Source: Opitutia bacterium ISCC 52
GTDB lineage: Bacteria > Verrucomicrobiota > Verrucomicrobiia > Opitutales > UBA2995
Direction: 5' to 3'
Length of the DNA stretch: 64,000 nt
Assembly (NCBI GenBank): GCA_014529675.2
Contig: CP076040.1
Span: 372,001 to 436,000, forward strand
Under the pieces are notes generated by a model that saw nothing but the letters and a program-made list of their open reading frames with translations, made no database searches and was not told the origin of the DNA. Of the stretch, positions 1-64,000 are shown piece after piece (within the stretch, counting starts at the first letter, position 1; each line of letters starts with the position of its first letter). Both the position numbers and the translations under genes were made by a program.

Positions 1-1425
1 GCGATTACCAACGCCGGATTGAAGCACCAAGTCTGTGTAACCATGATGGCACTACCTCCCGGCTGCAGCGGTGCCCACGACCCTGACTTTTACAGCAAGA
101 CCTTGAAAGACATTCTCGACGCAGATGTCCCCTTCGACTCCGTCTGTTTCAAGGATGCCAGCGGTACCTCAACCCCGCAGACGGTTCACGAAACGATCAA
201 GCGGGCTCGCCAAATGCTGCCTGAGGGCACCTACATCCATTTCCATACTCACGAGACGGCTGGTACCTCGATTGCTGGTTACCTCGCTGCACTGGATGCC
301 GGAGCGGATGCCATTGACTTGTCCATGGACCCGGTTTCCGGCGGAACCAGCCAGCCCGATATTCTCTCGATGTGGCATGCTTTGCGCGGATCGGATTACG
401 ACCTTGATATCGATATCGACAAGATTCGGACCGCCGAGGAAATCTTCCAGGAGTGCATGTCGGACTATTTTCTTCCGCCAGAAGCACAACGGGTTGAACC
501 GATCATTCCCTGGTGTCCCATGCCCGGTGGCGCGTTGACGTCGAACACGCAGATGTTGCGCGATAACAACATCATGGACAAATACCCGGCTATCATCAAA
601 GCCATGGGCGTGGTAGTGGAAAAAGGCGGTTACGGCACTTCGGTGACTCCCGTCTCCCAATTTTACTTTCAACAGGCGTTTAACAACGTGCTTTTCGGGC
701 CGTGGGCCAAGATCGCCGAGCCTTACGGATTAATGGTGCTCGGTTATTTTGGTAAGACACCGGTGGAACCTGATCCAGCGGTCGTCAAATTGGCCAGCGA
801 ACAATTGGGCAAGGAACCCACGACTCGAGTACCGCTGGAGATGAATAATGAGGACCCGAGCAAGGGGCTCGAGCCGGCGCGCGAGGTTTTGATCGCGGAG
901 GGGCTGGCCGAGACTGATGAGAACTTGTTCATTGTTGCGACTTGCAAAGACAAAGGGGTGAAATTCCTGAAAAATGAGGGCGAGTTGGGGGTACGCAAGG
1001 TGGAGCCGACCAAAGATGAAGAGGACACCGACCACTACCAGGTCACAGTCAACGGTCGCAGCCATTACGTGGTTTTGCAGGATGACCAGGCCATTGTGGA
1101 CGGTAAGGTATACAATATCGATTTACAGCCCTACGATCCTGATTCCGTCCCGCCGCCGTCCGATACGCAGACCACAAAGTCTAAGGCACCCGTGGTGTCG
1201 GGCGATGGCACGCCACTCAAGGCTCCCATTCCTGGTGTTGTCTATAAGTTGGTTGCCAAGGAAGGCGCCAAGGTTAACGCGGGCGACACGATTATCATTC
1301 TTGAAGCGATGAAAATGGAGAACGCAGTTGGGGCTCCGGTGGATGGTACTGTCTTAGAGATTAAAGTTAACGAAGGTGACCACGTAACAGGCGGCCAGAC
1401 GATCGCAGTCATTGGTACGGACTAG
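1..1425 (+). CDS. oadA: Biotin-dependent carboxyltransferase (pyruvate carboxylase subunit B / oxaloacetate decarboxylase alpha type), 5' end outside window
   Basis: The reading frame is open from the first base, so the gene continues upstream of the window; the TTG at 19 is not the real start. The visible part has the end of an HMGL-like TIM barrel with an H-F-H-T-H metal-binding stretch, then the conserved PYC/OADA domain, a Pro/Thr/Ser-rich linker, and a C-terminal biotinyl domain with the EAMKMEN motif (biotinylated Lys codon at 1312-1314). Enzymes of this family move a carboxyl group between carboxybiotin and pyruvate/oxaloacetate. Whether this is the Na+-pump alpha subunit or a two-subunit pyruvate carboxylase cannot be decided, because the partner genes are not in the window. 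The next gene is convergent, 149 bp away, with no clear terminator between. Confidence 0.9.
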   Translation, partial: AITNAGLKHQVCVTMMALPPGCSGAHDPDFYSKTLKDILDADVPFDSVCFKDASGTSTPQTVHETIKRARQMLPEGTYIHFHTHETAGTSIAGYLAALDAGADAIDLSMDPVSGGTSQPDILSMWHALRGSDYDLDIDIDKIRTAEEIFQECMSDYFLPPEAQRVEPIIPWCPMPGGALTSNTQMLRDNNIMDKYPAIIKAMGVVVEKGGYGTSVTPVSQFYFQQAFNNVLFGPWAKIAEPYGLMVLGYFGKTPVEPDPAVVKLASEQLGKEPTTRVPLEMNNEDPSKGLEPAREVLIAEGLAETDENLFIVATCKDKGVKFLKNEGELGVRKVEPTKDEEDTDHYQVTVNGRSHYVVLQDDQAIVDGKVYNIDLQPYDPDSVPPPSDTQTTKSKAPVVSGDGTPLKAPIPGVVYKLVAKEGAKVNAGDTIIILEAMKMENAVGAPVDGTVLEIKVNEGDHVTGGQTIAVIGTD

Positions 1426-1574
1426 ATATATCGGTAATAGATAGACTGAGTAGATCCGCTTTCATGGATAGGGCTAGGCACTGTGTAGACGAAAGCTGCA
1501 AAGCGAGCCACTGATGCTTCCGCATCGATCAGCTCTTCATAATGAATCATTAGCTTCTTCTAAATAGGAATTAG

Positions 1575-2972
1575 CTAGTCCGTTTCTTTCAGATGATGTT
1601 CGGGAGAACTTGGCCAGTACAACTCTTCAATGAGTCTTGGGGCCATGAGCTTCCATGTAAAATGCTCTTCGACTCTTCGTTTTGCAGCCTTTCTCATCGC
1701 CTGCTTTTCAGAGTGATCCAAACGGAAGAAGTCAGATAAGGCAGCAGTGATACCTTCGGTGATTTTAGTAGGATCAGAAGAGATGAGGTATCCGAGCGCA
1801 TGCTTACAAAAGAGCTGATCGCTTCCTAGGCTCATGCCCATGACTTCACTGCCTCCGTAAGTAGCTGTTGTGATGAGAACCTGTCCCCTCGCCAAAGCCT
1901 CAAGCAGGGTATTACCCAATGGTTCGTGGAGGGAGGGCACAACGATAATCCCAGCTCTATCCACCAGCTGAATCAGGTCATCCCCATGAATACCTCCTTC
2001 GACACAATTTAGATGCACATTCGTTTGGGCTTTTTCCTGCGCTTCCAATTCTTGAACGTACTTTGTTTTCTCACGTTGTCCGGATCTTATAGAGCCTGAA
2101 ACCACAAACTGTTTTTTTGGGAATTTTTTGGCTGCTTCCAATAGATGTTTGAAGCCTTTTTCTATAGATATCCTTCCCCATGACAGCACTGCATCTTCGT
2201 CTCTTTCAGATAAGCGAGGAGTATTCTCCTGCAGAAACTCCTGTCTAACTCCATGAGGGATTACCACAATCCTGTTCTCGAGCCCTGTATCATCTGGAGT
2301 TGCTTCAGCAAGTCCGTGAACAGACAAGCCGCTTTCAATTGCTAACTGGAGAGCTTGATCTTTGAACACACTCAAACTTCTTACGGCAACCGATTGTATT
2401 TCATCTTTTACCCCCTCAGAAATGGCTCGATTTCTGGAGTTGGCATAGAAGGAAGCCAACTCAATGGGAATGTATTGAGAGAACGCGGGTGATGTTTCAG
2501 GATCTATACCTTGGCTCATTCTCGCCCGCTCAGTCCAAATCGAATTATGGTCTGTGGTTATATTATAGCCGGCCAAGTGCCCACGAATGGTTGGAATGAA
2601 ACCATAACCATGACAATGAATAACAACTATCGTCGGGTTTGGGTATTGGCCTTTCACCATTGCCGGTACCTTTTCAGAAAACTCTTTTGCTCGGTTGAAG
2701 TGGTCTTCCCAATTCCCTTCCTTAAAGGTTCTTATGGTCTCTGAATCACTGACTTCAATCCTGTGCACGGGTAGACGATATTCTTTCTCGCCCAGATTGA
2801 CCGAGACGACCTCATAGGATGGATCCCCCGCAATTTTCATAGATATATATTCTACTTCATAGCCAAGATCTAACAAAGCGATGCTCAACCCTCTCGTACT
2901 GCTCCAATACCCCCCTGTAAAACAAGCTTGGCTCGGAGGCTGGACGGTCACATGAACAATTTTAAAAGTCAT
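1575..2972 (-). CDS. GT4-family glycosyltransferase
   Basis: This 465-residue protein has a GT-B fold layout. The N-terminus (VHVTVQPPS...TGGYWSSTRGLS) is typical of glycosyltransferases that bind the acceptor. The C-terminal half has the nucleotide-sugar domain, with a SWGRISIEKGFKHLLEA segment near residue 265 and the E-x7-E type motif EPLGNTLLEALARG near residue 355. It should transfer a sugar from an activated donor to a glycan or lipid acceptor in the cytoplasm. No other polysaccharide genes flank it, so the acceptor is unknown. It stands alone between an OadA-type gene and truC, and looks like an isolated accessory gene. The ATG at 2972 begins the typical N-terminal beta strand. Confidence 0.85.
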   Translation of the reverse strand: MTFKIVHVTVQPPSQACFTGGYWSSTRGLSIALLDLGYEVEYISMKIAGDPSYEVVSVNLGEKEYRLPVHRIEVSDSETIRTFKEGNWEDHFNRAKEFSEKVPAMVKGQYPNPTIVVIHCHGYGFIPTIRGHLAGYNITTDHNSIWTERARMSQGIDPETSPAFSQYIPIELASFYANSRNRAISEGVKDEIQSVAVRSLSVFKDQALQLAIESGLSVHGLAEATPDDTGLENRIVVIPHGVRQEFLQENTPRLSERDEDAVLSWGRISIEKGFKHLLEAAKKFPKKQFVVSGSIRSGQREKTKYVQELEAQEKAQTNVHLNCVEGGIHGDDLIQLVDRAGIIVVPSLHEPLGNTLLEALARGQVLITTATYGGSEVMGMSLGSDQLFCKHALGYLISSDPTKITEGITAALSDFFRLDHSEKQAMRKAAKRRVEEHFTWKLMAPRLIEELYWPSSPEHHLKETD

Positions 2973-3102
2973 ATCGAAGCGTATATTCGACCCATTGATT
3001 GAAGGTTTTTATAAATCGGCAGGAAGCTATTACTTCCAATGATTTAAGATAGAGTGGTTTCGGAGACCGAATGCAAAACAGTTCTCGCCCATTCGATTAG
3101 CC

Positions 3103-3828
3103 TCAAGGACTGACTTCTCTTGTTGCCTCCAAGTTGGTTTTCTCGAGTACCTCTTGGAATGCTTCATCCACCGGTGCTGTCAGCGTGATTCGATCTGTAC
3201 TAGTTGGATGTATAAACGAGATTTGTTGAGCGTGCAGCAGTAGTCGATGAATACCCCAACGTTCCCGGAAGAAACGATTATGCACGCCATCGCCATGACG
3301 TATGTCTCCAACGATTGGATGACGTAAGTGGGCCATGTGCCTTCGCAACTGGTGCTTACGTCCGGTCTCAGGTTTGAGTTCAACGAATGAGTATCGGGTT
3401 GTTGGATACCGTCCCACTGGAATCAGTAATTCGGTTTGCGCCAAACACCGGTGGTGGGTAATAGCGCTTTGAGTCACCTCGGCCGTAGCTGGTGAGTAAG
3501 GATCGACCTCTCGCTTGAGTGGATAATCGATGGTTCCCTTCCTACTTAAAAATCCTCTAACTACCGCCCAATAGGTTTTCTCAACCTTCCTCTCCATAAA
3601 CTGAGTTTGCAAATCCTTCAACGCCTCCACGTTGAGTGCAAACAAAAGGAGTCCGGACGTGGGTTTATCCAAACGATGAACCGGATGAACCTTCAGCCCG
3701 ATCTGATCACGGAGTCGTTGAACTGCGAATACCGTTTCGCCATAGTCTAGCGACGTCCGATGTACCAACATCCCCGCGGGTTTGTTGATAACAACGCAGG
3801 TTTCGTCTCTGTATACAATTTCCAACAT
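3103..3828 (-). CDS. truC: tRNA pseudouridine(65) synthase TruC (RluA family)
   Basis: This 241-residue protein belongs to the RluA family. The catalytic motif HRLDKPTSGLLLFAL (Asp after HRL) lies near residue 70, and the family motif TGRKHQLRRHMAHLRHPI lies near residue 155. The N-terminus (VINKPAGMLVHRTSLD) and the segment GRYPTTRYSFVEL match E. coli TruC as remembered, rather than RluC or RluD, and there is no S4 domain. It would convert U65 of some tRNAs to pseudouridine. It is on the same strand as the glycosyltransferase downstream, separated by 130 bp, so co-transcription is possible but not shown. Confidence 0.88.
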   Translation of the reverse strand: MLEIVYRDETCVVINKPAGMLVHRTSLDYGETVFAVQRLRDQIGLKVHPVHRLDKPTSGLLLFALNVEALKDLQTQFMERKVEKTYWAVVRGFLSRKGTIDYPLKREVDPYSPATAEVTQSAITHHRCLAQTELLIPVGRYPTTRYSFVELKPETGRKHQLRRHMAHLRHPIVGDIRHGDGVHNRFFRERWGIHRLLLHAQQISFIHPTSTDRITLTAPVDEAFQEVLEKTNLEATREVSP

Positions 3829-4071
3829 GCTTGAGGATTGGAAAGCTTGAACATTCCGTCTGGAAAAACGAGAGGAAAGGTTTAGAGCTTGTCTTATGCT
3901 TTGTGGCGTCGATTTGGATGAGCATCAAGGCTGAGGAGATTCCAAGCTAGAATAGGAATAACCCGATACGATGATGCCGATTGCAGCTCTTTGGCTGGAT
4001 GTGTCTTTTTAATCAAGATTACGGGTAGGAAGGTAGTCTATCGGCCAAAGGTAATCCCTAAGATTGCGCTC

Positions 4072-4692
4072 TCAAAGTTCCCGGATACGGACATTGCGGA
4101 CCCAGAATTCCTGCCCGTGATCCTGAATGGCAATCCAACCATTTTGAGCAAGTGGTTTGTCTTGGGGGCGAGCGGTATCGATATCCACTTGCTGGACAAC
4201 CTGGTCGTTGAGTTTTACGTTGAGCCTGGAGCCTTTTAGGCGAACGACCATTGTGTTCCATTCTCCTGTGGGATTTACGGCATTCACCATAGGTCCTGAG
4301 GTTTTTATGACACCGCCCACGTCATGAGGTCCCAGCTTGTCTTTGCCGTGATCGTCTTTCAATTGAATTTCGAAACCGTGCAGCGTGGCATCTGACTGAT
4401 CCGATATACGGAAATAAAAGCCTGAGTTTCCTCCTTTTCCCAACTTGAAATCAAACTGGCAGACAAAATCCTGATACTGTTCAGGAAACCAGAGGTAGGC
4501 ATCGTAACGTTTCCAGCCTGACTCGCCTTCCCGTGGTATCAGGTGGAGCACATTCTTTTTCTCTTCGATCCAATTACCCTTCGTCTCGAAATCAGAGAGC
4601 TTAAACAGTTTCGTAAAGGGTGCTTTCTCCGCGGCGCCCAGACCCAACGATAGGAGCAATGAAATCGATAACGTGCTTAGTAAAATCTTCAT
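4072..4692 (-). CDS. Secreted DUF1080 (3-keto-disaccharide hydrolase-like) protein
   Basis: This 206-residue protein has a Sec signal peptide (MKILLSTLSISLLLSLGLGAA, cleavage near residue 21) followed by one concanavalin-like DUF1080 domain: FTKLFKLSDFETKGNW, then GGNSGFYFRI and GFEIQLKDDHGKD, and near the end NGWIAIQDHGQEFWVRNVRI. The domain is very common in planctomycetes and verrucomicrobia; some members hydrolyse 3-keto-glycosides, but most are uncharacterised. It is transcribed away from the PSCyt/DUF1553 gene at 5069, and the pairing with such genes suggests a role in exported carbohydrate metabolism. A single-domain secreted form could also be a carbohydrate-binding protein. Confidence 0.85.
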   Translation of the reverse strand: MKILLSTLSISLLLSLGLGAAEKAPFTKLFKLSDFETKGNWIEEKKNVLHLIPREGESGWKRYDAYLWFPEQYQDFVCQFDFKLGKGGNSGFYFRISDQSDATLHGFEIQLKDDHGKDKLGPHDVGGVIKTSGPMVNAVNPTGEWNTMVVRLKGSRLNVKLNDQVVQQVDIDTARPQDKPLAQNGWIAIQDHGQEFWVRNVRIREL

Positions 4693-5068
4693 GGCGAAAT
4701 AGAATCACGGATTCTCCTGCATTGTCACGTTGAATACGTCGACAAAGGAGTTCTGCCGTATCGATAAAGACGATACCGTTCCTCGGCGTACGGAGTCTCG
4801 TAACACGTCGCTAGATCAATGTTTGGAGGATCAAAAGGGGGCAAACGCAAAACATTAACATTGAGCTGAAGCAGCACTAAAGTTGTCCTGGTTGCATGCC
4901 GGAGGATCAAAAGATGACATGGGAGTTGTCAGGCCGGGAAAAAGCCCCAGGCCTGATAGTTGATGAAAACTAATAATAAAACTCTATGCCCGGATCCTTA
5001 TAGAAAAAATGCTTATTTCCTTCTATACTGTGTCGGATTGTGTACGCTTACTTCGCTTTTTACCCTGA
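4693..5068. other. 376-bp divergent intergenic region with a strong hairpin
   Basis: This is the spacer between the DUF1080 gene (minus) and the PSCyt/DUF1553 gene (plus). It has no convincing ORF. It contains a near-perfect hairpin at 4929-4956: TCAGGCC-GGG, loop AAAAAG, then CCC-C-AGGCCTGA. No T tract follows on either strand, so it is more likely a leader structure or protein-binding site than a terminator. The 13-mer GGAGGATCAAAAG occurs twice (near 4829 and 4902). No clean sigma-70 promoter was found. Confidence 0.5.
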
Positions 5069-7864
5069 ATGAATTTCCCTGTGAAACTTACCCTAAATCA
5101 CATTTTCCGAGCCTGTATGTTGGCTCTTGGAGCCAGTTTGGCTTTTCCAGCTTGGGGAGCCGATGACTACACCGATGGCGAGAAGCTATTTGCCCTGAAG
5201 GTGAAACCGCTACTGAAGCAGAAATGTTTTGGCTGTCATAATGATGAGGACCTTGAGGGGGACCTGATTCTGACCAATCTTGAAGACTCGCTCTTGGGAG
5301 GTGAGTCCTCGGATGAGGTGCTTGTCCCGGGGGATGCGGCAAAGAGCCTGATGTACATCTCCACCACCTGGTCGGATCCGGATTACGAGATGCCGCCCAA
5401 AGAGGCAGACAAGTTGACCGAGGAACAGACCTGGATGATCCGGGACTGGATCAATGCCGGAGCGCCCTGGCCGTCCGAGGAGGATGAAGCCATTATCCAG
5501 GAGAAATACGCTGAGGGTATCATCGTACAAACCAGCGGAGGACTTGATGACGATTGGACCAACCGGCGCTACGAAAAAGAAAACCTTTGGGCCTACCAGC
5601 CAATTGCGGACCCCAAACCACCGGCCCGTTCCAAGCGTGCGCATCCGGTCGACGCATTTATCGATGATAAGTTGTATGAGATCGGGCTGAGCCCGGCGAA
5701 GCTGGCGGACCGGCGCACCCTTATTCGGCGAGCCACCTTTGACCTGATTGGACTGCCACCGACAACGGAGGAAGTGAATGGCTTTTTGCGTGATCGTAGT
5801 TCTGATGATAAGGCATTTGCTAAAGTGGTAGATCGACTGCTCGCGGATCCTCGTTATGGCGAACAGTGGGGACGTCATTGGCTCGATGTCGTTCGATATG
5901 CCGATTCGGCTGGATTCTCCAATGACTATGAACGGCCATCTGCCTGGCGTTACCGTGACTATGTGATTCGCTCTTTCAATCAGGACAAACCGTTCAATCA
6001 ATTTGTCATCGAGCAGGTGGCAGGTGATGAATGGGATCCTGAAAACCCGGAAGCGATTCTGGCGACTGGGTTCCTACGGATGGGTCCCTGGGAGCACACC
6101 GGCATGTCGGTCGCACGCATCACCCGTCAACAATTTCTCGATGATGTGACCGACAGTGTGGGCCAGGTCTTCATGTCTCACCCACTCCAATGCGCTCGTT
6201 GTCACGACCACAAATTCGATCCGATTCCGACTAAAGATTACTACCGTATGCAGGCGGTGTTCGCCACTACCCACTTTGCTGACCGCAAGGTGCCATTTCA
6301 GGACAACGAGACCTTGGCCGGTTGGGAAGAGAAAGTGGTCATGGAGAAGCGGAATGCCTATTTCGAAGAGATGCGCGGTCGGCTCAACAAGAAGTCACTG
6401 GAAGCCTTGAAAGCCTGGTGCGAGGAAAACGGGTACGAGTTTGGAACACGCAAACAATTGTTGGATCGGGGAGTTCCAGTGGACGACCTGCCACGCAATA
6501 TTGGTCTGACTCTTGAAGAAATAGGGATCAGAAAAGTGGGCAGCAAGAATGTTCAGCGCACCACCTTCGAAATGAAGAAGTTCGAGCCCTACGCGTTGTC
6601 GGTGTATAGTGGGCTTGCTCCGGAAAATCCCCAGCGTTCGGGAAGCATGCTGGCCATGCCGTCGGATCCCATGGGAAAAGGTGAACGGGACGAGACGCAC
6701 ATCCTGGCCGGCGGAGATCCGTTTGGTTATGCGGAGGAAGTTTCACCCGGTGTTTTCAGTGCTTTGCCGGATTCTAATGATACCTTGGAGAGCACCAGGT
6801 ATAACTCGATCCCGGAATCGGTCCAGGGACGGCGCTTGGCGTTCGCCGAGTGGTTGGCGAATCCCAAGAACACTCTGGTATCGCGATCGATGATGAACCG
6901 GGTGTGGCACTATCACTTTAGTCAGGGAATTGTGGATACACCCAATAATTTTGGAGCCATGGGCGGTAAACCAAGCCATCCCGAGTTGCTCGACTTTCTG
7001 GCCAGTCGCTTTATCGAATCGGGATGGTCGATCAAGGAGATGCACCGGCTGATTATGAATTCGAAAGCCTATCGCCGGTCCACGGAGTATAAACACCGCG
7101 ATCGATTGGCCGAGAAAGATCCGAACGGAAAATCTTACGCCGTCTTTCTGCCGCGTCGCTTGAGCGCAGAGGAGTTGCGGGATAGCATGCTCTATGTCTC
7201 GGGTGAATTGAGCACCACGATGGGAGGCCTTCCCGCTTTGCCGGAAATTAATCGCGATGTGGCCACTCAGCCACGACAGGTCATGGGTTCGTACGCGGCT
7301 TCCTACGAGCCGGCCCGTACACCGGAAGAGCGCAACCGCCGATCCGTGTACGCAAAAAAGATCCGTGGGTTGAGGAATCCATTCATGGAAGTATTCAATC
7401 AACCAAGTCCGGATGAGTCCTGCGAGGCGCGTCAGGCATCCACGGTGACGCCTCAGGTATTCAGTTTGTTCAACGGTGAAGACACGCTCTATCGTTCCAT
7501 AGGTACAGCGATTGACCTTCTGGAAAAGAACAAGAGTCGGAAGCGGGTCGTCGAAGACCTGTTTATGCGGGCTTATGGCCGGAAGCCGGATCGTACGGAT
7601 ATGAGACTTAGTCTCGAGCATTGGGAAACCATGGAGGAAAGTGATGCCAATACGGAGTTTCCGCCTGGAACTTTTGAGCGCGAAGTACACCGCTCGGCGG
7701 TGGAAGAAATGAGCGGGGAGGAATTTTCATTTACCGAGGTTCTCTTTGGCTTCGACGACTACGTACCAGATCCGGGCATGGCCGATGTGGACATCGAAAC
7801 GCGAGCACTGGCAGAACTCTGCCTGGTGGTGTTTAATTCGAATGAGTTTGTCTACGTGTACTGA
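5069..7864 (+). CDS. PSCyt1-DUF1549-DUF1553 planctomycete-type cytochrome protein
   Basis: The 931-residue exported protein starts with a signal peptide (cleavage near AWGADD, residue 31). A PSCyt1 domain carries a heme motif KCFGCHND (Cys53, Cys56, His57). DUF1549 follows (HPVDAFIDDKL ... ADRRTLIRRATFDLIGLPPT) and holds a second CxxCH (QCARCHDHKFDPI, Cys375/Cys378/His379). DUF1553 ends the protein (SRSMMNRVWHYHFSQGIVDTPNNFG ... PRRLSAEELRDSML). Proteins of this architecture nearly always pair with a DUF1501 gene, as here. Their reaction is not established; a role in periplasmic oxidation of complex carbohydrates is often proposed. An alternative upstream in-frame start would spoil the signal peptide. 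Confidence 0.93.
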   Translation: MNFPVKLTLNHIFRACMLALGASLAFPAWGADDYTDGEKLFALKVKPLLKQKCFGCHNDEDLEGDLILTNLEDSLLGGESSDEVLVPGDAAKSLMYISTTWSDPDYEMPPKEADKLTEEQTWMIRDWINAGAPWPSEEDEAIIQEKYAEGIIVQTSGGLDDDWTNRRYEKENLWAYQPIADPKPPARSKRAHPVDAFIDDKLYEIGLSPAKLADRRTLIRRATFDLIGLPPTTEEVNGFLRDRSSDDKAFAKVVDRLLADPRYGEQWGRHWLDVVRYADSAGFSNDYERPSAWRYRDYVIRSFNQDKPFNQFVIEQVAGDEWDPENPEAILATGFLRMGPWEHTGMSVARITRQQFLDDVTDSVGQVFMSHPLQCARCHDHKFDPIPTKDYYRMQAVFATTHFADRKVPFQDNETLAGWEEKVVMEKRNAYFEEMRGRLNKKSLEALKAWCEENGYEFGTRKQLLDRGVPVDDLPRNIGLTLEEIGIRKVGSKNVQRTTFEMKKFEPYALSVYSGLAPENPQRSGSMLAMPSDPMGKGERDETHILAGGDPFGYAEEVSPGVFSALPDSNDTLESTRYNSIPESVQGRRLAFAEWLANPKNTLVSRSMMNRVWHYHFSQGIVDTPNNFGAMGGKPSHPELLDFLASRFIESGWSIKEMHRLIMNSKAYRRSTEYKHRDRLAEKDPNGKSYAVFLPRRLSAEELRDSMLYVSGELSTTMGGLPALPEINRDVATQPRQVMGSYAASYEPARTPEERNRRSVYAKKIRGLRNPFMEVFNQPSPDESCEARQASTVTPQVFSLFNGEDTLYRSIGTAIDLLEKNKSRKRVVEDLFMRAYGRKPDRTDMRLSLEHWETMEESDANTEFPPGTFEREVHRSAVEEMSGEEFSFTEVLFGFDDYVPDPGMADVDIETRALAELCLVVFNSNEFVYVY

Positions 7865-7895
7865 TGAATAACCAATTTTTATTGTTTCGTTTTAG

Positions 7896-7993
7896 GGTAG
7901 GGCTCGATCGCCGAGCGAGCCGTTTATTTGTCGGTGGTTCAGCATCGGCTCGTGTTGGTGTCGCTGCGCTCGAAACGGCGATCGAGCCCTACC
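7896..7993. repeat. Palindromic repeat element, copy A (REP-like)
   Basis: Two 18-base arms, 7896-7913 and 7976-7993, are perfect reverse complements (GGTAGGGCTCGATCGCCG and its complement) around a 62-base interior. The interior has further matching pieces: CGAGCCG at 7916-7922 against CGGCTCG at 7946-7952. The element fills most of the gap between the DUF1553 and DUF1501 genes. It shares its arm with copies at 45358 and 48541. Confidence 0.8.
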
Positions 7994-8027
7994 TTTTCCC
8001 AAATCAGATCACCTTATCTGTAAGGCC

Positions 8028-9479
8028 ATGACTAAGAAATTTAAGCAGGAACTTCTCCAAAACTTTAAGACGGCCAAGTCACTTAATCGTCGTGATTTCA
8101 TCTATAGCATGGGTGCAAGTCTGGGGAGTGTTGCGTTGGCAGGAATGACGGCTCAGAAGGCAGCTGCTAGTGAAGCTGCTTCCGGTCCTCTAGCCGTCAA
8201 GGATTCGCATCATGCTCCTAAGGCTAAGAATGTGATTTTCCTTATGATGGAGGGTGGTCCGAGTCACATCGATACCTTCGATCCCAAGCCGCAACTCAAT
8301 AACATCCATTTGCATAAATTTACTCGCAGTGGCGAAAACAAATCGGCCATGGAGAGTGGTACCCGCTACTACGTGCAGAGCCCATGGGAGGCACGCCAGG
8401 TAGGCCAGTCCGGAGCCTGGATGACCGAGAAATGGGTTCACCTGGCTGATGTGGCGGATGACATCTGTTTCTACCGGGGGTGTCAGGCCGAGTCCGTGAA
8501 TCATCCGACCGCGATGTTTCATATGAATACCGGCAATCGATTTGGTGGAGATCCAGCCATGGGATCTTGGGTCACCTATGGGCTCGGTTCTAACAATCAG
8601 GATCTTCCTGGTTTTATCGTCTTACCGGAAGTTTCCTATCCACAGGGCGGTTCCCCCAATTGGGGAAATGGTTTTCTGCCCGCACACTATCAAGGCACGC
8701 CCTTACGTCCGCAAGGATCGCCTATTTTAGATCTCAAGCCTCCTCCGGGAGTCACGCCCGAGCGTCAGCGCAAAAACCTGAATCTGCTCAGTCGCTTCAA
8801 TCACGACCATTTGGAGGAACATCCCTGGCAGGACGATTTGCAGGCTCGTATGTCGAATTACGAATTGGCCTTCCGTATGCAAATGCAGGTGCCAGGTATC
8901 CTCGACATTGACGAGGAGGATGAAAAAACCAAGGAGCTTTATGGCATCGGCACGGACGAGACCGAAGTGTTTGGTCGTAAACTACTCCTGGCTCGTCGGC
9001 TTGTTGAAAAAGGCGTACGCTTCATTCAGGTATATTCCGGCGGATGGGACTCACACGATTTCCTGGAACGTGCCCATGGCTCCCGCATTACAAGCATCGA
9101 CAAACCCATGGCAGGTTTAATCAAAGACCTCAAAGCCCGTGGTATGCTGGATGACACACTCATCATCTGGTGTGGCGAGTTTGGCCGAAGTCCGGACAAC
9201 GGTATTCGTGATGGAGGAACAACTTATGGCCGCGATCACAACTCACAAGCGATGAATATGTGGTTTGCTGGAGGTGGAGTCGCTGGTGGAACCACCGTGG
9301 GAGCCACTGACGAGATCGGTGCCGAAGCTGTTGATGTTGTTCACCCTATCCGCGATGTGCATGTAACCTTGCTACATCTCCTTGGCCTCGATGATAACCG
9401 CCTGACCTATTTCAGTGGCGGGCGTTTCAAGCAACTCTCCCAGTTCGGCGGGAAGGTGATCAGCGAGCTGATTGCTTAG
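8028..9479 (+). CDS. Tat-exported DUF1501 protein (sulfatase-like fold)
   Basis: This 483-residue protein has a twin-arginine signal (NRRDFIYSMGASLGSVALAG, Arg21-Arg22) and then a DUF1501 domain: KNVIFLMMEGGPSHIDTFDPKP near residue 67, a central GGWDSHDFLERAHG, and IIWCGEFGRSPDN near the C-terminus. DUF1501 is related to the alkaline-phosphatase/sulfatase superfamily, but its reaction is not known. Its usual partner, a PSCyt/DUF1553 protein, is directly upstream on the same strand, 163 bp away with a palindromic repeat between. Tat export suggests that it folds, possibly with a cofactor, before crossing the membrane. Confidence 0.93.
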   Translation: MTKKFKQELLQNFKTAKSLNRRDFIYSMGASLGSVALAGMTAQKAAASEAASGPLAVKDSHHAPKAKNVIFLMMEGGPSHIDTFDPKPQLNNIHLHKFTRSGENKSAMESGTRYYVQSPWEARQVGQSGAWMTEKWVHLADVADDICFYRGCQAESVNHPTAMFHMNTGNRFGGDPAMGSWVTYGLGSNNQDLPGFIVLPEVSYPQGGSPNWGNGFLPAHYQGTPLRPQGSPILDLKPPPGVTPERQRKNLNLLSRFNHDHLEEHPWQDDLQARMSNYELAFRMQMQVPGILDIDEEDEKTKELYGIGTDETEVFGRKLLLARRLVEKGVRFIQVYSGGWDSHDFLERAHGSRITSIDKPMAGLIKDLKARGMLDDTLIIWCGEFGRSPDNGIRDGGTTYGRDHNSQAMNMWFAGGGVAGGTTVGATDEIGAEAVDVVHPIRDVHVTLLHLLGLDDNRLTYFSGGRFKQLSQFGGKVISELIA

Positions 9480-9622
9480 TTCTCTGCGAACAGCGTTACG
9501 ACTTTTTCAAGTTCATCCAAGACGTCCACGAAAATGGCGAGGTCGGTATTGCCTCCCGAATGTCGGAGATATTGCCGAGGTGCGTAAAAAGAGACTTCAT
9601 GGGAAGATTCTCCCGTACATAC
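9476..9622 (-). pseudogene. Possible 3' remnant of a minus-strand gene
   Basis: The 315-bp gap 9480-9794 has no intact gene. On the minus strand a frame is open from 9622 down to a TAA at 9476-9478, with an amphipathic, protein-like ending (SFYAPRQYLRHSGGN ... FVDVLDELEKVVTLFAEN). It has no start codon, is closed upstream by a TGA, and its stop overlaps the end of the DUF1501 gene. It could be the tail of a decayed gene or chance. The rest of the gap, 9623-9794, shows nothing convincing. Confidence 0.25.
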
Positions 9623-9794
9623 TCAGATGGTGGTGGTGCTCGCATCCATGACTCGAGGGATCATCGGGGTTCTGGCTTGTTGGGTGCCTGCTAGTAAAGC
9701 AGCTCAACTCGAGCCATCAAACGCTCTCCGTGCGGATTAAGCTGCCCTCATGAATTTATCTGCAACCTTCTGAGTGTAACCGGGTATATCTGAT

Positions 9795-10085
9795 ATGGGA
9801 AACATCCTGACAGCTGCCTCTACCATTCCCCTTGACATTCTAGGGGAGGCGATCGCGAATGATTTTCTCCCCTGTACCTATATAATCGTACCGCCCAAGG
9901 AGGTATTTCCGGACTTCCTCGATTTTCTTCGTAAGGAGCCAGAAAACAACCCTTTCGTTCGAGAAATGTATAAGATTCCTCGTGATGATTACGAGAGTGT
10001 CTTTTGGACAGACGGTAAGCATTCTGTCACCCAACTTATGAATTGGGAGACGATTCGAAAGCTACAAAAGCGGAAAGAAGATTAG
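9795..10085 (+). CDS. Small hypothetical protein
   Basis: A 96-residue frame begins with ATG in MGNILTAASTIPLDILG and ends in a basic tail KLQKRKED. It has a moderately hydrophobic start, many aromatic and acidic residues (VFPDFLDFLRKEPENNPF), no Cys motif and no transmembrane segment. I do not recognise a family. No clear Shine-Dalgarno is visible upstream. It lies between the DUF1501 gene and the enolase-superfamily gene on the same strand. Composition is protein-like and no longer frame competes, but expression is unproven. Confidence 0.4.
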   Translation: MGNILTAASTIPLDILGEAIANDFLPCTYIIVPPKEVFPDFLDFLRKEPENNPFVREMYKIPRDDYESVFWTDGKHSVTQLMNWETIRKLQKRKED

Positions 10086-10263
10086 AATAGTGACAATGGT
10101 GATTTGTCCTTTGGTTTTATTTTCGTTTTTGGCTTTTGCATGACGACGCAGGGTGACGGTAATCCATAGTTTTTAGGGCGTTACCAACATTTGCCTTCGA
10201 CAAATCCGCTTCGCTTCTTTTGCTAGAGGTATCATTTCCCCTGAATTCCCCTGATTTTTCACT

Positions 10264-11397
10264 ATGGTTATAAAGCGTTGTTTTGCCCAGAAGGTTGCTT
10301 ACTACATGGGTGGCAAGTTGTGGAACCCGATGATGAAGTTCGCAACCAAGGACATCGTCTATGTTTTTGTGGAAATGGATTCCGGTGAAATCGGCGTCGG
10401 TGAAGTATGGTCTGCTCACGGTACTCCTGAAACACTGGTCCATGTGGTAAATAACGATATCTCACCGTTGATTGCAGGAGAAAGTCCACACGACATAGAC
10501 CATATTCGAAAGAAAGTTTATGGGATAGCGCCCTTGGGAACCATGGTTGGAGTGATGATGAACGCGCTTAGTGGTGTTGATATTGCACTCTGGGATTTGC
10601 GCGGAAAGCTCTTGAATCTCCCGTTGCATAAATTGCTGAACTCGTATTCGGAATCCGCTTACACTTATGCGAGTGGAGGTCTTTATGGGAAGGATAAGGG
10701 TCTTGATGAATTGGCGGCCGAAGTAAAAGGGTACGTTGAGGATGGTTTCACGGGCGTGAAAATGAAAATTGGCGGGGTCAGTATTGCGGCAGATGCAGAA
10801 CGCGTGCGAGTGGTTCGTGAGGCAATAGGTCCGAATGCGCGATTGATGGTCGATTCATTGCACGCTTACGATGTCCCTCAGGCTATGGAAGCTGCAGATG
10901 CGATCAGAGACTATGATATTTACTGGTTTGAGTCTCCGGTCGCTTTGGAAGATCAAGCCGGCCATGGAGTGATCAATTCTAAAAGTGGTATTGATGTCTG
11001 CGCAAATGAGTCACTCTCAGGAGTGTATCAGTTCAAGCATTTGCTGGAGCACCGAGGCGCCACCTATGTGCATTTTGATCTCTCGGTTTGCGGGGGAATC
11101 ACAGAAGCTTTGAAGATCGCTGCTTTGGCCGAGGCCGAAGGGCTCAAATGTACGGTGCATTCGGCACTGGGGGTGGGCTTGTTTTCTACGAGTACCCATT
11201 TCGCTTGCTCGATTCCCAACTGTGACTCGGTAGAGTATCACTTCGTTCATCAATGGTTGTCAGAACAGAAGCCAGAGCTGCTGGCCCATGAGGGTCTCAT
11301 GGTTACGCCTTCAACTGAACCTGGAAATGGAACCTCATTCATTACGCCGGACTTTATTGAAAAGGTGGCTAAGGATGAATTAGCAAAGGCCCAGTGA
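10264..11397 (+). CDS. Enolase-superfamily enzyme, mandelate racemase subgroup (sugar-acid dehydratase or racemase)
   Basis: The 377-residue protein has the full set of mandelate-racemase-type catalytic residues: K166-x-K168 (GVKMKIGG), metal ligands D197 (MVDSLHAY), E223 (WFESPV) and E249 (CANESL), and the D272/H299 dyad (HFDLSVCGG, TVHSALG). The spacing is a constant +2 offset from mandelate racemase as I remember its numbering, which supports the subgroup call. These enzymes abstract the alpha proton of a carboxylate and catalyse racemisation or acid-sugar dehydration. Substrate cannot be read from sequence. The location inside the heme-protein island fits sugar-acid catabolism. There is no export signal, so it acts in the cytoplasm. 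Confidence 0.88.
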   Translation: MVIKRCFAQKVAYYMGGKLWNPMMKFATKDIVYVFVEMDSGEIGVGEVWSAHGTPETLVHVVNNDISPLIAGESPHDIDHIRKKVYGIAPLGTMVGVMMNALSGVDIALWDLRGKLLNLPLHKLLNSYSESAYTYASGGLYGKDKGLDELAAEVKGYVEDGFTGVKMKIGGVSIAADAERVRVVREAIGPNARLMVDSLHAYDVPQAMEAADAIRDYDIYWFESPVALEDQAGHGVINSKSGIDVCANESLSGVYQFKHLLEHRGATYVHFDLSVCGGITEALKIAALAEAEGLKCTVHSALGVGLFSTSTHFACSIPNCDSVEYHFVHQWLSEQKPELLAHEGLMVTPSTEPGNGTSFITPDFIEKVAKDELAKAQ

Positions 11398-11425
11398 AAT
11401 TGGAAATAGGCGAAGAAAATATTGG

Positions 11426-11443
11426 CAATTTTGTGCAAAATTG
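11426..11443 (+). terminator. Weak stem-loop after the enolase-superfamily gene
   Basis: CAATTTT and AAAATTG pair around a GTGC loop, 28 bp after the stop codon. The stem is AT-rich and no long T tract follows, so termination is only possible. The rest of the 159-bp gap to the next gene shows nothing else clear. Confidence 0.3.
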
Positions 11444-11556
11444 TGGAGCTTTAAGTTTCTACCCACGTTACTCCAATGGTGAGTGGCTTAACCATTTAGA
11501 CGATTGTTACCCCACAGGCTAATTGATCTTATCCTTTTGCTCATGAGTTTACCTCT

Positions 11557-13356
11557 ATGAAATTGCTTTCCAAATTGTCCGGCGTACTGGTGCTTCTCTT
11601 GCTTGTGGTGTTATCTCTGATTGACGGTTCAGGGTTGGATATCACCTCTAAATGGGTGCCTTTCCTCGGGCGCATGCATCCTGTATTGTTACATTTACCA
11701 ATAGGCATATTTGCCGCCGTCGTCTTACTGGAGTGCTATCTGTTTCTTCGTCCTGTATCACGAGTTCCGGAAAAAATTCATTTCTTATTAGCCGCTGCGT
11801 TTTTCACTACTGTGTTTTCTGCTCTGTTTGGCATCTTCCTATCTTGGGAGGGTGGTTATGAAGGTAATGCAGTGGGATTTCACAAATGGGCTGGAGTGGT
11901 GACCGCGGGGCTCATCTTAGCCTTGGATTGGTTGTCTAAGTCTCGAGAAAGTCATCCCGACAAACTGCCAACCGCGTACCTGGCTGGTTTAGTGGCAACC
12001 GTTGTGGCGATGACTGTTACAGGGCATCAGGGGGGTTCACTCACTCACGGCTCTGATTTTCTGACTCAATATAACCCATTTGCGGCCGAGAAAGAAGTTG
12101 TAGAAATCACTGAGGATACTCCTGTATTTGTGTCACACATACAACCTGTATTGAAGGACTATTGTACTGAATGCCATAACCCGGAGAAAGTGAAAGGTGA
12201 ACTGAGGCTGGATACTTTTGAAATGATCATGGCTGGTGGAGTAAATGGAGATGCGCTTGTGCCTGGAGACAGTGAGGCAAGTTCTATGATTCATCGGATT
12301 CATCTTCCGATTGAAGAAGAAGAGCATATGCCTCCAAAAGGTAAACCGCAGCCGACTGAGGAAGTGGTCCAACTCCTCTCCTGGTGGATTGATCAAGGAG
12401 CCAGTGAGACGGCGAAGCTGGATGAATTGAACGTGACTTCAGATGTCGCTCAGCATTTCATGGAGATTGAAACGTTGGATTTCAAGACCCGTGAAGAAGT
12501 GCAGGCTGAGATGGATGCCATGGAGATCCCGGCCACAACCGCGGTGCATTTTCTTGCGTTGGACGATCATCGCTTAGGAGTACGTGCCAATAAAACCAAT
12601 GATGGCGATCTTCAAAATTTACGGCCACTAGTAGCCAACATCGTTGAGCTCAATCTGGGAGGATCCTCTGTTACCGATGCCAGTCTAGACCTGATCGGTG
12701 AAATGCTCAACTTGACGCACCTTCATTTGAATAATACGGCGGTGACAGATGCTGGTATGGAAAAGTTAGTTAACCTGTACCAACTGGAATACATTAATTT
12801 GTACGGCACGGAGGTAAGCGATGAATCCTTGCAAGTGCTTCGTCGCCTCAAATCATTGAAAAAGATTTTCCTCTGGGAAACGAACGTTACGAAGGAGGCT
12901 GTAGAAGGATTACATGGGTCTCTCTTCCCGGCCGTTGAATCCGATCGCCTGCGTATACAGATTCAACAGCTTGAAAAAGATCGGGATAATTTAGAAGTGG
13001 ATATTGTTTCGGCGTTTGATTTTGGAATCCAGCCCTTGAAGGTCGTTGAGCCAGCAGAGTCTGCGGCTATTTCCATATCGGATGTCATGGTTGATTTCCA
13101 CAAAGGTAAAGAGGCGCTTGCCGTGCAGGCACGAGAAGGCAAAGCCAAGAAAGAAGATTTGGGAAAAATGCTTGAGGCTTATCACGGAATTCTTGGCCTG
13201 ACACCGCCGAAAGGAGAGGCCGATAATTGGAAGATCAAGATCAACGCACTTATTGATTCGACCCAAGATTTGTTAGATGGGAATGAAGGCGCGGCCGCAG
13301 CCTATAAGACTGCCGTCAACTGTAAGGCCTGTCATACTGACCACCGGAGTGATTAA
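11557..13356 (+). CDS. Membrane DUF2231-cytochrome c (PSCyt1)-leucine-rich-repeat protein
   Basis: This is a 599-residue multidomain protein. Residues 1-160 form a DUF2231-like membrane domain with about five hydrophobic segments and the motif RMHPVLLHLPIGIF. A PSCyt1 cytochrome domain follows with CTECHN (Cys203/Cys206/His207) and EEHMPPKGKPQPT. Residues about 330-460 are leucine-rich repeats (NLGGSSVTDASLDLIGEM and similar units). A short linker ends in a second heme motif CKACH (Cys589/Cys592/His593) only six residues from the C-terminus. It probably sits in the inner membrane with the hemes in the periplasm and relays electrons for the neighbouring oxidising enzymes; that role is inferred. 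It is convergent with the dehydrogenase gene, 19 bp apart. Confidence 0.85.
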   Translation: MKLLSKLSGVLVLLLLVVLSLIDGSGLDITSKWVPFLGRMHPVLLHLPIGIFAAVVLLECYLFLRPVSRVPEKIHFLLAAAFFTTVFSALFGIFLSWEGGYEGNAVGFHKWAGVVTAGLILALDWLSKSRESHPDKLPTAYLAGLVATVVAMTVTGHQGGSLTHGSDFLTQYNPFAAEKEVVEITEDTPVFVSHIQPVLKDYCTECHNPEKVKGELRLDTFEMIMAGGVNGDALVPGDSEASSMIHRIHLPIEEEEHMPPKGKPQPTEEVVQLLSWWIDQGASETAKLDELNVTSDVAQHFMEIETLDFKTREEVQAEMDAMEIPATTAVHFLALDDHRLGVRANKTNDGDLQNLRPLVANIVELNLGGSSVTDASLDLIGEMLNLTHLHLNNTAVTDAGMEKLVNLYQLEYINLYGTEVSDESLQVLRRLKSLKKIFLWETNVTKEAVEGLHGSLFPAVESDRLRIQIQQLEKDRDNLEVDIVSAFDFGIQPLKVVEPAESAAISISDVMVDFHKGKEALAVQAREGKAKKEDLGKMLEAYHGILGLTPPKGEADNWKIKINALIDSTQDLLDGNEGAAAAYKTAVNCKACHTDHRSD

Positions 13357-13375
13357 AGACTCTTTTGGGGACGGA

Positions 13376-16300
13376 TTAGAAGCCTTCCAATGCGTGATCA
13401 GACTCTTCGAAGGTCTCTGTAAGCCCTGTTAAGTAGGTAATCAAATTGCGCATGTTCTGACGGCTTAGAGTTGAACCAAAAATCTCCGGCATGGTGGAAG
13501 GTGCTGTTTGCCGACTAGCGACTTCCGTTTTAGCAATGGCTTTGGTATTTCCGTCTGTGAGTTTCAGTTTCAATTCAGCATCTGAGTCTTCTGTTACAAA
13601 CCCGGCAAGGATCTCACCGCTTTTGGTAGTAACTATGGCCATCTCAAAGCCTTCCGCCATTTGGTTACTGGGTTTGATAATGGATTCCAGAAGATACTTC
13701 GCGTCAAATATGGAACCGATTCCCATTAAGGAAGGCCCAGGTTCTCCGCTGTAGGGTCCGTCGACAACGTGGCAGCGAATACAGGGCATGACTCCATTGG
13801 ACTCGAAAACCTTACGCCCTTTATCTTGGTTGCCTCCCGCCAGTGCATACTCGTATGGGGCTAGAGGATCGCCTGTTGCTGCGATTGCCTGGTTTCTTTC
13901 CTCAAGAAGTTTGTTGAGCTCCGTGTTGCCTGCAGCTTCTGCAGCTTCAAGGAGTTCCAAGTGTGCGGATTGTGGAATGCCTCCAGACGCCAGCTTTTGC
14001 AGGTTCTCTTTCAAGGTAGCTATGGCGATTGGATGAGACATCGTGCCCAGTGCCTTGAACGCTGCCCGTTTTTCTTTGGAGCTACCCGTGGTCGCCAGCT
14101 TTTGTAGGAGAGGAGCTGAACTTGCCGGGGATAGCTTTGCCAGAATGGGCAGTGTCGCCAGTCTTATGTTCTGGTCGTTGGAAGCGTTTGCGATTTTCGC
14201 AGCTTCCTCCAGTCGAGAATCATTGAGCTTTAAGAGCGTATTCAGAATTGTTATACGAACAGAGGTAGGTGTGTTGCTGCTCTGGAATTTTGAAAAAAGA
14301 TTCTTCGTGAGAGGAGCCAGGTTTAGCTGAGTAGCTGTTTCGATCGCTTTTGATTGAACCTGCTCAGGTGCTTCTAAGAGCGTGTCGAATACGCTGGTGA
14401 GAGCGTCCTTGGCAGCTTGCACATCGCGCGAGGGGAGGGGGCGGAAAAGTCCAATCACTCGATCACGAGCTGGCGGATGCTCCCACGTGGACAGATGGTG
14501 AACGGCTTCTGCGCGAAGTTCGTCGCTTGCGTTTGCGTTTGCTGCAAATGCTGCCAGGGCCTGCGCATCCTTCTTTGAGCCTAGCCGGAAATGTGCATTG
14601 AGTACTCGTAGGCCGAGAAGGTAGTCCAGTGAGTCTGGTTGATTGCTCAGTGCTGCCAATGCTGGGAACGCCTTTGAGATGTTTGCCCCGATGATGGCTC
14701 GGGCAGCTTCCTGAACTAGCGAGTGGTCTGAATCTGTTAAGAAATTAGCAACCGCTGGATCTTGTAACCTCCGGTAGGTGAGAAGTGCGCCGAGTCGTGC
14801 TGCTCGGTAGCTGCTCTTAGACGCCCTTGCGAGTGCAGATTTATTTGAGCTGCCTACCAAGCCCATTATGGCAGCATGCCGGAGATAGACATCGCGATCG
14901 TTATTCAGAAGTAGCAGGCCGATCAGTGCGTCGGCTGCTTCGGGATTACCTAGCTTACCAAGGCTGATTCCTGCAAAATACTTCACGCGATCTGAATCGT
15001 CATCGAGTGAGGCAATCAATTGATGGTAGCCTGCTGACAAGTTGTGATCACCGATGAGCTTTGCTGCTTGAGCTCTAACTTCCGGGTTGGATGCATTTGA
15101 AAGTTGTAAGACAGAGCGAGCAGCCTCCGGGTTGTTTGGAATAAGTTGTCCGAGGGCCCAGGTTGCATGCAGTTGATGGTAGCCTTCTGTATCGGCACTA
15201 GCCACCTGGTAGAGATACTCGGGATTTACTTCTTGGCGAACCAGTTCGTATTGAGCTTCGAGTCTTACGCGCCAATCTTCGTGAGATAGTAGCCTGAGTA
15301 ATTCGTGGGTATCGCGTTTCCCCATTCCCTGCGATATGATTGATTGGGTTTCCTTTACCAAGTCTGATGCTTGAGTATCTGAATGGCTAACTGTGTAGAT
15401 ACGTCCTTTGCTCGACTTTGGCCAACCGGGTGTCCAGTCGGACAAATAGAATTTTCCATCTGGTGCAAAGACCACGTCGGTCGGCAATACGCCTTTTAAA
15501 AATAGCTTTTTTTCGTCCAACTCGAATGAAGCGCCATTGGGTTTTACGGTGTAAGTGTAGACGCCACTACTCGCAATGCTTCCTCTGAATTGGCAGACAA
15601 AGAAATGTCCCTTGTAACGTGGGTGGAGCCCACTTCCAGGGTAGTAAGCCACGCCTGATGGTCCATCTTCAATGTTGGCGAGTGGAGGGATGATGTACTC
15701 CGGCTGACCTTCGTGTCTTGGGGTCCACATGCTTTCCAGCATCCATGGGCCGGCTTTCCCAAGGGGTGCGTATTGATAACCCACACGCCATCCGTTGTCA
15801 CTCCCTTCGGCAATGTAGACCAGGCGCTCACTGTCTCCGTTGTCGCAGTCGTTATCAAAGGTAAACAGGTTGCCGTATTCGTCGAAAGCTAGCTCTTGTG
15901 GATTGCGCAGCCCGGTTGCGTAGACTTCGAAATCTGAACCGTCGGGATTGCAGCGAAAAACGGCCCCTTCATCCTGAAGCTCAATGACTTTGCCTTCCTG
16001 AGTAGTCACATTGGTACCACGGTCACCTATGGAGAAGTAAAGTTTTCCGTCGGGTCCAAACACCATGCCGTGTGAGTCATGCCCCGTGTAACCGAAATGA
16101 ATTCCGAAGCCTCGTGCTAGTTCCGTCCGTTTACTCGCTGTGCCAGTTGCCTCGTCTTCCTCAAGCATCCACAGGCTTGGGATATTGGTGAACCAGACTT
16201 TTCCGTTTCTCGCAAGTACTCCCGAGGCGATACCATCTAGCGGTTCGTCAAAGTCGTCGGCAAATATCTTACTTGAGTCTGCCTTCCCGTCGCCGTCGGT

Positions 16301-16726
16301 ATCTTCCAATACTCGAATTACTTCCGTTTCTAATTCAAACTGCGAAGCTTCCTCTTCAAAGACGGTATGGATCAGAGCTTGGCGGTCCTCGATGGTCCGG
16401 CTAGCCAGATCGAGCTCGAGCATTTCCATGTAGTCGCGGATATCCAGCGTGCTGGTCCGGTAGCGGTTTGTTTCAGAAGTAAAGAGCCTTCCTTTTTCAT
16501 CGATGTCGATGGCCACGGGATTGGCCAGCATCGGTTCTGCAGCCCAAAGGTTTACATCCAAATCGTCTGGAACCTGTATAATCTGCAAGGCGAGCTCACC
16601 TTCATTGGTGGCTGGCGCAATGATGGGCTCTGACCGCCGGTCAGCAGGAACGAGGTCCAATTGTTGAGCCAGGACTGTTCCGGCGAGTAGAAAAGACAAG
16701 GTTGTTAGGCAGATCTTTGGGTACAT
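13376..16726 (-). CDS. PVC-type heme-binding (CxxCH) dehydrogenase with HEAT repeats
   Basis: The frame is open to an ATG at 16798, but the start at 16726 (MYPKICLTTLS...LAQQ) gives a clean signal peptide and 1116 residues. After it comes a beta-propeller of the membrane-bound dehydrogenase type (IQVPDDLDVNLWAAEPMLANP, DGKLYFSIGDRG, GLRNPQELAFDEYGNLF), then roughly residues 450-900 of alpha-helical HEAT repeats, and a C-terminal cytochrome c domain with CIRCH (Cys982/Cys985/His986) and a distal Met candidate. This architecture is typical of planctomycetes and verrucomicrobia and is thought to oxidise sugars or alcohols in the periplasm, passing electrons to its own heme; the substrate is unknown. 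Many copies usually occur per genome. Confidence 0.92.
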   Translation of the reverse strand: MYPKICLTTLSFLLAGTVLAQQLDLVPADRRSEPIIAPATNEGELALQIIQVPDDLDVNLWAAEPMLANPVAIDIDEKGRLFTSETNRYRTSTLDIRDYMEMLELDLASRTIEDRQALIHTVFEEEASQFELETEVIRVLEDTDGDGKADSSKIFADDFDEPLDGIASGVLARNGKVWFTNIPSLWMLEEDEATGTASKRTELARGFGIHFGYTGHDSHGMVFGPDGKLYFSIGDRGTNVTTQEGKVIELQDEGAVFRCNPDGSDFEVYATGLRNPQELAFDEYGNLFTFDNDCDNGDSERLVYIAEGSDNGWRVGYQYAPLGKAGPWMLESMWTPRHEGQPEYIIPPLANIEDGPSGVAYYPGSGLHPRYKGHFFVCQFRGSIASSGVYTYTVKPNGASFELDEKKLFLKGVLPTDVVFAPDGKFYLSDWTPGWPKSSKGRIYTVSHSDTQASDLVKETQSIISQGMGKRDTHELLRLLSHEDWRVRLEAQYELVRQEVNPEYLYQVASADTEGYHQLHATWALGQLIPNNPEAARSVLQLSNASNPEVRAQAAKLIGDHNLSAGYHQLIASLDDDSDRVKYFAGISLGKLGNPEAADALIGLLLLNNDRDVYLRHAAIMGLVGSSNKSALARASKSSYRAARLGALLTYRRLQDPAVANFLTDSDHSLVQEAARAIIGANISKAFPALAALSNQPDSLDYLLGLRVLNAHFRLGSKKDAQALAAFAANANASDELRAEAVHHLSTWEHPPARDRVIGLFRPLPSRDVQAAKDALTSVFDTLLEAPEQVQSKAIETATQLNLAPLTKNLFSKFQSSNTPTSVRITILNTLLKLNDSRLEEAAKIANASNDQNIRLATLPILAKLSPASSAPLLQKLATTGSSKEKRAAFKALGTMSHPIAIATLKENLQKLASGGIPQSAHLELLEAAEAAGNTELNKLLEERNQAIAATGDPLAPYEYALAGGNQDKGRKVFESNGVMPCIRCHVVDGPYSGEPGPSLMGIGSIFDAKYLLESIIKPSNQMAEGFEMAIVTTKSGEILAGFVTEDSDAELKLKLTDGNTKAIAKTEVASRQTAPSTMPEIFGSTLSRQNMRNLITYLTGLTETFEESDHALEGF

Positions 16727-16835
16727 GATGTGGTTTTTGAAGTGGGAAAAATCGTGAGCTTGGAAGGGTGATGCAAGCTTCAAACGGTGGAGCTGCATCT
16801 ATCTCGCTGGTATCGCTCAATCGTTTTGCGCTTAT

Positions 16836-16867
16836 AAAAAAAGCCCCTTTCGAAAAAGGGGCTTTTA
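16836..16867 (-). terminator. Rho-independent terminator of the TIM-barrel gene
   Basis: Read on the minus strand, TAAAAGCCCCTTTTT pairs with AAAGGGGCTTTTTTT around a CG-centred loop and runs into a T tract, 15 bp after the stop of the gene at 16882. Confidence 0.85.
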
Positions 16868-16881
16868 GTCATTTAAAGTTC

Positions 16882-17763
16882 TTATACGTCGCAGATGTGA
16901 ACGCCTTGCTTCAAGGAAGCCAGAGGATCTGGACCAGCAGGAATGAATTCCTGGGCTACATATCCGTCGTATTCCGTTTCGAGAATGGCTTCCATGATGA
17001 CCGGGTAATAGAGCTCCTGAGTCTCGTCGATTTCGTGGCGACCGGGAACTCCACCTGTGTGATAGTGGCCGTAGTACTTGTGGTTTTTGCGAATGGTGGC
17101 GATGACGTCACCTTCCATGATCTGCATGTGATAAATATCGTAGAGTAGCTTGAATGCGTCAGAGCCAACCGCATCGCAAAGGGCCACTCCCCAGTTACTG
17201 AGGTCGCACATGTAGTCTGCGTGGTTCACCTTGGAATTGAGTAATTCCATGATGATGGTGACTCCGTGTTTCTCTGCCAGAGGGGTGATCTGCCTTAGCC
17301 CTGCCGCACAGTTTGCCAGGCCTTGCAGATCGCTCATGCCATCCCGATTGCCGGAGAAGCAGATGATGTTTTTGTAGCCAGCTTTCGCGGTGACAGGGAT
17401 CGTTTTTTCAAAGAATTCAATGATCGCATCGTGATTTTCTTCGCGATTGAGGCCTGTTTTAATGCCACCCGGGACGCCTGATACCATCGAGCACTCGAGC
17501 CCATATTTCTTCAGGGTCGGGAAGTCATTTACGCCCATTAGGTCGATGCCTTTTATTCCCATGTCCTTGGCAGCTTTGCAGAAGGGATCGAGCTCGATCC
17601 CTTTATAACACCACTTACAGACCGAGTGGTTGATATTTCCTTTGAGACCTCCGCTGTGTGCGGCGGCGCTTGCCTGATTGCTGATGGCTTGAGTAGCTGC
17701 AACAGCGGCTGCTCCGGTGGCCATCGTTTTCAAGGCGGTTCTGCGGGGCATGGAATCTTTCAT
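16882..17763 (-). CDS. Tat-exported hydroxypyruvate-isomerase-like TIM barrel protein
   Basis: This 293-residue protein starts with a twin-arginine signal (MPRRTALKTMATGAAAVAAT; translation could start at Met1 or Met5). The rest is an AP-endonuclease-2-type TIM barrel resembling hydroxypyruvate isomerase and sugar-phosphate isomerase/epimerases. Likely metal ligands are Glu in IIMELLNS, Asp/His in LLYDIYHMQ, His in GHYHTGG and Glu in VAQEFIPAG. In PVC bacteria such Tat-exported TIM barrels are frequent near DUF1501 and heme-dehydrogenase genes. It probably isomerises a keto-sugar or keto-acid in the periplasm; the true substrate is unknown. It ends at a good terminator at 16836. Confidence 0.87.
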   Translation of the reverse strand: MKDSMPRRTALKTMATGAAAVAATQAISNQASAAAHSGGLKGNINHSVCKWCYKGIELDPFCKAAKDMGIKGIDLMGVNDFPTLKKYGLECSMVSGVPGGIKTGLNREENHDAIIEFFEKTIPVTAKAGYKNIICFSGNRDGMSDLQGLANCAAGLRQITPLAEKHGVTIIMELLNSKVNHADYMCDLSNWGVALCDAVGSDAFKLLYDIYHMQIMEGDVIATIRKNHKYYGHYHTGGVPGRHEIDETQELYYPVIMEAILETEYDGYVAQEFIPAGPDPLASLKQGVHICDV

Positions 17764-17793
17764 AATTATGAGTGTGGTAAATTGTTAAAGAGC

Positions 17794-19575
17794 TCAGTCT
17801 AGTAGCGCTTTTAGTTTTGTAAATGGTTCATTGAGACTCTCGATGGCTCGTTTCCAGAAAATGGGATCCTGAATGTTTTCACCGAGTGTTTCTTGAACGA
17901 CTTGTTCGCAAGACATGGACCCTGATTTTTGAAGAAAGGTTTCATAGCTGGGTAGAAAACTGGCTCCTTCCTCCTTGAATCGCGCGAATAAAGAGACGCT
18001 CAAAAGATAACCGAAGGTATAGGGAAAATTATAGAATCGGAGCTCATCAATGTAGAAGTGAAGTTTCGAGCACCAGAAGTAGGGATCGAGTCCATCTTCG
18101 CTGAGCGTATCACCAAACTGCTTCTGCTGTTCTTCGATCATGATTTCCTTCATCCGCTTGACGGATACGATTCCTTCTCGTCGTTCTTCGTAGAACCGTT
18201 TTTCCCATCGGCAGCGAACAGGGATATCGAGAAGGAAGGCCATGATTCGAGTCGCGTCTGAATCCAAGAACGTTAGTTTTTGTGCATCAGAAAACGCGCT
18301 GTTAGATAACACTCCATCTGAGAGAAGCAGTTCGGCAAATGTGGATGCTGATTCGGCCAAAGTCATGGGATACTCACTGGCGAACCGTCTCTGGCTGGAC
18401 ATCACACGTGAATGCCACGCATGCCCTACTTCATGTGCGTAGGTAGTCACCGCAGTCATGGTATCCTTAAAGGTCATGTAGATCCTGGACTCGTGGTTGA
18501 GGTGGCTGCCTGTACAAAACCCACCAGGGCGTTTGTTGTCACGGGGTTGGTAATCCACCCATTGTTTTTCCAGAAGTTCTTTATTGAAGGCGCCCAAGGC
18601 AGGGTAGGCGGCGTCAAAAGCTTCTTGGACCAATTGGGTTCCAGATTCCCAGGAGATAGGTGTCTGGTCTGAAAGATCCATGGGTGCGTAGAGGTCGTAA
18701 TAGCCCGCTTTCTCAAATCCCATCTGTTGGGAGCGATAGGCCAAGATATCTCTTGGAAGATCAATCGTGTCGTCGATTGCCTGGAACATGGCATCGAGGG
18801 TTGCAGGTTCCAGTCGTGCCTCTCGGCAAGCTTCGTTGAGGAAATGGTCTGAGCCTCGTCGCTTATCCAGACTGTGCCGGGTGCCTGCCAGTGCATTGAG
18901 CGCTGCGTTGCAGGTCGCCTCGTGTTCTTCCCAGGCCGCATTGGAGCCGTGAAAGGCTGAAATTCGCACGTCGCGATTACTCCCTGAGGTGAGCGATACG
19001 CGTTGGCCCATGGGCGCGGTCTGAGTATCCCCATGCTCGTCGACATATTGAAATTTCAGCTGACCGGATAGGCTATCGTAAAGCTGACTCCAGGCATTGA
19101 TGCCATTGACGTTGAGCTCTGATGCCAGGTCTTCCGCTGCGTCTTCCATCTGGTACTGCGCTTTGGACCGACATTCTGACAAATAGAAGGTCGCGTCTTC
19201 CAGCTCTGGTTGACCCCTTAATTTAGAAAACGCTTCATCTGATGTTTGGCCTAAAAGACTGTTAAATTGGGCGTTTAAGGTATTCATGCCCGCCGCATGC
19301 TCCTTCATCCAAGCATATTCTCCTGAATACCTGTCGTCAGTCGCATCTGCGGCGCACAGGCACTCAAGGTAGCTGCTTAGGTGCCCGAAACGGCTCGATA
19401 GGTCCTCTATCGCTTCGATAGTTTGCGTCCAGACCTCGGCATTCCTATCCGACAGATGATCGAGCCGAGAGAGGGTATCTGTTGCTTGTTTTAGATCCCG
19501 TAGAAGATCGGCTTTGAATGCCCGGTAGTCTGGTCCGTTGAATTCCTTAAAATAACTGCTTAAATCCCAATCCAT
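17794..19575 (-). CDS. M3-family oligoendopeptidase F-type peptidase
   Basis: The 593-residue protein has the zinc motif HEVGH (His381-Glu382-His385, in TYAHEVGHAWHSR) and the third ligand region TLAESASTFAELLLSD about 25 residues on, as in thimet/PepF peptidases. The N-terminal alpha-helical PepF domain precedes it. No signal peptide is present, so it should cleave short peptides in the cytoplasm. It is next to, and divergent from, fusA (193 bp apart). Confidence 0.93.
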   Translation of the reverse strand: MDWDLSSYFKEFNGPDYRAFKADLLRDLKQATDTLSRLDHLSDRNAEVWTQTIEAIEDLSSRFGHLSSYLECLCAADATDDRYSGEYAWMKEHAAGMNTLNAQFNSLLGQTSDEAFSKLRGQPELEDATFYLSECRSKAQYQMEDAAEDLASELNVNGINAWSQLYDSLSGQLKFQYVDEHGDTQTAPMGQRVSLTSGSNRDVRISAFHGSNAAWEEHEATCNAALNALAGTRHSLDKRRGSDHFLNEACREARLEPATLDAMFQAIDDTIDLPRDILAYRSQQMGFEKAGYYDLYAPMDLSDQTPISWESGTQLVQEAFDAAYPALGAFNKELLEKQWVDYQPRDNKRPGGFCTGSHLNHESRIYMTFKDTMTAVTTYAHEVGHAWHSRVMSSQRRFASEYPMTLAESASTFAELLLSDGVLSNSAFSDAQKLTFLDSDATRIMAFLLDIPVRCRWEKRFYEERREGIVSVKRMKEIMIEEQQKQFGDTLSEDGLDPYFWCSKLHFYIDELRFYNFPYTFGYLLSVSLFARFKEEGASFLPSYETFLQKSGSMSCEQVVQETLGENIQDPIFWKRAIESLNEPFTKLKALLD

Positions 19576-19768
19576 GGTGTTGACGTTAGGATGGATGAGA
19601 GCGCAATCAAGCTTGCTTGAGACGGGTGTATGAGAAATTCCAGAAGACCGTTCTTCTGAGAGGCCCCATATACATAGGCAATAATATGCATTCTGGTATT
19701 GCCAAAACGAATTTAAGCCTTAGCCATGTCTGCTTTTCCTAAGTTGGCCAACCAAAGAGGACCGAATT

Positions 19769-21853
19769 ATGGCAGATTTAAGCAAATATAGAAACATTGG
19801 CATTTTTGCTCACGTGGACGCGGGCAAGACTACGACAACCGAGCGTATTTTGAAGCTTACCGGTAAGATTCACAAGATGGGTGAAGTGCATGACGGTGCG
19901 GCTACCACTGACTTTATGGATCAGGAGCAGGAACGTGGAATCACGATTCAATCTGCTGCTACCACTTGTTACTGGGACGATCACCGTTTCAATATCATTG
20001 ATACTCCGGGTCACGTGGATTTTACCATTGAAGTATACCGCTCCCTGAAGGTTCTGGATGGTGGCGTAGGTGTATTCTGTGGATCTGGTGGTGTTGAGCC
20101 TCAGTCAGAAACTAACTGGCGTTATGCTACCGAGTCTGAAGTTGCTCGTATTATTTACGTGAACAAAATGGACCGGGTAGGTGCTGACTTCTACCGTGTG
20201 GTAAAACAAGTGGAAGACGTGCTCGCTGCCAGACCTCTCGTTATGACGCTCCCTATTGGTGCTGAAAATGACTTTGTTGGCATGGTCGACATTTTGACCA
20301 AGAAAGCCTACATCTGGGATGATTCTGGAGATCCAATGAATTTTGAAGTCTCTGATCCTCCTGCCGACATGGTGGACAAGGTGAATGAGTACTACGAAAA
20401 GCTCGTCGAAACTGCAGTTGAGCAGGACGACGATGCGATGGAAGCTTATCTCGAAGGAAATGAGCCCGATATTGATACGCTTAAGAAGTGTATCCGCAAG
20501 GGCACCATCAATCTTGATTTCTTTCCCACCTATTGTGGATCCTCCTTCAAGAATAAGGGAGTTCAACTTATTCTCGATGCGGTTGTAGATTATCTGCCGA
20601 ATCCGACAGAAGTTAAACCTCAGCCAGAAATGGACATCGATGGTAATGCAACTGGAGATTTCGCCGTTGTTGATCCCAATGGTCCTCTCCGTATGCTTGC
20701 ATTCAAAATCATGGATGACAAATACGGCGCGTTGACTTTTACCCGTATTTATTCCGGAACGCTCAAAAAAGGTTCTAACGTCGTCAATACCTTCACAGGC
20801 AAGACAGAGCGAATCGGTCGTATTGTTGAGATGCATGCCGATAGCCGTGAGGAAATTGATTCTGCTCAAGCGGGTGACATTGTCGCATTGCTGGGAATTA
20901 AGAATGTTCAAACGGGTCACACCTTGGCCGATCCGAACAACCCAGCGACCTTGGAGCCTATGGTCTTCCCGGACCCTGTTATTTCAATCGCTGTAGCGCC
21001 TAAGGATAAGATCAATGCTGAAAAGATGGGTGCGGCTATCGGTAAGATGGTTCAAGAAGATCCTTCTTTCCGCGTTGAGACCGATGAAGACAGTGGAGAA
21101 ACCATTCTTAAGGGAATGGGTGAGCTTCACCTCGATATTAAGGTCGACATCCTTAAACGTACCCACGGTGTTCAAGTGGATGTAGGTAAGCCACAGGTTG
21201 CCTACCGCGAAACCATCACTCAGCGCACTGAAGATTCTTACACTCACAAGAAGCAATCCGGTGGTTCCGGTCAGTTCGGTAAAATCGACTACATCGTTGA
21301 GCCTGGTGAGAGTGGTGAAGGTTTCACTTTCGAATCCAAAGTTGTTGGCGGAAACGTTCCTAAGGAATACTGGCCGGCCGTTGAGAAGGGCTTTGGAAGT
21401 TCCATGGAAAAGGGTGTTCTTGCCGAATATCCAACCGTGGACGTAAAAGTTACTCTCGTCGATGGAGCCTTCCACGCGGTTGACTCATCGGCTGTTGCTT
21501 TCGAAATCGCAGCCCGTTCTGCTTACCGGCAGACCATGCCAAAGGCAGGTGCTCAGATTCTCGAGCCTATCATGAAGATCGATGTCTTCTGTCCAGACGA
21601 CAATGTAGGTGATGTGATCGGTGACTTGAATCGCCGTCGCGGAATCATCAAGACACAGGAAACCACACCGACCGGTGTTCGCGTAAAGGCCGATGCACCT
21701 TTGAGTGACATGTTCGGTTATATTGGTGACCTTCGTTCTATGACTTCTGGTCGTGGTCAGTTCTCCATGGAGTTCTCCCACTACGAAGCCTGCCCTCGCA
21801 ATATTGCCGAGGAAGTGATCGCTGAGGCTGCAGAGCGTAACGCTAAAAAATAA
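19769..21853 (+). CDS. fusA: Elongation factor G, FusA2-like
   Basis: This 694-residue translational GTPase has G1 [10 protein letters not shown] near residue 14, the DxPGH motif DTPGHVDF, G4 NKMD, and EF-G domains II-V through the C-terminal [19 protein letters not shown] good ribosome-binding site AGAGGA lies 9 bases before the ATG. It is not in an rpsL-rpsG-tuf operon and stands alone with its own terminator. Segments such as [19 protein letters not shown] and [21 protein letters not shown] are those I recall from the second EF-G (FusA2) of pseudomonads and vibrios, so it is probably a paralogue or specialised factor and not the only EF-G of the cell. Confidence 0.92.
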
Positions 21854-21878
21854 ATTTTCCTGCTACCAAATATTTAAG

Positions 21879-21910
21879 ACACCCGATTCGAAAGGATCGG
21901 GTGTTTTTTT
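21879..21910 (+). terminator. Rho-independent terminator after fusA
   Basis: ACACCCGAT and ATCGGGTGT form a 9-bp stem with loop TCGAAAGG, followed by seven T residues, 26 bp after the stop codon. Confidence 0.92.
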
Positions 21911-21969
21911 ATACAGAAAACAGTCCGAAAGAACTCGGCTCACGGTTTGGATTGTGATTCTTATAGGGT

Positions 21970-23271
21970 ATGGCGTGCTTTTCTGAAATACCTCACTACG
22001 ACTCTCTCGGCCTTTCTTCAGGCATCAATGAGGATGACTTGGAGCAATTCGATCACCTGTCCGCCTATAAAGCACTGGGGCCCATTTACCGTATCCAATA
22101 CCGGGGTGAGGAATGGGCGTGTGTGGGGGGGCTTAAGGCCAATGAGTGGGCTTGGGGGCATCCTGATCGTTGGAATTATGAAGATCCCATGAAGGCATTC
22201 CGTGAAGTTATGGGTGAGACTCATGTTACGCAGCTCGATGGCGTTCGGCACCGAGCCAAGCGGAAAGCACTCAAGCCAGGTTTTGCTATGAGCCTCATCG
22301 CGCAGCAGATTCCAAAGATCGATCAAGTGGTGAAGCAGTTTTTTAAAGATCACTGTGGCGAGACCTGGACCATGATGGATCTTTTCATGGAAGCGCTGAC
22401 AGAAGCGAACTCTCAGTCAGTCATCGTGACCCCGCTTACTCCTGAAGAGCGGCACATCTTTATCGAATTTGAGGAAGTCTTTCTTCCTGGAGTGGCTATG
22501 ACTCCTGAGCAACGAACTCGTTATTACGATAGCTCTACATTTTATCAGCTCAAGCCCATTGTATTCGAATTTTTGAGACAGCTGGTTGCGAAGCGTTTGG
22601 ATGGCCATCGTGAGAATGATAGTTTCCAAACGATGATCGATAATCGTGAAGACCGAGAGTTCCCTCCAGGTCTAGGGGAGCTCATCCCTGAAGCTTATCT
22701 TTTATTAATGGCCGGAACCGGTAATACTGCGCGGACCATTAACTGCGGGCTTCATTACTTGCAGGAGCAACCCGATTGGTTCGCCGAGCTAAAAGAGGAA
22801 GTAAAAGATTACCAGCCCGACAAATTACTCCGTGGCATGGATTTGTTTCCAAAGCTAAAAGCAACGATCATGGAGATGGAACGTGTTTTCCCGGCCGCTC
22901 CTTTGCACCCACGCTTAGCAGCTGAGGATTTAGAGTTTGAAGGATATGAGATTCCGCAAGGTACGCGTATTCTGCATTTGCATACGCTTACGCATTTCCT
23001 GGATGAGATTTATGAAGAACCATTGCGGTTTAACGCAAGACGATGGATCGAGAATGATTATCCTAAAAAGGCTCACGGCACGTTTGGAGGTAGCACTCGC
23101 ATTTGTCTGGGAATGAATCTGGCTCGGATTCACATGCCCATAGTCATGGCCAATTTGGTGCGATACTTTGATTTGGAAGTCGATGAATTACCGGACATTA
23201 AGGTGAACTTTAATTATGGAGTTCCTCAAAGCTCTGACTTGGTCGGGCGATTGAAGCTAGGGGATCAGTAA
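21970..23271 (+). CDS. Cytochrome P450
   Basis: This 433-residue protein has the P450 hallmarks in order: I-helix oxygen-activation motif AGTGNTART near residue 250, K-helix E302-M-E-R305 followed by FPAAPLHPRL, and the heme-thiolate loop FGGSTRICLG with Cys379. There is no membrane anchor, so it is a soluble bacterial class I type that would need ferredoxin and a reductase, neither of which is nearby. The substrate is unknown. The next gene is an MBL hydrolase 74 bp downstream on the same strand, and the two may form a small operon acting on one compound. Confidence 0.93.
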   Translation: MACFSEIPHYDSLGLSSGINEDDLEQFDHLSAYKALGPIYRIQYRGEEWACVGGLKANEWAWGHPDRWNYEDPMKAFREVMGETHVTQLDGVRHRAKRKALKPGFAMSLIAQQIPKIDQVVKQFFKDHCGETWTMMDLFMEALTEANSQSVIVTPLTPEERHIFIEFEEVFLPGVAMTPEQRTRYYDSSTFYQLKPIVFEFLRQLVAKRLDGHRENDSFQTMIDNREDREFPPGLGELIPEAYLLLMAGTGNTARTINCGLHYLQEQPDWFAELKEEVKDYQPDKLLRGMDLFPKLKATIMEMERVFPAAPLHPRLAAEDLEFEGYEIPQGTRILHLHTLTHFLDEIYEEPLRFNARRWIENDYPKKAHGTFGGSTRICLGMNLARIHMPIVMANLVRYFDLEVDELPDIKVNFNYGVPQSSDLVGRLKLGDQ

Positions 23272-23345
23272 GGGTGCCATGCAGGCAAAATAGAGGCGAA
23301 GATTGGACTTCCGATTTTTAATATAAGCGATCAATCTTTATCTTT

Positions 23346-24083
23346 ATGGAAATCGTTGTGCTCGGCGTGGGTGAAGCATTCACCAGCAAATACTTCAATA
23401 CTTCCTTTTTAGTTCGTCACGAGGGTTACACCCTGGCGATTGACTGTCCTGATCGTTATCGGGGTGTTTTGGCGTCGGCCTCGGAAGAGACCAGTCTCGA
23501 TCTAACTCTGGAGGATGTGAATGCCTTTATTATTACTCATTTGCACGGTGACCACGTGAATGGCTTGGAGTCGGTTGCCTTCTATCGGAAATTCCGGGAA
23601 CGTCGAAAAGTAGATCTGTGGGCACAAGACCAGGTGTTGGAAGACTTGTGGCCTAAGCGTTTACAAGTAGCCCTCGAACCCATGTTTAATGGAGAGGGTT
23701 GGGGAACAAATACCTGCGAAGAATATTTCAACTTTAATTCATTGGCTATTGGAGAGGTGATACAGATAGGACCCTTTTCAGTAGAAGCCTACCTGACTCT
23801 TCACCATCTTCGAGCGACTGCGCTGAAAATATCCGTTGGTGGTAAGTCATTCGGTTATTCCTGCGACACTCGTTTTGATCCACAGCTAATCGAATTTCTG
23901 AGTCCGGCTGATTTGATCTTTCATGAAACCAATGTAGGGCCTGGGCATTCTGACTACGATCTACTCAAATCACTCCCTGCAGAAACCCGTGAAAAAATGC
24001 GGCTCGTTCACTATCAGGATGACTTTGTTGAGGAACCTTCTCAAATACGCTGCGCCCGGCAGGGGGAGCTTTATTCTCTTTAG
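23346..24083 (+). CDS. MBL-fold metallohydrolase (RNase Z-like fold)
   Basis: The 245-residue protein has the metallo-beta-lactamase motif H65-L-H67-G-D69-H70 and later histidine/aspartate ligands (FGYSCDTRFD, FHETNVG, LVHYQDD). Its length and layout resemble the RNase Z / phosphonate-hydrolase branch of the superfamily, but the long tRNA-binding exosite of RNase Z is not evident. It probably hydrolyses an ester or phosphodiester. Location after the P450 suggests shared small-molecule metabolism. It has no signal peptide. Confidence 0.85.
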   Translation: MEIVVLGVGEAFTSKYFNTSFLVRHEGYTLAIDCPDRYRGVLASASEETSLDLTLEDVNAFIITHLHGDHVNGLESVAFYRKFRERRKVDLWAQDQVLEDLWPKRLQVALEPMFNGEGWGTNTCEEYFNFNSLAIGEVIQIGPFSVEAYLTLHHLRATALKISVGGKSFGYSCDTRFDPQLIEFLSPADLIFHETNVGPGHSDYDLLKSLPAETREKMRLVHYQDDFVEEPSQIRCARQGELYSL

Positions 24084-24154
24084 TTTAGAGTAGGATCTTA
24101 TGGATTCTTTCTGCTTCGTGCATAAATCCTTATCTCAGAATCACTTGTTTCATT

Positions 24155-24203
24155 TCTGATATTCGAGCCGTTCACGGGTGTCAGAATGGCTCAAAATATC
24201 AGA
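24155..24203. repeat. Imperfect inverted repeat between the MBL gene and a hypothetical gene
   Basis: TCTGATATT-C-GAGCC (24155-24169) faces GGCTC-AA-AATATCAGA (24188-24203) across an 18-base loop. No T tract follows, so a regulatory site or RNA structure is more likely than a terminator. Nothing else is clear in this 221-bp gap. Confidence 0.45.
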
Positions 24204-24304
24204 TCGATAAATGACTGAAATGGAGCTGTTTGGAGAACGATTTCACAAGGCTTGATTCGGTGTAATAATTGGTGATGATGTCCCGCTCAACCTTGTGTTG
24301 TGCT

Positions 24305-24733
24305 ATGGAAAATGAAAAGGAAGACGAATGCTTTTCCTTTAAGCCAGTGGAGCTTCTTGTCCTGGAAGCTGGCTGGAACAAAGGAGAGCTTAAAAATTAC
24401 GTTCCCTTGGTAAGTGATTTTATCGAGGAACAGGAGAAGGTTATCAGGACAGAGTTCGGCCCCCAAGGTGATGGGGATAAAATATCACGAGAGCTCATCG
24501 ACCTTCTGCTCAGAAATGGTACCCTGGACCAAGCATCTGAAATGCTGGATCAAGGTGAAGAAATGCATAAAGAACTCTGGATTCGTGGTGAATGTGGCGA
24601 CGACGATCGTGCTCGCATTTGCAAAGAGTGGACCCAGAAATATGCAAAGAGTTGGCGTCGATGGCGGGTGTTAATTTACACCTTTATTGCGACCCGACTC
24701 TTGGCTGCAATGTACGACGACATTCGTTGTTAG
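24305..24733 (+). CDS. Hypothetical protein
   Basis: The frame opens at 24269, but MENEKEDECFSF at 24305 is the more natural start, giving 142 residues. It is alpha-helical in character and rich in charged residues, with LIDLLLRNGTLDQASEMLDQGEEMHKEL in the middle and a C-terminal stretch RRWRVLIYTFIATRLLAAMY that could be a membrane-associated helix. I do not recognise a family. Its 3' end overlaps by four bases the stop of a DUF2249 remnant on the other strand, so it may once have ended elsewhere. Confidence 0.55.
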   Translation: MENEKEDECFSFKPVELLVLEAGWNKGELKNYVPLVSDFIEEQEKVIRTEFGPQGDGDKISRELIDLLLRNGTLDQASEMLDQGEEMHKELWIRGECGDDDRARICKEWTQKYAKSWRRWRVLIYTFIATRLLAAMYDDIRC

Positions 24734-24951
24734 AATAGATTAGAATCTGGGTGAAAGGTCACTTCCCAGGCGTCCTCCGACCGTAGTTTACTGCTGTGGG
24801 AAAAGCCTCGCTGTGCCAGCAGCCCATATAGTGGGAGCGGTTCGAAAGGAACGATGATTACAAGGTCTTGGTTCGAGGTGAGTCGTTCAGCTGCGTCGAG
24901 AATTGTCCCAAGAGGTGATTCACCTCGATCGCAAATCGGTCGTATCCGCTC
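24730..24951 (-). pseudogene. DUF2249-domain remnant lacking a start codon
   Basis: On the minus strand, 73 codons are open between stops at 24952-24954 and 24730-24732. They match the DUF2249 pattern: IRPICDRGESPLGTILDAA, VIIVPFEPLPLYGLLAQRGF, then WEVTF. The match starts right at the usual domain beginning, but no ATG, GTG or TTG precedes it before the upstream stop. The gene seems cut at its 5' end where the sigma-factor remnant begins on the other strand. DUF2249 proteins are small TusA-like proteins often near heme or nitrogen-oxide metabolism genes. Confidence 0.6.
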
Positions 24952-25142
24952 TTAAAAACTTGAAGGAATCACTACTATTTCCTCTGACCCTCTTTTACTT
25001 TGAACATTATTCCTACCAGGAAATTGCTGAAACACTCGATCTGCCCATGGGCACGGTGATGTCGCGTCTCTATCGCGGCAAAGCTGAGCTCTGCAAGCAG
25101 CTCAAGGATCCGCAGTCCCAATGTCAATCCCAACAAATTTAG
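24903..25142 (+). pseudogene. C-terminal remnant of an ECF sigma factor (region 4)
   Basis: The 79-residue frame contains a complete sigma region 4 helix-turn-helix: ALKNL...LTLFYFEHYSYQEIAETLDLPMGTVMSRLYRGKAEL. About 100 residues of region 2 and linker, which bind the -10 element and core polymerase, are missing, and no plus-strand frame upstream encodes them. An in-frame TGA lies at 24879. The only start is a TTG at 24903. It is followed 12 bp later by an anti-sigma-like gene, as in an intact sigma/anti-sigma pair. Most likely a truncated gene; a free region-4 protein with another role cannot be excluded. Confidence 0.75.
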
Positions 25143-25154
25143 CCGAAACGAATC

Positions 25155-25904
25155 ATGGACATTACAGAAGCAAAACAACTGCTTAGTTCTTATCACAGTG
25201 ATAAAGATCATTTTTCCGATCCCCATATGCTCGAAGCACTCAGTATGCTTGAGAAGGATCCCGAACTTGCCGAATGGTTTGAGCACCAGCTCGCCTTCGA
25301 TCAACAGGTGAAAGCTGCACTCAGCGAAGCACCCGAGCCAGCAGGCCTGCGGGACAAGCTGCTGCAGAATCATAAGAAAACCAAGCGTAACAACGTTATC
25401 CGCTATGTAAAGTGGGCGACTACGCTGGCCGCTGTATTGCTTATAGGAGGCGGTAGATTCTGGGGATACACTGCGAATTACAATAGCAAGATCCACGAAT
25501 ACGCCACGCTCCGTGAGGGCATGTCTCACTTTATTGCCGGATCCCACTTCATTTTGGATTATCTGGACAAGGATCTCGAGAATATCGGTGACTGGCTGGA
25601 GGAGGAAGACGCGCCTCTGTATGAGTCCGTGCCAGCTATGCTAGCGGCGAAGGAACCCATCGGCTGTAAAAAGATGAGCTGGAGGGGCCAAGATGTGTCG
25701 CTGGTTTGCTTCCATCGCGAGGACGGCAAGATCATTCACATGTTCGTTGCTGAGCGCGACGGGTTTTCAGAAGAAGCCATTGCAAATTTGGACGAAGTCT
25801 TGGTCAGCCACGACCTTGAAACCGGCGGTTGGGTGACCGATATGCACGTCTATTTGCTGACCGGTTCCGAACCCGGAGTGACCGTTCGCGAGTATCTGGG
25901 ATAA
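25155..25904 (+). CDS. Membrane anti-sigma-factor-like protein
   Basis: The 249-residue protein has a cytoplasmic helical domain of about 90 residues (SMLEKDPELAEWFEHQLAFDQQV), one membrane segment at about 94-113 (VKWATTLAAVLLIGGG), and a periplasmic C-terminal domain (SHFILDYLDKDLENIG ... MSWRGQDVSLVCFHREDGK). This layout, and position 12 bp after a sigma region 4, fits an anti-sigma factor. It has no zinc-finger HxxxCxxC. Because its sigma partner is truncated, it may be an orphan; it could also regulate a sigma factor elsewhere. Confidence 0.7.
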   Translation: MDITEAKQLLSSYHSDKDHFSDPHMLEALSMLEKDPELAEWFEHQLAFDQQVKAALSEAPEPAGLRDKLLQNHKKTKRNNVIRYVKWATTLAAVLLIGGGRFWGYTANYNSKIHEYATLREGMSHFIAGSHFILDYLDKDLENIGDWLEEEDAPLYESVPAMLAAKEPIGCKKMSWRGQDVSLVCFHREDGKIIHMFVAERDGFSEEAIANLDEVLVSHDLETGGWVTDMHVYLLTGSEPGVTVREYLG

Positions 25905-25961
25905 TTTAGCGAGGCTATATAGGGAAAAGAGGAGAGGAATCTCTTTATTTATAGGGGAGAA

Positions 25962-25996
25962 AAGGCCGGAGATTGGGGGATCTTCGGCCTTGACGA
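25962..25996 (+). promoter_or_regulatory. Leader hairpin before rpmI (terminator or attenuator)
   Basis: AAGGCCGGAGAT (25962-25973) pairs with ATCTTCGGCCTT (25980-25991), with one G-T pair, around a TGGGGG loop, and GACGATTTTT follows. It may terminate the anti-sigma transcript or act as an attenuator for the L35-L20 genes, which are often controlled by leader RNA. The sequence alone does not decide. Confidence 0.5.
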
Positions 25997-26076
25997 TTTT
26001 TCCCTGAAAATCGGTGATTTCGCCCTTTACAAGCAGAGGCGTGAGGGGTTTTATGATCCGCTTTTCCGCAATTCAC

Positions 26077-26277
26077 ATGCAAAAAACAAAAAAGTCTATT
26101 GCTAAACGTTTCAAGGTAACCGGAACAGGTAAGGTCATGCGCCGTAGCCCGAACCGTCGTCACCTGCTGACCAGTAAATCTACTAAGCAGAAGCGCCGCA
26201 GCGGACAAGATCAGGAAGCCTCTAAAGGTTTTACTGCGATTGTTCACAAAGCACTTCCACACAGCAACCGTACCTAG
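26077..26277 (+). CDS. rpmI: 50S ribosomal protein L35
   Basis: The frame is open from 26014, but the protein starts at the ATG at 26077 ([20 protein letters not shown]), giving 66 residues. The basic [18 protein letters not shown] core is diagnostic of L35, a component of the large ribosomal subunit. rplT follows 82 bp downstream. The usual upstream neighbour infC (IF3) is not here; an anti-sigma-like gene takes its place. Confidence 0.95.
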
Positions 26278-26359
26278 AAACACTTTTACTAATTAATCGT
26301 TCAGGCGACACTCTAGATTAGGCGGCCTGCCGGTTTTAACATTAAGGATTCATTGAAAC

Positions 26360-26719
26360 ATGCCTAGAGCAACCAACGCACCCGCATCACGTAAACGCCG
26401 CAAGCGCGTTCTAAAACAGGCTAAAGGCTTTTGGGGAAACCGTTCCCGCCTTTTCCGTTACGCTCACGAGGCCGTCAACCACGGCCAGCAATACGCATAT
26501 CGCGACCGGAAGAATAAGAAACGCACCTGGCGTTCACTCTGGATTGTTCGCATCAATGCGATGTGTCGCGCCTATGACACAACTTATAGCCGATTTATGA
26601 ATGGACTTAAGAAGGCCGGGATCGAACTCGATCGGAAACAGCTTTCGGAAATGGCCATTCATGACGAGACCGCGTTCATCGCACTCATCAATAAGGCTAA
26701 AGAAGCTCAAGGAGCTTAA
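26360..26719 (+). CDS. rplT: 50S ribosomal protein L20
   Basis: This 119-residue protein matches L20 end to end: the basic N-terminal extension ([26 protein letters not shown]), then [40 protein letters not shown]20 binds 23S rRNA early in 50S assembly and in several bacteria represses its own operon by binding the leader. pheS follows 43 bp downstream. Confidence 0.97.
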
Positions 26720-26762
26720 TCTGAGGCACACAAGTTAAAGACTACTTGCCCCGCATAGCTCC

Positions 26763-27803
26763 ATGGAGGATACACTCAAGGCCTTAGTATCCGAGGCTGA
26801 GGAAGGAATCCCATCGGTTCATACCCGCCCGGAATTTGAAGCATTCAAAGCCCGCTTTGTCGGCCCCAATGGGTCGTTGAAGGAAGCCATGCGTGGCATG
26901 GCGCAGGTACCGAAGGAAGACAAGCCAAGGATCGGACAGCTTCTCAACAAGAACAAACAAGCTTTGGAAGCTATCTTCCAGACTGCTTTGGATAAAATCG
27001 AAGCGGCCGAACTGGCAGCTAAATTGGGCGATCCCATTGATCCGTCGCTACCTAGCCCGGATCCCGCAGTAGGGGGACTACATCCTCTGACCCAGGTTCG
27101 GAACGAGATCGTTCGCGTTCTTAAGTCGGTCGGCTTTATAGTCGCCGAAGGTCCCGAAGTGGAAACAGAACATTTCTGCTTCGATGCGCTTAATACGCCC
27201 AAGGATCACCCGGCTCGCGATTTGCAGGACACTTTTTACCTGCCCAACGATGCCTCGGTAGGCAATGTCTCGAAGCATGAAGACGAGCGTTACCTACTCA
27301 GGACTCATACTTCGACGGTGCAGATTCGGACGATGCTCGAACAAGAGCCACCCGTGAGAATCATTTCTCCTGGTCGTTGTTTCCGTCGCGATACGACGGA
27401 TGCGACCCATAGTGCCAGCTTCACTCAGGTAGAGGGCCTCTATGTAGATAAAGGTGTGACGGTTCGTGACCTGAAGGCGATTTTGGATTTCTTGATGAAG
27501 TCGCTCCTGGGAAATGATGCGAAGACGCGTTTCCGTCCTCATTTCTTTCCCTACACTGAACCCAGTTTCGAGATGGATGCGCAATCCTCTCACCTCGCCA
27601 AAGTCGGCAAGGATTGGGTCGAGCTCGGTGGCTGTGGTATGGTCGATCCCAATGTATTCGAATCTGTGGGATACGATCCCGAGGTTTATTCGGGTTATGC
27701 GTTTGGCTTCGGTATCGAGCGTATCGCGATGATCATGTATGGTATCGATGACATTCGTTACTTCTATCAAAACGACCTGAGGTTCCTTAAACAATTTAGC
27801 TAG
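26763..27803 (+). CDS. pheS: Phenylalanine-tRNA ligase alpha subunit
   Basis: The 346-residue class II synthetase subunit has the N-terminal coiled-coil arm, motif 2 (CFRRDTTDATHSASFTQVEG) and motif 3 (GYAFGFGIERIAMIMYGI). With PheT it forms the alpha2-beta2 enzyme that charges tRNA-Phe. Only 5 bp separate it from pheT. Confidence 0.97.
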   Translation: MEDTLKALVSEAEEGIPSVHTRPEFEAFKARFVGPNGSLKEAMRGMAQVPKEDKPRIGQLLNKNKQALEAIFQTALDKIEAAELAAKLGDPIDPSLPSPDPAVGGLHPLTQVRNEIVRVLKSVGFIVAEGPEVETEHFCFDALNTPKDHPARDLQDTFYLPNDASVGNVSKHEDERYLLRTHTSTVQIRTMLEQEPPVRIISPGRCFRRDTTDATHSASFTQVEGLYVDKGVTVRDLKAILDFLMKSLLGNDAKTRFRPHFFPYTEPSFEMDAQSSHLAKVGKDWVELGGCGMVDPNVFESVGYDPEVYSGYAFGFGIERIAMIMYGIDDIRYFYQNDLRFLKQFS

Positions 27804-27808
27804 ATCCG

Positions 27809-30253
27809 ATGCTCATTTCACTTAGTTGGTTAAGTAATTACGTCGACCTGTCTGATAAGAGTGTCGAGGAGATCGAGTATGCCATGAACATGATTGGCTT
27901 TGAGGTCGAAGGAACTCAAGAAACTGGATTGCCCGATCTGCCAAAGGTGGTCGTTGGAGAAGTACTCTCACGCGAACAACACCCGGATGCAGATCGACTC
28001 GGTGTCTGTGAAGTGAATGTAGGTGAAAAAGAAGCCCTTCAAATCGTATGTGGTGCCAATAACTACAAAGTTGGAGACCGCATACCCGTTGCAACGGTGG
28101 GCGCTCGCCTTCCAGGAAACTTTAAGATCAAGGCCTCCAAGCTGCGCGGTGTAAAATCTTTTGGCATGATGTGTAGTCCTCGTGAGCTTGGCCTCGGTGA
28201 AGATCATGATGGTTTGTTGATTCTAGATCAGCGTCCTGAGATTGGCACACCTATCAATGAGGTGTTCACCGATTCGGATACGGTCCTTGACATCGAAGTA
28301 ACGCCGAACCGCCCCGATTGTTTGAGTCACGTGGGTATCGCTAGAGAAATGGCAGCCTATTTCGGAAAGGTGTTAACTTACCCCATTCTTGAAACTGACT
28401 TTGATGGCATTCGAAAAACAGGTGAGCCCACATTGATTTCTGAAGTTGACGTTCAGGCTCCTGATGATTGCCCCAACTATTATGCCCATAGCATCAAGGG
28501 AGTTAAGATCGGCCCCAGTCCCGATTGGTTGAGACAATACTTGGAAGCAGTTGATCAACGCCCGATCAATAACGTCGTAGACATCACCAATTTTGTGCTG
28601 CTCGAGTTTGGGCAGCCACTACACGCCTTCGATGCCAATAAAATTGGTGGCAACAAGATCATTGTTCGAAAAGCGACTCAGGATGAGAAGATCGTCACCC
28701 TCGATGAAAAGGAACGTACCCTGAATTCGGATATGCTGGTCATCGCCGATGCGGAGAAGCCTCTCGTCGTTGCAGGCGTTATGGGATCGGTTAATGCTGA
28801 GGTCGATGACAACACCGTTGATGTCGTTCTCGAATCTGCTTACTTCGATCCTTCCGGAATTCGTAAAACCAGCCGATCACTCGGACTGTCTTCTGATAGC
28901 TCTTATCGTTTTGAGCGCGGAGTGGATCCTCAAGGTGCAAACTTTGCCGCCTTGCGAACCATTGATCTCATTCTGGACATCGCGGGTGGTGAATTAGTCG
29001 GTCCTTACATCCAAGCGGGTACCGAGCCGGTTATTGAACGTGAAATAGAGCTGGATCCTCAATTCATTCGCGACATCGCTGGCTATGACATTTCAGATGA
29101 GCGCATCCGTGAGATTCTAGAATCATTGGAATGCTCAGTGAGTGATGGTGGAGAATCTTGGGTAATCAAAGTCCCAAGCTGGCGCGGCGACCTTTACCGC
29201 CCTGCGGATCTTTCTGAAGAGATCATTCGGATGTTTGGTACTGACCAGATTCCTGAATCACCAGTGGAAGTATCTGGCCTTATCCATCAGGACGCTAACA
29301 CGGCTAGTTTGAACGATCGTTTTTCATCCTACCTGGCAGGGCAACATTTTCAGGAGTGTGTTCACTACAGCCTGCGTTCGGGTGATGAAGCGAGCCAATG
29401 GTTCAGTCGTTTCAGCTTAGATACTCTTAAATTGGCGAATCCATTTACCTCCGACCAAACGCACTTGCGGGTTTCATTGATTCCTGGGTTGCTCGATACC
29501 TTGAAGTTGAATTTCGCCCGTAAGACTGGGATGGAGCGAGTCTTTGAAGTCGGTAAAGTGTTTCACGAATACGAAGGCCAAGTTTTTGAAATGGTCTCAG
29601 TTGCCTTTGCCATTTTCCAACCCGATCGTTATTCCAGTTGGAAGAGCCGTGAAGAAGGAGACTTTTACACCGCAAAGAATATTTTAAATGCACTGGGTGG
29701 TTTGGCTAATGTGAATCTTGATGGAGTGGGCTACAGGAGTCTGTCCTGGGGAACTTCTATTTGGCAGGAAGATCATTCCGCACATGTGGGTAGCATTTCC
29801 AAGCAAGGCTTCGAAGCTAAGCTAGGTATGCTCAATATGAACTTAGTTAAGGAATGGGACCTTGAAGGAACGGTTCTAGCAGGTTCCTTTGAAATCTTAC
29901 CTGAGCGCGTAAAAGCCAGTGGGAAGATTGTGAAGTTCAAGCCCTTCAGCCAATTTCCTCCGACTGAGAAGGACCTCGCATTGCTGGTTGATGATACTCT
30001 TCTTGCTGAAACCGTGCGCCGTGACCTCCACAAAATTACCAAACGTGCGGTGAATAATCGCTACGAGTTGGAATCGGTAAGCGTGTTTGATGTATATACC
30101 GGGGAAGGTGTTCCGGAAGGTAAGAAAAGCTTGGCCTTCAACATGAAGTTCCGCTCCAACGACCGTACGCTTACTGACAAAGAGGTCGGTGAAGTTTTCA
30201 ATACCGTCCAGCAGGAAATTGAATCCAAAACCTCCTACGAGTTACGATCTTAG
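27809..30253 (+). CDS. pheT: Phenylalanine-tRNA ligase beta subunit
   Basis: This 814-residue protein has the bacterial PheT domain order: an EMAP/OB-fold tRNA-binding domain (about 40-150, ending KSFGMMCSPRELGLG), the B3/B4 editing domain (ESAYFDPSGIRKTSRSLGL ... YRFERGVD), B5, a catalytic-like domain, and the C-terminal FDX-ACB anticodon-binding domain (KFKPFSQFPPTEKDLALLV). It removes mischarged Tyr and binds tRNA-Phe. gatC starts one base after its stop, so the genes are in one operon. Confidence 0.97.
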   Translation: MLISLSWLSNYVDLSDKSVEEIEYAMNMIGFEVEGTQETGLPDLPKVVVGEVLSREQHPDADRLGVCEVNVGEKEALQIVCGANNYKVGDRIPVATVGARLPGNFKIKASKLRGVKSFGMMCSPRELGLGEDHDGLLILDQRPEIGTPINEVFTDSDTVLDIEVTPNRPDCLSHVGIAREMAAYFGKVLTYPILETDFDGIRKTGEPTLISEVDVQAPDDCPNYYAHSIKGVKIGPSPDWLRQYLEAVDQRPINNVVDITNFVLLEFGQPLHAFDANKIGGNKIIVRKATQDEKIVTLDEKERTLNSDMLVIADAEKPLVVAGVMGSVNAEVDDNTVDVVLESAYFDPSGIRKTSRSLGLSSDSSYRFERGVDPQGANFAALRTIDLILDIAGGELVGPYIQAGTEPVIEREIELDPQFIRDIAGYDISDERIREILESLECSVSDGGESWVIKVPSWRGDLYRPADLSEEIIRMFGTDQIPESPVEVSGLIHQDANTASLNDRFSSYLAGQHFQECVHYSLRSGDEASQWFSRFSLDTLKLANPFTSDQTHLRVSLIPGLLDTLKLNFARKTGMERVFEVGKVFHEYEGQVFEMVSVAFAIFQPDRYSSWKSREEGDFYTAKNILNALGGLANVNLDGVGYRSLSWGTSIWQEDHSAHVGSISKQGFEAKLGMLNMNLVKEWDLEGTVLAGSFEILPERVKASGKIVKFKPFSQFPPTEKDLALLVDDTLLAETVRRDLHKITKRAVNNRYELESVSVFDVYTGEGVPEGKKSLAFNMKFRSNDRTLTDKEVGEVFNTVQQEIESKTSYELRS

Positions 30254-30254
30254 T

Positions 30255-30548
30255 ATGAGTGATAAAGGATCCATTGATATTGATTACGTTGCTAACTTGG
30301 CCCGCATCGAATTGACCGATGAGGAACGTGAAAGATTCAGCTCACAGCTTGGCGGCATACTGGAGTACTTCGACCAGTTGAACCAGGTGGACGTAGATGG
30401 AGTTGAGCCGATGGCTCACGCTTTCCAAGTTGAGAATGTTTTACGTGACGATGCTGCAGTTGAAGGTTTCGATCCTGAAACAGCGGTTAAGCATGCCGCT
30501 GCTAAAAGAAACCACATGGTACAAGTCCCCAAAGTGGTGGAAGGTTAA
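30255..30548 (+). CDS. gatC: Asp/Glu-tRNA amidotransferase subunit C
   Basis: A longer frame exists from 30189, but the ATG at 30255, one base after the pheT stop, gives the normal 97-residue GatC: DIDYVANLARIELTDEERERFSSQLGGILEYFDQLNQVDVDGVEP and the tail NHMVQVPKVVEG. GatC wraps around GatA in the GatCAB complex, which amidates Glu-tRNA-Gln or Asp-tRNA-Asn. Confidence 0.95.
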   Translation: MSDKGSIDIDYVANLARIELTDEERERFSSQLGGILEYFDQLNQVDVDGVEPMAHAFQVENVLRDDAAVEGFDPETAVKHAAAKRNHMVQVPKVVEG

Positions 30549-30568
30549 CCCCGTTCTTTATCTACGAA

Positions 30569-32035
30569 ATGGCGGACGACCTACATTTTAAAACACTCAC
30601 AGAGCTTCAATCGCTTTTGTCATCCGGCGATGTGTCTTCAGTTGAATTGACCCAAGCTTTGATTAATCGCAAAGAAGCGGTTGATCCTCAAGTTCAGGCA
30701 TTCAATTCTCTGAATAGTGAAGGCGCACTCGCTGAAGCCGAAGCTGCGGACCAAAGACGTGCAGCTGGAGAGATAAAAGGATCCCTTGATGGAATTCCTA
30801 TCGGACTCAAAGATGTTATTTCGGTCAAAGACCGCCCGCTGACTTGTTCGAGTAAAATGTTGGAGGATTTTGTTTCTCCCTACGATGCAACCACCACTTC
30901 CAAGTTAAAGGATGCCGGTGCAGTTTTGTTTGGCCGCCTGAACATGGACGAGTTTGCCATGGGATCCTCTACGGAGAATTCGGCTTTTAAAACCACATAT
31001 AACCCCTGGGACCTCGAGCGTGTTGCTGGTGGATCGAGTGGGGGGAGTGCTGCTGCTGTATCCGCAGGTTCGGTACCTTTATCTCTCGGAAGTGATACGG
31101 GTGGATCTATTCGTCAACCTGCTTCTTTCTGTGGAGTGGTTGGGATGAAACCTACTTATGGTCGGGTATCCCGATTCGGTTTGGTCGCTTACGCTTCGTC
31201 TTTGGATCAGATTGGACCCTTTGGTCGCTCGGTGAAGGATGTCGCATCCGTCCTGCAAGCAATTGCAGGCCACGATCCTAAGGACTCAACTTCCATTGAA
31301 CAGGATGCCCCTGATTATTCTGCGCATTTGGGAAGTAGCAAAGGACCTTGGAAGCTAGGGGTGCCTAAAGAGTATTTTGGAGAAGGCCTGGATCCGGAAG
31401 TTAAAGAGAGCGTTCAAAAAGCCATCGATTGGTATGCCGATCAAGGGTGTGAGATCCAAGAGGTGTCCATGCCTAATATGAATTTGGCTGTAGCGACTTA
31501 CTACATCATCGCTACTGCAGAAGCTTCTTCTAACCTGGCACGATTTGACGGGGTGCGTTACACTCACCGAAGTAAGGACGTAGAAAACGCCATTGATTTG
31601 TATTTCAAAAGTCGCGCCGAAGGCTTTGGCGACGAAGTGAAGTTGCGGATCATTCTGGGAACCTACGTGCTTAGTTCCGGCTACTACGATGCCTACTACC
31701 TTCGAGCACAAAAAGTGCGGACCTTGATTCGTCAGGATTTCATGAATGCCTACGAACAGGTAGATGCACTTCTGACTCCGACCTCACCCTTTGTATCGTT
31801 CAAAGCCGGTGAAAAGAATGAAGATCCATTGGCCATGTATCTGAGCGATATCTATACCATTTCTGCCAACTTGGCTGGCATTCCTGGACTATCCCTTCCT
31901 TGTGGTCTCAATTCCGAAGGGCTTCCGATCGGGCTGCAAATTCTCGGCAAACCATTTGGTGAGGCTGACCTGCTTGCTATTGGGAATGCTTACGAAGAGG
32001 CCCACGATCACTCAAACCAACATCCGGTTTTATAG
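30569..32035 (+). CDS. gatA: Asp/Glu-tRNA amidotransferase subunit A
   Basis: This 488-residue amidase-signature protein has the Ser-cisSer-Lys triad readable as Lys81 (GLKDVIS), Ser156 (GGSSGGS) and Ser180 (DTGGSIRQP). It releases ammonia from glutamine for the GatB active site. It lies 20 bp after gatC. An inverted-repeat cassette begins 4 bp after its stop codon and separates it from gatB. Confidence 0.97.
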   Translation: MADDLHFKTLTELQSLLSSGDVSSVELTQALINRKEAVDPQVQAFNSLNSEGALAEAEAADQRRAAGEIKGSLDGIPIGLKDVISVKDRPLTCSSKMLEDFVSPYDATTTSKLKDAGAVLFGRLNMDEFAMGSSTENSAFKTTYNPWDLERVAGGSSGGSAAAVSAGSVPLSLGSDTGGSIRQPASFCGVVGMKPTYGRVSRFGLVAYASSLDQIGPFGRSVKDVASVLQAIAGHDPKDSTSIEQDAPDYSAHLGSSKGPWKLGVPKEYFGEGLDPEVKESVQKAIDWYADQGCEIQEVSMPNMNLAVATYYIIATAEASSNLARFDGVRYTHRSKDVENAIDLYFKSRAEGFGDEVKLRIILGTYVLSSGYYDAYYLRAQKVRTLIRQDFMNAYEQVDALLTPTSPFVSFKAGEKNEDPLAMYLSDIYTISANLAGIPGLSLPCGLNSEGLPIGLQILGKPFGEADLLAIGNAYEEAHDHSNQHPVL

Positions 32036-32040
32036 GAAGT

Positions 32041-32070
32041 AACCACGAATGGACACGAATGGACACGAAT
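32041..32070 (+). repeat. Left terminal inverted repeat of the GxxExxY cassette
   Basis: Three tandem 10-mers, AACCACGAAT, GGACACGAAT, GGACACGAAT. The start of the GxxExxY gene lies inside, so the repeat also encodes its first residues (MDTNGHE). Confidence 0.85.
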
Positions 32071-32438
32071 CTGATGTTCTGTATGCTGATGAGGTTTATC
32101 AGCTCGTAGGATTCTCCTTAAGTATTCTAAAGGAAGTTGGCCACGGGTACCATGAGAAGATTTACGAGAACGGAATCGTTGTAGACCTTCAGGAGAATGG
32201 AATCCAATATGTTCAGCAGGCGAAATACGATGTCCAGTATAAGGGGGTTGAATTGGGATATTATATCCCTGATCTCATCTCTCATGGAAAAATCGTTGTA
32301 GATACAAAAACGATTGATCGTATCTCTGATCACGAACGGGGTCAGATGTTGAACTATCTACGACTCACCAAGTTACGCCTTGGTCTAATTATTAACTTTA
32401 AACATGCTAAGCTGCAATGGGAGCGAGTAGTATTATGA
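32049..32438 (+). CDS. GxxExxY protein (PD-(D/E)XK_3 family)
   Basis: The 129-residue protein has the family-naming motif GHGYHEKIYENGI (G-x-x-E-x-x-Y) near residue 35, followed by nuclease-like strands YYIPDLISHGKIVVDTKTI, where D and the D-T-K group match a PD-(D/E)XK core (D...D-x-K), and HERGQMLNYLRLTKLRLGLIINF. The family is widespread as short cassettes; its biological role is not established. The first codons come from the terminal repeat, so the native start could be a later codon. It sits between gatA and gatB on the same strand and is probably co-transcribed with them. Confidence 0.88.
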   Translation: MDTNGHESDVLYADEVYQLVGFSLSILKEVGHGYHEKIYENGIVVDLQENGIQYVQQAKYDVQYKGVELGYYIPDLISHGKIVVDTKTIDRISDHERGQMLNYLRLTKLRLGLIINFKHAKLQWERVVL

Positions 32439-32440
32439 AT

Positions 32441-32470
32441 ATTCGTGTCAATTGGTGTCCATTCGTGGTT
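32441..32470 (-). repeat. Right terminal inverted repeat of the GxxExxY cassette
   Basis: Its reverse complement reads AACCACGAAT, GGACACCAAT, TGACACGAAT, differing from the left repeat at two of 30 positions. It ends 13 bases before the gatB start. Confidence 0.85.
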
Positions 32471-32483
32471 AATTTTTAATTCC

Positions 32484-33938
32484 ATGGAATACGAAGTTGT
32501 TATTGGTTTAGAGGTGCACGTCCAGGTTCGGACTAAGTCGAAGATATTTACTTCGGTGGGGGTCGGTTTCGGGCAGGACCCGAATACGTTGACCGATCCG
32601 GTCGTTCTTGGGTTTCCAGGTGCACTTCCCGTGATCAATCGCGAGGCAGTTGAGAAATCGGTCAAGGTAGGCATGCTTCTAGAAAGTACGATTCCTGAAA
32701 TTACAAAGTGGGATCGTAAGAATTATTTTTATCCGGATAGTCCGAAGAACTACCAAATCTCTCAATTCGATCAACCGATCTGTGAGGGTGGTAAAGTGGA
32801 AATCGAACTTCCCGGTCCCTCGCGAAACATCATGGGTGAGCACATGTGGGTCGAGCTGACTCGTGCTCATTTGGAAGAGGATGTTGGGAAGCTCAATCAC
32901 TTCGATAGCGATAGCTTGGTTGATTACAACCGGGCTGGAACTCCGCTCTTGGAAATCGTGACTGAGCCGGTGTTACATACCCCCGATGAAGCTTGGGCTT
33001 ATCTCACTGCTTTGCGCAACTTGATGATCTATGGCGACATTTCCGATTGCGACATGGAGAAGGGGCAAATGCGCTGCGATGCAAATATAAGTATTCGCCC
33101 TGTTGGTCAGAAAGAACTGGGAGTTAAAGTAGAGATTAAAAATATGAACTCTATCTCCGGAGTGCGGAACGGCTTGGCCTACGAGATTCAGCGTCAGATC
33201 CAAACTGCAAAAGCGGGTGGAACAATTCATCAGGAAACGCGTGGATGGGATGCGGCGAAAAACGTGTCCTACCATATGCGATTCAAAGAAGAGTCGCATG
33301 ACTATCGATATTTCCCGGATCCGGATTTGATGCCTGTGCGTATCGACGAAGCGTGGCGTGAGCGAGTCGCGAAGACCATTCCTGAGAGACCTTTCGATCG
33401 TCAACGCCGCTACTATGAGGACTACGATCTTCCTTTTACGGTTACGTCGGTCCTGATTCCTGATCCTGAACTCTGTGCTTTTTTTGAAGAGGCGGCAGAA
33501 GCCTCCGGTGAAGCTCAGCAGTCGGCCAATTGGATCGTGAACAATTTGCTCGGTGAGCTTGGCAACGCTGGCCTGGCCCTGGCGGACAGCAAAGTGACTC
33601 CTGCTCATATCGCAGAGTTGGTTGGCTTGATCAAGGAGGGTGCTATTTCTAAAAACATAGCGAAGGAGCAAGTCTTCGGGGATATGTTTGAAAACGGCAA
33701 TATGCCTGCTGCTGTCGTTGAAGCTAAAGGCTTGAAACAAAGCAACGACACGGGCGAGCTGGAGCCCGTTTGCCAGGAAGTCATCGATGCAAATCCCGGA
33801 CCCGTGGCAGAGATTCAAGGTGGAAATGACAAGGCGATCAATTTCCTTAAAGGGCAGGTGATGAAAGCCACGCGTGGGAAAGCCAACCCCTCGCTTGTCG
33901 ACCAAGTGCTTAAGGAGTTGATTGATAAAAAAGGCTAA
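32484..33938 (+). CDS. gatB: Asp/Glu-tRNA amidotransferase subunit B
   Basis: The frame is open from 32445 inside the right cassette repeat, but the conserved GatB N-terminus MEYEVVIGLEVHVQV begins at 32484, giving 484 residues. It has the kinase-like core (RKNYFYPDSPKNYQISQFDQPI, VDYNRAGTPLLEIV, EIKNMNS) and the C-terminal YqeY-like tail domain (TRGKANPSLVDQVL). GatB activates the acyl-tRNA and transfers ammonia. The bases before the ATG (AATTTTTAATTCC) contain no Shine-Dalgarno, possibly because the cassette displaced it. Confidence 0.96.
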   Translation: MEYEVVIGLEVHVQVRTKSKIFTSVGVGFGQDPNTLTDPVVLGFPGALPVINREAVEKSVKVGMLLESTIPEITKWDRKNYFYPDSPKNYQISQFDQPICEGGKVEIELPGPSRNIMGEHMWVELTRAHLEEDVGKLNHFDSDSLVDYNRAGTPLLEIVTEPVLHTPDEAWAYLTALRNLMIYGDISDCDMEKGQMRCDANISIRPVGQKELGVKVEIKNMNSISGVRNGLAYEIQRQIQTAKAGGTIHQETRGWDAAKNVSYHMRFKEESHDYRYFPDPDLMPVRIDEAWRERVAKTIPERPFDRQRRYYEDYDLPFTVTSVLIPDPELCAFFEEAAEASGEAQQSANWIVNNLLGELGNAGLALADSKVTPAHIAELVGLIKEGAISKNIAKEQVFGDMFENGNMPAAVVEAKGLKQSNDTGELEPVCQEVIDANPGPVAEIQGGNDKAINFLKGQVMKATRGKANPSLVDQVLKELIDKKG

Positions 33939-34013
33939 ATCTGAAATTTCGCCTTTCTTCTATCCCTGATGAATCCATACTTCTCAAATAATACCTGCAC
34001 AGACTGAGCACCT

Positions 34014-34466
34014 ATGAGCGGAAAAGATTTTTCGGAAGTGGTAGACCTTGTTATCAAGGATGACGGCCGTTTTAGCAAAGGCGCTTATTTCTTCATCAGG
34101 AAAGCTTTAGACTTTACTGTGAAAGAATTAAGTGAGGATAAAACGCGTACCTCCCACCATGTTTCCGGCCAAGAGTTGCTCGAAGGAATTCGTAGGTATG
34201 CGCTCGACCAATATGGTCCTCTCACCTTGACCGTCTTTAAAGATTGGAATGTGAAGCGCTGCCGTGACTTTGGTGATATTGTATTCAACCTGGTCGAATT
34301 TGGCGTCTTAGGTAAGACAGATACGGATCGTAGGGAAGACTTCGATGGGGGCTATGATTTCAAATCTGCATTCCTTAATCCCTTTGTTCCTAAAGACCGA
34401 AGAATCCCTTCATTTCGTGATAGGAATCGCAAAGGACCATCCAAAAAGGACGTGTCGGAAAATTAG
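34014..34466 (+). CDS. Minf_1886-family protein
   Basis: This 150-residue protein matches the Minf_1886 family I know from verrucomicrobia and planctomycetes: FSKGAYFFIRKALDFTV, GQELLEGIRRYALDQYGPLTLTVF, WNVKRCRDFGDIVFNLVEFGVLGKT. It is cytoplasmic, with no catalytic motif and no known function. It lies 12 bp before the M16 peptidase gene on the same strand and 75 bp after gatB. Confidence 0.85.
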   Translation: MSGKDFSEVVDLVIKDDGRFSKGAYFFIRKALDFTVKELSEDKTRTSHHVSGQELLEGIRRYALDQYGPLTLTVFKDWNVKRCRDFGDIVFNLVEFGVLGKTDTDRREDFDGGYDFKSAFLNPFVPKDRRIPSFRDRNRKGPSKKDVSEN

Positions 34467-34477
34467 CACGCTACTGA

Positions 34478-37033
34478 ATGGATTCACTTGATACTGTACT
34501 TGAACCGCTCTTTGCGCAACCTGTTCATCGTCGTGTTCTTGAAAACGGAATGACCATTCTGGTCCGTGAGGATTCGAGTAGTCAGGTAAGTTCCGTACAG
34601 CTTTGGGTGAACACGGGTAGTATTCATGAAGGCCCGTTGTTGGGTGCAGGCGTTTCTCATTATCTTGAGCATATGCTGTTTAAGGGGACTGAAAAAAGAT
34701 CCGGAAAACAGATTAGCCGAGAGGTCCAAAGCCTGGGAGGCTGCATCAACGCCTACACAACATTTGATAGGACTGTATATTATATAGACCTTCCAAGTGA
34801 GAATACGATCGGTGCCATTGATATTCTCGCCGATGCTGGTTTCAATTCTACCTTACCGGAGGAGGAAGTGGAGAAGGAGCGTCAGGTGATTCTTCGGGAA
34901 ATTGATATGGGCAAGGATGATCCTGATCATCTCCTTGGTCGGGCCGTTTTTGAAACAGCTTACCGAGTTCATCCCTACAAGTACCCAGTAATTGGTTACA
35001 AGGATATTTTTGAGACGGTGACACGTGACGAGTTGATGGATTATTATAAGTCCCGTTACGTGCCCAACAACATGGTATTGGTAATTACTGGAGATGTGAA
35101 TGCAGAAGAGATTTTTAAATCTTCTTCTGAGATCCTGGAGGTGTTTCCACGCCAGCGCTTGGAGTCGCTTTACATTCCTGAAGAACCGAAGGCGTTGTCG
35201 AAACGCCAGCAGTCATTGAATGGCGATGTAAATGTGAGCAGGATTGGCCTTGGCTTTACCATCCCCGGTTTACGACATCCGGATGCAACGGGGCTCAGCT
35301 TGCTTTCAAGTATCCTTGGGAATGGCGATAGCTCCATTCTTTGGCAGCGACTTCGCCAAGATCGAGGGGTGGTACACCACGTGGACGTCTCGAGCTGGAA
35401 TCCGGGAACATCAGGACTCTTGTGGGTTTCAATGATGACCGGCCCTGACAAAAAGGAAGAGGCTCTGAAAGCGTTTTGGGAAGAGGTCGATACTCTAAAG
35501 GAATCTTTAATTGAAGACTCCCGCATCCAGAAGTCACTGCGTCAAGCCATGGTCGGTGAGATTAACAATCGTAAGACCATGAGTGGGCAGGCCGCTCGAA
35601 TTGGAGCTGCGGAAGTTATGGTAGGTGATCTGGATTATCCACGTGTCTATCTCCAGCAGTTACGTTCCGTAAAACCAGAAGATTTGAAACGTCTTCTGAA
35701 TGAATACGTAGTTCCAGATCGGCTCACACAAATTACATTTGATCCTGAGAAGGATGAACAAGAATCCATTTCCACTGGGGAGGTAGAAGTCAGAGGACAT
35801 GAGTTTGATGAAGTATCTCTGGAGAACGGAGCACGCTTGTTATTTCAGGAAAGCCCCGATCTTCCCAAGGTACATGTCCGCGTTATTTTCAAGGGAGGCG
35901 CTTTGTGGGAAAGACCTGAGCAACGCGGTATCTCTGCTCTAGCGGCAAATCTTCTGACAAAAGATACGGAAGTACGATCCGCTTCCGATGTGGCCACCTC
36001 TATTGAGTCGCTTGGCGGGTCTTTCTCAGAGTTCTCCGGAAACAACACCTTCGGATTGAGCTTGGAAGTCTTGCCTCAGGATCTGGAGCTAGGGTTGGAA
36101 TTGCTGGAGCAGTCCCTGTTTCAGTTAAAGGTGAATCCCGAAACCTTTGAACGTGAACGCGAAGGACAGATTGCGCATATTAAAGAGACCTTGGACGACG
36201 TTGTGGACTTTGGGATTCGAGAACTGCGAAACCTTTTCTTTGGTGATTTCCCGTATTCAGTAAATGCGTACGGTAAAGTCGAACATTTGGAATCTTTGAA
36301 GCCGGAAGACGTGCAGGCTTACCTGTCTTCTATGATCCATTCAGAAAACTGTGTGGTTTCAGTGAGTGGGCTCTTTGATCGCTCTACCGTTGAGCCGCGG
36401 TTATCAGAGCTATTTTTGAGACTTCCTTCCAATGGTGTTCCAGAGGACCTTCCAGTTTTTCATCGTCCAGCTAATACAGGCCGATCTGAAGTGGCGATGG
36501 ATCGGGAACAAGCAGTGGTTTTCCAAGCATTCCCTTGTGTTGGAGTAAGGCAGGATGATTTGATGATTAAGGCTTCAGTCCTGGATGAGCTTTTCAGTGG
36601 GATGAGCAGTCAACTGTTCGAACGAGTTCGTGATGATTTGGGTTTGGCCTATTTCGTCGGTAGCAGTCGTGTCATTGGTTTAGATTCCGGAATGCTGTTT
36701 CTCTATGGCGGCACTCACCCTTCTACTGCTGAGCAAGTCCTTGAAGAAATGTCGATCGAAATGGAGCGCATTCGCTCGGGCAAAGTAGAGCCAGATGAAC
36801 TGGATCGTATAAAGATCCGTTTGAAAGCTCAGCGACGAATGAGTTTACAAACGATTGGTGCTCGGGCGATGCAAGCCGGCCTGAATGCAACTTACGACCT
36901 CGCCGTGAATGATTGGATGAACTTCGACGCTAAGCTAGATGCTGTGACGATTGATGATCTGGCTGCTTTTGCTGAGACCTACTTCAAAGAAGAACAGCAG
37001 CTGGAACTCATCGTTCGCCCTGCAGAGGCCTAG
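34478..37033 (+). CDS. M16-family zinc metallopeptidase (two-domain)
   Basis: This 851-residue protein has the inverted zinc motif His61-x-x-Glu64-His65 (HYLEH) and the distal Glu141 (ERQVILREIDM) in the first M16 domain. The second half (from about residue 440, LENGARLLFQESPD) is a second M16 fold that lacks the HxxEH motif, as is normal for the structural half. There is no signal peptide. It should degrade peptides in the cytoplasm, or act as a processing peptidase. Its stop overlaps the DUF192 gene end by four bases, convergently. Confidence 0.93.
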   Translation: MDSLDTVLEPLFAQPVHRRVLENGMTILVREDSSSQVSSVQLWVNTGSIHEGPLLGAGVSHYLEHMLFKGTEKRSGKQISREVQSLGGCINAYTTFDRTVYYIDLPSENTIGAIDILADAGFNSTLPEEEVEKERQVILREIDMGKDDPDHLLGRAVFETAYRVHPYKYPVIGYKDIFETVTRDELMDYYKSRYVPNNMVLVITGDVNAEEIFKSSSEILEVFPRQRLESLYIPEEPKALSKRQQSLNGDVNVSRIGLGFTIPGLRHPDATGLSLLSSILGNGDSSILWQRLRQDRGVVHHVDVSSWNPGTSGLLWVSMMTGPDKKEEALKAFWEEVDTLKESLIEDSRIQKSLRQAMVGEINNRKTMSGQAARIGAAEVMVGDLDYPRVYLQQLRSVKPEDLKRLLNEYVVPDRLTQITFDPEKDEQESISTGEVEVRGHEFDEVSLENGARLLFQESPDLPKVHVRVIFKGGALWERPEQRGISALAANLLTKDTEVRSASDVATSIESLGGSFSEFSGNNTFGLSLEVLPQDLELGLELLEQSLFQLKVNPETFEREREGQIAHIKETLDDVVDFGIRELRNLFFGDFPYSVNAYGKVEHLESLKPEDVQAYLSSMIHSENCVVSVSGLFDRSTVEPRLSELFLRLPSNGVPEDLPVFHRPANTGRSEVAMDREQAVVFQAFPCVGVRQDDLMIKASVLDELFSGMSSQLFERVRDDLGLAYFVGSSRVIGLDSGMLFLYGGTHPSTAEQVLEEMSIEMERIRSGKVEPDELDRIKIRLKAQRRMSLQTIGARAMQAGLNATYDLAVNDWMNFDAKLDAVTIDDLAAFAETYFKEEQQLELIVRPAEA

Positions 37034-37578
37034 AATAGAATCTTCGATTCGGGGATCCCACGACGAAGTAAGGCCGCCTTTAAAGTTGGCAGATCGAAAG
37101 TTGCACCTGGTTTGACGCCGTTCTTGGCATACCAGCCCTGATTCATTTCCAAGGCTATAAGAATATCGTTCCGCCTAGATCTTACGCTGCGTTCATCCAT
37201 GGGATACATGGGATAAATCTCCCTCAACACACCGTCAGAAGTGAAATAACCGATGTCCAAGGGTATCTTGGTGTTTCGCATAAAAAAGCTCATTTGCTTG
37301 GGTGGCCCATAAAAGAAGAGCATTCCCTGGTCTTCGCCCATAGACGCTCGATACATGAGTCCTTTACTTAGCTCGTGCTGTTTGTATGCGATCTGGATCT
37401 GTATAGCTTTGCCATCCAATTGCAGGGGGAGCCATTCATCTACGGTAGCTGGATCCGTGGTGGTGCCTGCTCCTTCAGCCGGTTTATCGCAACCAGCCGA
37501 CATGGAGGTGATTATCAGGATGAGGCTCCAAACAAGAACGATGGATCTTGAGGACTTGAGATCTAATATCCTAGACAT
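37030..37578 (-). CDS. DUF192 lipoprotein
   Basis: The 182-residue protein has a lipoprotein signal with lipobox SAGC (Cys30), so it should be lipid-anchored. A DUF192 domain follows: LSKGLMYRASMGEDQGMLFFYGP, MSFFMRNTKIPLDIGYF, ILIALEMNQGWYAKNGVKPG. DUF192 proteins are small periplasmic or secreted proteins of unknown biochemical role. It is convergent with the M16 gene and divergent from the M24 peptidase gene 29 bp away. Confidence 0.9.
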   Translation of the reverse strand: MSRILDLKSSRSIVLVWSLILIITSMSAGCDKPAEGAGTTTDPATVDEWLPLQLDGKAIQIQIAYKQHELSKGLMYRASMGEDQGMLFFYGPPKQMSFFMRNTKIPLDIGYFTSDGVLREIYPMYPMDERSVRSRRNDILIALEMNQGWYAKNGVKPGATFDLPTLKAALLRRGIPESKILF

Positions 37579-37607
37579 TTTCTTTAGGAGTTAAATGGTC
37601 TTAGACG

Positions 37608-38756
37608 ATGGTCAAAAGGAAAAAACGTCCCGTTGTTGCTGACTGCATCTTCGCAGATTCTGAGCAGGATCCTGATCAACGCTATTTATCGGGATTTTCT
37701 GTCCCGGATCCATTTCTCAGTCTGCGGATAGGACGAAAGTCGATTGGTGTGTTTAGCGACCTCGAATTTAACCGGGCGCAGAAAGAATCTCGATTCACTG
37801 AAATATTGTCTCTGACAGCGGTTGATCGGTCGGCCAAGGAATGGCGAGACCGGCGTACCGTAACGGTTGCCGACCAGATCGCCTGGTTGGTAAATGTGTA
37901 TTATATTGATATTCTCCGTTTGCCTCAAAACTTCCCTGTTTGGGTTTCGGAAGGTCTACACAAGCACAAGATTGATTTTCAGGTTGTAAAAGGAGCCTTG
38001 TTTCCTGCGCGCTTAGAGAAGACCGTCATCGAGGCTGAGATGGTGCGCGAGGGAAACCGTTGCTCTGCCGCGGGATTCCATATCGTAAAGCAAATGCTCG
38101 AAGCCTCCGAGATCAAAGAGGGCCTTATTTACTTTGAAGGTAAGCCACTGACCAGTGAGCGCCTCCGGCAGGAAATTGACGTCAACTGCATGAGGATGGG
38201 AGGTGTTGCGATGAACACGATCGTGGCCGGTGGAGATCAGGCCTGTGACGCACATTGTGTTGGCTCTGGGCCGCTATCAGCAAATGAGCTTATCATTGTA
38301 GATATCTTTCCGAGGATGATGAATCACGGCTACTTTGGGGATATGACTCGAACATTCTTAAAAGGAGAAGCGAGTGAGGAGCAACGCCGCTTGGTTTCGA
38401 CTGTTCACGAAGCTCAGAAAATGGCTATCTCTATGGTTCGAGCAAATGCTCAAGGCCGAAAGATTCATCGAGCGATTCAGGCACTTTTCGACAAGGAAGG
38501 CTATGAGACCAAAGAGGTTAATGGAGTTCCCACCGGATTCTTCCATGGCACCGGTCATGGATTAGGTCTCGAGATCCATGAATCGATAAGGATTGGAAAC
38601 ATAAAACAAACTCTTCGACCTGGATTTGTTGTGACTATCGAACCCGGTTTATATTATCCCGGATTGGGAGGCTGCCGAATCGAGGATGTCCTATGGGTGA
38701 CCAAAGATGGTTGTGAAATGCTTTCTAGTGCACCCTATGATTGGGAGATACCCTGA
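37608..38756 (+). CDS. M24-family peptidase (Xaa-Pro aminopeptidase-like)
   Basis: The 382-residue protein has a creatinase-like N-terminal domain and a pita-bread catalytic domain with readable metal ligands: first Asp in IVDIFPRM, second Asp in YFGDMTRTF, His in FHGTGHGLGLEIHES, Glu in TIEPGLYYPG and Glu in CRIEDVLWVT. It should remove an N-terminal residue before proline, in the cytoplasm. The start has no strong SD, but the ATG at 37608 is followed by a basic MVKRKKR stretch. Confidence 0.9.
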   Translation: MVKRKKRPVVADCIFADSEQDPDQRYLSGFSVPDPFLSLRIGRKSIGVFSDLEFNRAQKESRFTEILSLTAVDRSAKEWRDRRTVTVADQIAWLVNVYYIDILRLPQNFPVWVSEGLHKHKIDFQVVKGALFPARLEKTVIEAEMVREGNRCSAAGFHIVKQMLEASEIKEGLIYFEGKPLTSERLRQEIDVNCMRMGGVAMNTIVAGGDQACDAHCVGSGPLSANELIIVDIFPRMMNHGYFGDMTRTFLKGEASEEQRRLVSTVHEAQKMAISMVRANAQGRKIHRAIQALFDKEGYETKEVNGVPTGFFHGTGHGLGLEIHESIRIGNIKQTLRPGFVVTIEPGLYYPGLGGCRIEDVLWVTKDGCEMLSSAPYDWEIP

Positions 38757-38764
38757 CACCGGGC

Positions 38765-40528
38765 CTACATCCGATCCAGCGTATCAATCCCCAGGAGCTC
38801 AAGGCCGGTTTCCAGAACGAGCATCGTCTGTTTGCAGAGTAAAAGTCTTCTGTCTCTAACCGCTAGATCCTCCACATTGACGTGATCTGCATTGAAAAAG
38901 GAGCTGTAGGCCCCGGAGAGTTCAAAGAGATATGAACATAGGAGGTGCGGCCTCAGATCGCTGATGGCTAGTTCCAGAGCGTAGGGGAATGCAGATATCT
39001 TTCTGGCAAGTGCGATTTCTGTATCCGTTTCTAGCATACTGGCATGGTCAAGAGCATCATCTTCGCTAACGCCTATCTTACGAAAAATGCTTTTGTTTCT
39101 AGCAACGGCGTAGAGAAGGTAAGGCGCGGTGTTACCTTCCATGCTGAGTAGCTTTTCCCAAGAGAAAATGTAGTCCGTGGAGCGGTTCTGCATCAGGTCT
39201 GCATAACGTACCGCAGATACACCGACGGTTTCCGCGATATTGGACTTTTCCTCTTCCGAAAGATCTGGATTCTTCGCCTCTACCACCTTTCTCGAGCGCT
39301 CGACTGCCTCATCCAGCAAGTCACTCAAAAGTACGGGAGTGCCGCTTCTCGATTTGATGGGTTTACGATCTTCGCCAAGAATGGTGCCAAAATATACATG
39401 ATGCAGCTCTGGCTCTTTATAGCCTTTTGCTTTGAACCATCTATCGACCGTAATGAAGAGTTGGGCGAAGTGATCCCGTTGCCGGTCATCGGTTACGTAA
39501 ATGACCTCAGCCGCATTGAAGGCCTCTAGCCTGTAGAGGATGGTGGCTAGATCTGTACTCGCATAATTGGAAGCCCCATCGGACTTCCGGTATAGGAACG
39601 GTTGCTTCTTGTATCGTTTATGGTCTGGAAAGAAAACAACTTGGGCACCTTCGCTCTCTTCTCCAACTCCTGTTTCTTCAAGCTCGTCATAGATACGTTG
39701 TACCTTGTCCCGGTAGAAACTTTCGCCGAGCTCGTAGTCGAATTCGATTCCGAGGCGGCTGTAGATTTTATTAAAACCATTACTACTGATCCGGTTGATC
39801 GCTTCCCACATGGCAACGTTCTCTTCGTCGCCTTCCTGGAGCTTCACGAGTTCTTCCCGGGCTTCTTTTAGGGCAGCTTCATCTTCGTCCGTGACTTTGT
39901 TGCCCCATTTATAGAGCGCCTCCAACTCTGCAAGTGGATCATCGTGATCAGCATCCAGTTCGAAGTTCTTCCTTTTGATGGCCAGGATGAGTTTACCAAA
40001 AGCAGTACCCCAATCGCCCAAGTGATTGTCACCGATGACCTCAGCTCCAAAGTAGGCCAGCATTCTTCTAATTGCTTCTCCAATAACAGTAGACCTTAGG
40101 TGACCTACGTGCATTTGCTTGGCTGAGTTGGGGGAGCCGTAATCGACGACGATCTTTTTCCCCTTCAATCTTTGGGCTGCTGCATTGCTATAGTCGTCGG
40201 CGGTGCGGAACTGATTTAACCATTCAAAAAGATATTCTTTGCTCAGCTTAACATTGATGAACCCAGGGCCTGCGACCGAAACCTCGACTTGTTCCGTATC
40301 AAACTTTCCCGAATCAACCAGGGCGGTGATCAGGGTTTCTGCCAGGGCACGTGGATTCTTTTGATTGCGTTTTGCGTAGGGCAATACGCCATTCGCCTGA
40401 TAGTCTCCAAAGCGTGGATCCGCCTGTCTTACGTCAGGAGAAAACGTTTCATCGAAGTCTTCTAATTGCTCTGCTATTGCTGCGACCGTCTCGTTGAGGC
40501 CAGTGGCTATGTCGAACCATATCGTCAT
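38765..40528 (-). CDS. argS: Arginine-tRNA ligase
   Basis: This 587-residue class I synthetase has an N-terminal Add-1 domain, the HIGH-type motif HVGH (140-143, in NSAKQMHVGHLRSTVIGEAIRR), the catalytic domain with GDWGTAFGKL, and the C-terminal anticodon-binding domain (LCSYLFELSGAYSSFFNADHV ... LETGLELLGIDTLDRM). The KMSKS region is replaced by a divergent loop (GTILGEDRKPIKSRSG), as is common in ArgS. Confidence 0.96.
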   Translation of the reverse strand: MTIWFDIATGLNETVAAIAEQLEDFDETFSPDVRQADPRFGDYQANGVLPYAKRNQKNPRALAETLITALVDSGKFDTEQVEVSVAGPGFINVKLSKEYLFEWLNQFRTADDYSNAAAQRLKGKKIVVDYGSPNSAKQMHVGHLRSTVIGEAIRRMLAYFGAEVIGDNHLGDWGTAFGKLILAIKRKNFELDADHDDPLAELEALYKWGNKVTDEDEAALKEAREELVKLQEGDEENVAMWEAINRISSNGFNKIYSRLGIEFDYELGESFYRDKVQRIYDELEETGVGEESEGAQVVFFPDHKRYKKQPFLYRKSDGASNYASTDLATILYRLEAFNAAEVIYVTDDRQRDHFAQLFITVDRWFKAKGYKEPELHHVYFGTILGEDRKPIKSRSGTPVLLSDLLDEAVERSRKVVEAKNPDLSEEEKSNIAETVGVSAVRYADLMQNRSTDYIFSWEKLLSMEGNTAPYLLYAVARNKSIFRKIGVSEDDALDHASMLETDTEIALARKISAFPYALELAISDLRPHLLCSYLFELSGAYSSFFNADHVNVEDLAVRDRRLLLCKQTMLVLETGLELLGIDTLDRM

Positions 40529-40866
40529 CCAACCAAGGAATGTAGGTGGATTTAAAACTGCAAGTTTATACCTAGGTGGATTTTAATGAGTTATATCTTC
40601 TGTCTGACAAGTAAGCATATTAAGTGATAGCCCCATCTTTTGACCATCACAGTTGGGGCCAGGAATTAAAATTCCTATGTATCCAGAATTGTCTTAAAGG
40701 TGTAACCGGGGCATTAGGAATGCTGTTTGGGCGTCATTTAGGGAGGCTTTGTAAAAAGTGCCGGATCTATGATAATATGCTCGACAGGGAGGCCCTAATT
40801 ACCTACTAATTAAAAGTTTACAATTTTGATAAGCGAGGCACCTAAGCTCGTCTGTAAACGTTATCT
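40529..40866. other. 338-bp divergent intergenic region argS / phosphorylase
   Basis: AT-rich spacer between argS (minus) and the phosphorylase gene (plus). It has a direct repeat TAGGTGGATTT (near 40546 and 40575) just upstream of argS. A 61-codon frame at 40624-40809 has no protein-like features and is not called. A candidate promoter is listed separately. Confidence 0.5.
40749..40776 (+). promoter_or_regulatory. Candidate sigma-70-type promoter for the phosphorylase gene
   Basis: TTGTAA (40749-40754) and GATAAT (40771-40776) are separated by 16 bases, about 90 bp before the ATG at 40867. It is a match to consensus only; there is no transcript evidence. Confidence 0.35.
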
Positions 40867-42210
40867 ATGAGAAAAAATATCCTTACACCTAGGAAGTTCA
40901 TTAAACCGTCCTACGCGTATTTAGTAGAGAAAAAGCGCGACGGAGGGGAGTTTTCCCAAGAAGAAATTCGATACATTGTAGATTCCTTGCTCGATAAGGA
41001 AATGCCTGAATATCAAATGGCTGCGCTTGCAATGGCCATATATTTTCAGGGGATGTCTGCTCAGGAAACCGCTATTTTGGCTGAAGAGATGATGCTCTCC
41101 GGTGAAGTGGTTGATCTTTCCAAGATTACCCGTCCGAAAATCGACAAATATTCTACGGGAGGAGTAGGGGACAAGACCTCTCTAGTGCTTACTCCTCTTG
41201 CAGTAGCATGTGGCGTTGTTATGCCCATGATGGTCGGTCAGGATGAAGAGTTTTTAATAAGCAGCCTTGATAAGTTGGATGCGATTCCAGGCTTCAACAG
41301 CAAGTTGGATCTTGAGCAATTCGTAAATCAGCTGAAAACCACAGGTTGCACGATCTGTGACCAGAGCACGGAAATCGCGCCGGTCGATGGTTCGCTTTAC
41401 CGTCTTCGCCAAAATACAGCGACCATTCCAAGTCTGCCACTCATCACCGGTAGTGTGTTAAGTAAGAAATTGGCAGAAGGAGCGGAAGGCTTAGTGGTCG
41501 ATGTGAAATGGGGTAACGGATCTTTCATTAAAGACGTAGAGCAAGCCCGTCAATTGGCTCGTTCTATCACACGTGTTGGACGTTCCTTGAAACGCCGTTG
41601 TGTGGCTCTGGTAACGGATATGAATCAGCCTCTCGGTGACACCGTTGGAACCGCTTTAGAAATTCAAGAAGCCATCCAATTGCTGAAGGGCGAAGGTCCT
41701 GAAGATCTCCAAGAGTTAGTTTTGAAACTCGGTATGGAAATCGTTCGTCTCGCAGGAGTAGCCGGATCAACGCTATCTGCGAAGCAAACCGTTCAACGTC
41801 ACTTGGCTGATGGTTCTGCTCTCAAGAAGTTCAAAGAGCTCATCGAAGTGCAAGGGGGAGACTCCAGTTACATTGATGATCCTGAAAAATTCCCGACTGC
41901 GAAGCACATCCGCAAGCTGCCAGCACCGAAGCGTGGATACGTTCACACGATCAATGCTGGTATGATCGCGCGTGGAGTTCAAATGCTCGGCGCAAACCGT
42001 GAGGGACGTCGCAAGCATGTCGATCCATCCGTTGGAGTTTCTGAGATCAAGAAAGTGGGCACCCAAGTCAAACAGGGTGAACCACTCATGATGATTCACT
42101 ACAACGATGAAGCGAAACTCGAAAGCACGCTCGAATACTTCAAGCAAGCTTACCGTCTCGCTCCCAAGCGTCCGAATCCTCCGCAGCTCATTGTTGAGCG
42201 TGTGGCCTAA
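40867..42210 (+). CDS. deoA: Thymidine/pyrimidine phosphorylase homologue with altered signature loop
   Basis: The 447-residue protein follows the thymidine-phosphorylase family throughout: DKYSTGGVGDKTS (phosphate-binding Lys and Ser), YRLRQNTATIPSLPLITGSVLSKKLAEG (pyrimidine-binding Arg, Ser and Lys), VDVKWGNGSF, TDMNQPLGDTVG, and the C-terminal GMIARGVQMLGANRE. The family signature, normally SGRGLGHTGGTLDKLE, here reads VGQDEEFLISSLDKLD near residue 127, so the phosphate-contacting Ser and the Gly-rich loop are lost while the flanks are intact. No frameshift explains this. Either phosphate is bound differently or the enzyme has another activity. A bidirectional terminator follows. Confidence 0.8.
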   Translation: MRKNILTPRKFIKPSYAYLVEKKRDGGEFSQEEIRYIVDSLLDKEMPEYQMAALAMAIYFQGMSAQETAILAEEMMLSGEVVDLSKITRPKIDKYSTGGVGDKTSLVLTPLAVACGVVMPMMVGQDEEFLISSLDKLDAIPGFNSKLDLEQFVNQLKTTGCTICDQSTEIAPVDGSLYRLRQNTATIPSLPLITGSVLSKKLAEGAEGLVVDVKWGNGSFIKDVEQARQLARSITRVGRSLKRRCVALVTDMNQPLGDTVGTALEIQEAIQLLKGEGPEDLQELVLKLGMEIVRLAGVAGSTLSAKQTVQRHLADGSALKKFKELIEVQGGDSSYIDDPEKFPTAKHIRKLPAPKRGYVHTINAGMIARGVQMLGANREGRRKHVDPSVGVSEIKKVGTQVKQGEPLMMIHYNDEAKLESTLEYFKQAYRLAPKRPNPPQLIVERVA

Positions 42211-42231
42211 AGATTCGCACAACCATTTAAC

Positions 42232-42263
42232 AAAAAGCCGCTCTCTTTCGAGAGCGGCTTTTT
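42232..42263. terminator. Bidirectional terminator between the phosphorylase gene and efp
   Basis: AAAAAGCCGCTCTC and GAGAGCGGCTTTTT form a perfect 14-bp stem with loop TTTC. Both strands end in a T run, so it serves both convergent genes. Confidence 0.93.
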
Positions 42264-42286
42264 AGTAATTAAATTTCGCCAGTTGC

Positions 42287-42844
42287 TTAAACCCGTCCCT
42301 GATAGGACTTGTCCGCTGTATTGATCTTGATTCGATCTCCCACTTTAACAAAAAGCGGAACCTGTAGGACCAGACCAGATTCTGTAGTGGCTGCTTTGGT
42401 GGCAGCACTTGCTGTGTCGCCTCGCAGACCTTCCGGTGCTACGGTGATTTCCATCTCAACAGCGGTTGGCAAGGTGACGTCGATCGGTTTGTCGTCCACG
42501 TAGAGGATGTCATACATATTTCCGGCCACTAGATACTCTTTGTGGGCGGCCGCTATGTCTGCGGAGATCTCAATCGTTTCATAGGTTTCCAGATCCATGA
42601 AGAAATACCCTGTAGGATCATCGTAACTAAACTCCAACTTATGCACTTCGGTGTGCATGAATTCTACGTTTTCGCTGGAACGAAATTTGACGGTAGAGCT
42701 ACTGCCGGTCTTGAGGTTTCTCAGCGTTGCTTGAACCCACCCCGAGCCACGACCCTGAGTGCGGTGAAGCATGTCTAATACGAGGTGTGGCGTGCCCTGG
42801 TGATCCATGACGCGTCCTTTACGAATATCCGTTGGTGATGCCAT
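42287..42844 (-). CDS. efp: Elongation factor P
   Basis: The frame is open to 42955, but the ATG at 42844 (MASPTDIRKGRVMDHQG) gives a normal-sized EF-P of 185 residues. Three beta-barrel domains are recognisable (KOW-like N-terminus, FMDLETYETIEI, and the C-terminal GDTASAATKAATTESGLVLQVPLFVKVGDRIKINT signature). The loop that reaches the ribosomal P site reads TQGRGSG, with Arg32 at the tip instead of Lys34, which recalls the arginine-type EF-P that is rhamnosylated in pseudomonads. EF-P rescues ribosomes stalled at polyproline. No modification enzyme gene is visible nearby. Confidence 0.93.
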   Translation of the reverse strand: MASPTDIRKGRVMDHQGTPHLVLDMLHRTQGRGSGWVQATLRNLKTGSSSTVKFRSSENVEFMHTEVHKLEFSYDDPTGYFFMDLETYETIEISADIAAAHKEYLVAGNMYDILYVDDKPIDVTLPTAVEMEITVAPEGLRGDTASAATKAATTESGLVLQVPLFVKVGDRIKINTADKSYQGRV

Positions 42845-42957
42845 ATGTAATTGAAGTTTAATCGGTTTCGTAGATTTCACCCAGCGGCTTGTCAACCGCC
42901 CAAAAGCTGGAAAATTCGGGCTTCCCTTTTCAAATAGATTGCTAAGGATACCCACCC

Positions 42958-44301
42958 ATGAAGCAAAGGTCCATTCTCAGAGAAGTGACCGCCAAGGGCA
43001 AAGCTGTTCATACGGGTGAAGAGGTTTCCCTGACAATCAAACCAGCTCCAGTGGATCATGGTGTGGTATTTCGGCGGGTCGACCTCTATGGCAAACCAGA
43101 AGTGAAAGCCTCCATTGGCAGCGTTTCTGAGGTTGTACGTAGCACCACCGTTTCCGATGGTTACACCAAGATAGAGATGACGGAGCACCTTTTGAGTGTG
43201 CTCAATGGTATGGGGGTGGACAACATTCTCGTTGAGGTCGATGGCAATGAGTTGCCCGTCTTTGATGGCTCCGCGAAGGAGTACCTGAATATGATTCAGG
43301 AGGCCGAACCGGTTGAGCAGGACAAAGATCGTGAGTATTTTGTGCTCAAAGAGCCCATCTCTGTTTCCAATGGTAACCGGTCACTGGTCGCGTTGCCCTA
43401 CGACGGGTTTAAGGTGACCTGCACCTCTACCGACCAAAAAGCAGTCCATACCCAACATTTATCGATCGATATTGATCCTGATACCTATGCGACGCAGATT
43501 GCTGCCGCACGGACATTTACCATCTATGAGGAGATCGAGCCTTTACTTAAAATGGGCAAAATCAAAGGGGGGAGCCTCGACTGCGCGGTGGTTATCAAGG
43601 GGGATAAGATTCTCTCCAAAGAACCCCTTCGGTTCCCTGATGAGATGGTTCGCCACAAGATTCTCGATATCATCGGAGATATCTTCCTTCTCGGCAAACC
43701 GATCAAAACTCACATCGTAGCGCTGATTCCCGGACATGCATTGAATGCAAAGCTGACTCAGGCGCTTTATGAGAAGATGATTGAGGAAGCTGAGCCACCC
43801 AAGAAGAAGGCTCCCGAAAAAAAGGCCTCACCGAAAGTCGATATTTCTGATGTCACGGAGCTAAACATTCAGCAGCTTCTTAACCTGCTTCCGCACCGAT
43901 ATCCATTTCTGATGGTGGATCGTGTGATTGAAATCAAGGACGACAATACTGAACTGACCGCCATTAAAAATGTTACGGTCAATGAGCCGCACTTTACCGG
44001 CCACTATCCGGGGAATCCGATTATGCCTGGTGTCTTGCAGATTGAGGCGATGGCCCAGGTCGCAGGCGTCCTTATGCTTTTACGCTGTGGAGGAGAAGGG
44101 AAGATACCTCTCTTTATAAATGCTGACAAAGTTAAACTCCGCAAGATTGTGACCCCAGGGGATCAGTTAATCATAGAGGCCAAGATTCTTAAGCTTCGCG
44201 GAAATAAAATTGGAAGTGCCGAGGCTAGGTGCAAAGTCAACGGAGCGGTTGTGTCCTCTATGGAGATGATGTTTGCTCTCGTCGACGAAGATGATTCATA
44301 A
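42958..44301 (+). CDS. lpxC: Bifunctional LpxC-FabZ fusion
   Basis: This 447-residue protein joins two enzymes. Residues 1 to about 280 are LpxC (UDP-3-O-acyl-GlcNAc deacetylase), with Glu76-His77 ([11 protein letters not shown]) and zinc ligands His233 and Asp237 ([11 protein letters not shown]). A Lys/Pro-rich linker ([15 protein letters not shown]) leads to FabZ (3-hydroxyacyl-ACP dehydratase), with [14 protein letters not shown] and the catalytic [20 protein letters not shown]. The fusion couples lipid A commitment with fatty-acid elongation from the same substrate pool. It is known in Bacteroidota. lpxA follows 12 bp downstream. Confidence 0.96.
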
Positions 44302-44313
44302 AGAACATTTTGT

Positions 44314-45084
44314 ATGAGTATTCATCCGACAGCGGTTGTTGAGTCCGGAGCCCAAATTGATCCGAGTGCCGAAGTAGGCGCTTATGCATTCATAGGTAAC
44401 GATGTAACGATTGGAAAAAACACCACGGTGCATCATCACGCCACGGTTGAGGGCTATACTTTTTTAGAAGAAGACAATGAGGTCTTTCCTTATGCCTGTG
44501 TGGGTACCAAAACTCAGGACCTCAAATTCGAAGGTGGTAAACCCGGCCTCAAAGTCGGGAATCAAAATGTTTTTCGTGAATTTACGTCTATCCATGGGGG
44601 AACTAAGGATAATACCTTTACCACCATCGGGAATCATAATGTGTTCCTTGCCCATGCGCACGTAGCCCACGATTGCATCATTGGTGATCACCTTATCATG
44701 AGTGGTCAAAATGCCTTGGCGGGTCATTGTACAGTCGGCAACCACGTGATTATATCCTGGGGGGCTGCAGGACATCAGTTCTGTCGTTTCGGCGACTACT
44801 GTTTTGTTGGTGGCATGTCTAAGACCGTAAAAGACGTGCCCCCTTACATGTTGATCGATGGTCGCGATCCCGAAGTTAAGTTTTTCAATAAGGTGGGACT
44901 CGAGCGTCATGGTTTCACCAAGGAAGATATGTCTGTAGTGAAGTATCTATATAAGATCTTCTACCGGGAAGGCCTCAACCGAAGGCAGGCTATGGAAACA
45001 GCCTTGGCCTCCGACTATGCCAGCCACCCACGTGCGAAGCTCTTTTTGGATTTTATGGAGTCCAGCGAACGCGGTGTCTACTGA
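44314..45084 (+). CDS. lpxA: UDP-N-acetylglucosamine acyltransferase
   Basis: The 256-residue protein begins with left-handed beta-helix hexapeptide repeats (IHPTAVVESGAQIDPSAEVG), contains GTKTQDLKFEGGKPGLKVG and the catalytic-His region LAHAHVAHDCIIGDH, and ends in the LpxA C-terminal helical domain (SVVKYLYKIFYREGLNRRQAM). It performs the first acylation of lipid A synthesis in the cytoplasm and pairs with the upstream lpxC-fabZ. Confidence 0.97.
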   Translation: MSIHPTAVVESGAQIDPSAEVGAYAFIGNDVTIGKNTTVHHHATVEGYTFLEEDNEVFPYACVGTKTQDLKFEGGKPGLKVGNQNVFREFTSIHGGTKDNTFTTIGNHNVFLAHAHVAHDCIIGDHLIMSGQNALAGHCTVGNHVIISWGAAGHQFCRFGDYCFVGGMSKTVKDVPPYMLIDGRDPEVKFFNKVGLERHGFTKEDMSVVKYLYKIFYREGLNRRQAMETALASDYASHPRAKLFLDFMESSERGVY

Positions 45085-45303
45085 AGCAGGGCTTTGAGCG
45101 GAAGGGATTGAATTGCTTTTAATACATTAGGACTTTTGTGTCTTTTTGAAGGAACAGCGGATCATCGACTTTCCCATTCAATCCCTTCCTCGGGTCTCCA
45201 TGCGGAGTGTTCCTTCTTCACTCCTTAGTTACGCACATTCAGTGCGCGCCTGCGTTGTTCAGTCGTCAAGCTCCACAGCTCGAACCCGTCAAAGCCCTGC
45301 TTC
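45083..45303. repeat. Intergenic region with overlapping inverted repeats
   Basis: The 323-bp gap 45085-45407 holds no gene. GAAGCAGGGCTTTGA (45083-45097) is the exact reverse complement of 45289-45303. Inside it, AAGGGATTGAAT (45102-45113) is the exact complement of 45176-45187, and GAAGGAACA (45148-45156) of 45208-45216, which crosses the second pair. The first arm overlaps the last codons of lpxA. It looks like a non-autonomous element or a structured RNA. Confidence 0.65.
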
Positions 45304-45357
45304 GCGTCGTTGGCGTGATCGAAATTCGTAGTATTACCGAATTTATAGATAATGAAT

Positions 45358-45380
45358 GGTAGGGCGCTATGGCCGTTTCG
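45358..45380 (+). repeat. GGTAGGGC repeat, copy C
   Basis: GGTAGGGC, six variable bases, then GCCGTTTCG. The right arm of copy A at 7976, read as reverse complement with its flank, has the same two blocks with the same six-base spacing. Confidence 0.6.
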
Positions 45381-45407
45381 TTAGAGCAAAAAAATCGCCT
45401 TTCGTCT

Positions 45408-45734
45408 CTAGTCTTCCTTCACCGACCACGACTTCAGCGGCTCGCGGAGTTTTTCCAGGTAGTCGTAACTGAACAAACCTGTGTCGTGTCCGTCGTCGAA
45501 GTCGAAACGTATGGCGTAGTTGCCCATGAATCCCCAGCCAACGACTTGGATGTCGGGATATTTCATGGGACCGGTGCCTCCATGGACGTTGCCTAGTACA
45601 TCCATCTCACCCATGTTTTCGGCACTAGGGGAAAATTCCCGGAGAAATGCCATGGGGAAATAATCTTCCTCACCGTTGTCCCAGAGAATGGCGATTTCAT
45701 TGCCGATGATTTGTACGTCCTTCGGTCGTTTCAT
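45408..45734 (-). CDS. DUF971-family protein
   Basis: This 108-residue protein matches DUF971 (gamma-butyrobetaine hydroxylase N-terminal-like): AILWDNGEEDYFPMAFLREFSP, YPDIQVVGWGFMGNYAIRFDFDDGHDTGLFSYDYL. Related small proteins occur in iron-sulfur assembly contexts, but the role here is unknown. It lies 46 bp after the radical SAM gene on the same strand and may be co-transcribed. Confidence 0.88.
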   Translation of the reverse strand: MKRPKDVQIIGNEIAILWDNGEEDYFPMAFLREFSPSAENMGEMDVLGNVHGGTGPMKYPDIQVVGWGFMGNYAIRFDFDDGHDTGLFSYDYLEKLREPLKSWSVKED

Positions 45735-45780
45735 ACTACTTCAATGAAGGTTGCTTCATAGATTTCTACAAGCACCAATC

Positions 45781-47505
45781 TTATTGTGAAACCTCTGCCT
45801 CTTTCTTGGGTGAATACTCAACGCGTTCCGTGTGTTCCGCTTTGAGTACTTTCATGAAATTGATCTTCCCGTCTTGTTGGAGCTCGGGTGCTCCGGCGGA
45901 TTTTTTATCCATGGTCGTAGCAAAGAGTTTGGGCCAGGTTTTAAACATGTCCTTCTCTTCCTGCTTGGTAATCCATCGTTGGCCGAACTGGGACTTCAGC
46001 ATGCGGAAATAATTTACGACGAAGTTTTTAAATACGGTTTCCAGGCGCGTGACATGCTTCTTTTTGAAGCTTCCTGGAATGACGCTGAGCAGCGTTAGCA
46101 TTACGCCCAGGAATGTGTTCTTGTGCGACTTGGCTCCGTAGAATTCAAAATAGATGCGCAGCTTCCAATAGATGAGCATCAATCGAGAACCTTGCTCCAT
46201 GTAGAGATTGGAAGGGGCCAAGGTCTGGCTGTCCAGAATGTGGCGGAAGTAACGTCGATCGAAGTCGACCTTGCCCTGGTTATAGAGTCGGCGAAACAGC
46301 TCTGTTCCTGGGAGTGCCATGTAGAAGGCGATGGCAACATCTTGGGCTCCCGTTTCTGCGAGTTGGCGAACGAAGGCCAGCGAGTCCCGGAAATGTTTTT
46401 TGGTATCCTGAGGAAACCCTAGAACGAAGAAACAGCTTACGTGAAGATCATGCTTCACTGCCGCTCGCATGCTTTCCAGCAGTTTGGGTTTGTGGATACG
46501 CTTTTTGATCAGTTCGCGAATTTCATCCGAGCCAGATTCAGGGGCATAGGCCATGGTAACCATGCCGCTCTTTTTCAGGAGCTCGGCAACTTCTTCGTCG
46601 ATGGCTTCTGCACGTGTTCCGGTAGGGAGTTGCCAGGTGATGTCCAAGCCCCGGTCTACGATGAGCTGGCAGAATTCTACGATCCAATCTTTTTGGATGA
46701 TTGCTGTGAGATCCTGAAACGGGAAATTACTCGCTCCGAACTCTCGCATGTAGTGTTCCATTTCCTCAATGACATCCATGGGTGTGCGTGCCACCCAACG
46801 AGTGGTCCACATGTTGGGAGAGGAACAGTAAGTGCACTGGTAGGGACAACCACGAGTCGCAAGCATGGGGATGGTTACTCCATCGGTATCAATGCCACCG
46901 ATCAATCCATGCTTCTTGTAGTTGTCGATATCAAATAGATGCCAGGAAGGTCGGGGAATATCATCAACTTTCGCATTTCGCTGACGTCGTGGATTTACCA
47001 CTACAGAGTCTCCGTTCCGGTAGGCGATACCGTGGATGTCTTTGTGGGACGATCCGTTGACCACGGCATCGGTTAGCTCCAGGCAGGTTTCTTCCCCTTC
47101 TCCCAGAACCATAAAATCCGCTTCCGATGAATTGAGGCAAAACTCTGGCATCGATGTGACATGCTCTCCTCCCACCATGATGGGGACTTCTGGCATGCGT
47201 TTACGGATGGCCCGAATGATCATGACCACGACCGGCCATTCGTGGCTGAAAATAGTGCTGATGCCGATCATCTCCGTGTCCTCATGGATCCGTGCGACAA
47301 TGTCTTCGATTCGCAACCCAACCAAGAAGCCTTTGAAGGACCGGGTCGTCTTTTTGGGGTCTTCCCCTACGGCGTCCACGATGTCCACCTTGTAGCCCTT
47401 GGATTCGAGGGCACCTGCGATATAAGCCAAGCCAATAGGCGGGCTGATGGACGTGGTTGCAAAACGCAGCACGTCGGTGGCAGGTGGACGGATTAATGTG
47501 ATCAT
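45781..47505 (-). CDS. B12-binding-domain radical SAM protein
   Basis: The 574-residue protein begins with a cobalamin-binding Rossmann domain (RPPATDVLRFATTSISPPIGLAYIAGALESKG), then a radical SAM barrel with the iron-sulfur motif RGCPYQCTYCSSP (C-x3-C-x2-C) near residue 220, and a C-terminal region with basic and hydrophobic segments (about 430-480) that may touch the membrane. The pattern is that of BchE-like class B enzymes, which methylate or cyclise lipids, porphyrins or natural products. No pathway genes are adjacent except the DUF971 gene, so the substrate is unknown. Confidence 0.85.
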   Translation of the reverse strand: MITLIRPPATDVLRFATTSISPPIGLAYIAGALESKGYKVDIVDAVGEDPKKTTRSFKGFLVGLRIEDIVARIHEDTEMIGISTIFSHEWPVVVMIIRAIRKRMPEVPIMVGGEHVTSMPEFCLNSSEADFMVLGEGEETCLELTDAVVNGSSHKDIHGIAYRNGDSVVVNPRRQRNAKVDDIPRPSWHLFDIDNYKKHGLIGGIDTDGVTIPMLATRGCPYQCTYCSSPNMWTTRWVARTPMDVIEEMEHYMREFGASNFPFQDLTAIIQKDWIVEFCQLIVDRGLDITWQLPTGTRAEAIDEEVAELLKKSGMVTMAYAPESGSDEIRELIKKRIHKPKLLESMRAAVKHDLHVSCFFVLGFPQDTKKHFRDSLAFVRQLAETGAQDVAIAFYMALPGTELFRRLYNQGKVDFDRRYFRHILDSQTLAPSNLYMEQGSRLMLIYWKLRIYFEFYGAKSHKNTFLGVMLTLLSVIPGSFKKKHVTRLETVFKNFVVNYFRMLKSQFGQRWITKQEEKDMFKTWPKLFATTMDKKSAGAPELQQDGKINFMKVLKAEHTERVEYSPKKEAEVSQ

Positions 47506-47644
47506 CAGCGTGTGGGTTTACGCATTCGAGTGCGGCTTGTCTATCCCATTGTACTTCCGTGCAAGCGATTGTTGGTCGGACCTGGTTCTAAAGTGACTTA
47601 CAAGCCCTTGTTTAAATCTCGGGCTTGACTTCATAGGGGTAAAT

Positions 47645-47666
47645 ATAGTGAACATATGTATACTAT
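47645..47666. promoter_or_regulatory. Imperfect palindrome over the dnaE2 start codon
   Basis: ATAGTGAA-CATATG-TATACTAT is symmetric at 6 of 8 outer pairs around CATATG and covers the ATG at 47656. Its core GAACATATGTAT partly resembles the GAAC-N4-GTTC LexA box of Gram-positive bacteria. A -35-like TTGACT lies at 47625-47630 but has no well-spaced -10. A repressor site is plausible for a damage-response polymerase; unproven. Confidence 0.35.
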
Positions 47667-50600
47667 GGAGAGTTTGGGAAATTACGGCTTTCACTCCTTC
47701 TACGGCTCATTGTTGTCGCCGGAGGAGCTAGCTGAACTGGCTCACCACCTGGGTTACCGCACGGTGGGAATCTCCGATGTGGGTGGACTTTGGGGTACGG
47801 TGGAGTTTTCTCAGGCTTGTCGGCGGATGGAAATACAGCCGATCTTTGGCTGCCGCTTAGAGGTAGAGCGGCTTGGTTGGTTGCAACTGACGATCAAGAA
47901 CACCGATGGCTATCAGGTGCTGTCACGCTACCTGTCTTTGTGGAGAATGCAGGGTGAACGGATCCCGCTGGCTGCATTCCAGTTTTTTTGGAGAGAGTTC
48001 GGAGGGCACTTCCATTTATCGGTGCGACCCGTTCCACCGCGCAACGCATCTCCACAGACCAGTGACTGGATCGTCTGGAAACGAACCTGGGATGCCTGCA
48101 TCGAGGTGCTTGGGCCGGAGTTGTGGATTGAATTACAATGGAGCAATACGAGGGAGCAGGAATTACAACGTCGTGTTTACCGCGAGCTCTCCTCATTGAC
48201 GGATCGCTGGGTGGTGATGAGTAGTGCTCGTTGTGTTGCGCGAGAGCAGTGGAAGGTGCTCCGTGTACTGCAATCGATCGGCACCTTAACTCGGGTGAGT
48301 CAGGCTCACCCGAATAAACTCATTCCTGGGGACTACTCGTTCATTGCAGCTGAAGCCTTACGTCATCGATTTGGGAAAGTCCCTTGGGTGCTTAAGCAGA
48401 CCCAGAAATTTGTGGGGGACTGTGATTTTGATTTTGTGTTCGACCAGTTGTGGCTGCCTAGTGTGGAGCAGGGAGAACGGGGCGCGGGCCGTGAGGCGCG
48501 GGACGAGGGTTTTTTCGAGATGGATCAAAACTCTTTTGAAAGGGTAGGGCGATCTCGCCGAGGGCGCCGTTTCGAGGAGAAGGATAACGACGATTTACTC
48601 ATAGCCGCCGAAGACGCCAGCACCTATGGAAGAGATTCGGAGCAATCAACTGACGCTCGCAAAGAATGCGACTTTCGTAAGCTCCGCTACCTGTGCTTGA
48701 GAGGGATCATCCTTCGCTATGTGAAAGAGCAATACCCGTGGAAAGGTAAACCGTCGCGCAAAGCTTTGTTGAAGCGTATCCAACGCGAGCTAGCCATCAT
48801 TCGGGAGACGGGCTATGCGGGATACTTTCTAATTTTTTATGATATCGTACTCGCTTGCGAGGATCGGAACATTCCCTTGCTGGCTCGGGGCAGTGCGGCC
48901 GGGAGTTTGGTTTGCTACAGCCTGGGAGTGAGTAACGTATGTCCGTTCCGCTTCGAATTGAATTTTGAGCGCTTTTTAAACCGGGAGCGATTGAAGCACT
49001 CGAAGTTGCCGGATATCGACCTGGATTTGCCCTGGGATCGTCGGGACGAAGTGATCGAATATGTCTACAACCGGTACGGCGCCGACCATGTCGCGATGAT
49101 CGGTGGTTTCAGCACCTTTAAGAGCCGGGCCGCCATTGCCGATGTGGCTAAGACGATGGGGATTTCGGAAAACGACGCCCGCCGGATGACCCGCCACATG
49201 CCTTACAACGGCATGGCCGATATGATGTATAAGCGAAAGGACCATCAGGAGAATAAGCATCTGCAACATGAGGAGCGCTTCGAAGAGATCCTGAAGTTTG
49301 CATTGTGCCTGGATGGCTTGCCGCGCCACCCGATGATGCATCCCTGCGGCATTGTGATCGCTGACCGGTCATTGACGGACTTTATGCCGCTCATGCCTTC
49401 CAATAAAGGCTTTATGATGACCCAGATGTCGATGCAGCCAGTGGAAGACTTGGGCCTGCTCAAGTTGGATCTACTCGGGCAAGCTGGGTTGAGTGTGATT
49501 CGTGACACCTGCGAGAACCTTGCTCACGAGTTGGAGGTGCACGATCCATTAGAGGGAATCAACTACTACGACCCTGAGATCTTTGAGCTTATGGCTAGTG
49601 GGGAGGCGAGGGGAGTATTCCACATCGAGTCACCCGCGATGACGAGTTTGCTTAAAATGTGTCGCTGTGCGGACATTGATTGCCTGGTAGGTGTGGTTTC
49701 GGTCATCCGTCCGGGCGCGGCCAATGAAGATAAGAAGACCTTGTTTGCCCGACGTTATCTGGGACTCGAAGAACCGAGTTATGTGCATCCTGACCTGGAG
49801 CCGGTGTTGAAAGACTGCTTTGGCTTAATGGTGTATGAAGAGCATATTCTTCTAGTTGCGCATCACTGGGCCGGGATGGACTTGGGGAGAGCCGATTTAC
49901 TAAGACGAATCCTCATCAAGAAACTCAAGGGGCGTGACCTGCGAGATTTGGAAGAAGAGTTTCGTCACTGTGCTGAAGGGAAGGGGAGAGACGATGCTTC
50001 GATCGAAACGGTGTGGAAGTTATTGGTCGGTTTCTCGGGGTACATGTTTAACAAGGCTCATGGAGCGGCCTACGCCGTGGAGGCTTTTCAAGGTGCGTAC
50101 CTGAAAAAGCATTACGTTGGCTATTTTCTGACGGCTGTTTTGCAGAGTAGTCGGGGTTTTTACAGTGCTTTGGTCTATATGCTGGAGTTGTTGCGGTGGG
50201 GGTACAAATTCGCTTTGCCCGATGTGACACGCCCGATCTTCACATTCTGGTTTCGCGACGACACGGTGTTGTACCCTGTTTCTCGCATCAAAGGATTGAG
50301 CAGAAGATTCTTGGACGCGTGGAAGCCGGAACTGGAGCAGCGACCTTTCCGTGACTGGGATGATTTTTTGGTGCGGGTGCTTCCCGATCAGGCTGATTTG
50401 CTGCTTTTGGCCAGGTCGGGGGCCCTGCACCCTTTCTTCGAAAATCGCTACGAGGCGATCTGGAGAGCGAAACACTACAGGCGGGAAGCGTATGCGGAAC
50501 GGAGTGAATGCTTGCTCGAGCCTGAGCCCACTCAGGAGCCTTTTCCATTCCAGGCGGAAGATCTCGAAGTGTTTGGCCGTTGGGAGTCGGACCTACTCGG

Positions 50601-50988
50601 TTATCCTATTACGGTGTCTCCGTTTAATCTCTGGCTCGAGGGAATCGATCGAATAAGCTCAGTGTCGATCTACAAGCTTCTGGATTACGTGGGCCGCGAG
50701 GTCGAGATCGTCGGGGGCATTGTCGCGGTGCGCAATTTCATTGCGGTAAACGGGAAGCCTATGAAGTTCGTTTCTATTGCAGACGAAACGGGAGTCGCGG
50801 AGGTGACGTTGTTTCCTGGAGCTTACAAACGTATGGGGTACTTAGTCTCACGGTCTCGAGCCATACGTGTTCGGGTGAAGATCGAGTGGGACAAGACCGA
50901 GAGTTCAATTAGTATTCAGGGAGTTGCTTTGATCGAGGGCCGTACTGGCATTCAGGATGTCGACAAGGCTTTGGCGAGAGCGGTGTAG
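47656..50988 (+). CDS. dnaE2: Error-prone DNA polymerase III alpha subunit (DnaE2/ImuC)
   Basis: This 1110-residue C-family polymerase has an N-terminal PHP domain, the palm with catalytic PDIDLDLPWDRRDEV (paired Asp), fingers (MVYEEHILLVAHHWAGMDLGRADLLRRI, FNKAHGAAYAVEAFQGAYLKKHY), and an OB domain (GREVEIVGGIVAVRNFIAVNGKPMKFVSIADETG), but no C-terminal tau-binding extension, as expected for DnaE2. PHP metal motifs are degraded: GFHSFYG and ISDVGG where H-x-H and TDH are usual. Residues about 272-337 form a low-complexity charged insert, part of which comes from a repeat element at 48541. No imuA or imuB lies nearby, although such polymerases normally work with them in SOS mutagenesis. An alternative start is the Met at 47665. 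Confidence 0.94.
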   Translation: MYTMESLGNYGFHSFYGSLLSPEELAELAHHLGYRTVGISDVGGLWGTVEFSQACRRMEIQPIFGCRLEVERLGWLQLTIKNTDGYQVLSRYLSLWRMQGERIPLAAFQFFWREFGGHFHLSVRPVPPRNASPQTSDWIVWKRTWDACIEVLGPELWIELQWSNTREQELQRRVYRELSSLTDRWVVMSSARCVAREQWKVLRVLQSIGTLTRVSQAHPNKLIPGDYSFIAAEALRHRFGKVPWVLKQTQKFVGDCDFDFVFDQLWLPSVEQGERGAGREARDEGFFEMDQNSFERVGRSRRGRRFEEKDNDDLLIAAEDASTYGRDSEQSTDARKECDFRKLRYLCLRGIILRYVKEQYPWKGKPSRKALLKRIQRELAIIRETGYAGYFLIFYDIVLACEDRNIPLLARGSAAGSLVCYSLGVSNVCPFRFELNFERFLNRERLKHSKLPDIDLDLPWDRRDEVIEYVYNRYGADHVAMIGGFSTFKSRAAIADVAKTMGISENDARRMTRHMPYNGMADMMYKRKDHQENKHLQHEERFEEILKFALCLDGLPRHPMMHPCGIVIADRSLTDFMPLMPSNKGFMMTQMSMQPVEDLGLLKLDLLGQAGLSVIRDTCENLAHELEVHDPLEGINYYDPEIFELMASGEARGVFHIESPAMTSLLKMCRCADIDCLVGVVSVIRPGAANEDKKTLFARRYLGLEEPSYVHPDLEPVLKDCFGLMVYEEHILLVAHHWAGMDLGRADLLRRILIKKLKGRDLRDLEEEFRHCAEGKGRDDASIETVWKLLVGFSGYMFNKAHGAAYAVEAFQGAYLKKHYVGYFLTAVLQSSRGFYSALVYMLELLRWGYKFALPDVTRPIFTFWFRDDTVLYPVSRIKGLSRRFLDAWKPELEQRPFRDWDDFLVRVLPDQADLLLLARSGALHPFFENRYEAIWRAKHYRREAYAERSECLLEPEPTQEPFPFQAEDLEVFGRWESDLLGYPITVSPFNLWLEGIDRISSVSIYKLLDYVGREVEIVGGIVAVRNFIAVNGKPMKFVSIADETGVAEVTLFPGAYKRMGYLVSRSRAIRVRVKIEWDKTESSISIQGVALIEGRTGIQDVDKALARAV
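48541..48574 (+). repeat. GGTAGGGC repeat, copy B, inside dnaE2
   Basis: AGGGTAGGGC, then GATCTCGCCGAGGGC, then GCCGTTTCG. The first ten bases are identical to copy A (7894), and GGTAGGGC and GCCGTTTCG are shared with copies A and C. It is translated in frame as RVGRSRRGRRFE within a charged insert of the polymerase. Confidence 0.65.
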
Positions 50989-50995
50989 GTAAGGC

Positions 50996-51202
50996 AGGTG
51001 TCAGTGTTCCGGTGTCAGGAATACCGGTGTCCATTGGTGATCAGTAATCGGTAATCTGTAATCGGTGATCAGTGATGAAGAAGAGTTCCGAGGAATGAAA
51101 TGACGACAAGACCGGGCACGAAGTGAACCGGAACAAGAGGAAGACTAGGAGGAAGAGACTGATCTGAAAGCAGTAAATACCTGCCCCTGAACACTGACAC
51201 CT
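50996..51202. repeat. Long inverted repeat with internal direct repeats after dnaE2
   Basis: The 229-bp gap 50989-51217 has no gene. AGGTGTCAGTGTTC (50996-51009) is the exact reverse complement of 51189-51202, and flanking GGTAAGGCAGG / CCTGCTTACC continues the symmetry outside a 6-base insertion. Between the arms are short near-tandem repeats (CCGGTGTC twice; GGTGATCAGT, GTAATCGGT repeated). It may form a hairpin between two convergent genes. Confidence 0.7.
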
Positions 51203-51217
51203 CGGTAACCTGCTTAC

Positions 51218-51763
51218 CTATACCGCTACTGTTTGTAGCTCTTCCTTTAATACACCGATGACCGGAATGTTCCGGTAGCGACCAGCAAAGTCCAGGCCGT
51301 AACCAACGACAAATTTGTTGGGGATTGAGAATCCAACAAAATCAGACTGATAAACCACTTCGCGGGTACCAATCTTTTCCAAAAGCATACAGGAGCGAAT
51401 GCTGGCAGGGTTTTGCTTGGTGATAACATCTACCACTTTGGAAATAGTTTTTCCTGTATCAAGGATGTCATCGACAATCAGGACATGGCGACCAGCGAGA
51501 TCGAGCCTCATATTGTCTAAGATCTCAGGTGCCGTTTCCGGAGTTGTTGAATTTCCATAACTGCTTACACGAATGCAGTCGAGTCGGACTGGGCTGGTAA
51601 TGGTCCTAAGAAGGTCCGCCGTGAAAATAATTGCACCGTTGACAATTGAGATAACCGAGATCTCTTCGTCGCCGTAAGTATCGGAAATTTCTTTTCCGAG
51701 CTCGTGCGTACGCATGCGGATTTGCTGTTCAGTAACCAGGATTTCGTCGAGTTCTTTATACAT
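51218..51763 (-). CDS. hpt: Hypoxanthine phosphoribosyltransferase
   Basis: The 181-residue protein has the PRPP-binding motif VLIVDDILDTGKT near residue 97, the flexible-loop region VSSYGNS, and the C-terminal FVVGYGLDFAGRYRNIPVIGVL. It salvages hypoxanthine (and often guanine) to IMP/GMP in the cytoplasm. It is divergent from the ABC transporter genes, with 117 bp between starts. Confidence 0.95.
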   Translation of the reverse strand: MYKELDEILVTEQQIRMRTHELGKEISDTYGDEEISVISIVNGAIIFTADLLRTITSPVRLDCIRVSSYGNSTTPETAPEILDNMRLDLAGRHVLIVDDILDTGKTISKVVDVITKQNPASIRSCMLLEKIGTREVVYQSDFVGFSIPNKFVVGYGLDFAGRYRNIPVIGVLKEELQTVAV

Positions 51764-51880
51764 GATAGATGGGCTGTTGTGACAACTTTAGTGGAGCAGG
51801 ACAATGACTCTCTTGGCATTGTGAATAAGTTTTGTCTTTTCAGTTGCAAGCGAAGCTCTAGCCTAAGGTTTTCCCATCGT

Positions 51881-52951
51881 ATGATATCTATTGAGGTCGC
51901 AAAATTAACGAAGTCATTTGGTGAAACCATCGCGTTGGACGATGTGGACCTTAAGATTGAGCCGGGTGAGTTGTTTTTCTTATTGGGACCCAGTGGTTGT
52001 GGAAAAACGACCCTCCTCAGAAGTCTTGCTGGATTCAATGTTCCAGAGAAAGGAGATATTCTTTTTGGTTCTGATAGGGTCAATGCGGTTCCACCGCATA
52101 AGCGTAACACCGGCATGGTATTTCAGAGCTATGCTCTGTGGCCGCATATGACGGTGCATGAGAATGTAGCCTTTGGTCTCAAGGAACAGAAGCTTCCCAA
52201 GGATGAAGTGAAATTGAGAACGGCTGAGGCCCTTGAGGCAGTAAGAATGGCGGACTACGCCGAGCGGAAGCCCAATCAATTATCCGGGGGCCAGCAGCAA
52301 CGTATCGCATTGGCCCGAGCGTTAGTGGTGCGGCCACGCTGCTTGTTGCTCGATGAGCCACTATCGAATTTGGACGCAAAATTGCGAAATGAGATGCGGC
52401 TGGAGATTCGCCGAGTCTGTAAAGATTTCAAACTCACTACGGTTTATGTGACTCATGATCAGAAGGAGGCACTGTCGGTGGCTGATCGACTTGCGATTCT
52501 TGATCAGGGCAAAGTGCTACAAGTGGGTTCTCCCCAGGAAGTATACCGCCGACCTCAAAGTAAGTTTGTCGCCAACTTTATTGGCGAAGCGAATTTTGTG
52601 AAGGGCACGGTCCTGGATGCTTCTGGTTCCATGGCTTCGATTGAAACGGAATTGGGTGTTGTTACGGGGACACTGGCCGACTCATCCAAAAATTTGGAGG
52701 CGGGTATGACAGCGACTGCGGTGATCCGGCCGGAAAGTTTGAAGATCGAGACCTTTCAATCGGAAGAGAATTGCTTCCAGGGGAAGGTCGGGGATGCGAC
52801 CTATTTTGGTGAAGTAGCCCAATATCATTTTCAAAGTGGCGGTGTGGAGTTGAAGGTCTTCGAGTTGAATCCTCGTTTCATGTGGGGGCAAAGAGAGCAG
52901 GACCTCTATCTATGGGCCGATGCGGAGGATGTCGTTATTTTAAAGGACTGA
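51881..52951 (+). CDS. ABC transporter ATP-binding protein (FbpC/PotA type)
   Basis: A frame is open from 51704 across the hpt start region, but the ATG at 51881 (MISIEVAKLTKSFGETIALDDVDL) fits the family and gives 356 residues. It has Walker A GPSGCGKTT, signature LSGGQQQRIALARAL, Walker B LLLDEPLSNLDAK, the switch His in YVTHDQ, and a C-terminal TOBE domain. This type powers uptake of iron(III), spermidine/putrescine, thiamine or phosphonates. A solute-binding protein follows 13 bp downstream; no permease is in the cluster. Confidence 0.93.
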   Translation: MISIEVAKLTKSFGETIALDDVDLKIEPGELFFLLGPSGCGKTTLLRSLAGFNVPEKGDILFGSDRVNAVPPHKRNTGMVFQSYALWPHMTVHENVAFGLKEQKLPKDEVKLRTAEALEAVRMADYAERKPNQLSGGQQQRIALARALVVRPRCLLLDEPLSNLDAKLRNEMRLEIRRVCKDFKLTTVYVTHDQKEALSVADRLAILDQGKVLQVGSPQEVYRRPQSKFVANFIGEANFVKGTVLDASGSMASIETELGVVTGTLADSSKNLEAGMTATAVIRPESLKIETFQSEENCFQGKVGDATYFGEVAQYHFQSGGVELKVFELNPRFMWGQREQDLYLWADAEDVVILKD

Positions 52952-52964
52952 ATCCGGCGATCCA

Positions 52965-54584
52965 ATGATCAGAAACCTGTCTATTCTCCTCTTACTAGCC
53001 CTAGTGGTCGGGCTACCGTTTTTATTTCGCAACGAGAAACAAGTGCATGCGCTGCAGGCGGAATCGGTTGTAATTGTCTCACCACACAATGAATCCATTC
53101 GCCATGAATTTGGTCGCGGATTCCAAGAATGGTACCGAGAGAAAACCGGGAAAGAAGTCTATGTGGATTGGCGTGTCTTGGGAGGCACCAGTGAGATTGC
53201 ACGTTATTTGGAGGGAGAATACACCGCGGCTTTTCGCAGTCATTGGGTCAATGAGTTGGGTAGAGCTTGGAGCTCCGAGGTGCTCCTTAATTTTTCGAAT
53301 CGAAAAATAACACCTGATGATTCACCCGAAGATGACTCGGAATCAGAAAGAGCAAGACGCGCGTATTTAGAGTCAGAAGTTTCCTCTGGAATAGATGTGT
53401 TCTTTGGGGGAGGTACTTACGATCATGGTCGGCAGGCCCAGATCGGAAATACGGTAGCCAGCCAGTTACTGCAAAAGCGCCCTGAATGGTTTGGAGATCA
53501 AGGTATCCCCATGTTGGTTTCCGGTGAACAGTATTGGGATGAACAAGGTCATTGGCTGGGGGCAGTGCTATCCTCGTATGGTATGATCTATAACTTGGAT
53601 TCGCTTGAGCGCTTGGGGATTTCGAAACCACCTGAGCAATGGTGGGATTTGATGGATCCTCGCTTGTTGGGGGAAGTTGCTGTTTGTGATCCGACAAAAA
53701 GCGGTTCTATAACCCAGGCGTTCGAAATGATCATCCAACAGCAAATGCAGTTGGAGTATAATCGTTTGAAGTCCCAAGGAATCCCTTCAGAGCAAGCGGA
53801 GAGCCAGGCGATCAGAAGCGGATGGGCTTCAGGAATGCGTCTAATCAAAAGGATTTCAGGAAACGCGCGTTACTTTACCGATTCATCGATGAAACCCTCG
53901 ATTGATGTATCGCTTGGTCAAGCGGCGGTCGGCATGACCATTGATTTCTACGGGCAGTTCCAAGTCGAAAGTATCGAAAACCGAACCGATAGACAGCGAC
54001 TTGGCTTTGTAACGCCTGTTGGGGGAACGACCATTTCAGCTGATCCTATTTCACTATTACGAGGTGCCCCGAATCGTGAACTGGCAGAGGCTTTCATCGA
54101 ATACGTCATGTCTCAAGAAGGGCAGAAATTATGGAGCTTTAAAGCGGACCCTTCTGTTGAAGGCGCGCCTGCGAGATTCTCACTGCGAAGAACGGCTATC
54201 CGGCCAGATATGTATAATTCTGAGTTTCTACCACACATGTCGGATCCCGATTATCAGCCTTACGATCGTGCTGCCGATTTTTATTATCACTCAGAGTGGA
54301 CTGGACCGCTGTTTAGCGAAATCCGATTCCTGATTCGTGTAATGTGCCTGGACCTTCATCCGGAATTGAAAGCTGCCTGGAAGGCCTTAGTTGAAAAGGA
54401 TTTTCCTCAACAGGCGACCGAGCTTTTCGATGATCTTTCCATTCTGGACTACGATCTCGTTCAGGAGAAATACGCTCTGGTGATTGGTTCAGGGGATCCT
54501 GAAGCAGAAGTTGCCTTGGCTAGAAAGTTGGGTGCGCGCTTTAGAGAGCAGTATGAAGCAGTTCTTTCCCTGGCGAACAAATAG
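52965..54584 (+). CDS. ABC transporter extracellular solute-binding protein
   Basis: The 539-residue protein has an N-terminal hydrophobic segment (LSILLLLALVVGLPFLF), a signal peptide or anchor, then a periplasmic-binding-protein fold of the iron(III)/polyamine class: VVIVSPHNESIRHEFGRGFQEWYREKTGKEV, GTSEIARYLEG, ISADPISLLRGAPNRELAEAFIEYVMSQEGQKLW. At 539 residues it is longer than typical FbpA proteins, with an insert (about 105-135) and a C-terminal helical addition. The ligand is unknown. It is co-directional with the ATPase and convergent with rpe. The cognate permease must be elsewhere. Confidence 0.87.
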   Translation: MIRNLSILLLLALVVGLPFLFRNEKQVHALQAESVVIVSPHNESIRHEFGRGFQEWYREKTGKEVYVDWRVLGGTSEIARYLEGEYTAAFRSHWVNELGRAWSSEVLLNFSNRKITPDDSPEDDSESERARRAYLESEVSSGIDVFFGGGTYDHGRQAQIGNTVASQLLQKRPEWFGDQGIPMLVSGEQYWDEQGHWLGAVLSSYGMIYNLDSLERLGISKPPEQWWDLMDPRLLGEVAVCDPTKSGSITQAFEMIIQQQMQLEYNRLKSQGIPSEQAESQAIRSGWASGMRLIKRISGNARYFTDSSMKPSIDVSLGQAAVGMTIDFYGQFQVESIENRTDRQRLGFVTPVGGTTISADPISLLRGAPNRELAEAFIEYVMSQEGQKLWSFKADPSVEGAPARFSLRRTAIRPDMYNSEFLPHMSDPDYQPYDRAADFYYHSEWTGPLFSEIRFLIRVMCLDLHPELKAAWKALVEKDFPQQATELFDDLSILDYDLVQEKYALVIGSGDPEAEVALARKLGARFREQYEAVLSLANK

Positions 54585-54596
54585 TCGGCAGTAAGT

Positions 54597-55247
54597 CTAA
54601 GATTGTGCCAAGTCGATCAACGCTTGTTTGTCTTCTGCTTTAAAAAACGCGGTTCCAGCAACAAAGGTATCCACACCCGCATCTCGGCAGAGGGGCAGGG
54701 TATCCGGATCGATGCCGCCATCGACCTCTATCCGAAAAGACAGTCCTTTTTGTGCTCGTAGATCAACAAGCTCAGCCACTTTTTCCAGAACGGGTGTCTG
54801 AAACGATTGGCCTCCAAATCCTGGCTGGACCGTCATGGCCAATACGAGATCAACTTTATCCAGATAAGGCGCCACGGCTTCAGTCGGTGTGCCTGGGTTG
54901 AAGACAACGCCGTTTTGGCAGCCTAAGCTATGAATGGTATCAAGCGTTTCCTCAATCGGGTAGTCTGGTTCGACGTGAATGCTGATTAGATTGGCTCCAG
55001 CTTTTGCAAAGGCCTCCACGTAAAGGTGGGGGTTATCGAGCATCAGATGGACATCGAAAAACAGATCAGAATCTTTTCTTAAAGCGGCAACTATCTCAGG
55101 CCCGAAGGTTAGATTCGGCACGAAGTGTCCGTCCATGATATCGATGTGCGCCCATTCCAGCCCGCTGGACTTAATCGTGGCAACACCTTCAGCCAATCTG
55201 GCGTGATCGCTCGCAAGTATGGAGGGGGCAAGAAGCGGTGAATTCAT
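54597..55247 (-). CDS. rpe: Ribulose-phosphate 3-epimerase
   Basis: This 216-residue TIM barrel has the family motifs APSILASDHARL, HIDIMDGHFVPNLTFGPE, VHLMLDNP, VLAMTVQPGFGGQSF and IEVDGGID. It interconverts ribulose-5-phosphate and xylulose-5-phosphate in the pentose phosphate pathway. It is the last gene of the minus-strand run from rpmF, 4 bp after the lptE-like gene. Confidence 0.96.
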   Translation of the reverse strand: MNSPLLAPSILASDHARLAEGVATIKSSGLEWAHIDIMDGHFVPNLTFGPEIVAALRKDSDLFFDVHLMLDNPHLYVEAFAKAGANLISIHVEPDYPIEETLDTIHSLGCQNGVVFNPGTPTEAVAPYLDKVDLVLAMTVQPGFGGQSFQTPVLEKVAELVDLRAQKGLSFRIEVDGGIDPDTLPLCRDAGVDTFVAGTAFFKAEDKQALIDLAQS

Positions 55248-55251
55248 AGAA

Positions 55252-55767
55252 TTACCAAGTTTGCAGCACTTCGTTGGCGATGGTGTCTGCCAACTTTTTA
55301 CTTAAAAGAGGAATGGCGTTTGTTTCGGCTCTCGTTTGCCCGGAATCTAGAAAGATATCCAGTGTCGCAGTCACCGTGCGTTCACGGAAGTAGGCTGAGT
55401 CCTCACTCGTATTCGTTAGATCGCAGGTGGCAACCAAAGTTAATGCATATTTTCTCGCAAGGCCGGTATCTTGGGAATTGGTGGCAATGTTTTCACGTTC
55501 ATAACGTGTAAGAGTTACATTGAGTTGGGTATCAGCACCGCTGCTTTCAACAATCACTTTTCCACTTTGAACAAACGCCTGCCTCAAATCGTGATTCAAC
55601 ACCTGTGTGATTTGAGGCGCCTGACTCTGGTTTTTAACCGGATTGACCTGAATGGAACTGAACGGAACTGACGATCCATCCCCAGCTTGATAGTGGGTGC
55701 AGCTTTGTGAGAATAGGCCCAAGGCAGCCACTAAGGGTAAGATCCAAAGCTGGATCCTAGTTGTCAT
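55252..55767 (-). CDS. LptE-like outer-membrane LPS assembly lipoprotein
   Basis: The frame is open to 55875, but the ATG at 55767 gives a clean lipoprotein signal with lipobox SQSC (Cys23) and 171 residues. The mature part matches the LptE pattern: VPFSSIQVNPVKNQSQAPQITQVLNHDLRQAFVQSG and ADTQLNVTLTRYERENIA...TGLARKYALTLVATCDL. LptE plugs the LptD barrel that inserts LPS into the outer membrane. Its start overlaps the bamD 3' end by 11 bases, so translation is likely coupled. Confidence 0.8.
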   Translation of the reverse strand: MTTRIQLWILPLVAALGLFSQSCTHYQAGDGSSVPFSSIQVNPVKNQSQAPQITQVLNHDLRQAFVQSGKVIVESSGADTQLNVTLTRYERENIATNSQDTGLARKYALTLVATCDLTNTSEDSAYFRERTVTATLDIFLDSGQTRAETNAIPLLSKKLADTIANEVLQTW

Positions 55768-56842
55768 AGAATGCTTCGAATTTAGTCGGATCCTTGACCC
55801 CCTCGTCATCGGAAGTTGGGACAAGCGTATCCACCTTGATTCCTGCTTTCTCTGCCAGTGATTTAATCTTCGCATCTACTACCTCGATCATTTCTTTGGC
55901 TCTTTCAGCCTCTGGAGATTCCGGTGCCGTGGTGATCGCCTCATTATAGAATACTTTGGCGGCTCTGAAGTCCTTCCATTTATAATAATAAAAGTCTCCT
56001 TTCACCATCTGGCTCTGAGCTTCCACACTTTTCATTCTACTTAGGCCATCTTCCCCTGCTTTTACATTTGGGTGGTTTGGAAAGAGGATTAGAAAATCTT
56101 CGAAATAACTGATCGCTTCACGGGTGGCTCCTTGATCGTATTCAGGCCCATCAACCAGACGTGCAAATGTTTCTGCCAGCATTAGGTAGGCATCTCCGGC
56201 CAGCATGCTTTCAGGATAATTGTTGATCAGGCGGTCCAATGAATCGAGAGCGTAGAAGTCATTCTTAAGACCGATGTGGAGTTCAGCCGCCTTCATCAAG
56301 GCCATCGGCGCATAATCACTAAACGGTGCGTTGGAAACCATGGTTTCATACATGACAATGGCCCGGTCATAACCTTTGAAACCTGGTATTAGACCCCAGA
56401 AGTATTTTGCCCGTTTCCCATCGTAGAGATCCGTCGCAATACTGAACTGAAGCCGCACGACTTCATCGTACCTTTCATAATCCGGATACCCCAGAATGAC
56501 GGTCGTTAATGCATTGAAGCCACGACGGAAAGAACTGCGGTCGTATTCAACCAAGGCGGTCTGATAAAGAGCTTCAGGGGCAAAAATAGTTCCTGGATAA
56601 CGGTCCCATACTCGGCGATACATCTTAATCGCTTTTTTGTGTTTTCCACGTTCCTGTGCCTCACGTGCAACATTCATCATGTCGCGGATCATTTCATGTT
56701 CTTCGGGATCCCCGATGAACAATCTCGACATGTCTCCTTTATACTCCCATCCCTCCACTGGACTCCATACGAGGGAGGCTTGTAGTGAACCTTGAGAGAG
56801 GGCCAGAAGCCCTGTTAGAAATAGCCAAGTCAATTTTCGCAT
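55757..56842 (-). CDS. bamD: BamD-like outer-membrane assembly TPR protein
   Basis: The start at 56842 (MRKLTWLFLTGLLALSQ) gives a standard signal peptide; the upstream Met at 56854 would overlap fabH by 10 bases. The 361-residue protein has tandem TPR units (AREAQERGKHKKAIKMYRRVWDRYPGTIFAPEALYQTALVEY, DSLDRLINNYPESMLAGDAYLMLAETFARL, AISYFEDFLILFPNHPNVKAGE) like BamD/YfiO. Unlike E. coli BamD, it lacks a lipobox Cys, so it would be soluble in the periplasm or held by other Bam proteins. It is adjacent to the lptE-like gene, which supports an envelope-assembly role. Confidence 0.85.
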   Translation of the reverse strand: MRKLTWLFLTGLLALSQGSLQASLVWSPVEGWEYKGDMSRLFIGDPEEHEMIRDMMNVAREAQERGKHKKAIKMYRRVWDRYPGTIFAPEALYQTALVEYDRSSFRRGFNALTTVILGYPDYERYDEVVRLQFSIATDLYDGKRAKYFWGLIPGFKGYDRAIVMYETMVSNAPFSDYAPMALMKAAELHIGLKNDFYALDSLDRLINNYPESMLAGDAYLMLAETFARLVDGPEYDQGATREAISYFEDFLILFPNHPNVKAGEDGLSRMKSVEAQSQMVKGDFYYYKWKDFRAAKVFYNEAITTAPESPEAERAKEMIEVVDAKIKSLAEKAGIKVDTLVPTSDDEGVKDPTKFEAFYDN

Positions 56843-56844
56843 AA

Positions 56845-57843
56845 TTAATGCCATTTAATAAGAGTTGAGCCCCAAGTTAATCCAGCTCCAAAAGCCACTA
56901 ATAGGACATAGTCTCCAGATTGAATGCAACCTTTTTGCCGGGCTTCATGCAGGGCAATAGGAATAGAAGCAGCGGAGGTATTGCCGTAGCGGTCTAGATT
57001 CACGAAAAACTTGTCTTTTGGGATTTTTGTGGTGCGTGCCAGAGCATCGATAATTCGTAGATTGGCCTGATGTGGAATGATGAGATTGATGTCCTCAGGT
57101 TTCAATCCATGTCTTTCGAGCATGATACGGGCCGATTGTTCCATCCAGCGGACAGCAATTTTAAAAACCTCCCGGCCATTCATTTTGAGAAAATGTTGGC
57201 GTTGTTCGAGTGAGTCGTGAGTTGGTGGAATCGCACTTCCTCCTCCAGGCAAGCAAAGGAGTTGGGCTTTTGATCCGTCGTTACCTGTGTAGGAGTCGAT
57301 AATCCCGGTGTTTTCTTTATCTGTGTTGCTCAGAACCACGGCTCCTGCACCGTCTCCAAATAGGACACAAGTCGTTCGATCTTCCCAGTCCAGAATGGAT
57401 GATATCTTTTCTGATCCTATTACCAGTGCATTTCGGAACGCACCACTTCTCATCATATTGGATGCTACTTCAATGCCGTAAATAAATCCGGAGCAAGCGG
57501 CAGAAAGATCGAAGCTGGTTACTTTGTTAATTCCCAGCTTGGGTTGAATGAGCGATGCGGTGGAAGGGAAGAACATATCAGGGCTCAAAGTAGCCACGAT
57601 GATCAGGTCGATTTCGGAGGCCGATACACTCGCCGATTCCATGGCTACCTTGGCTGCTTCTGCACCCATCGTGGAGGCTGTTTCTCCCTCTTCTGCAAAC
57701 CGTCGTTCTCGAATGCCCGTACGCGTACGTATCCACTCATCGGAGGTTTCCACGTACGTTGAAATTTCGTCGTTTGAAACAACTCTGGAAGGCGCATAGG
57801 ATCCGGTCCCTACAATGAAAACTCCAGGTGCTGATCGAGTCAT
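56845..57843 (-). CDS. fabH: Beta-ketoacyl-ACP synthase III
   Basis: This 332-residue thiolase-fold enzyme has the catalytic triad regions: Cys in DLSAACSGFIYG, His in IPHQANLRIIDAL and Asn in DRYGNTSAASIP. It starts fatty-acid synthesis by condensing acetyl-CoA with malonyl-ACP. It is 51 bp after plsX, in the classic rpmF-plsX-fabH order. Confidence 0.96.
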   Translation of the reverse strand: MTRSAPGVFIVGTGSYAPSRVVSNDEISTYVETSDEWIRTRTGIRERRFAEEGETASTMGAEAAKVAMESASVSASEIDLIIVATLSPDMFFPSTASLIQPKLGINKVTSFDLSAACSGFIYGIEVASNMMRSGAFRNALVIGSEKISSILDWEDRTTCVLFGDGAGAVVLSNTDKENTGIIDSYTGNDGSKAQLLCLPGGGSAIPPTHDSLEQRQHFLKMNGREVFKIAVRWMEQSARIMLERHGLKPEDINLIIPHQANLRIIDALARTTKIPKDKFFVNLDRYGNTSAASIPIALHEARQKGCIQSGDYVLLVAFGAGLTWGSTLIKWH

Positions 57844-57894
57844 AAGCTGGAAACTAGATAGATTGAGAGAATGGCTGTCTAGAGCAATCGGGGG

Positions 57895-58962
57895 CTATTT
57901 ATGCCTCGCTGCCTCATTGAGTAGAGCCACACTCTTGGTGACATCATCTCGGATAAGATGATCGATATCCTGCTCGATAAATTGCATGGCAATGGTGAGT
58001 GCTCCTTCAATCGCAAATCGGTCGCTGGACCCGTGTGCCTTGAGTACATCGCCATTAAGACCCAGGAGCGGCGCACCACTGTAGCGTTCCGGGCTGAGTT
58101 GTGCTTTCATGGCTTTAAAAGCACCCTGGCTCATAAAGGCACCTGCTTTGCGAATCGGGGTGGCCGTGAGCTCTTGCTTAAGAAAGCCTGAAAGTGTGGA
58201 GAGTAAGCCCTCGCAGGCTTTCAATAGGACATTGCCTACATACCCGTCGCAAACCACTACATCCACGGTATCATTAAATAATTGGGTTCCTTCGATGGGC
58301 CCATGGTAATTGATTAATCCCCCGAGCTGTTTCAGGAGTTGATTGGATTCGTTAATGAAATCCGTGCCTTTTCCTTCTTCCGTACCAATCGAAATCAGTC
58401 CGACTCTTGGGTTTTCGATACCCAAGGCGACTTTGCAGTAGTTTTTGCCCAATATAGCGTTTCCAACCATATTTTCCGGCGAAGGGCTTGGATTAGCTCC
58501 TGCGTCAATGAGTACCCAGTGCTTCGTCTGATTGGGAATGATTACGCCCAGAGCAGGCCTGGCAATGCCGGGAATGGTTCGAAGCTTGATGGTGCCTCCT
58601 GCCATGAGACTACCTGTGTTGCCACAGCTGAGAACGACTTGAGCTTGTCCTTCTTTTACCAACTCAATGGCTCGAACCATAGAGGAGTCCTTCTTCGACT
58701 TCAGCGATTTGAGAGGCTTTTCATCCATTTGGATGACCTCTGACGCGTGAAAAGTCCGAATATGGGAATGATTATCAATCGCCTCTTCTTGAAGGGCGGC
58801 TTTGATTTGCGCCTCGTCACCCACGAGTATGAAGTCCTTGGGAAGATGCCTCAGGCTTTTAATTGCAAGCGCAACGCCAGCAATCACTTCACCTGGACCC
58901 ATGTCTGAGCCCATGACATCGACCGCGATCGAAGCTTTGGATACACCCGGTTGGTCTGCCAT
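57895..58962 (-). CDS. plsX: Phosphate acyltransferase PlsX
   Basis: The 355-residue protein has the PlsX N-terminus IAVDVMGSDMGPGEVIAGV, the central VLSCGNTGSLMAGG and IDAGANPSPSPENMVGNAILG, VVCDGYVGNVLLKACEG and YSGAPLLGLNGDVLKAHGSS. It makes acyl-phosphate from acyl-ACP for phospholipid synthesis. It follows rpmF by 36 bp on the minus strand. Confidence 0.97.
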   Translation of the reverse strand: MADQPGVSKASIAVDVMGSDMGPGEVIAGVALAIKSLRHLPKDFILVGDEAQIKAALQEEAIDNHSHIRTFHASEVIQMDEKPLKSLKSKKDSSMVRAIELVKEGQAQVVLSCGNTGSLMAGGTIKLRTIPGIARPALGVIIPNQTKHWVLIDAGANPSPSPENMVGNAILGKNYCKVALGIENPRVGLISIGTEEGKGTDFINESNQLLKQLGGLINYHGPIEGTQLFNDTVDVVVCDGYVGNVLLKACEGLLSTLSGFLKQELTATPIRKAGAFMSQGAFKAMKAQLSPERYSGAPLLGLNGDVLKAHGSSDRFAIEGALTIAMQFIEQDIDHLIRDDVTKSVALLNEAARHK

Positions 58963-58998
58963 TGCGGAGCGAAAAAGGGAAGTGGCAGGCCTCCTAAA

Positions 58999-59178
58999 TT
59001 AGACGTCGATATCTGTTACCTGACGGCCACGATACATGCCGTTGGCAGGATTCACTCGGTGTGGACGAAATAGTGTGCCGTCGGTTGAATCCTTTGACAA
59101 TTCGGGAGCTTTAAAACGATTGGCACCGCGGCGTAGACGGCTGCGTTGCTTGGACTGTTTGCGTTTTGGATTGGCCAT
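58999..59178 (-). CDS. rpmF: 50S ribosomal protein L32
   Basis: This short gene encodes 59 residues on the minus strand: MANPKRKQSKQRSRLRRGAN, then RFKAPELSKDSTDGTLFRP, HRVNPANGMYRGRQVTDIDV. The N-terminal MANPKRK...SRLRR block and HRV-P-GMYRGRQV are those of L32 as found in PVC and other bacteria; the usual zinc Cys pair is absent. It is the first gene of the plsX-fabH operon, as in most bacteria. Confidence 0.93.
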   Translation of the reverse strand: MANPKRKQSKQRSRLRRGANRFKAPELSKDSTDGTLFRPHRVNPANGMYRGRQVTDIDV

Positions 59179-59233
59179 GTTTTTGCAAAAATTGAAGTGT
59201 TTTCTCTATTCCTCGAGTTTTGGGAAACGCATC

Positions 59234-59262
59234 TAATTAGGGGTCGGTTTTCTGCGGGTCAA
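59234..59262 (-). promoter_or_regulatory. Candidate promoter of the rpmF-plsX-fabH operon
   Basis: On the minus strand TTGACC (59257-59262) lies 17 bases before TAATTA (59234-59239), 56 bp upstream of the rpmF ATG. The -35 is good, the -10 is weak. Confidence 0.35.
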
Positions 59263-59289
59263 GTACGCTTTGGATATTATTCAAAGCTC

Positions 59290-60327
59290 TTAAAAGTAGA
59301 AAACGAAAACGAGAATCAAAGCGATGATGATTCTATAGTAGCCAAAAAGAGCTAAGCCATGCTTTCCCAGGAAGTTAACCATCCATTTTACGGCTATGGC
59401 GGCGGAGATTGCTGCGATCAGGCAGCCCAGTAGTGGCATGCCCAAACCGAAAGCTTCGATAATAGGGGGTCCTTCTTTGTAACCCTTATAGACTGAAGCG
59501 GCTGTGAGGGTCACTAATCCCAACAAAAAGCTGAATTCTGCGGCTAGGGTGGGTGAGAGGCGAACCAGATATCCGCCGATAATTGTCATCATGGAACGAC
59601 TGGTTCCTGGCCACATGGCGACGCATTGTAGAAATCCAATAAACAGGCAATGGGTTATCGATAGCTCGTGGAGTTCCGGGGATTTCTCATCATCGATATT
59701 TTTGTCGTGCCACCGATCGACGATTAGAATGCCGATTCCGCCGATGAACAGCGCTGCAATGACAGGTCCTGGACCAAAAAGGTACTGATCGATCAAGCTT
59801 TCAAAAAGCAGGCCGATAACCGCGGCGGGCAGGAAGGCAAAAATAAGGTTTCTAAGTAAGCGTAATCCATCGGGGTTTTTGCCCATCATGCCTTGTAGAA
59901 TTCCCATCAAGCGCTGCCAGTAGAGCAGAACAACAGCGGCAATAGCTCCAAACTGGATGATGATCACATAGGCATCTATCCCTGCTTTGAGAGTCAGGGG
60001 CGTGCCGTTCGGGTTTTCTGGTGACGGTTCTTCCAGGAATACGATGGAGCCCTGTTGATCGATTAGAACCGTCTCCTCGGATAATCCCATAAATTGGGCT
60101 GCAAGGATCAAGTGCCCAGTAGAAGAAACCGGTAGATACTCGGTCAGGCCTTCCACCACGCCCAGGACGACGGTTTCAAATAACGAAAGCTCGATCGCTT
60201 CGGCCGAAGGTGGTTCCTCCTGATCGGGAGCTTGCCCATGGACCTCTGAAATGAGGACGGAAATGGACATGACTAGGCAGCAAAAGAATCGTTGAGTGGT
60301 ATTTTTCAAAGCAGGACTTGAGTTCAA
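59290..60327 (-). CDS. uppP: Undecaprenyl-diphosphatase UppP with N-terminal extension
   Basis: The 345-residue multi-pass membrane protein has the BacA motifs GVVEGLTEYLPVSSTGHLIL (Glu/Ser catalytic region, about 57-75) and WPGTSRSMMTIIGGYLVRLS near residue 245. It recycles undecaprenyl pyrophosphate for peptidoglycan and glycan synthesis. It is longer than the usual 270 residues: a hydrophobic start (FFCCLVMSISVLISEVHG) plus an acidic linker (QAPDQEEPPSAEAIELS) is added in front, and there is an insert of about 30 residues (GSIVFLEEPSPENPNGTP) after the first motif. A shorter start at Met20 is possible. Confidence 0.92.
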   Translation of the reverse strand: MNSSPALKNTTQRFFCCLVMSISVLISEVHGQAPDQEEPPSAEAIELSLFETVVLGVVEGLTEYLPVSSTGHLILAAQFMGLSEETVLIDQQGSIVFLEEPSPENPNGTPLTLKAGIDAYVIIIQFGAIAAVVLLYWQRLMGILQGMMGKNPDGLRLLRNLIFAFLPAAVIGLLFESLIDQYLFGPGPVIAALFIGGIGILIVDRWHDKNIDDEKSPELHELSITHCLFIGFLQCVAMWPGTSRSMMTIIGGYLVRLSPTLAAEFSFLLGLVTLTAASVYKGYKEGPPIIEAFGLGMPLLGCLIAAISAAIAVKWMVNFLGKHGLALFGYYRIIIALILVFVFYF

Positions 60328-60398
60328 AGAAACCGTTTGGCAGCTTGTGGCTCTGATTATCTGACCCGCAAGGGTAAATTGCCAATCCTCACGATATT

Positions 60399-61445
60399 AT
60401 GAGCGTTCTTGAAACATCGCTGCCTGATCTCAAATCAGGCATTGCCCTCGAACTGATCCAGGCCGAAGCCGCTGCCAATGAACTGGCTTCAGCTGAGATC
60501 TCACCTGAAGTGAAGAAAAACTTCTTAATTGCCTTGAATGAAAAGGGAGAGACACCCGCAGAAGTAGCTGGATTTGCTTCTGCGTTCAGGCGCCTGGCTG
60601 TCAAACCTCGCTTAGAAGACTTTGCTGATGAAGCGGTGGATGTCTGTGGCACCGGTGGGGACAAATCTCACAGTTTTAATATCTCGACCGCCGTAACACT
60701 GATTGTCGCTTCTTCTGGAGTGAAGGTATTTAAACACGGCAATCGTTCGATTACTTCAAAATGTGGTTCTGCCGAATTGCTTGAAGCCCTTGGGGTTCAG
60801 TTTCTGACTGATCCTAAAGAGCTACGGAAGGCGATGGAGGCTCTGAACTTTGTATTTTTCTTTGCTCCTAATTATCATCCTGCCTTCAAGGAGATCATGC
60901 CGGTCCGCCAGCAGTTAGCTCAGGAAGGTAAGCGAACTATTTTCAATATTCTAGGACCCATGATTAATCCTGGGTCTCCCTCCCACCAATTAACGGGTGT
61001 ATTTTCCAAAAACTGGGTGGAACCTATGGCTGAGGCCTTTCACACGCTTGGTCTGAAGAATGGAGTCGTCGTCCACACCGTACTCGATGAAACGCGGGGT
61101 ATGGATGAGCTCGCTTGCTGTGGTAAACCTGTCAGTGCCGGATTCGGTGCTTCCTGGGAACAGTCCATCGATTGGAACTGGAATAGCCTCGGCTTGGCTG
61201 CGTGCTCGGAAGAGGATCTTAAGGGAGGTGACTTGGAATTTAATAGGAATTTGCTAGATGTATTGTTGACTGGTAACGCTCCTAAGGGGCTTGAAGATAC
61301 CGTGGCACTCAATGCCGGCGTGGCCTTCTCAGTCGTTGGTAAGTCGAGTTCTATTAAGGAAGGTATCGCCCTTGCACGTGAGCAAATGCTCGGAGGAGCC
61401 GTGGCCAACCACCTCGTGAAGATACGAGACTATTTCAGTGCATGA
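60399..61445 (+). CDS. trpD: Anthranilate phosphoribosyltransferase
   Basis: This 348-residue protein has the PRPP-binding glycine-rich motif VDVCGTGGDKSHSFNIS near residue 80, KHGNRSITSKCGSAELLEALG, and NILGPMINPGSPSHQLTGVF. It performs the second step of the tryptophan branch. No other trp genes are adjacent. Its TGA overlaps the ATG of glmM by four bases (ATGA), so the two are translationally coupled. Confidence 0.95.
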   Translation: MSVLETSLPDLKSGIALELIQAEAAANELASAEISPEVKKNFLIALNEKGETPAEVAGFASAFRRLAVKPRLEDFADEAVDVCGTGGDKSHSFNISTAVTLIVASSGVKVFKHGNRSITSKCGSAELLEALGVQFLTDPKELRKAMEALNFVFFFAPNYHPAFKEIMPVRQQLAQEGKRTIFNILGPMINPGSPSHQLTGVFSKNWVEPMAEAFHTLGLKNGVVVHTVLDETRGMDELACCGKPVSAGFGASWEQSIDWNWNSLGLAACSEEDLKGGDLEFNRNLLDVLLTGNAPKGLEDTVALNAGVAFSVVGKSSSIKEGIALAREQMLGGAVANHLVKIRDYFSA

Positions 61446-62782
61446 AGCGGAAATACTTTGGAACGGATGGCATCCGAGGTGCCTACGGTGTGTCTGTACT
61501 TACTGATGCGTTTGCTGCGCGTCTGGGTGGAGCAGTTGCTCAATGGATTAGAGCGGATGGAGAGGCCCTCACGATTGCGATCGGTCGCGATACTCGAGCT
61601 TCAGGTCCAGCTTTGTTGAATGCGTTTGCTCGTGGCTTACAGTCGGAAAGCAACATTCGTGTTGTCGACCTCGGAGCACTTCCCACTCCTGCGATAGCCG
61701 TAAGCGTGAGAAACGTTGGCGCGACTCTTGGAGTTGCTATCACCGCATCGCACAACCCGGCCCAAGACAACGGCATCAAGTTTTTCAATTCATTGGGTAA
61801 GAAATTAACCGATAGTCAGGAGCTTGAGATTGAGTCATTAGTTGATCGTATTGAATTGCCTGATACGTTGAATGCTCCTCAGGTTGAAGTTTGCTCTTCA
61901 GGCATATTAGCCTATCTGGATCTTCTTCGTCCGACTTTGCCTGAAGGATCGCTTAAAGGATTTCGCATCGTTGTAGATACAGCGAATGGGGCGGCCTGTA
62001 ATACCACGCCGGCTTTATTGAAAGAGTTGGGAGCTGAATTATTCGTTTATGGCAATGAACCGAATGGGTTGAACATCAACGAAGGTGTAGGAAGTCAGTA
62101 TCCAAATCATCTCAGTGAAAAAGTCCTCGGGCATCAGGCTCATTTGGGAATTGCTCACGATGGAGATGCCGATCGTCTACTCATTTGTGATGAGTCGGGT
62201 AAGGTGGTTTCAGGAGATAGACTGCTCGGGTTACTTGCCTTACACGAGTCCAAGCACGGTCGCCTGGAGAAGAACACGCTCGTAGCTACGAAGCAGAGTA
62301 ATATTGGTTTAGACCACACCTTGGGGAAAGCGGGCGTCTCCGTCGTCAGGACATCCATTGGAGATCGCCATGTGTTAGAAGAAATGTCGAAGTCGGGCTA
62401 CAACCTGGGTGGAGAAAGCTCGGGTCATGTTATAGTGTCCGATATCAATTCTACAGGGGATGGGTTGGCTGCTGCATTAAAACTCCTCGCTATTTTGGTG
62501 GAAGAAGGGAGACCGCTTTCGGAGCTGCAATCGCGAGTGACCTTATTCCCTCAGATTTCTCAGGCCATAGAGGTCGTCGAAAAAAAACCATTGGAGGACC
62601 TGGCGGAAATACAGTCGGTCCTCGACGGGTTGGAATCTGAGATGGGTGAGGCTGGGCGTGTGTTGTTGCGTTATTCAGGAACTGAGAACAAGATCCGTCT
62701 CCTAGTTGAGGGAGAGGATGCCGATGCTGTAGAAGCTTGGTATCAACAGCTCGAAACAGTAGTCTGTGATCACCTTACCTGA
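61442..62782 (+). CDS. glmM: Phosphoglucosamine mutase
   Basis: The 446-residue protein has the N-terminal FGTDGIRGAYG, the phospho-Ser loop VAITASHNPAQDNGIKFF, the metal loop GIAHDGDADRLLICDESG, the sugar loop GGESSGHVI and the phosphate loop RYSGTENKIRLLVEG. It makes glucosamine-1-phosphate for peptidoglycan and LPS precursors. The order trpD-glmM-TPR-psd is compact on the plus strand. Confidence 0.96.
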   Translation: MKRKYFGTDGIRGAYGVSVLTDAFAARLGGAVAQWIRADGEALTIAIGRDTRASGPALLNAFARGLQSESNIRVVDLGALPTPAIAVSVRNVGATLGVAITASHNPAQDNGIKFFNSLGKKLTDSQELEIESLVDRIELPDTLNAPQVEVCSSGILAYLDLLRPTLPEGSLKGFRIVVDTANGAACNTTPALLKELGAELFVYGNEPNGLNINEGVGSQYPNHLSEKVLGHQAHLGIAHDGDADRLLICDESGKVVSGDRLLGLLALHESKHGRLEKNTLVATKQSNIGLDHTLGKAGVSVVRTSIGDRHVLEEMSKSGYNLGGESSGHVIVSDINSTGDGLAAALKLLAILVEEGRPLSELQSRVTLFPQISQAIEVVEKKPLEDLAEIQSVLDGLESEMGEAGRVLLRYSGTENKIRLLVEGEDADAVEAWYQQLETVVCDHLT

Positions 62783-62785
62783 CCT

Positions 62786-63418
62786 ATGGATGAACTGAAA
62801 ATTTCTGAATTGGACGACCGCCTGCAGAAGCAGTTGCATTCAGCTCGTGAAGCACTTGGAAGAGGAGGCGTCGATTATATCGTCCAAATCTGTGGGGAGC
62901 TATTGAAGCATCATCCAGGTGCATTTGAAGTTCGTGACTTACTCTGGAAAGCGCTCTACTCAGAAATTCAAAAGTCATCCGGCTTGTCTTGGCCGAACAA
63001 AAAATCGAGTGGCTTCCAATTCAAGCTCTCGACCCGATCATTATTAAAAACGGATCCATTGGCCTTGTTACTCAAATGCGATGAGCAACTGCGGGGAAAG
63101 CAGATATTTACGGAACTGTTTGTTTCTATGGACAAGGCTGCGGAGGCCCTGGGTTGGTTGGAATCGCGCGTGGTTGCCTGCAAGGCATTATCTGAATTGG
63201 AATCAGAGAAAGTAGCTCCCCGGCTTGCATTGGCCCAATTGTTAATAGAAGTAGGTCGACCTCAGCAGGCTATTGAATCTTTAGAATGGGCTCTATCGAA
63301 AGAGCCTTCCAATGCGAGTGCTCAAACCCTCCTTAAGAATGCCTCCGTTGCGGAAACCTTGCAACGTGGGAATTGGGAAGATTCGGGAACTTCCTTTCAT
63401 TCTAAAAAACAGTCCTAA
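62786..63418 (+). CDS. TPR-containing hypothetical protein
   Basis: This 210-residue protein starts 3 bp after glmM. It is all-helical with TPR-like repeats at both ends (VDYIVQICGELLKHHPGAFEVRDLLWKALYSE; APRLALAQLLIEVGRPQQAIESLEWALSKEPSNASAQTLLKNA). There is no signal peptide. I do not know a specific family; it may scaffold or regulate the neighbouring envelope-precursor enzymes, which is only inference from position. Confidence 0.7.
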   Translation: MDELKISELDDRLQKQLHSAREALGRGGVDYIVQICGELLKHHPGAFEVRDLLWKALYSEIQKSSGLSWPNKKSSGFQFKLSTRSLLKTDPLALLLKCDEQLRGKQIFTELFVSMDKAAEALGWLESRVVACKALSELESEKVAPRLALAQLLIEVGRPQQAIESLEWALSKEPSNASAQTLLKNASVAETLQRGNWEDSGTSFHSKKQS

Positions 63419-63425
63419 CTAAGGT

Positions 63426-64000
63426 ATGTCAGAAGCGATTCAAAAGGTTAAATTCTACAACCGATTATCCGGTAAGCTCGAAGAGGAACATATATATGGC
63501 GAGGCGTCTCTTCGATGGGCTTACTATAATCCGATCGGGAAGCTTGTTACGAAGCTGATAGTAAAGAACCCTATCTTATCACGTTTTTATGGTTGGCTGA
63601 TGAGTCGATCAAGTAGTCGCAAAAAGATCCTCCCCTTTATCGAACAGTACAAAGTGAACCCCGATGAATTCCTCGAGTCCCCTGAATCTTTCCGTCACTT
63701 CAATGATTTCTTCTATCGGGAACTAAAGCCGGAGAGCCGCCCCATCGAAGAAGGAGAAGGCACTATCGTGTTTCCTGCCGATGGTCGGCACCTCGCCTTT
63801 CCGAATATTCAGAAAGCGGATACAATCTATGCAAAGGGTCAGGTATTTAATCTCGAGCAGTTTCTCGGGGAAATGTCTCTTGTTCATGGGTTAGAAGGCG
63901 GCACTGTCCTCATCTCGCGATTGTGTCCCGTGGATTACCATCGGTTTCATGCTCCGTTTTCAGGCACTGCCATGACTCCGCAAATGGTTGGGAAATCTTT
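63426..64000 (+). CDS. psd: Phosphatidylserine decarboxylase, 3' end outside window
   Basis: The frame starts at the ATG at 63426 (MSEAIQKVKFYNRLSGKLEE), 7 bp after the TPR gene, and is open to the window end (191 codons). Family motifs present are FNDFFYRELKPESRPIEEG, FPADGRHLAFPNIQKADTIYAKGQVFNLEQFLG, and RLCPVDYHRFHAPFSG. The pyruvoyl self-cleavage site (LGST-type) would be further downstream. It converts phosphatidylserine to phosphatidylethanolamine at the inner membrane. The N-terminal extension before the core resembles the longer psd type. Confidence 0.92.
   Translation, partial: MSEAIQKVKFYNRLSGKLEEEHIYGEASLRWAYYNPIGKLVTKLIVKNPILSRFYGWLMSRSSSRKKILPFIEQYKVNPDEFLESPESFRHFNDFFYRELKPESRPIEEGEGTIVFPADGRHLAFPNIQKADTIYAKGQVFNLEQFLGEMSLVHGLEGGTVLISRLCPVDYHRFHAPFSGTAMTPQMVGKS

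Follow-up and report, generated by a model that had tools for sequence, protein, structure and literature searches.

What is a gene of the GxxExxY family, which has no assigned role, doing between gatA and gatB, enclosed by inverted repeats and little else, and what could have put it there? The window analysed here is a stretch of 64,000 nucleotides from Opitutia bacterium ISCC 52 (contig CP076040.1, positions 372,001 to 436,000), whose 4.8-Mb genome, hereafter the window genome, is a single contig. A cassette of about 430 bp splits gatA from gatB in this window, as the original prediction had it, and its neighbours were confirmed as gatC, gatA and gatB (Table 1). That prediction had also described 30-base inverted repeats made of 10-base units, with the start codon lying inside one repeat and the stop codon two bases before the other, and this architecture is borne out by the open reading frame and the repeats. 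Each arm holds three direct copies of a 10-bp unit, (A/C)CACGAATNN, and the similarity of the two arms reaches outward to 32037 and 32474 (34 nt at 91%). The ATG lies within the left arm, the repeat itself encoding the N-terminus MDTNGHE of the protein, and the stop falls 2 bases short of the right arm. No second gene was found in the cassette besides GxxExxY. The bases outside the arms had been taken for native spacers of 4 and 12 bases; these lengths are close (5 and 13 nt), but the assignment as spacer is doubtful. The left tail, with the G that precedes it, is like the AAGGAGTTAACC ends of other arm copies, and part of the right tail is likewise similar to the ends of other copies (..GTGGTTAATTTTTAA), its last CC being common to the empty site of a same-genus genome, G005. 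Because these parts (GGAAG.. and ..TTTTTAA) resemble the ends of other copies, they probably belong to the element.

Table 1. Features of the gatA-gatB cassette (positions in the window) and loci of the S23-like class (positions in the window genome where given)
Feature	Position	Strand	Description
gatA	30569..32035	+	left flank of insertion; TIGR00132
Left terminal tail	32036..32040	+	GAAGT, 5 nt
Left arm	32041..32070	+	AACCACGAATGGACACGAATGGACACGAAT, three 10-bp units
GxxExxY ORF	32049..32438	+	129 aa
Right arm	32441..32470	-	inverted copy of left arm, 28/30 match
Right tail	32471..32483	+	AATTTTTAATTCC, 13 nt, up to gatB
gatB	32484..33938	+	right flank of insertion; TIGR00133; ATG at 32484
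S23-like loci	L050 3041848-3042168, L051 4277713-4278027 (window genome); L333-L362		

The enclosed protein was predicted to be PD-(D/E)XK-like, and its family matches, catalytic residues and modelled fold all support this. It is a clear member of TIGR04256 (GxxExxY; E 6e-33, 113.7 bits over 114 residues, exceeding the curated cut-off of 35 bits) and matches PF13366 (PDDEXK_3; E 1e-29), a family described without a function. Its invariant residues are D75, D85-x-K87 (position 85 is D or E in the family), Q99-x3-Y103 and E36. Across the GxxExxY survey the D is present in 100% of proteins, the E/D in 100% and the K in 99%, with (D/E)xK kept in at least 98% and QxxxY in at least 99%; this combination is the RecB/Cas4 pattern, and it is nearly invariant. 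A structure model of the window protein (pLDDT 93.5) finds its closest solved structure in Cas4 SSO0001 (Z 9.9), followed by other PD-(D/E)XK enzymes including the resolvase Hjc (1gef, Z 7.2), and no PDB chain was matched by sequence. With its catalytic residues and a predicted restriction-endonuclease-like fold, the protein meets the criteria of the PD-(D/E)XK superfamily, from which nuclease activity is inferred. An anti-phage defence gene was considered as well and rejected, as no PADLOC defence family matched the cassette protein at E<=0.01. The search for a phage origin of the GxxExxY gene gave no PHROG and no phage record, and no relatives of locus L118 were found among viral contigs.

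Comparison of the gatA-gatB junction among relatives, which the original prediction had proposed as a way to define the empty site, reveals both states. The insert is absent from G005 and G004, of the same genus, and from G006 and G007, of the same family, where only 2-5 nt separate the gatA stop from the gatB ATG, a gap that suggests translational coupling. No recognisable ribosome-binding site for gatB exists at these empty sites either, and the idea that the insertion had removed one is thus not upheld. The cassette carries an intact gene in G002 and a broken one in G003, and in G001 only a remnant is left, consisting of the left arm and a short piece of cassette, together with a foreign palindrome. 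In the tree, G005 is sister to the window genome with 100% bootstrap support, and G001, G002 and G003 fall outside. Either a clean loss of the cassette occurred in G005, or this one site was hit repeatedly; both require specific mobility.

Cassettes move as whole units, as seen in G006, where two of them lie 2.3 kb apart (L184 and L191), 95.5% identical over 465 bp but with unrelated flanks. Their identity stops within a few bases of the arms and their genes show a dN/dS of 0.19; the pair meets the insertion-sequence criterion of copies at different sites in one genome. A target-site duplication had not been obvious to the original prediction, and we likewise found none that was consistent in L184/L191, in L185/L193 or at gatA-gatB. 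Some known insertion-sequence families also lack such a duplication. At one further locus, shared by the window genome (L040) and G005 (L199), the interior is inverted between the arms and the flanks remain collinear (interior alignment score 256 inverted, 29.5 direct), which recombination between the arms, or reinsertion, would explain.

The recurrence of the cassette at one junction raises the possibility of homing or gene drive, in which the nuclease would cut the empty allele, homologous repair would copy the cassette in, and gene-less arm pairs would be decay products. This reading gains from the site being filled in G000, G002, G003 and G001, among which the genomes with an empty site are nested, and from an orthologous locus that is filled in several genomes belonging to another family (L089, L156, L129, L112). 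However, inverted arms would be unnecessary for homing, and many dispersed arm copies, together with duplicates in unrelated flanks, require transposition to new sites. We consider homing improbable. The orthologous locus in the other family holds GxxExxY cassettes with differing arms, and is either an old insertion or a hot spot.

The dispersed copies were counted in the window genome by a pattern search with ACACGAATNNACACGAAT, allowing up to 2 mismatches. The pattern occurs at 49 sites, grouped in about 22 places, against 4 for the reversed control, so that the arm repeats are not a product of chance. Half of the places (11/22) are inverted pairs, comprising the gatA-gatB cassette (426 bp) and 10 pairs of 72-155 bp without a gene, which satisfy the criterion for MITEs of being gene-less and having terminal inverted repeats in common with a full element. 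None of the 22 places holds an arm-bearing element with any other gene. One copy, at 1846464 of the window genome, is missing from G005, where the adjoining flanks have decayed and leave no clean empty site. Related genomes, too, contain dispersed copies of the unit and of the 30-bp repeat. The original prediction would have been refuted had all close relatives carried the gene at gatA-gatB without repeats, or had the repeats occurred nowhere else with no empty site to be found; neither holds, given the empty sites in same-genus species and the arms elsewhere in the genome. Two other observations concern this repeat landscape. A gene-less element (L232:15425-15460; window genome 1851924) has one arm of CAGAT type and one of CGAAT type, and both arms of its orthologous copy in G005 (L238) are of CAGAT type, a pattern that, if the sequences are read at face value, suggests arm conversion between sister subfamilies. 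A repeat of about 260 bp, unrelated to the arms (L232:7247-7509; window genome about 1843746-1844008), is present in dozens of copies in G001, G002 and G005 of the same genus.

The original prediction treated the cassette as a local case. The observation itself is real, but flanking arms are a general property of GxxExxY genes. Such genes are present in 70/144 Verrucomicrobiota genomes, with 1-12 copies each, and a flanking inverted repeat above the 99th percentile of dinucleotide shuffles was found at 88/100 loci versus 13/190 displaced windows (median score 23.25 for the loci, 9.5 for the shuffles and 10 for the displaced windows). A small number of these 88 repeats (e.g. L106, L123, L172) are ordinary palindromes without the units of an arm, and about 80 is therefore the safer count. 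Contigs were scanned with the window-clade alignment A3, the broad alignments A1 and A2 being too diverse for this purpose. Similar arms flank 74 of the 79 scorable window-clade relatives (49-71% identity; many orders and some Planctomycetes), nearly all of them with the layout AACCRC[core]NNRCRC[core]NNRCRC[core]; in 60 cases the arm extends into the beginning of the coding match, and arm autocorrelation at lag 10 is 0.60, against about 0.27 by chance. The core varies by lineage (CACGAAT, CACAGAG, CACGGAG, CGCAAAG, ACAGGAT, CACGAAA), and an arm contains about three copies of it spaced 9-10 bp apart. Other phyla show the pattern as well, with clear arms around two of seven plasmid-borne genes; on a Sphingomonas parapaucimobilis plasmid (L364) the armed cassette lies between fabD and fabG, again in an operon, and a plasmid-borne cassette of Bacteroides adjoins radA. 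An ordinary domesticated nuclease gene that came to lie between dispersed repeats by chance could be entertained, as repeats are abundant in the window genome and PD-(D/E)XK proteins are common. Given arm rates of 88/100 and 74/79 against that of displaced windows, this account is strongly disfavoured and in our estimate has hardly any chance of being right; close relatives in which the gene at this locus is lost or has become a pseudogene also speak against it.

Arm sequence follows the protein it encloses, as the original prediction had proposed to check. When proteins from different bacterial families are paired, their arms have a mean similarity of about 8 if the proteins are <45% identical, 14.6 if they are 60-70% identical and 23 if identity is >70%, and the Mantel correlation between arm and protein is 0.388 (permutation sd 0.037 and maximum 0.142 in 2000 permutations). 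Restricted to pairs with less than 50% protein identity, the correlation is weak (r 0.105, permutation sd 0.045). Among 144 genomes, CGAAT arms and a window-clade protein occur together in 19, the protein only in 4, the arms only in 16 and neither in 105 (Fisher OR 31, p 9e-11); within GxxExxY-bearing genomes the association persists (OR 10, p 9e-5), the shared ancestry of genomes being ignored in both tests. Some GxxExxY gene is present in 34/35 genomes with CGAAT arms. The 16 arm-bearing genomes without a window-clade protein at E<=1e-30, among them G019 with 37 arm sites and G108 with 29, weaken the link between arm and protein without breaking it, because gene-less copies may outlive their partner. 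A separate case is G040, in which CACGAAT arms form an array with a spacing of about 205-252 bp (L212, L213; contig 1, 2193500-2233500) and the only GxxExxY gene has CAGAT arms.

These exceptions bear on the main rival explanation, in which an unlinked enzyme of the host or of another element mobilises the arms, and the GxxExxY gene is a hitchhiking passenger, its product binding the arms so that the element is regulated, protected or retained. We regard a passenger as unlikely, though it remains the strongest of the competing accounts. It is helped by the excess of gene-less pairs over cassettes of the window arm type in the window genome (10 vs 1), by the genomes that have arms and no window-clade protein, and by a second, non-nuclease family with analogous cassettes. 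Set against it are the tracking of protein by arm sequence over deep divergence, the invariance of the nuclease residues, and the lack of any arm-bearing element with another gene among the 22 places of the window genome.

The second family consists of S23-like four-helix-bundle genes (TIGR02436), which are flanked by inverted arms of 7-bp units in 27/32 loci (Table 1), with autocorrelations of 0.55 at lag 7 and 0.52 at lag 14. The length of the unit differs with the protein inside the cassette (9-10 bp versus 7 bp), which is consistent with that protein recognising the arms. S23-like genes are not nucleases and yet have comparable arms, so a cassette of this kind can exist without a nuclease, and the presence of tandem-unit arms alone does not mean that the gene between them is the transposase. 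S23-like genes are known from rRNA intervening sequences, and their similar flanking repeats lend some weight to a regulatory or RNA-level role, in which the arms would either act as operators or close the transcript as an RNA stem, as in 23S intervening sequences. Autoregulation or the processing of RNA would then constrain the arms, and the unit would move by ordinary recombination only. The arms could indeed pair in RNA, and the cassette lies inside a transcribed operon. Against such a role, a search for an RNA element in the cassette gave no Rfam match, the arms also exist as dispersed gene-less pairs, and three direct units per arm exceed the needs of a stem; we judge it to have little in its favour, slightly less than homing.

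We therefore return to the reading that we consider the most probable, albeit with some reserve: the cassette is a minimal selfish element with a single gene, for a nuclease that recognises the element's own arms and moves full cassettes as well as gene-less copies. The full element would be a cassette of about 430-500 bp, with inverted arms of about three direct 9-10-bp units each around one GxxExxY gene. Several nuclease subunits may bind the units of one arm, one unit per helical turn, as inferred from the spacing of about 10 bp, with specificity set by the repeated unit core (GAAT, AGAT, GGAT, AGAG, AAAG and others). We envision that the nuclease would bring the arms together and cut at their outer AACC ends, and that host repair or replication would finish excision and reinsertion; gene-less arm pairs would be non-autonomous derivatives moved in trans. 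This reading builds on observed dispersed copies, empty and filled sites, duplicates in unrelated flanks, co-variation of arm and protein, and conserved catalytic residues. Cassette mobility and the arm-protein linkage are well supported, and the mobile unit of the original prediction stands to that extent; its further proposal, that the unit moves by its own nuclease, remains an inference, as do cutting, binding and any movement caused by the protein, for which there is no biochemical evidence. We count against our explanation the 16 arm-bearing genomes without a window-clade protein, the lack of a consistent target duplication and the S23-like parallel. Autoregulation would equally produce co-variation of arm and protein, and we know of no transposition system with a lone PD-(D/E)XK nuclease.

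A widespread gene family without an assigned role, nearly always flanked by arms that co-vary with the protein, thereby gains a testable function and a link to dispersed repeats. If the nuclease does mobilise the element, it would be among the smallest autonomous DNA elements, with a new type of transposition enzyme, and the 4-nt core, which recurs within each arm and varies between lineages, offers a natural experiment in protein-DNA recognition. That the design recurs across the whole phylum suggests a class of minimal jumping elements not described before. As a wider conjecture, which we put forward only tentatively and hold with less than even confidence, a lone Cas4/RecB-like PD-(D/E)XK nuclease of about 125 aa could be the transposase of widespread elements of about 430-500 bp, reading a 4-nt core at 9-10-bp intervals; with a parallel 7-bp class that uses S23-like proteins, it could account for many unexplained short intergenic repeats of environmental bacteria.

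We found no link of GxxExxY, PF13366, TIGR04256 or the arm sequences to inverted repeats in the open-access literature, where the name GxxExxY appears only in passing; the element thus seems undescribed in what can be searched, which is no proof of novelty. Its parts nevertheless recall several known systems. The GxxExxY protein has its fold and the motifs D, ExK and QxxxY in common with Cas4 and RecB-type exonucleases and Hjc resolvases, but the cassette has no CRISPR or helicase partner, and the protein is too short for an iron-sulphur extension. The 23S rRNA intervening sequence with an S23 ORF is likewise a selfish unit of about 430 bp with one small ORF (428 nt in Coxiella; PMC4990558), whereas the cassette lies between the protein genes gatA and gatB rather than in rRNA, and encodes a nuclease. 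REPIN/RAYT systems, in which REP doublets are paired with a Y1/HUH transposase (PMC3116915), also combine short, dispersed, paired inverted repeats with a nuclease-type gene whose lineage matches the repeat. In contrast to the HUH tyrosine transposase RAYT, the cassette protein is of the PD-(D/E)XK type (PDDEXK_3), and its arms are three direct 9-10-bp units, not hairpin REPs. With insertion sequences and their MITEs the cassette has in common terminal inverted repeats, one enzyme gene and gene-less derivatives with the same ends. Unlike insertion sequences, it shows no consistent target duplication and has no DDE, HUH, tyrosine or serine recombinase, only a PD-(D/E)XK protein of about 125 aa within about 430 bp. 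The cassette is thus laid out like an insertion sequence with its MITEs, or like REPIN/RAYT, and is a member of neither because its enzyme class differs.
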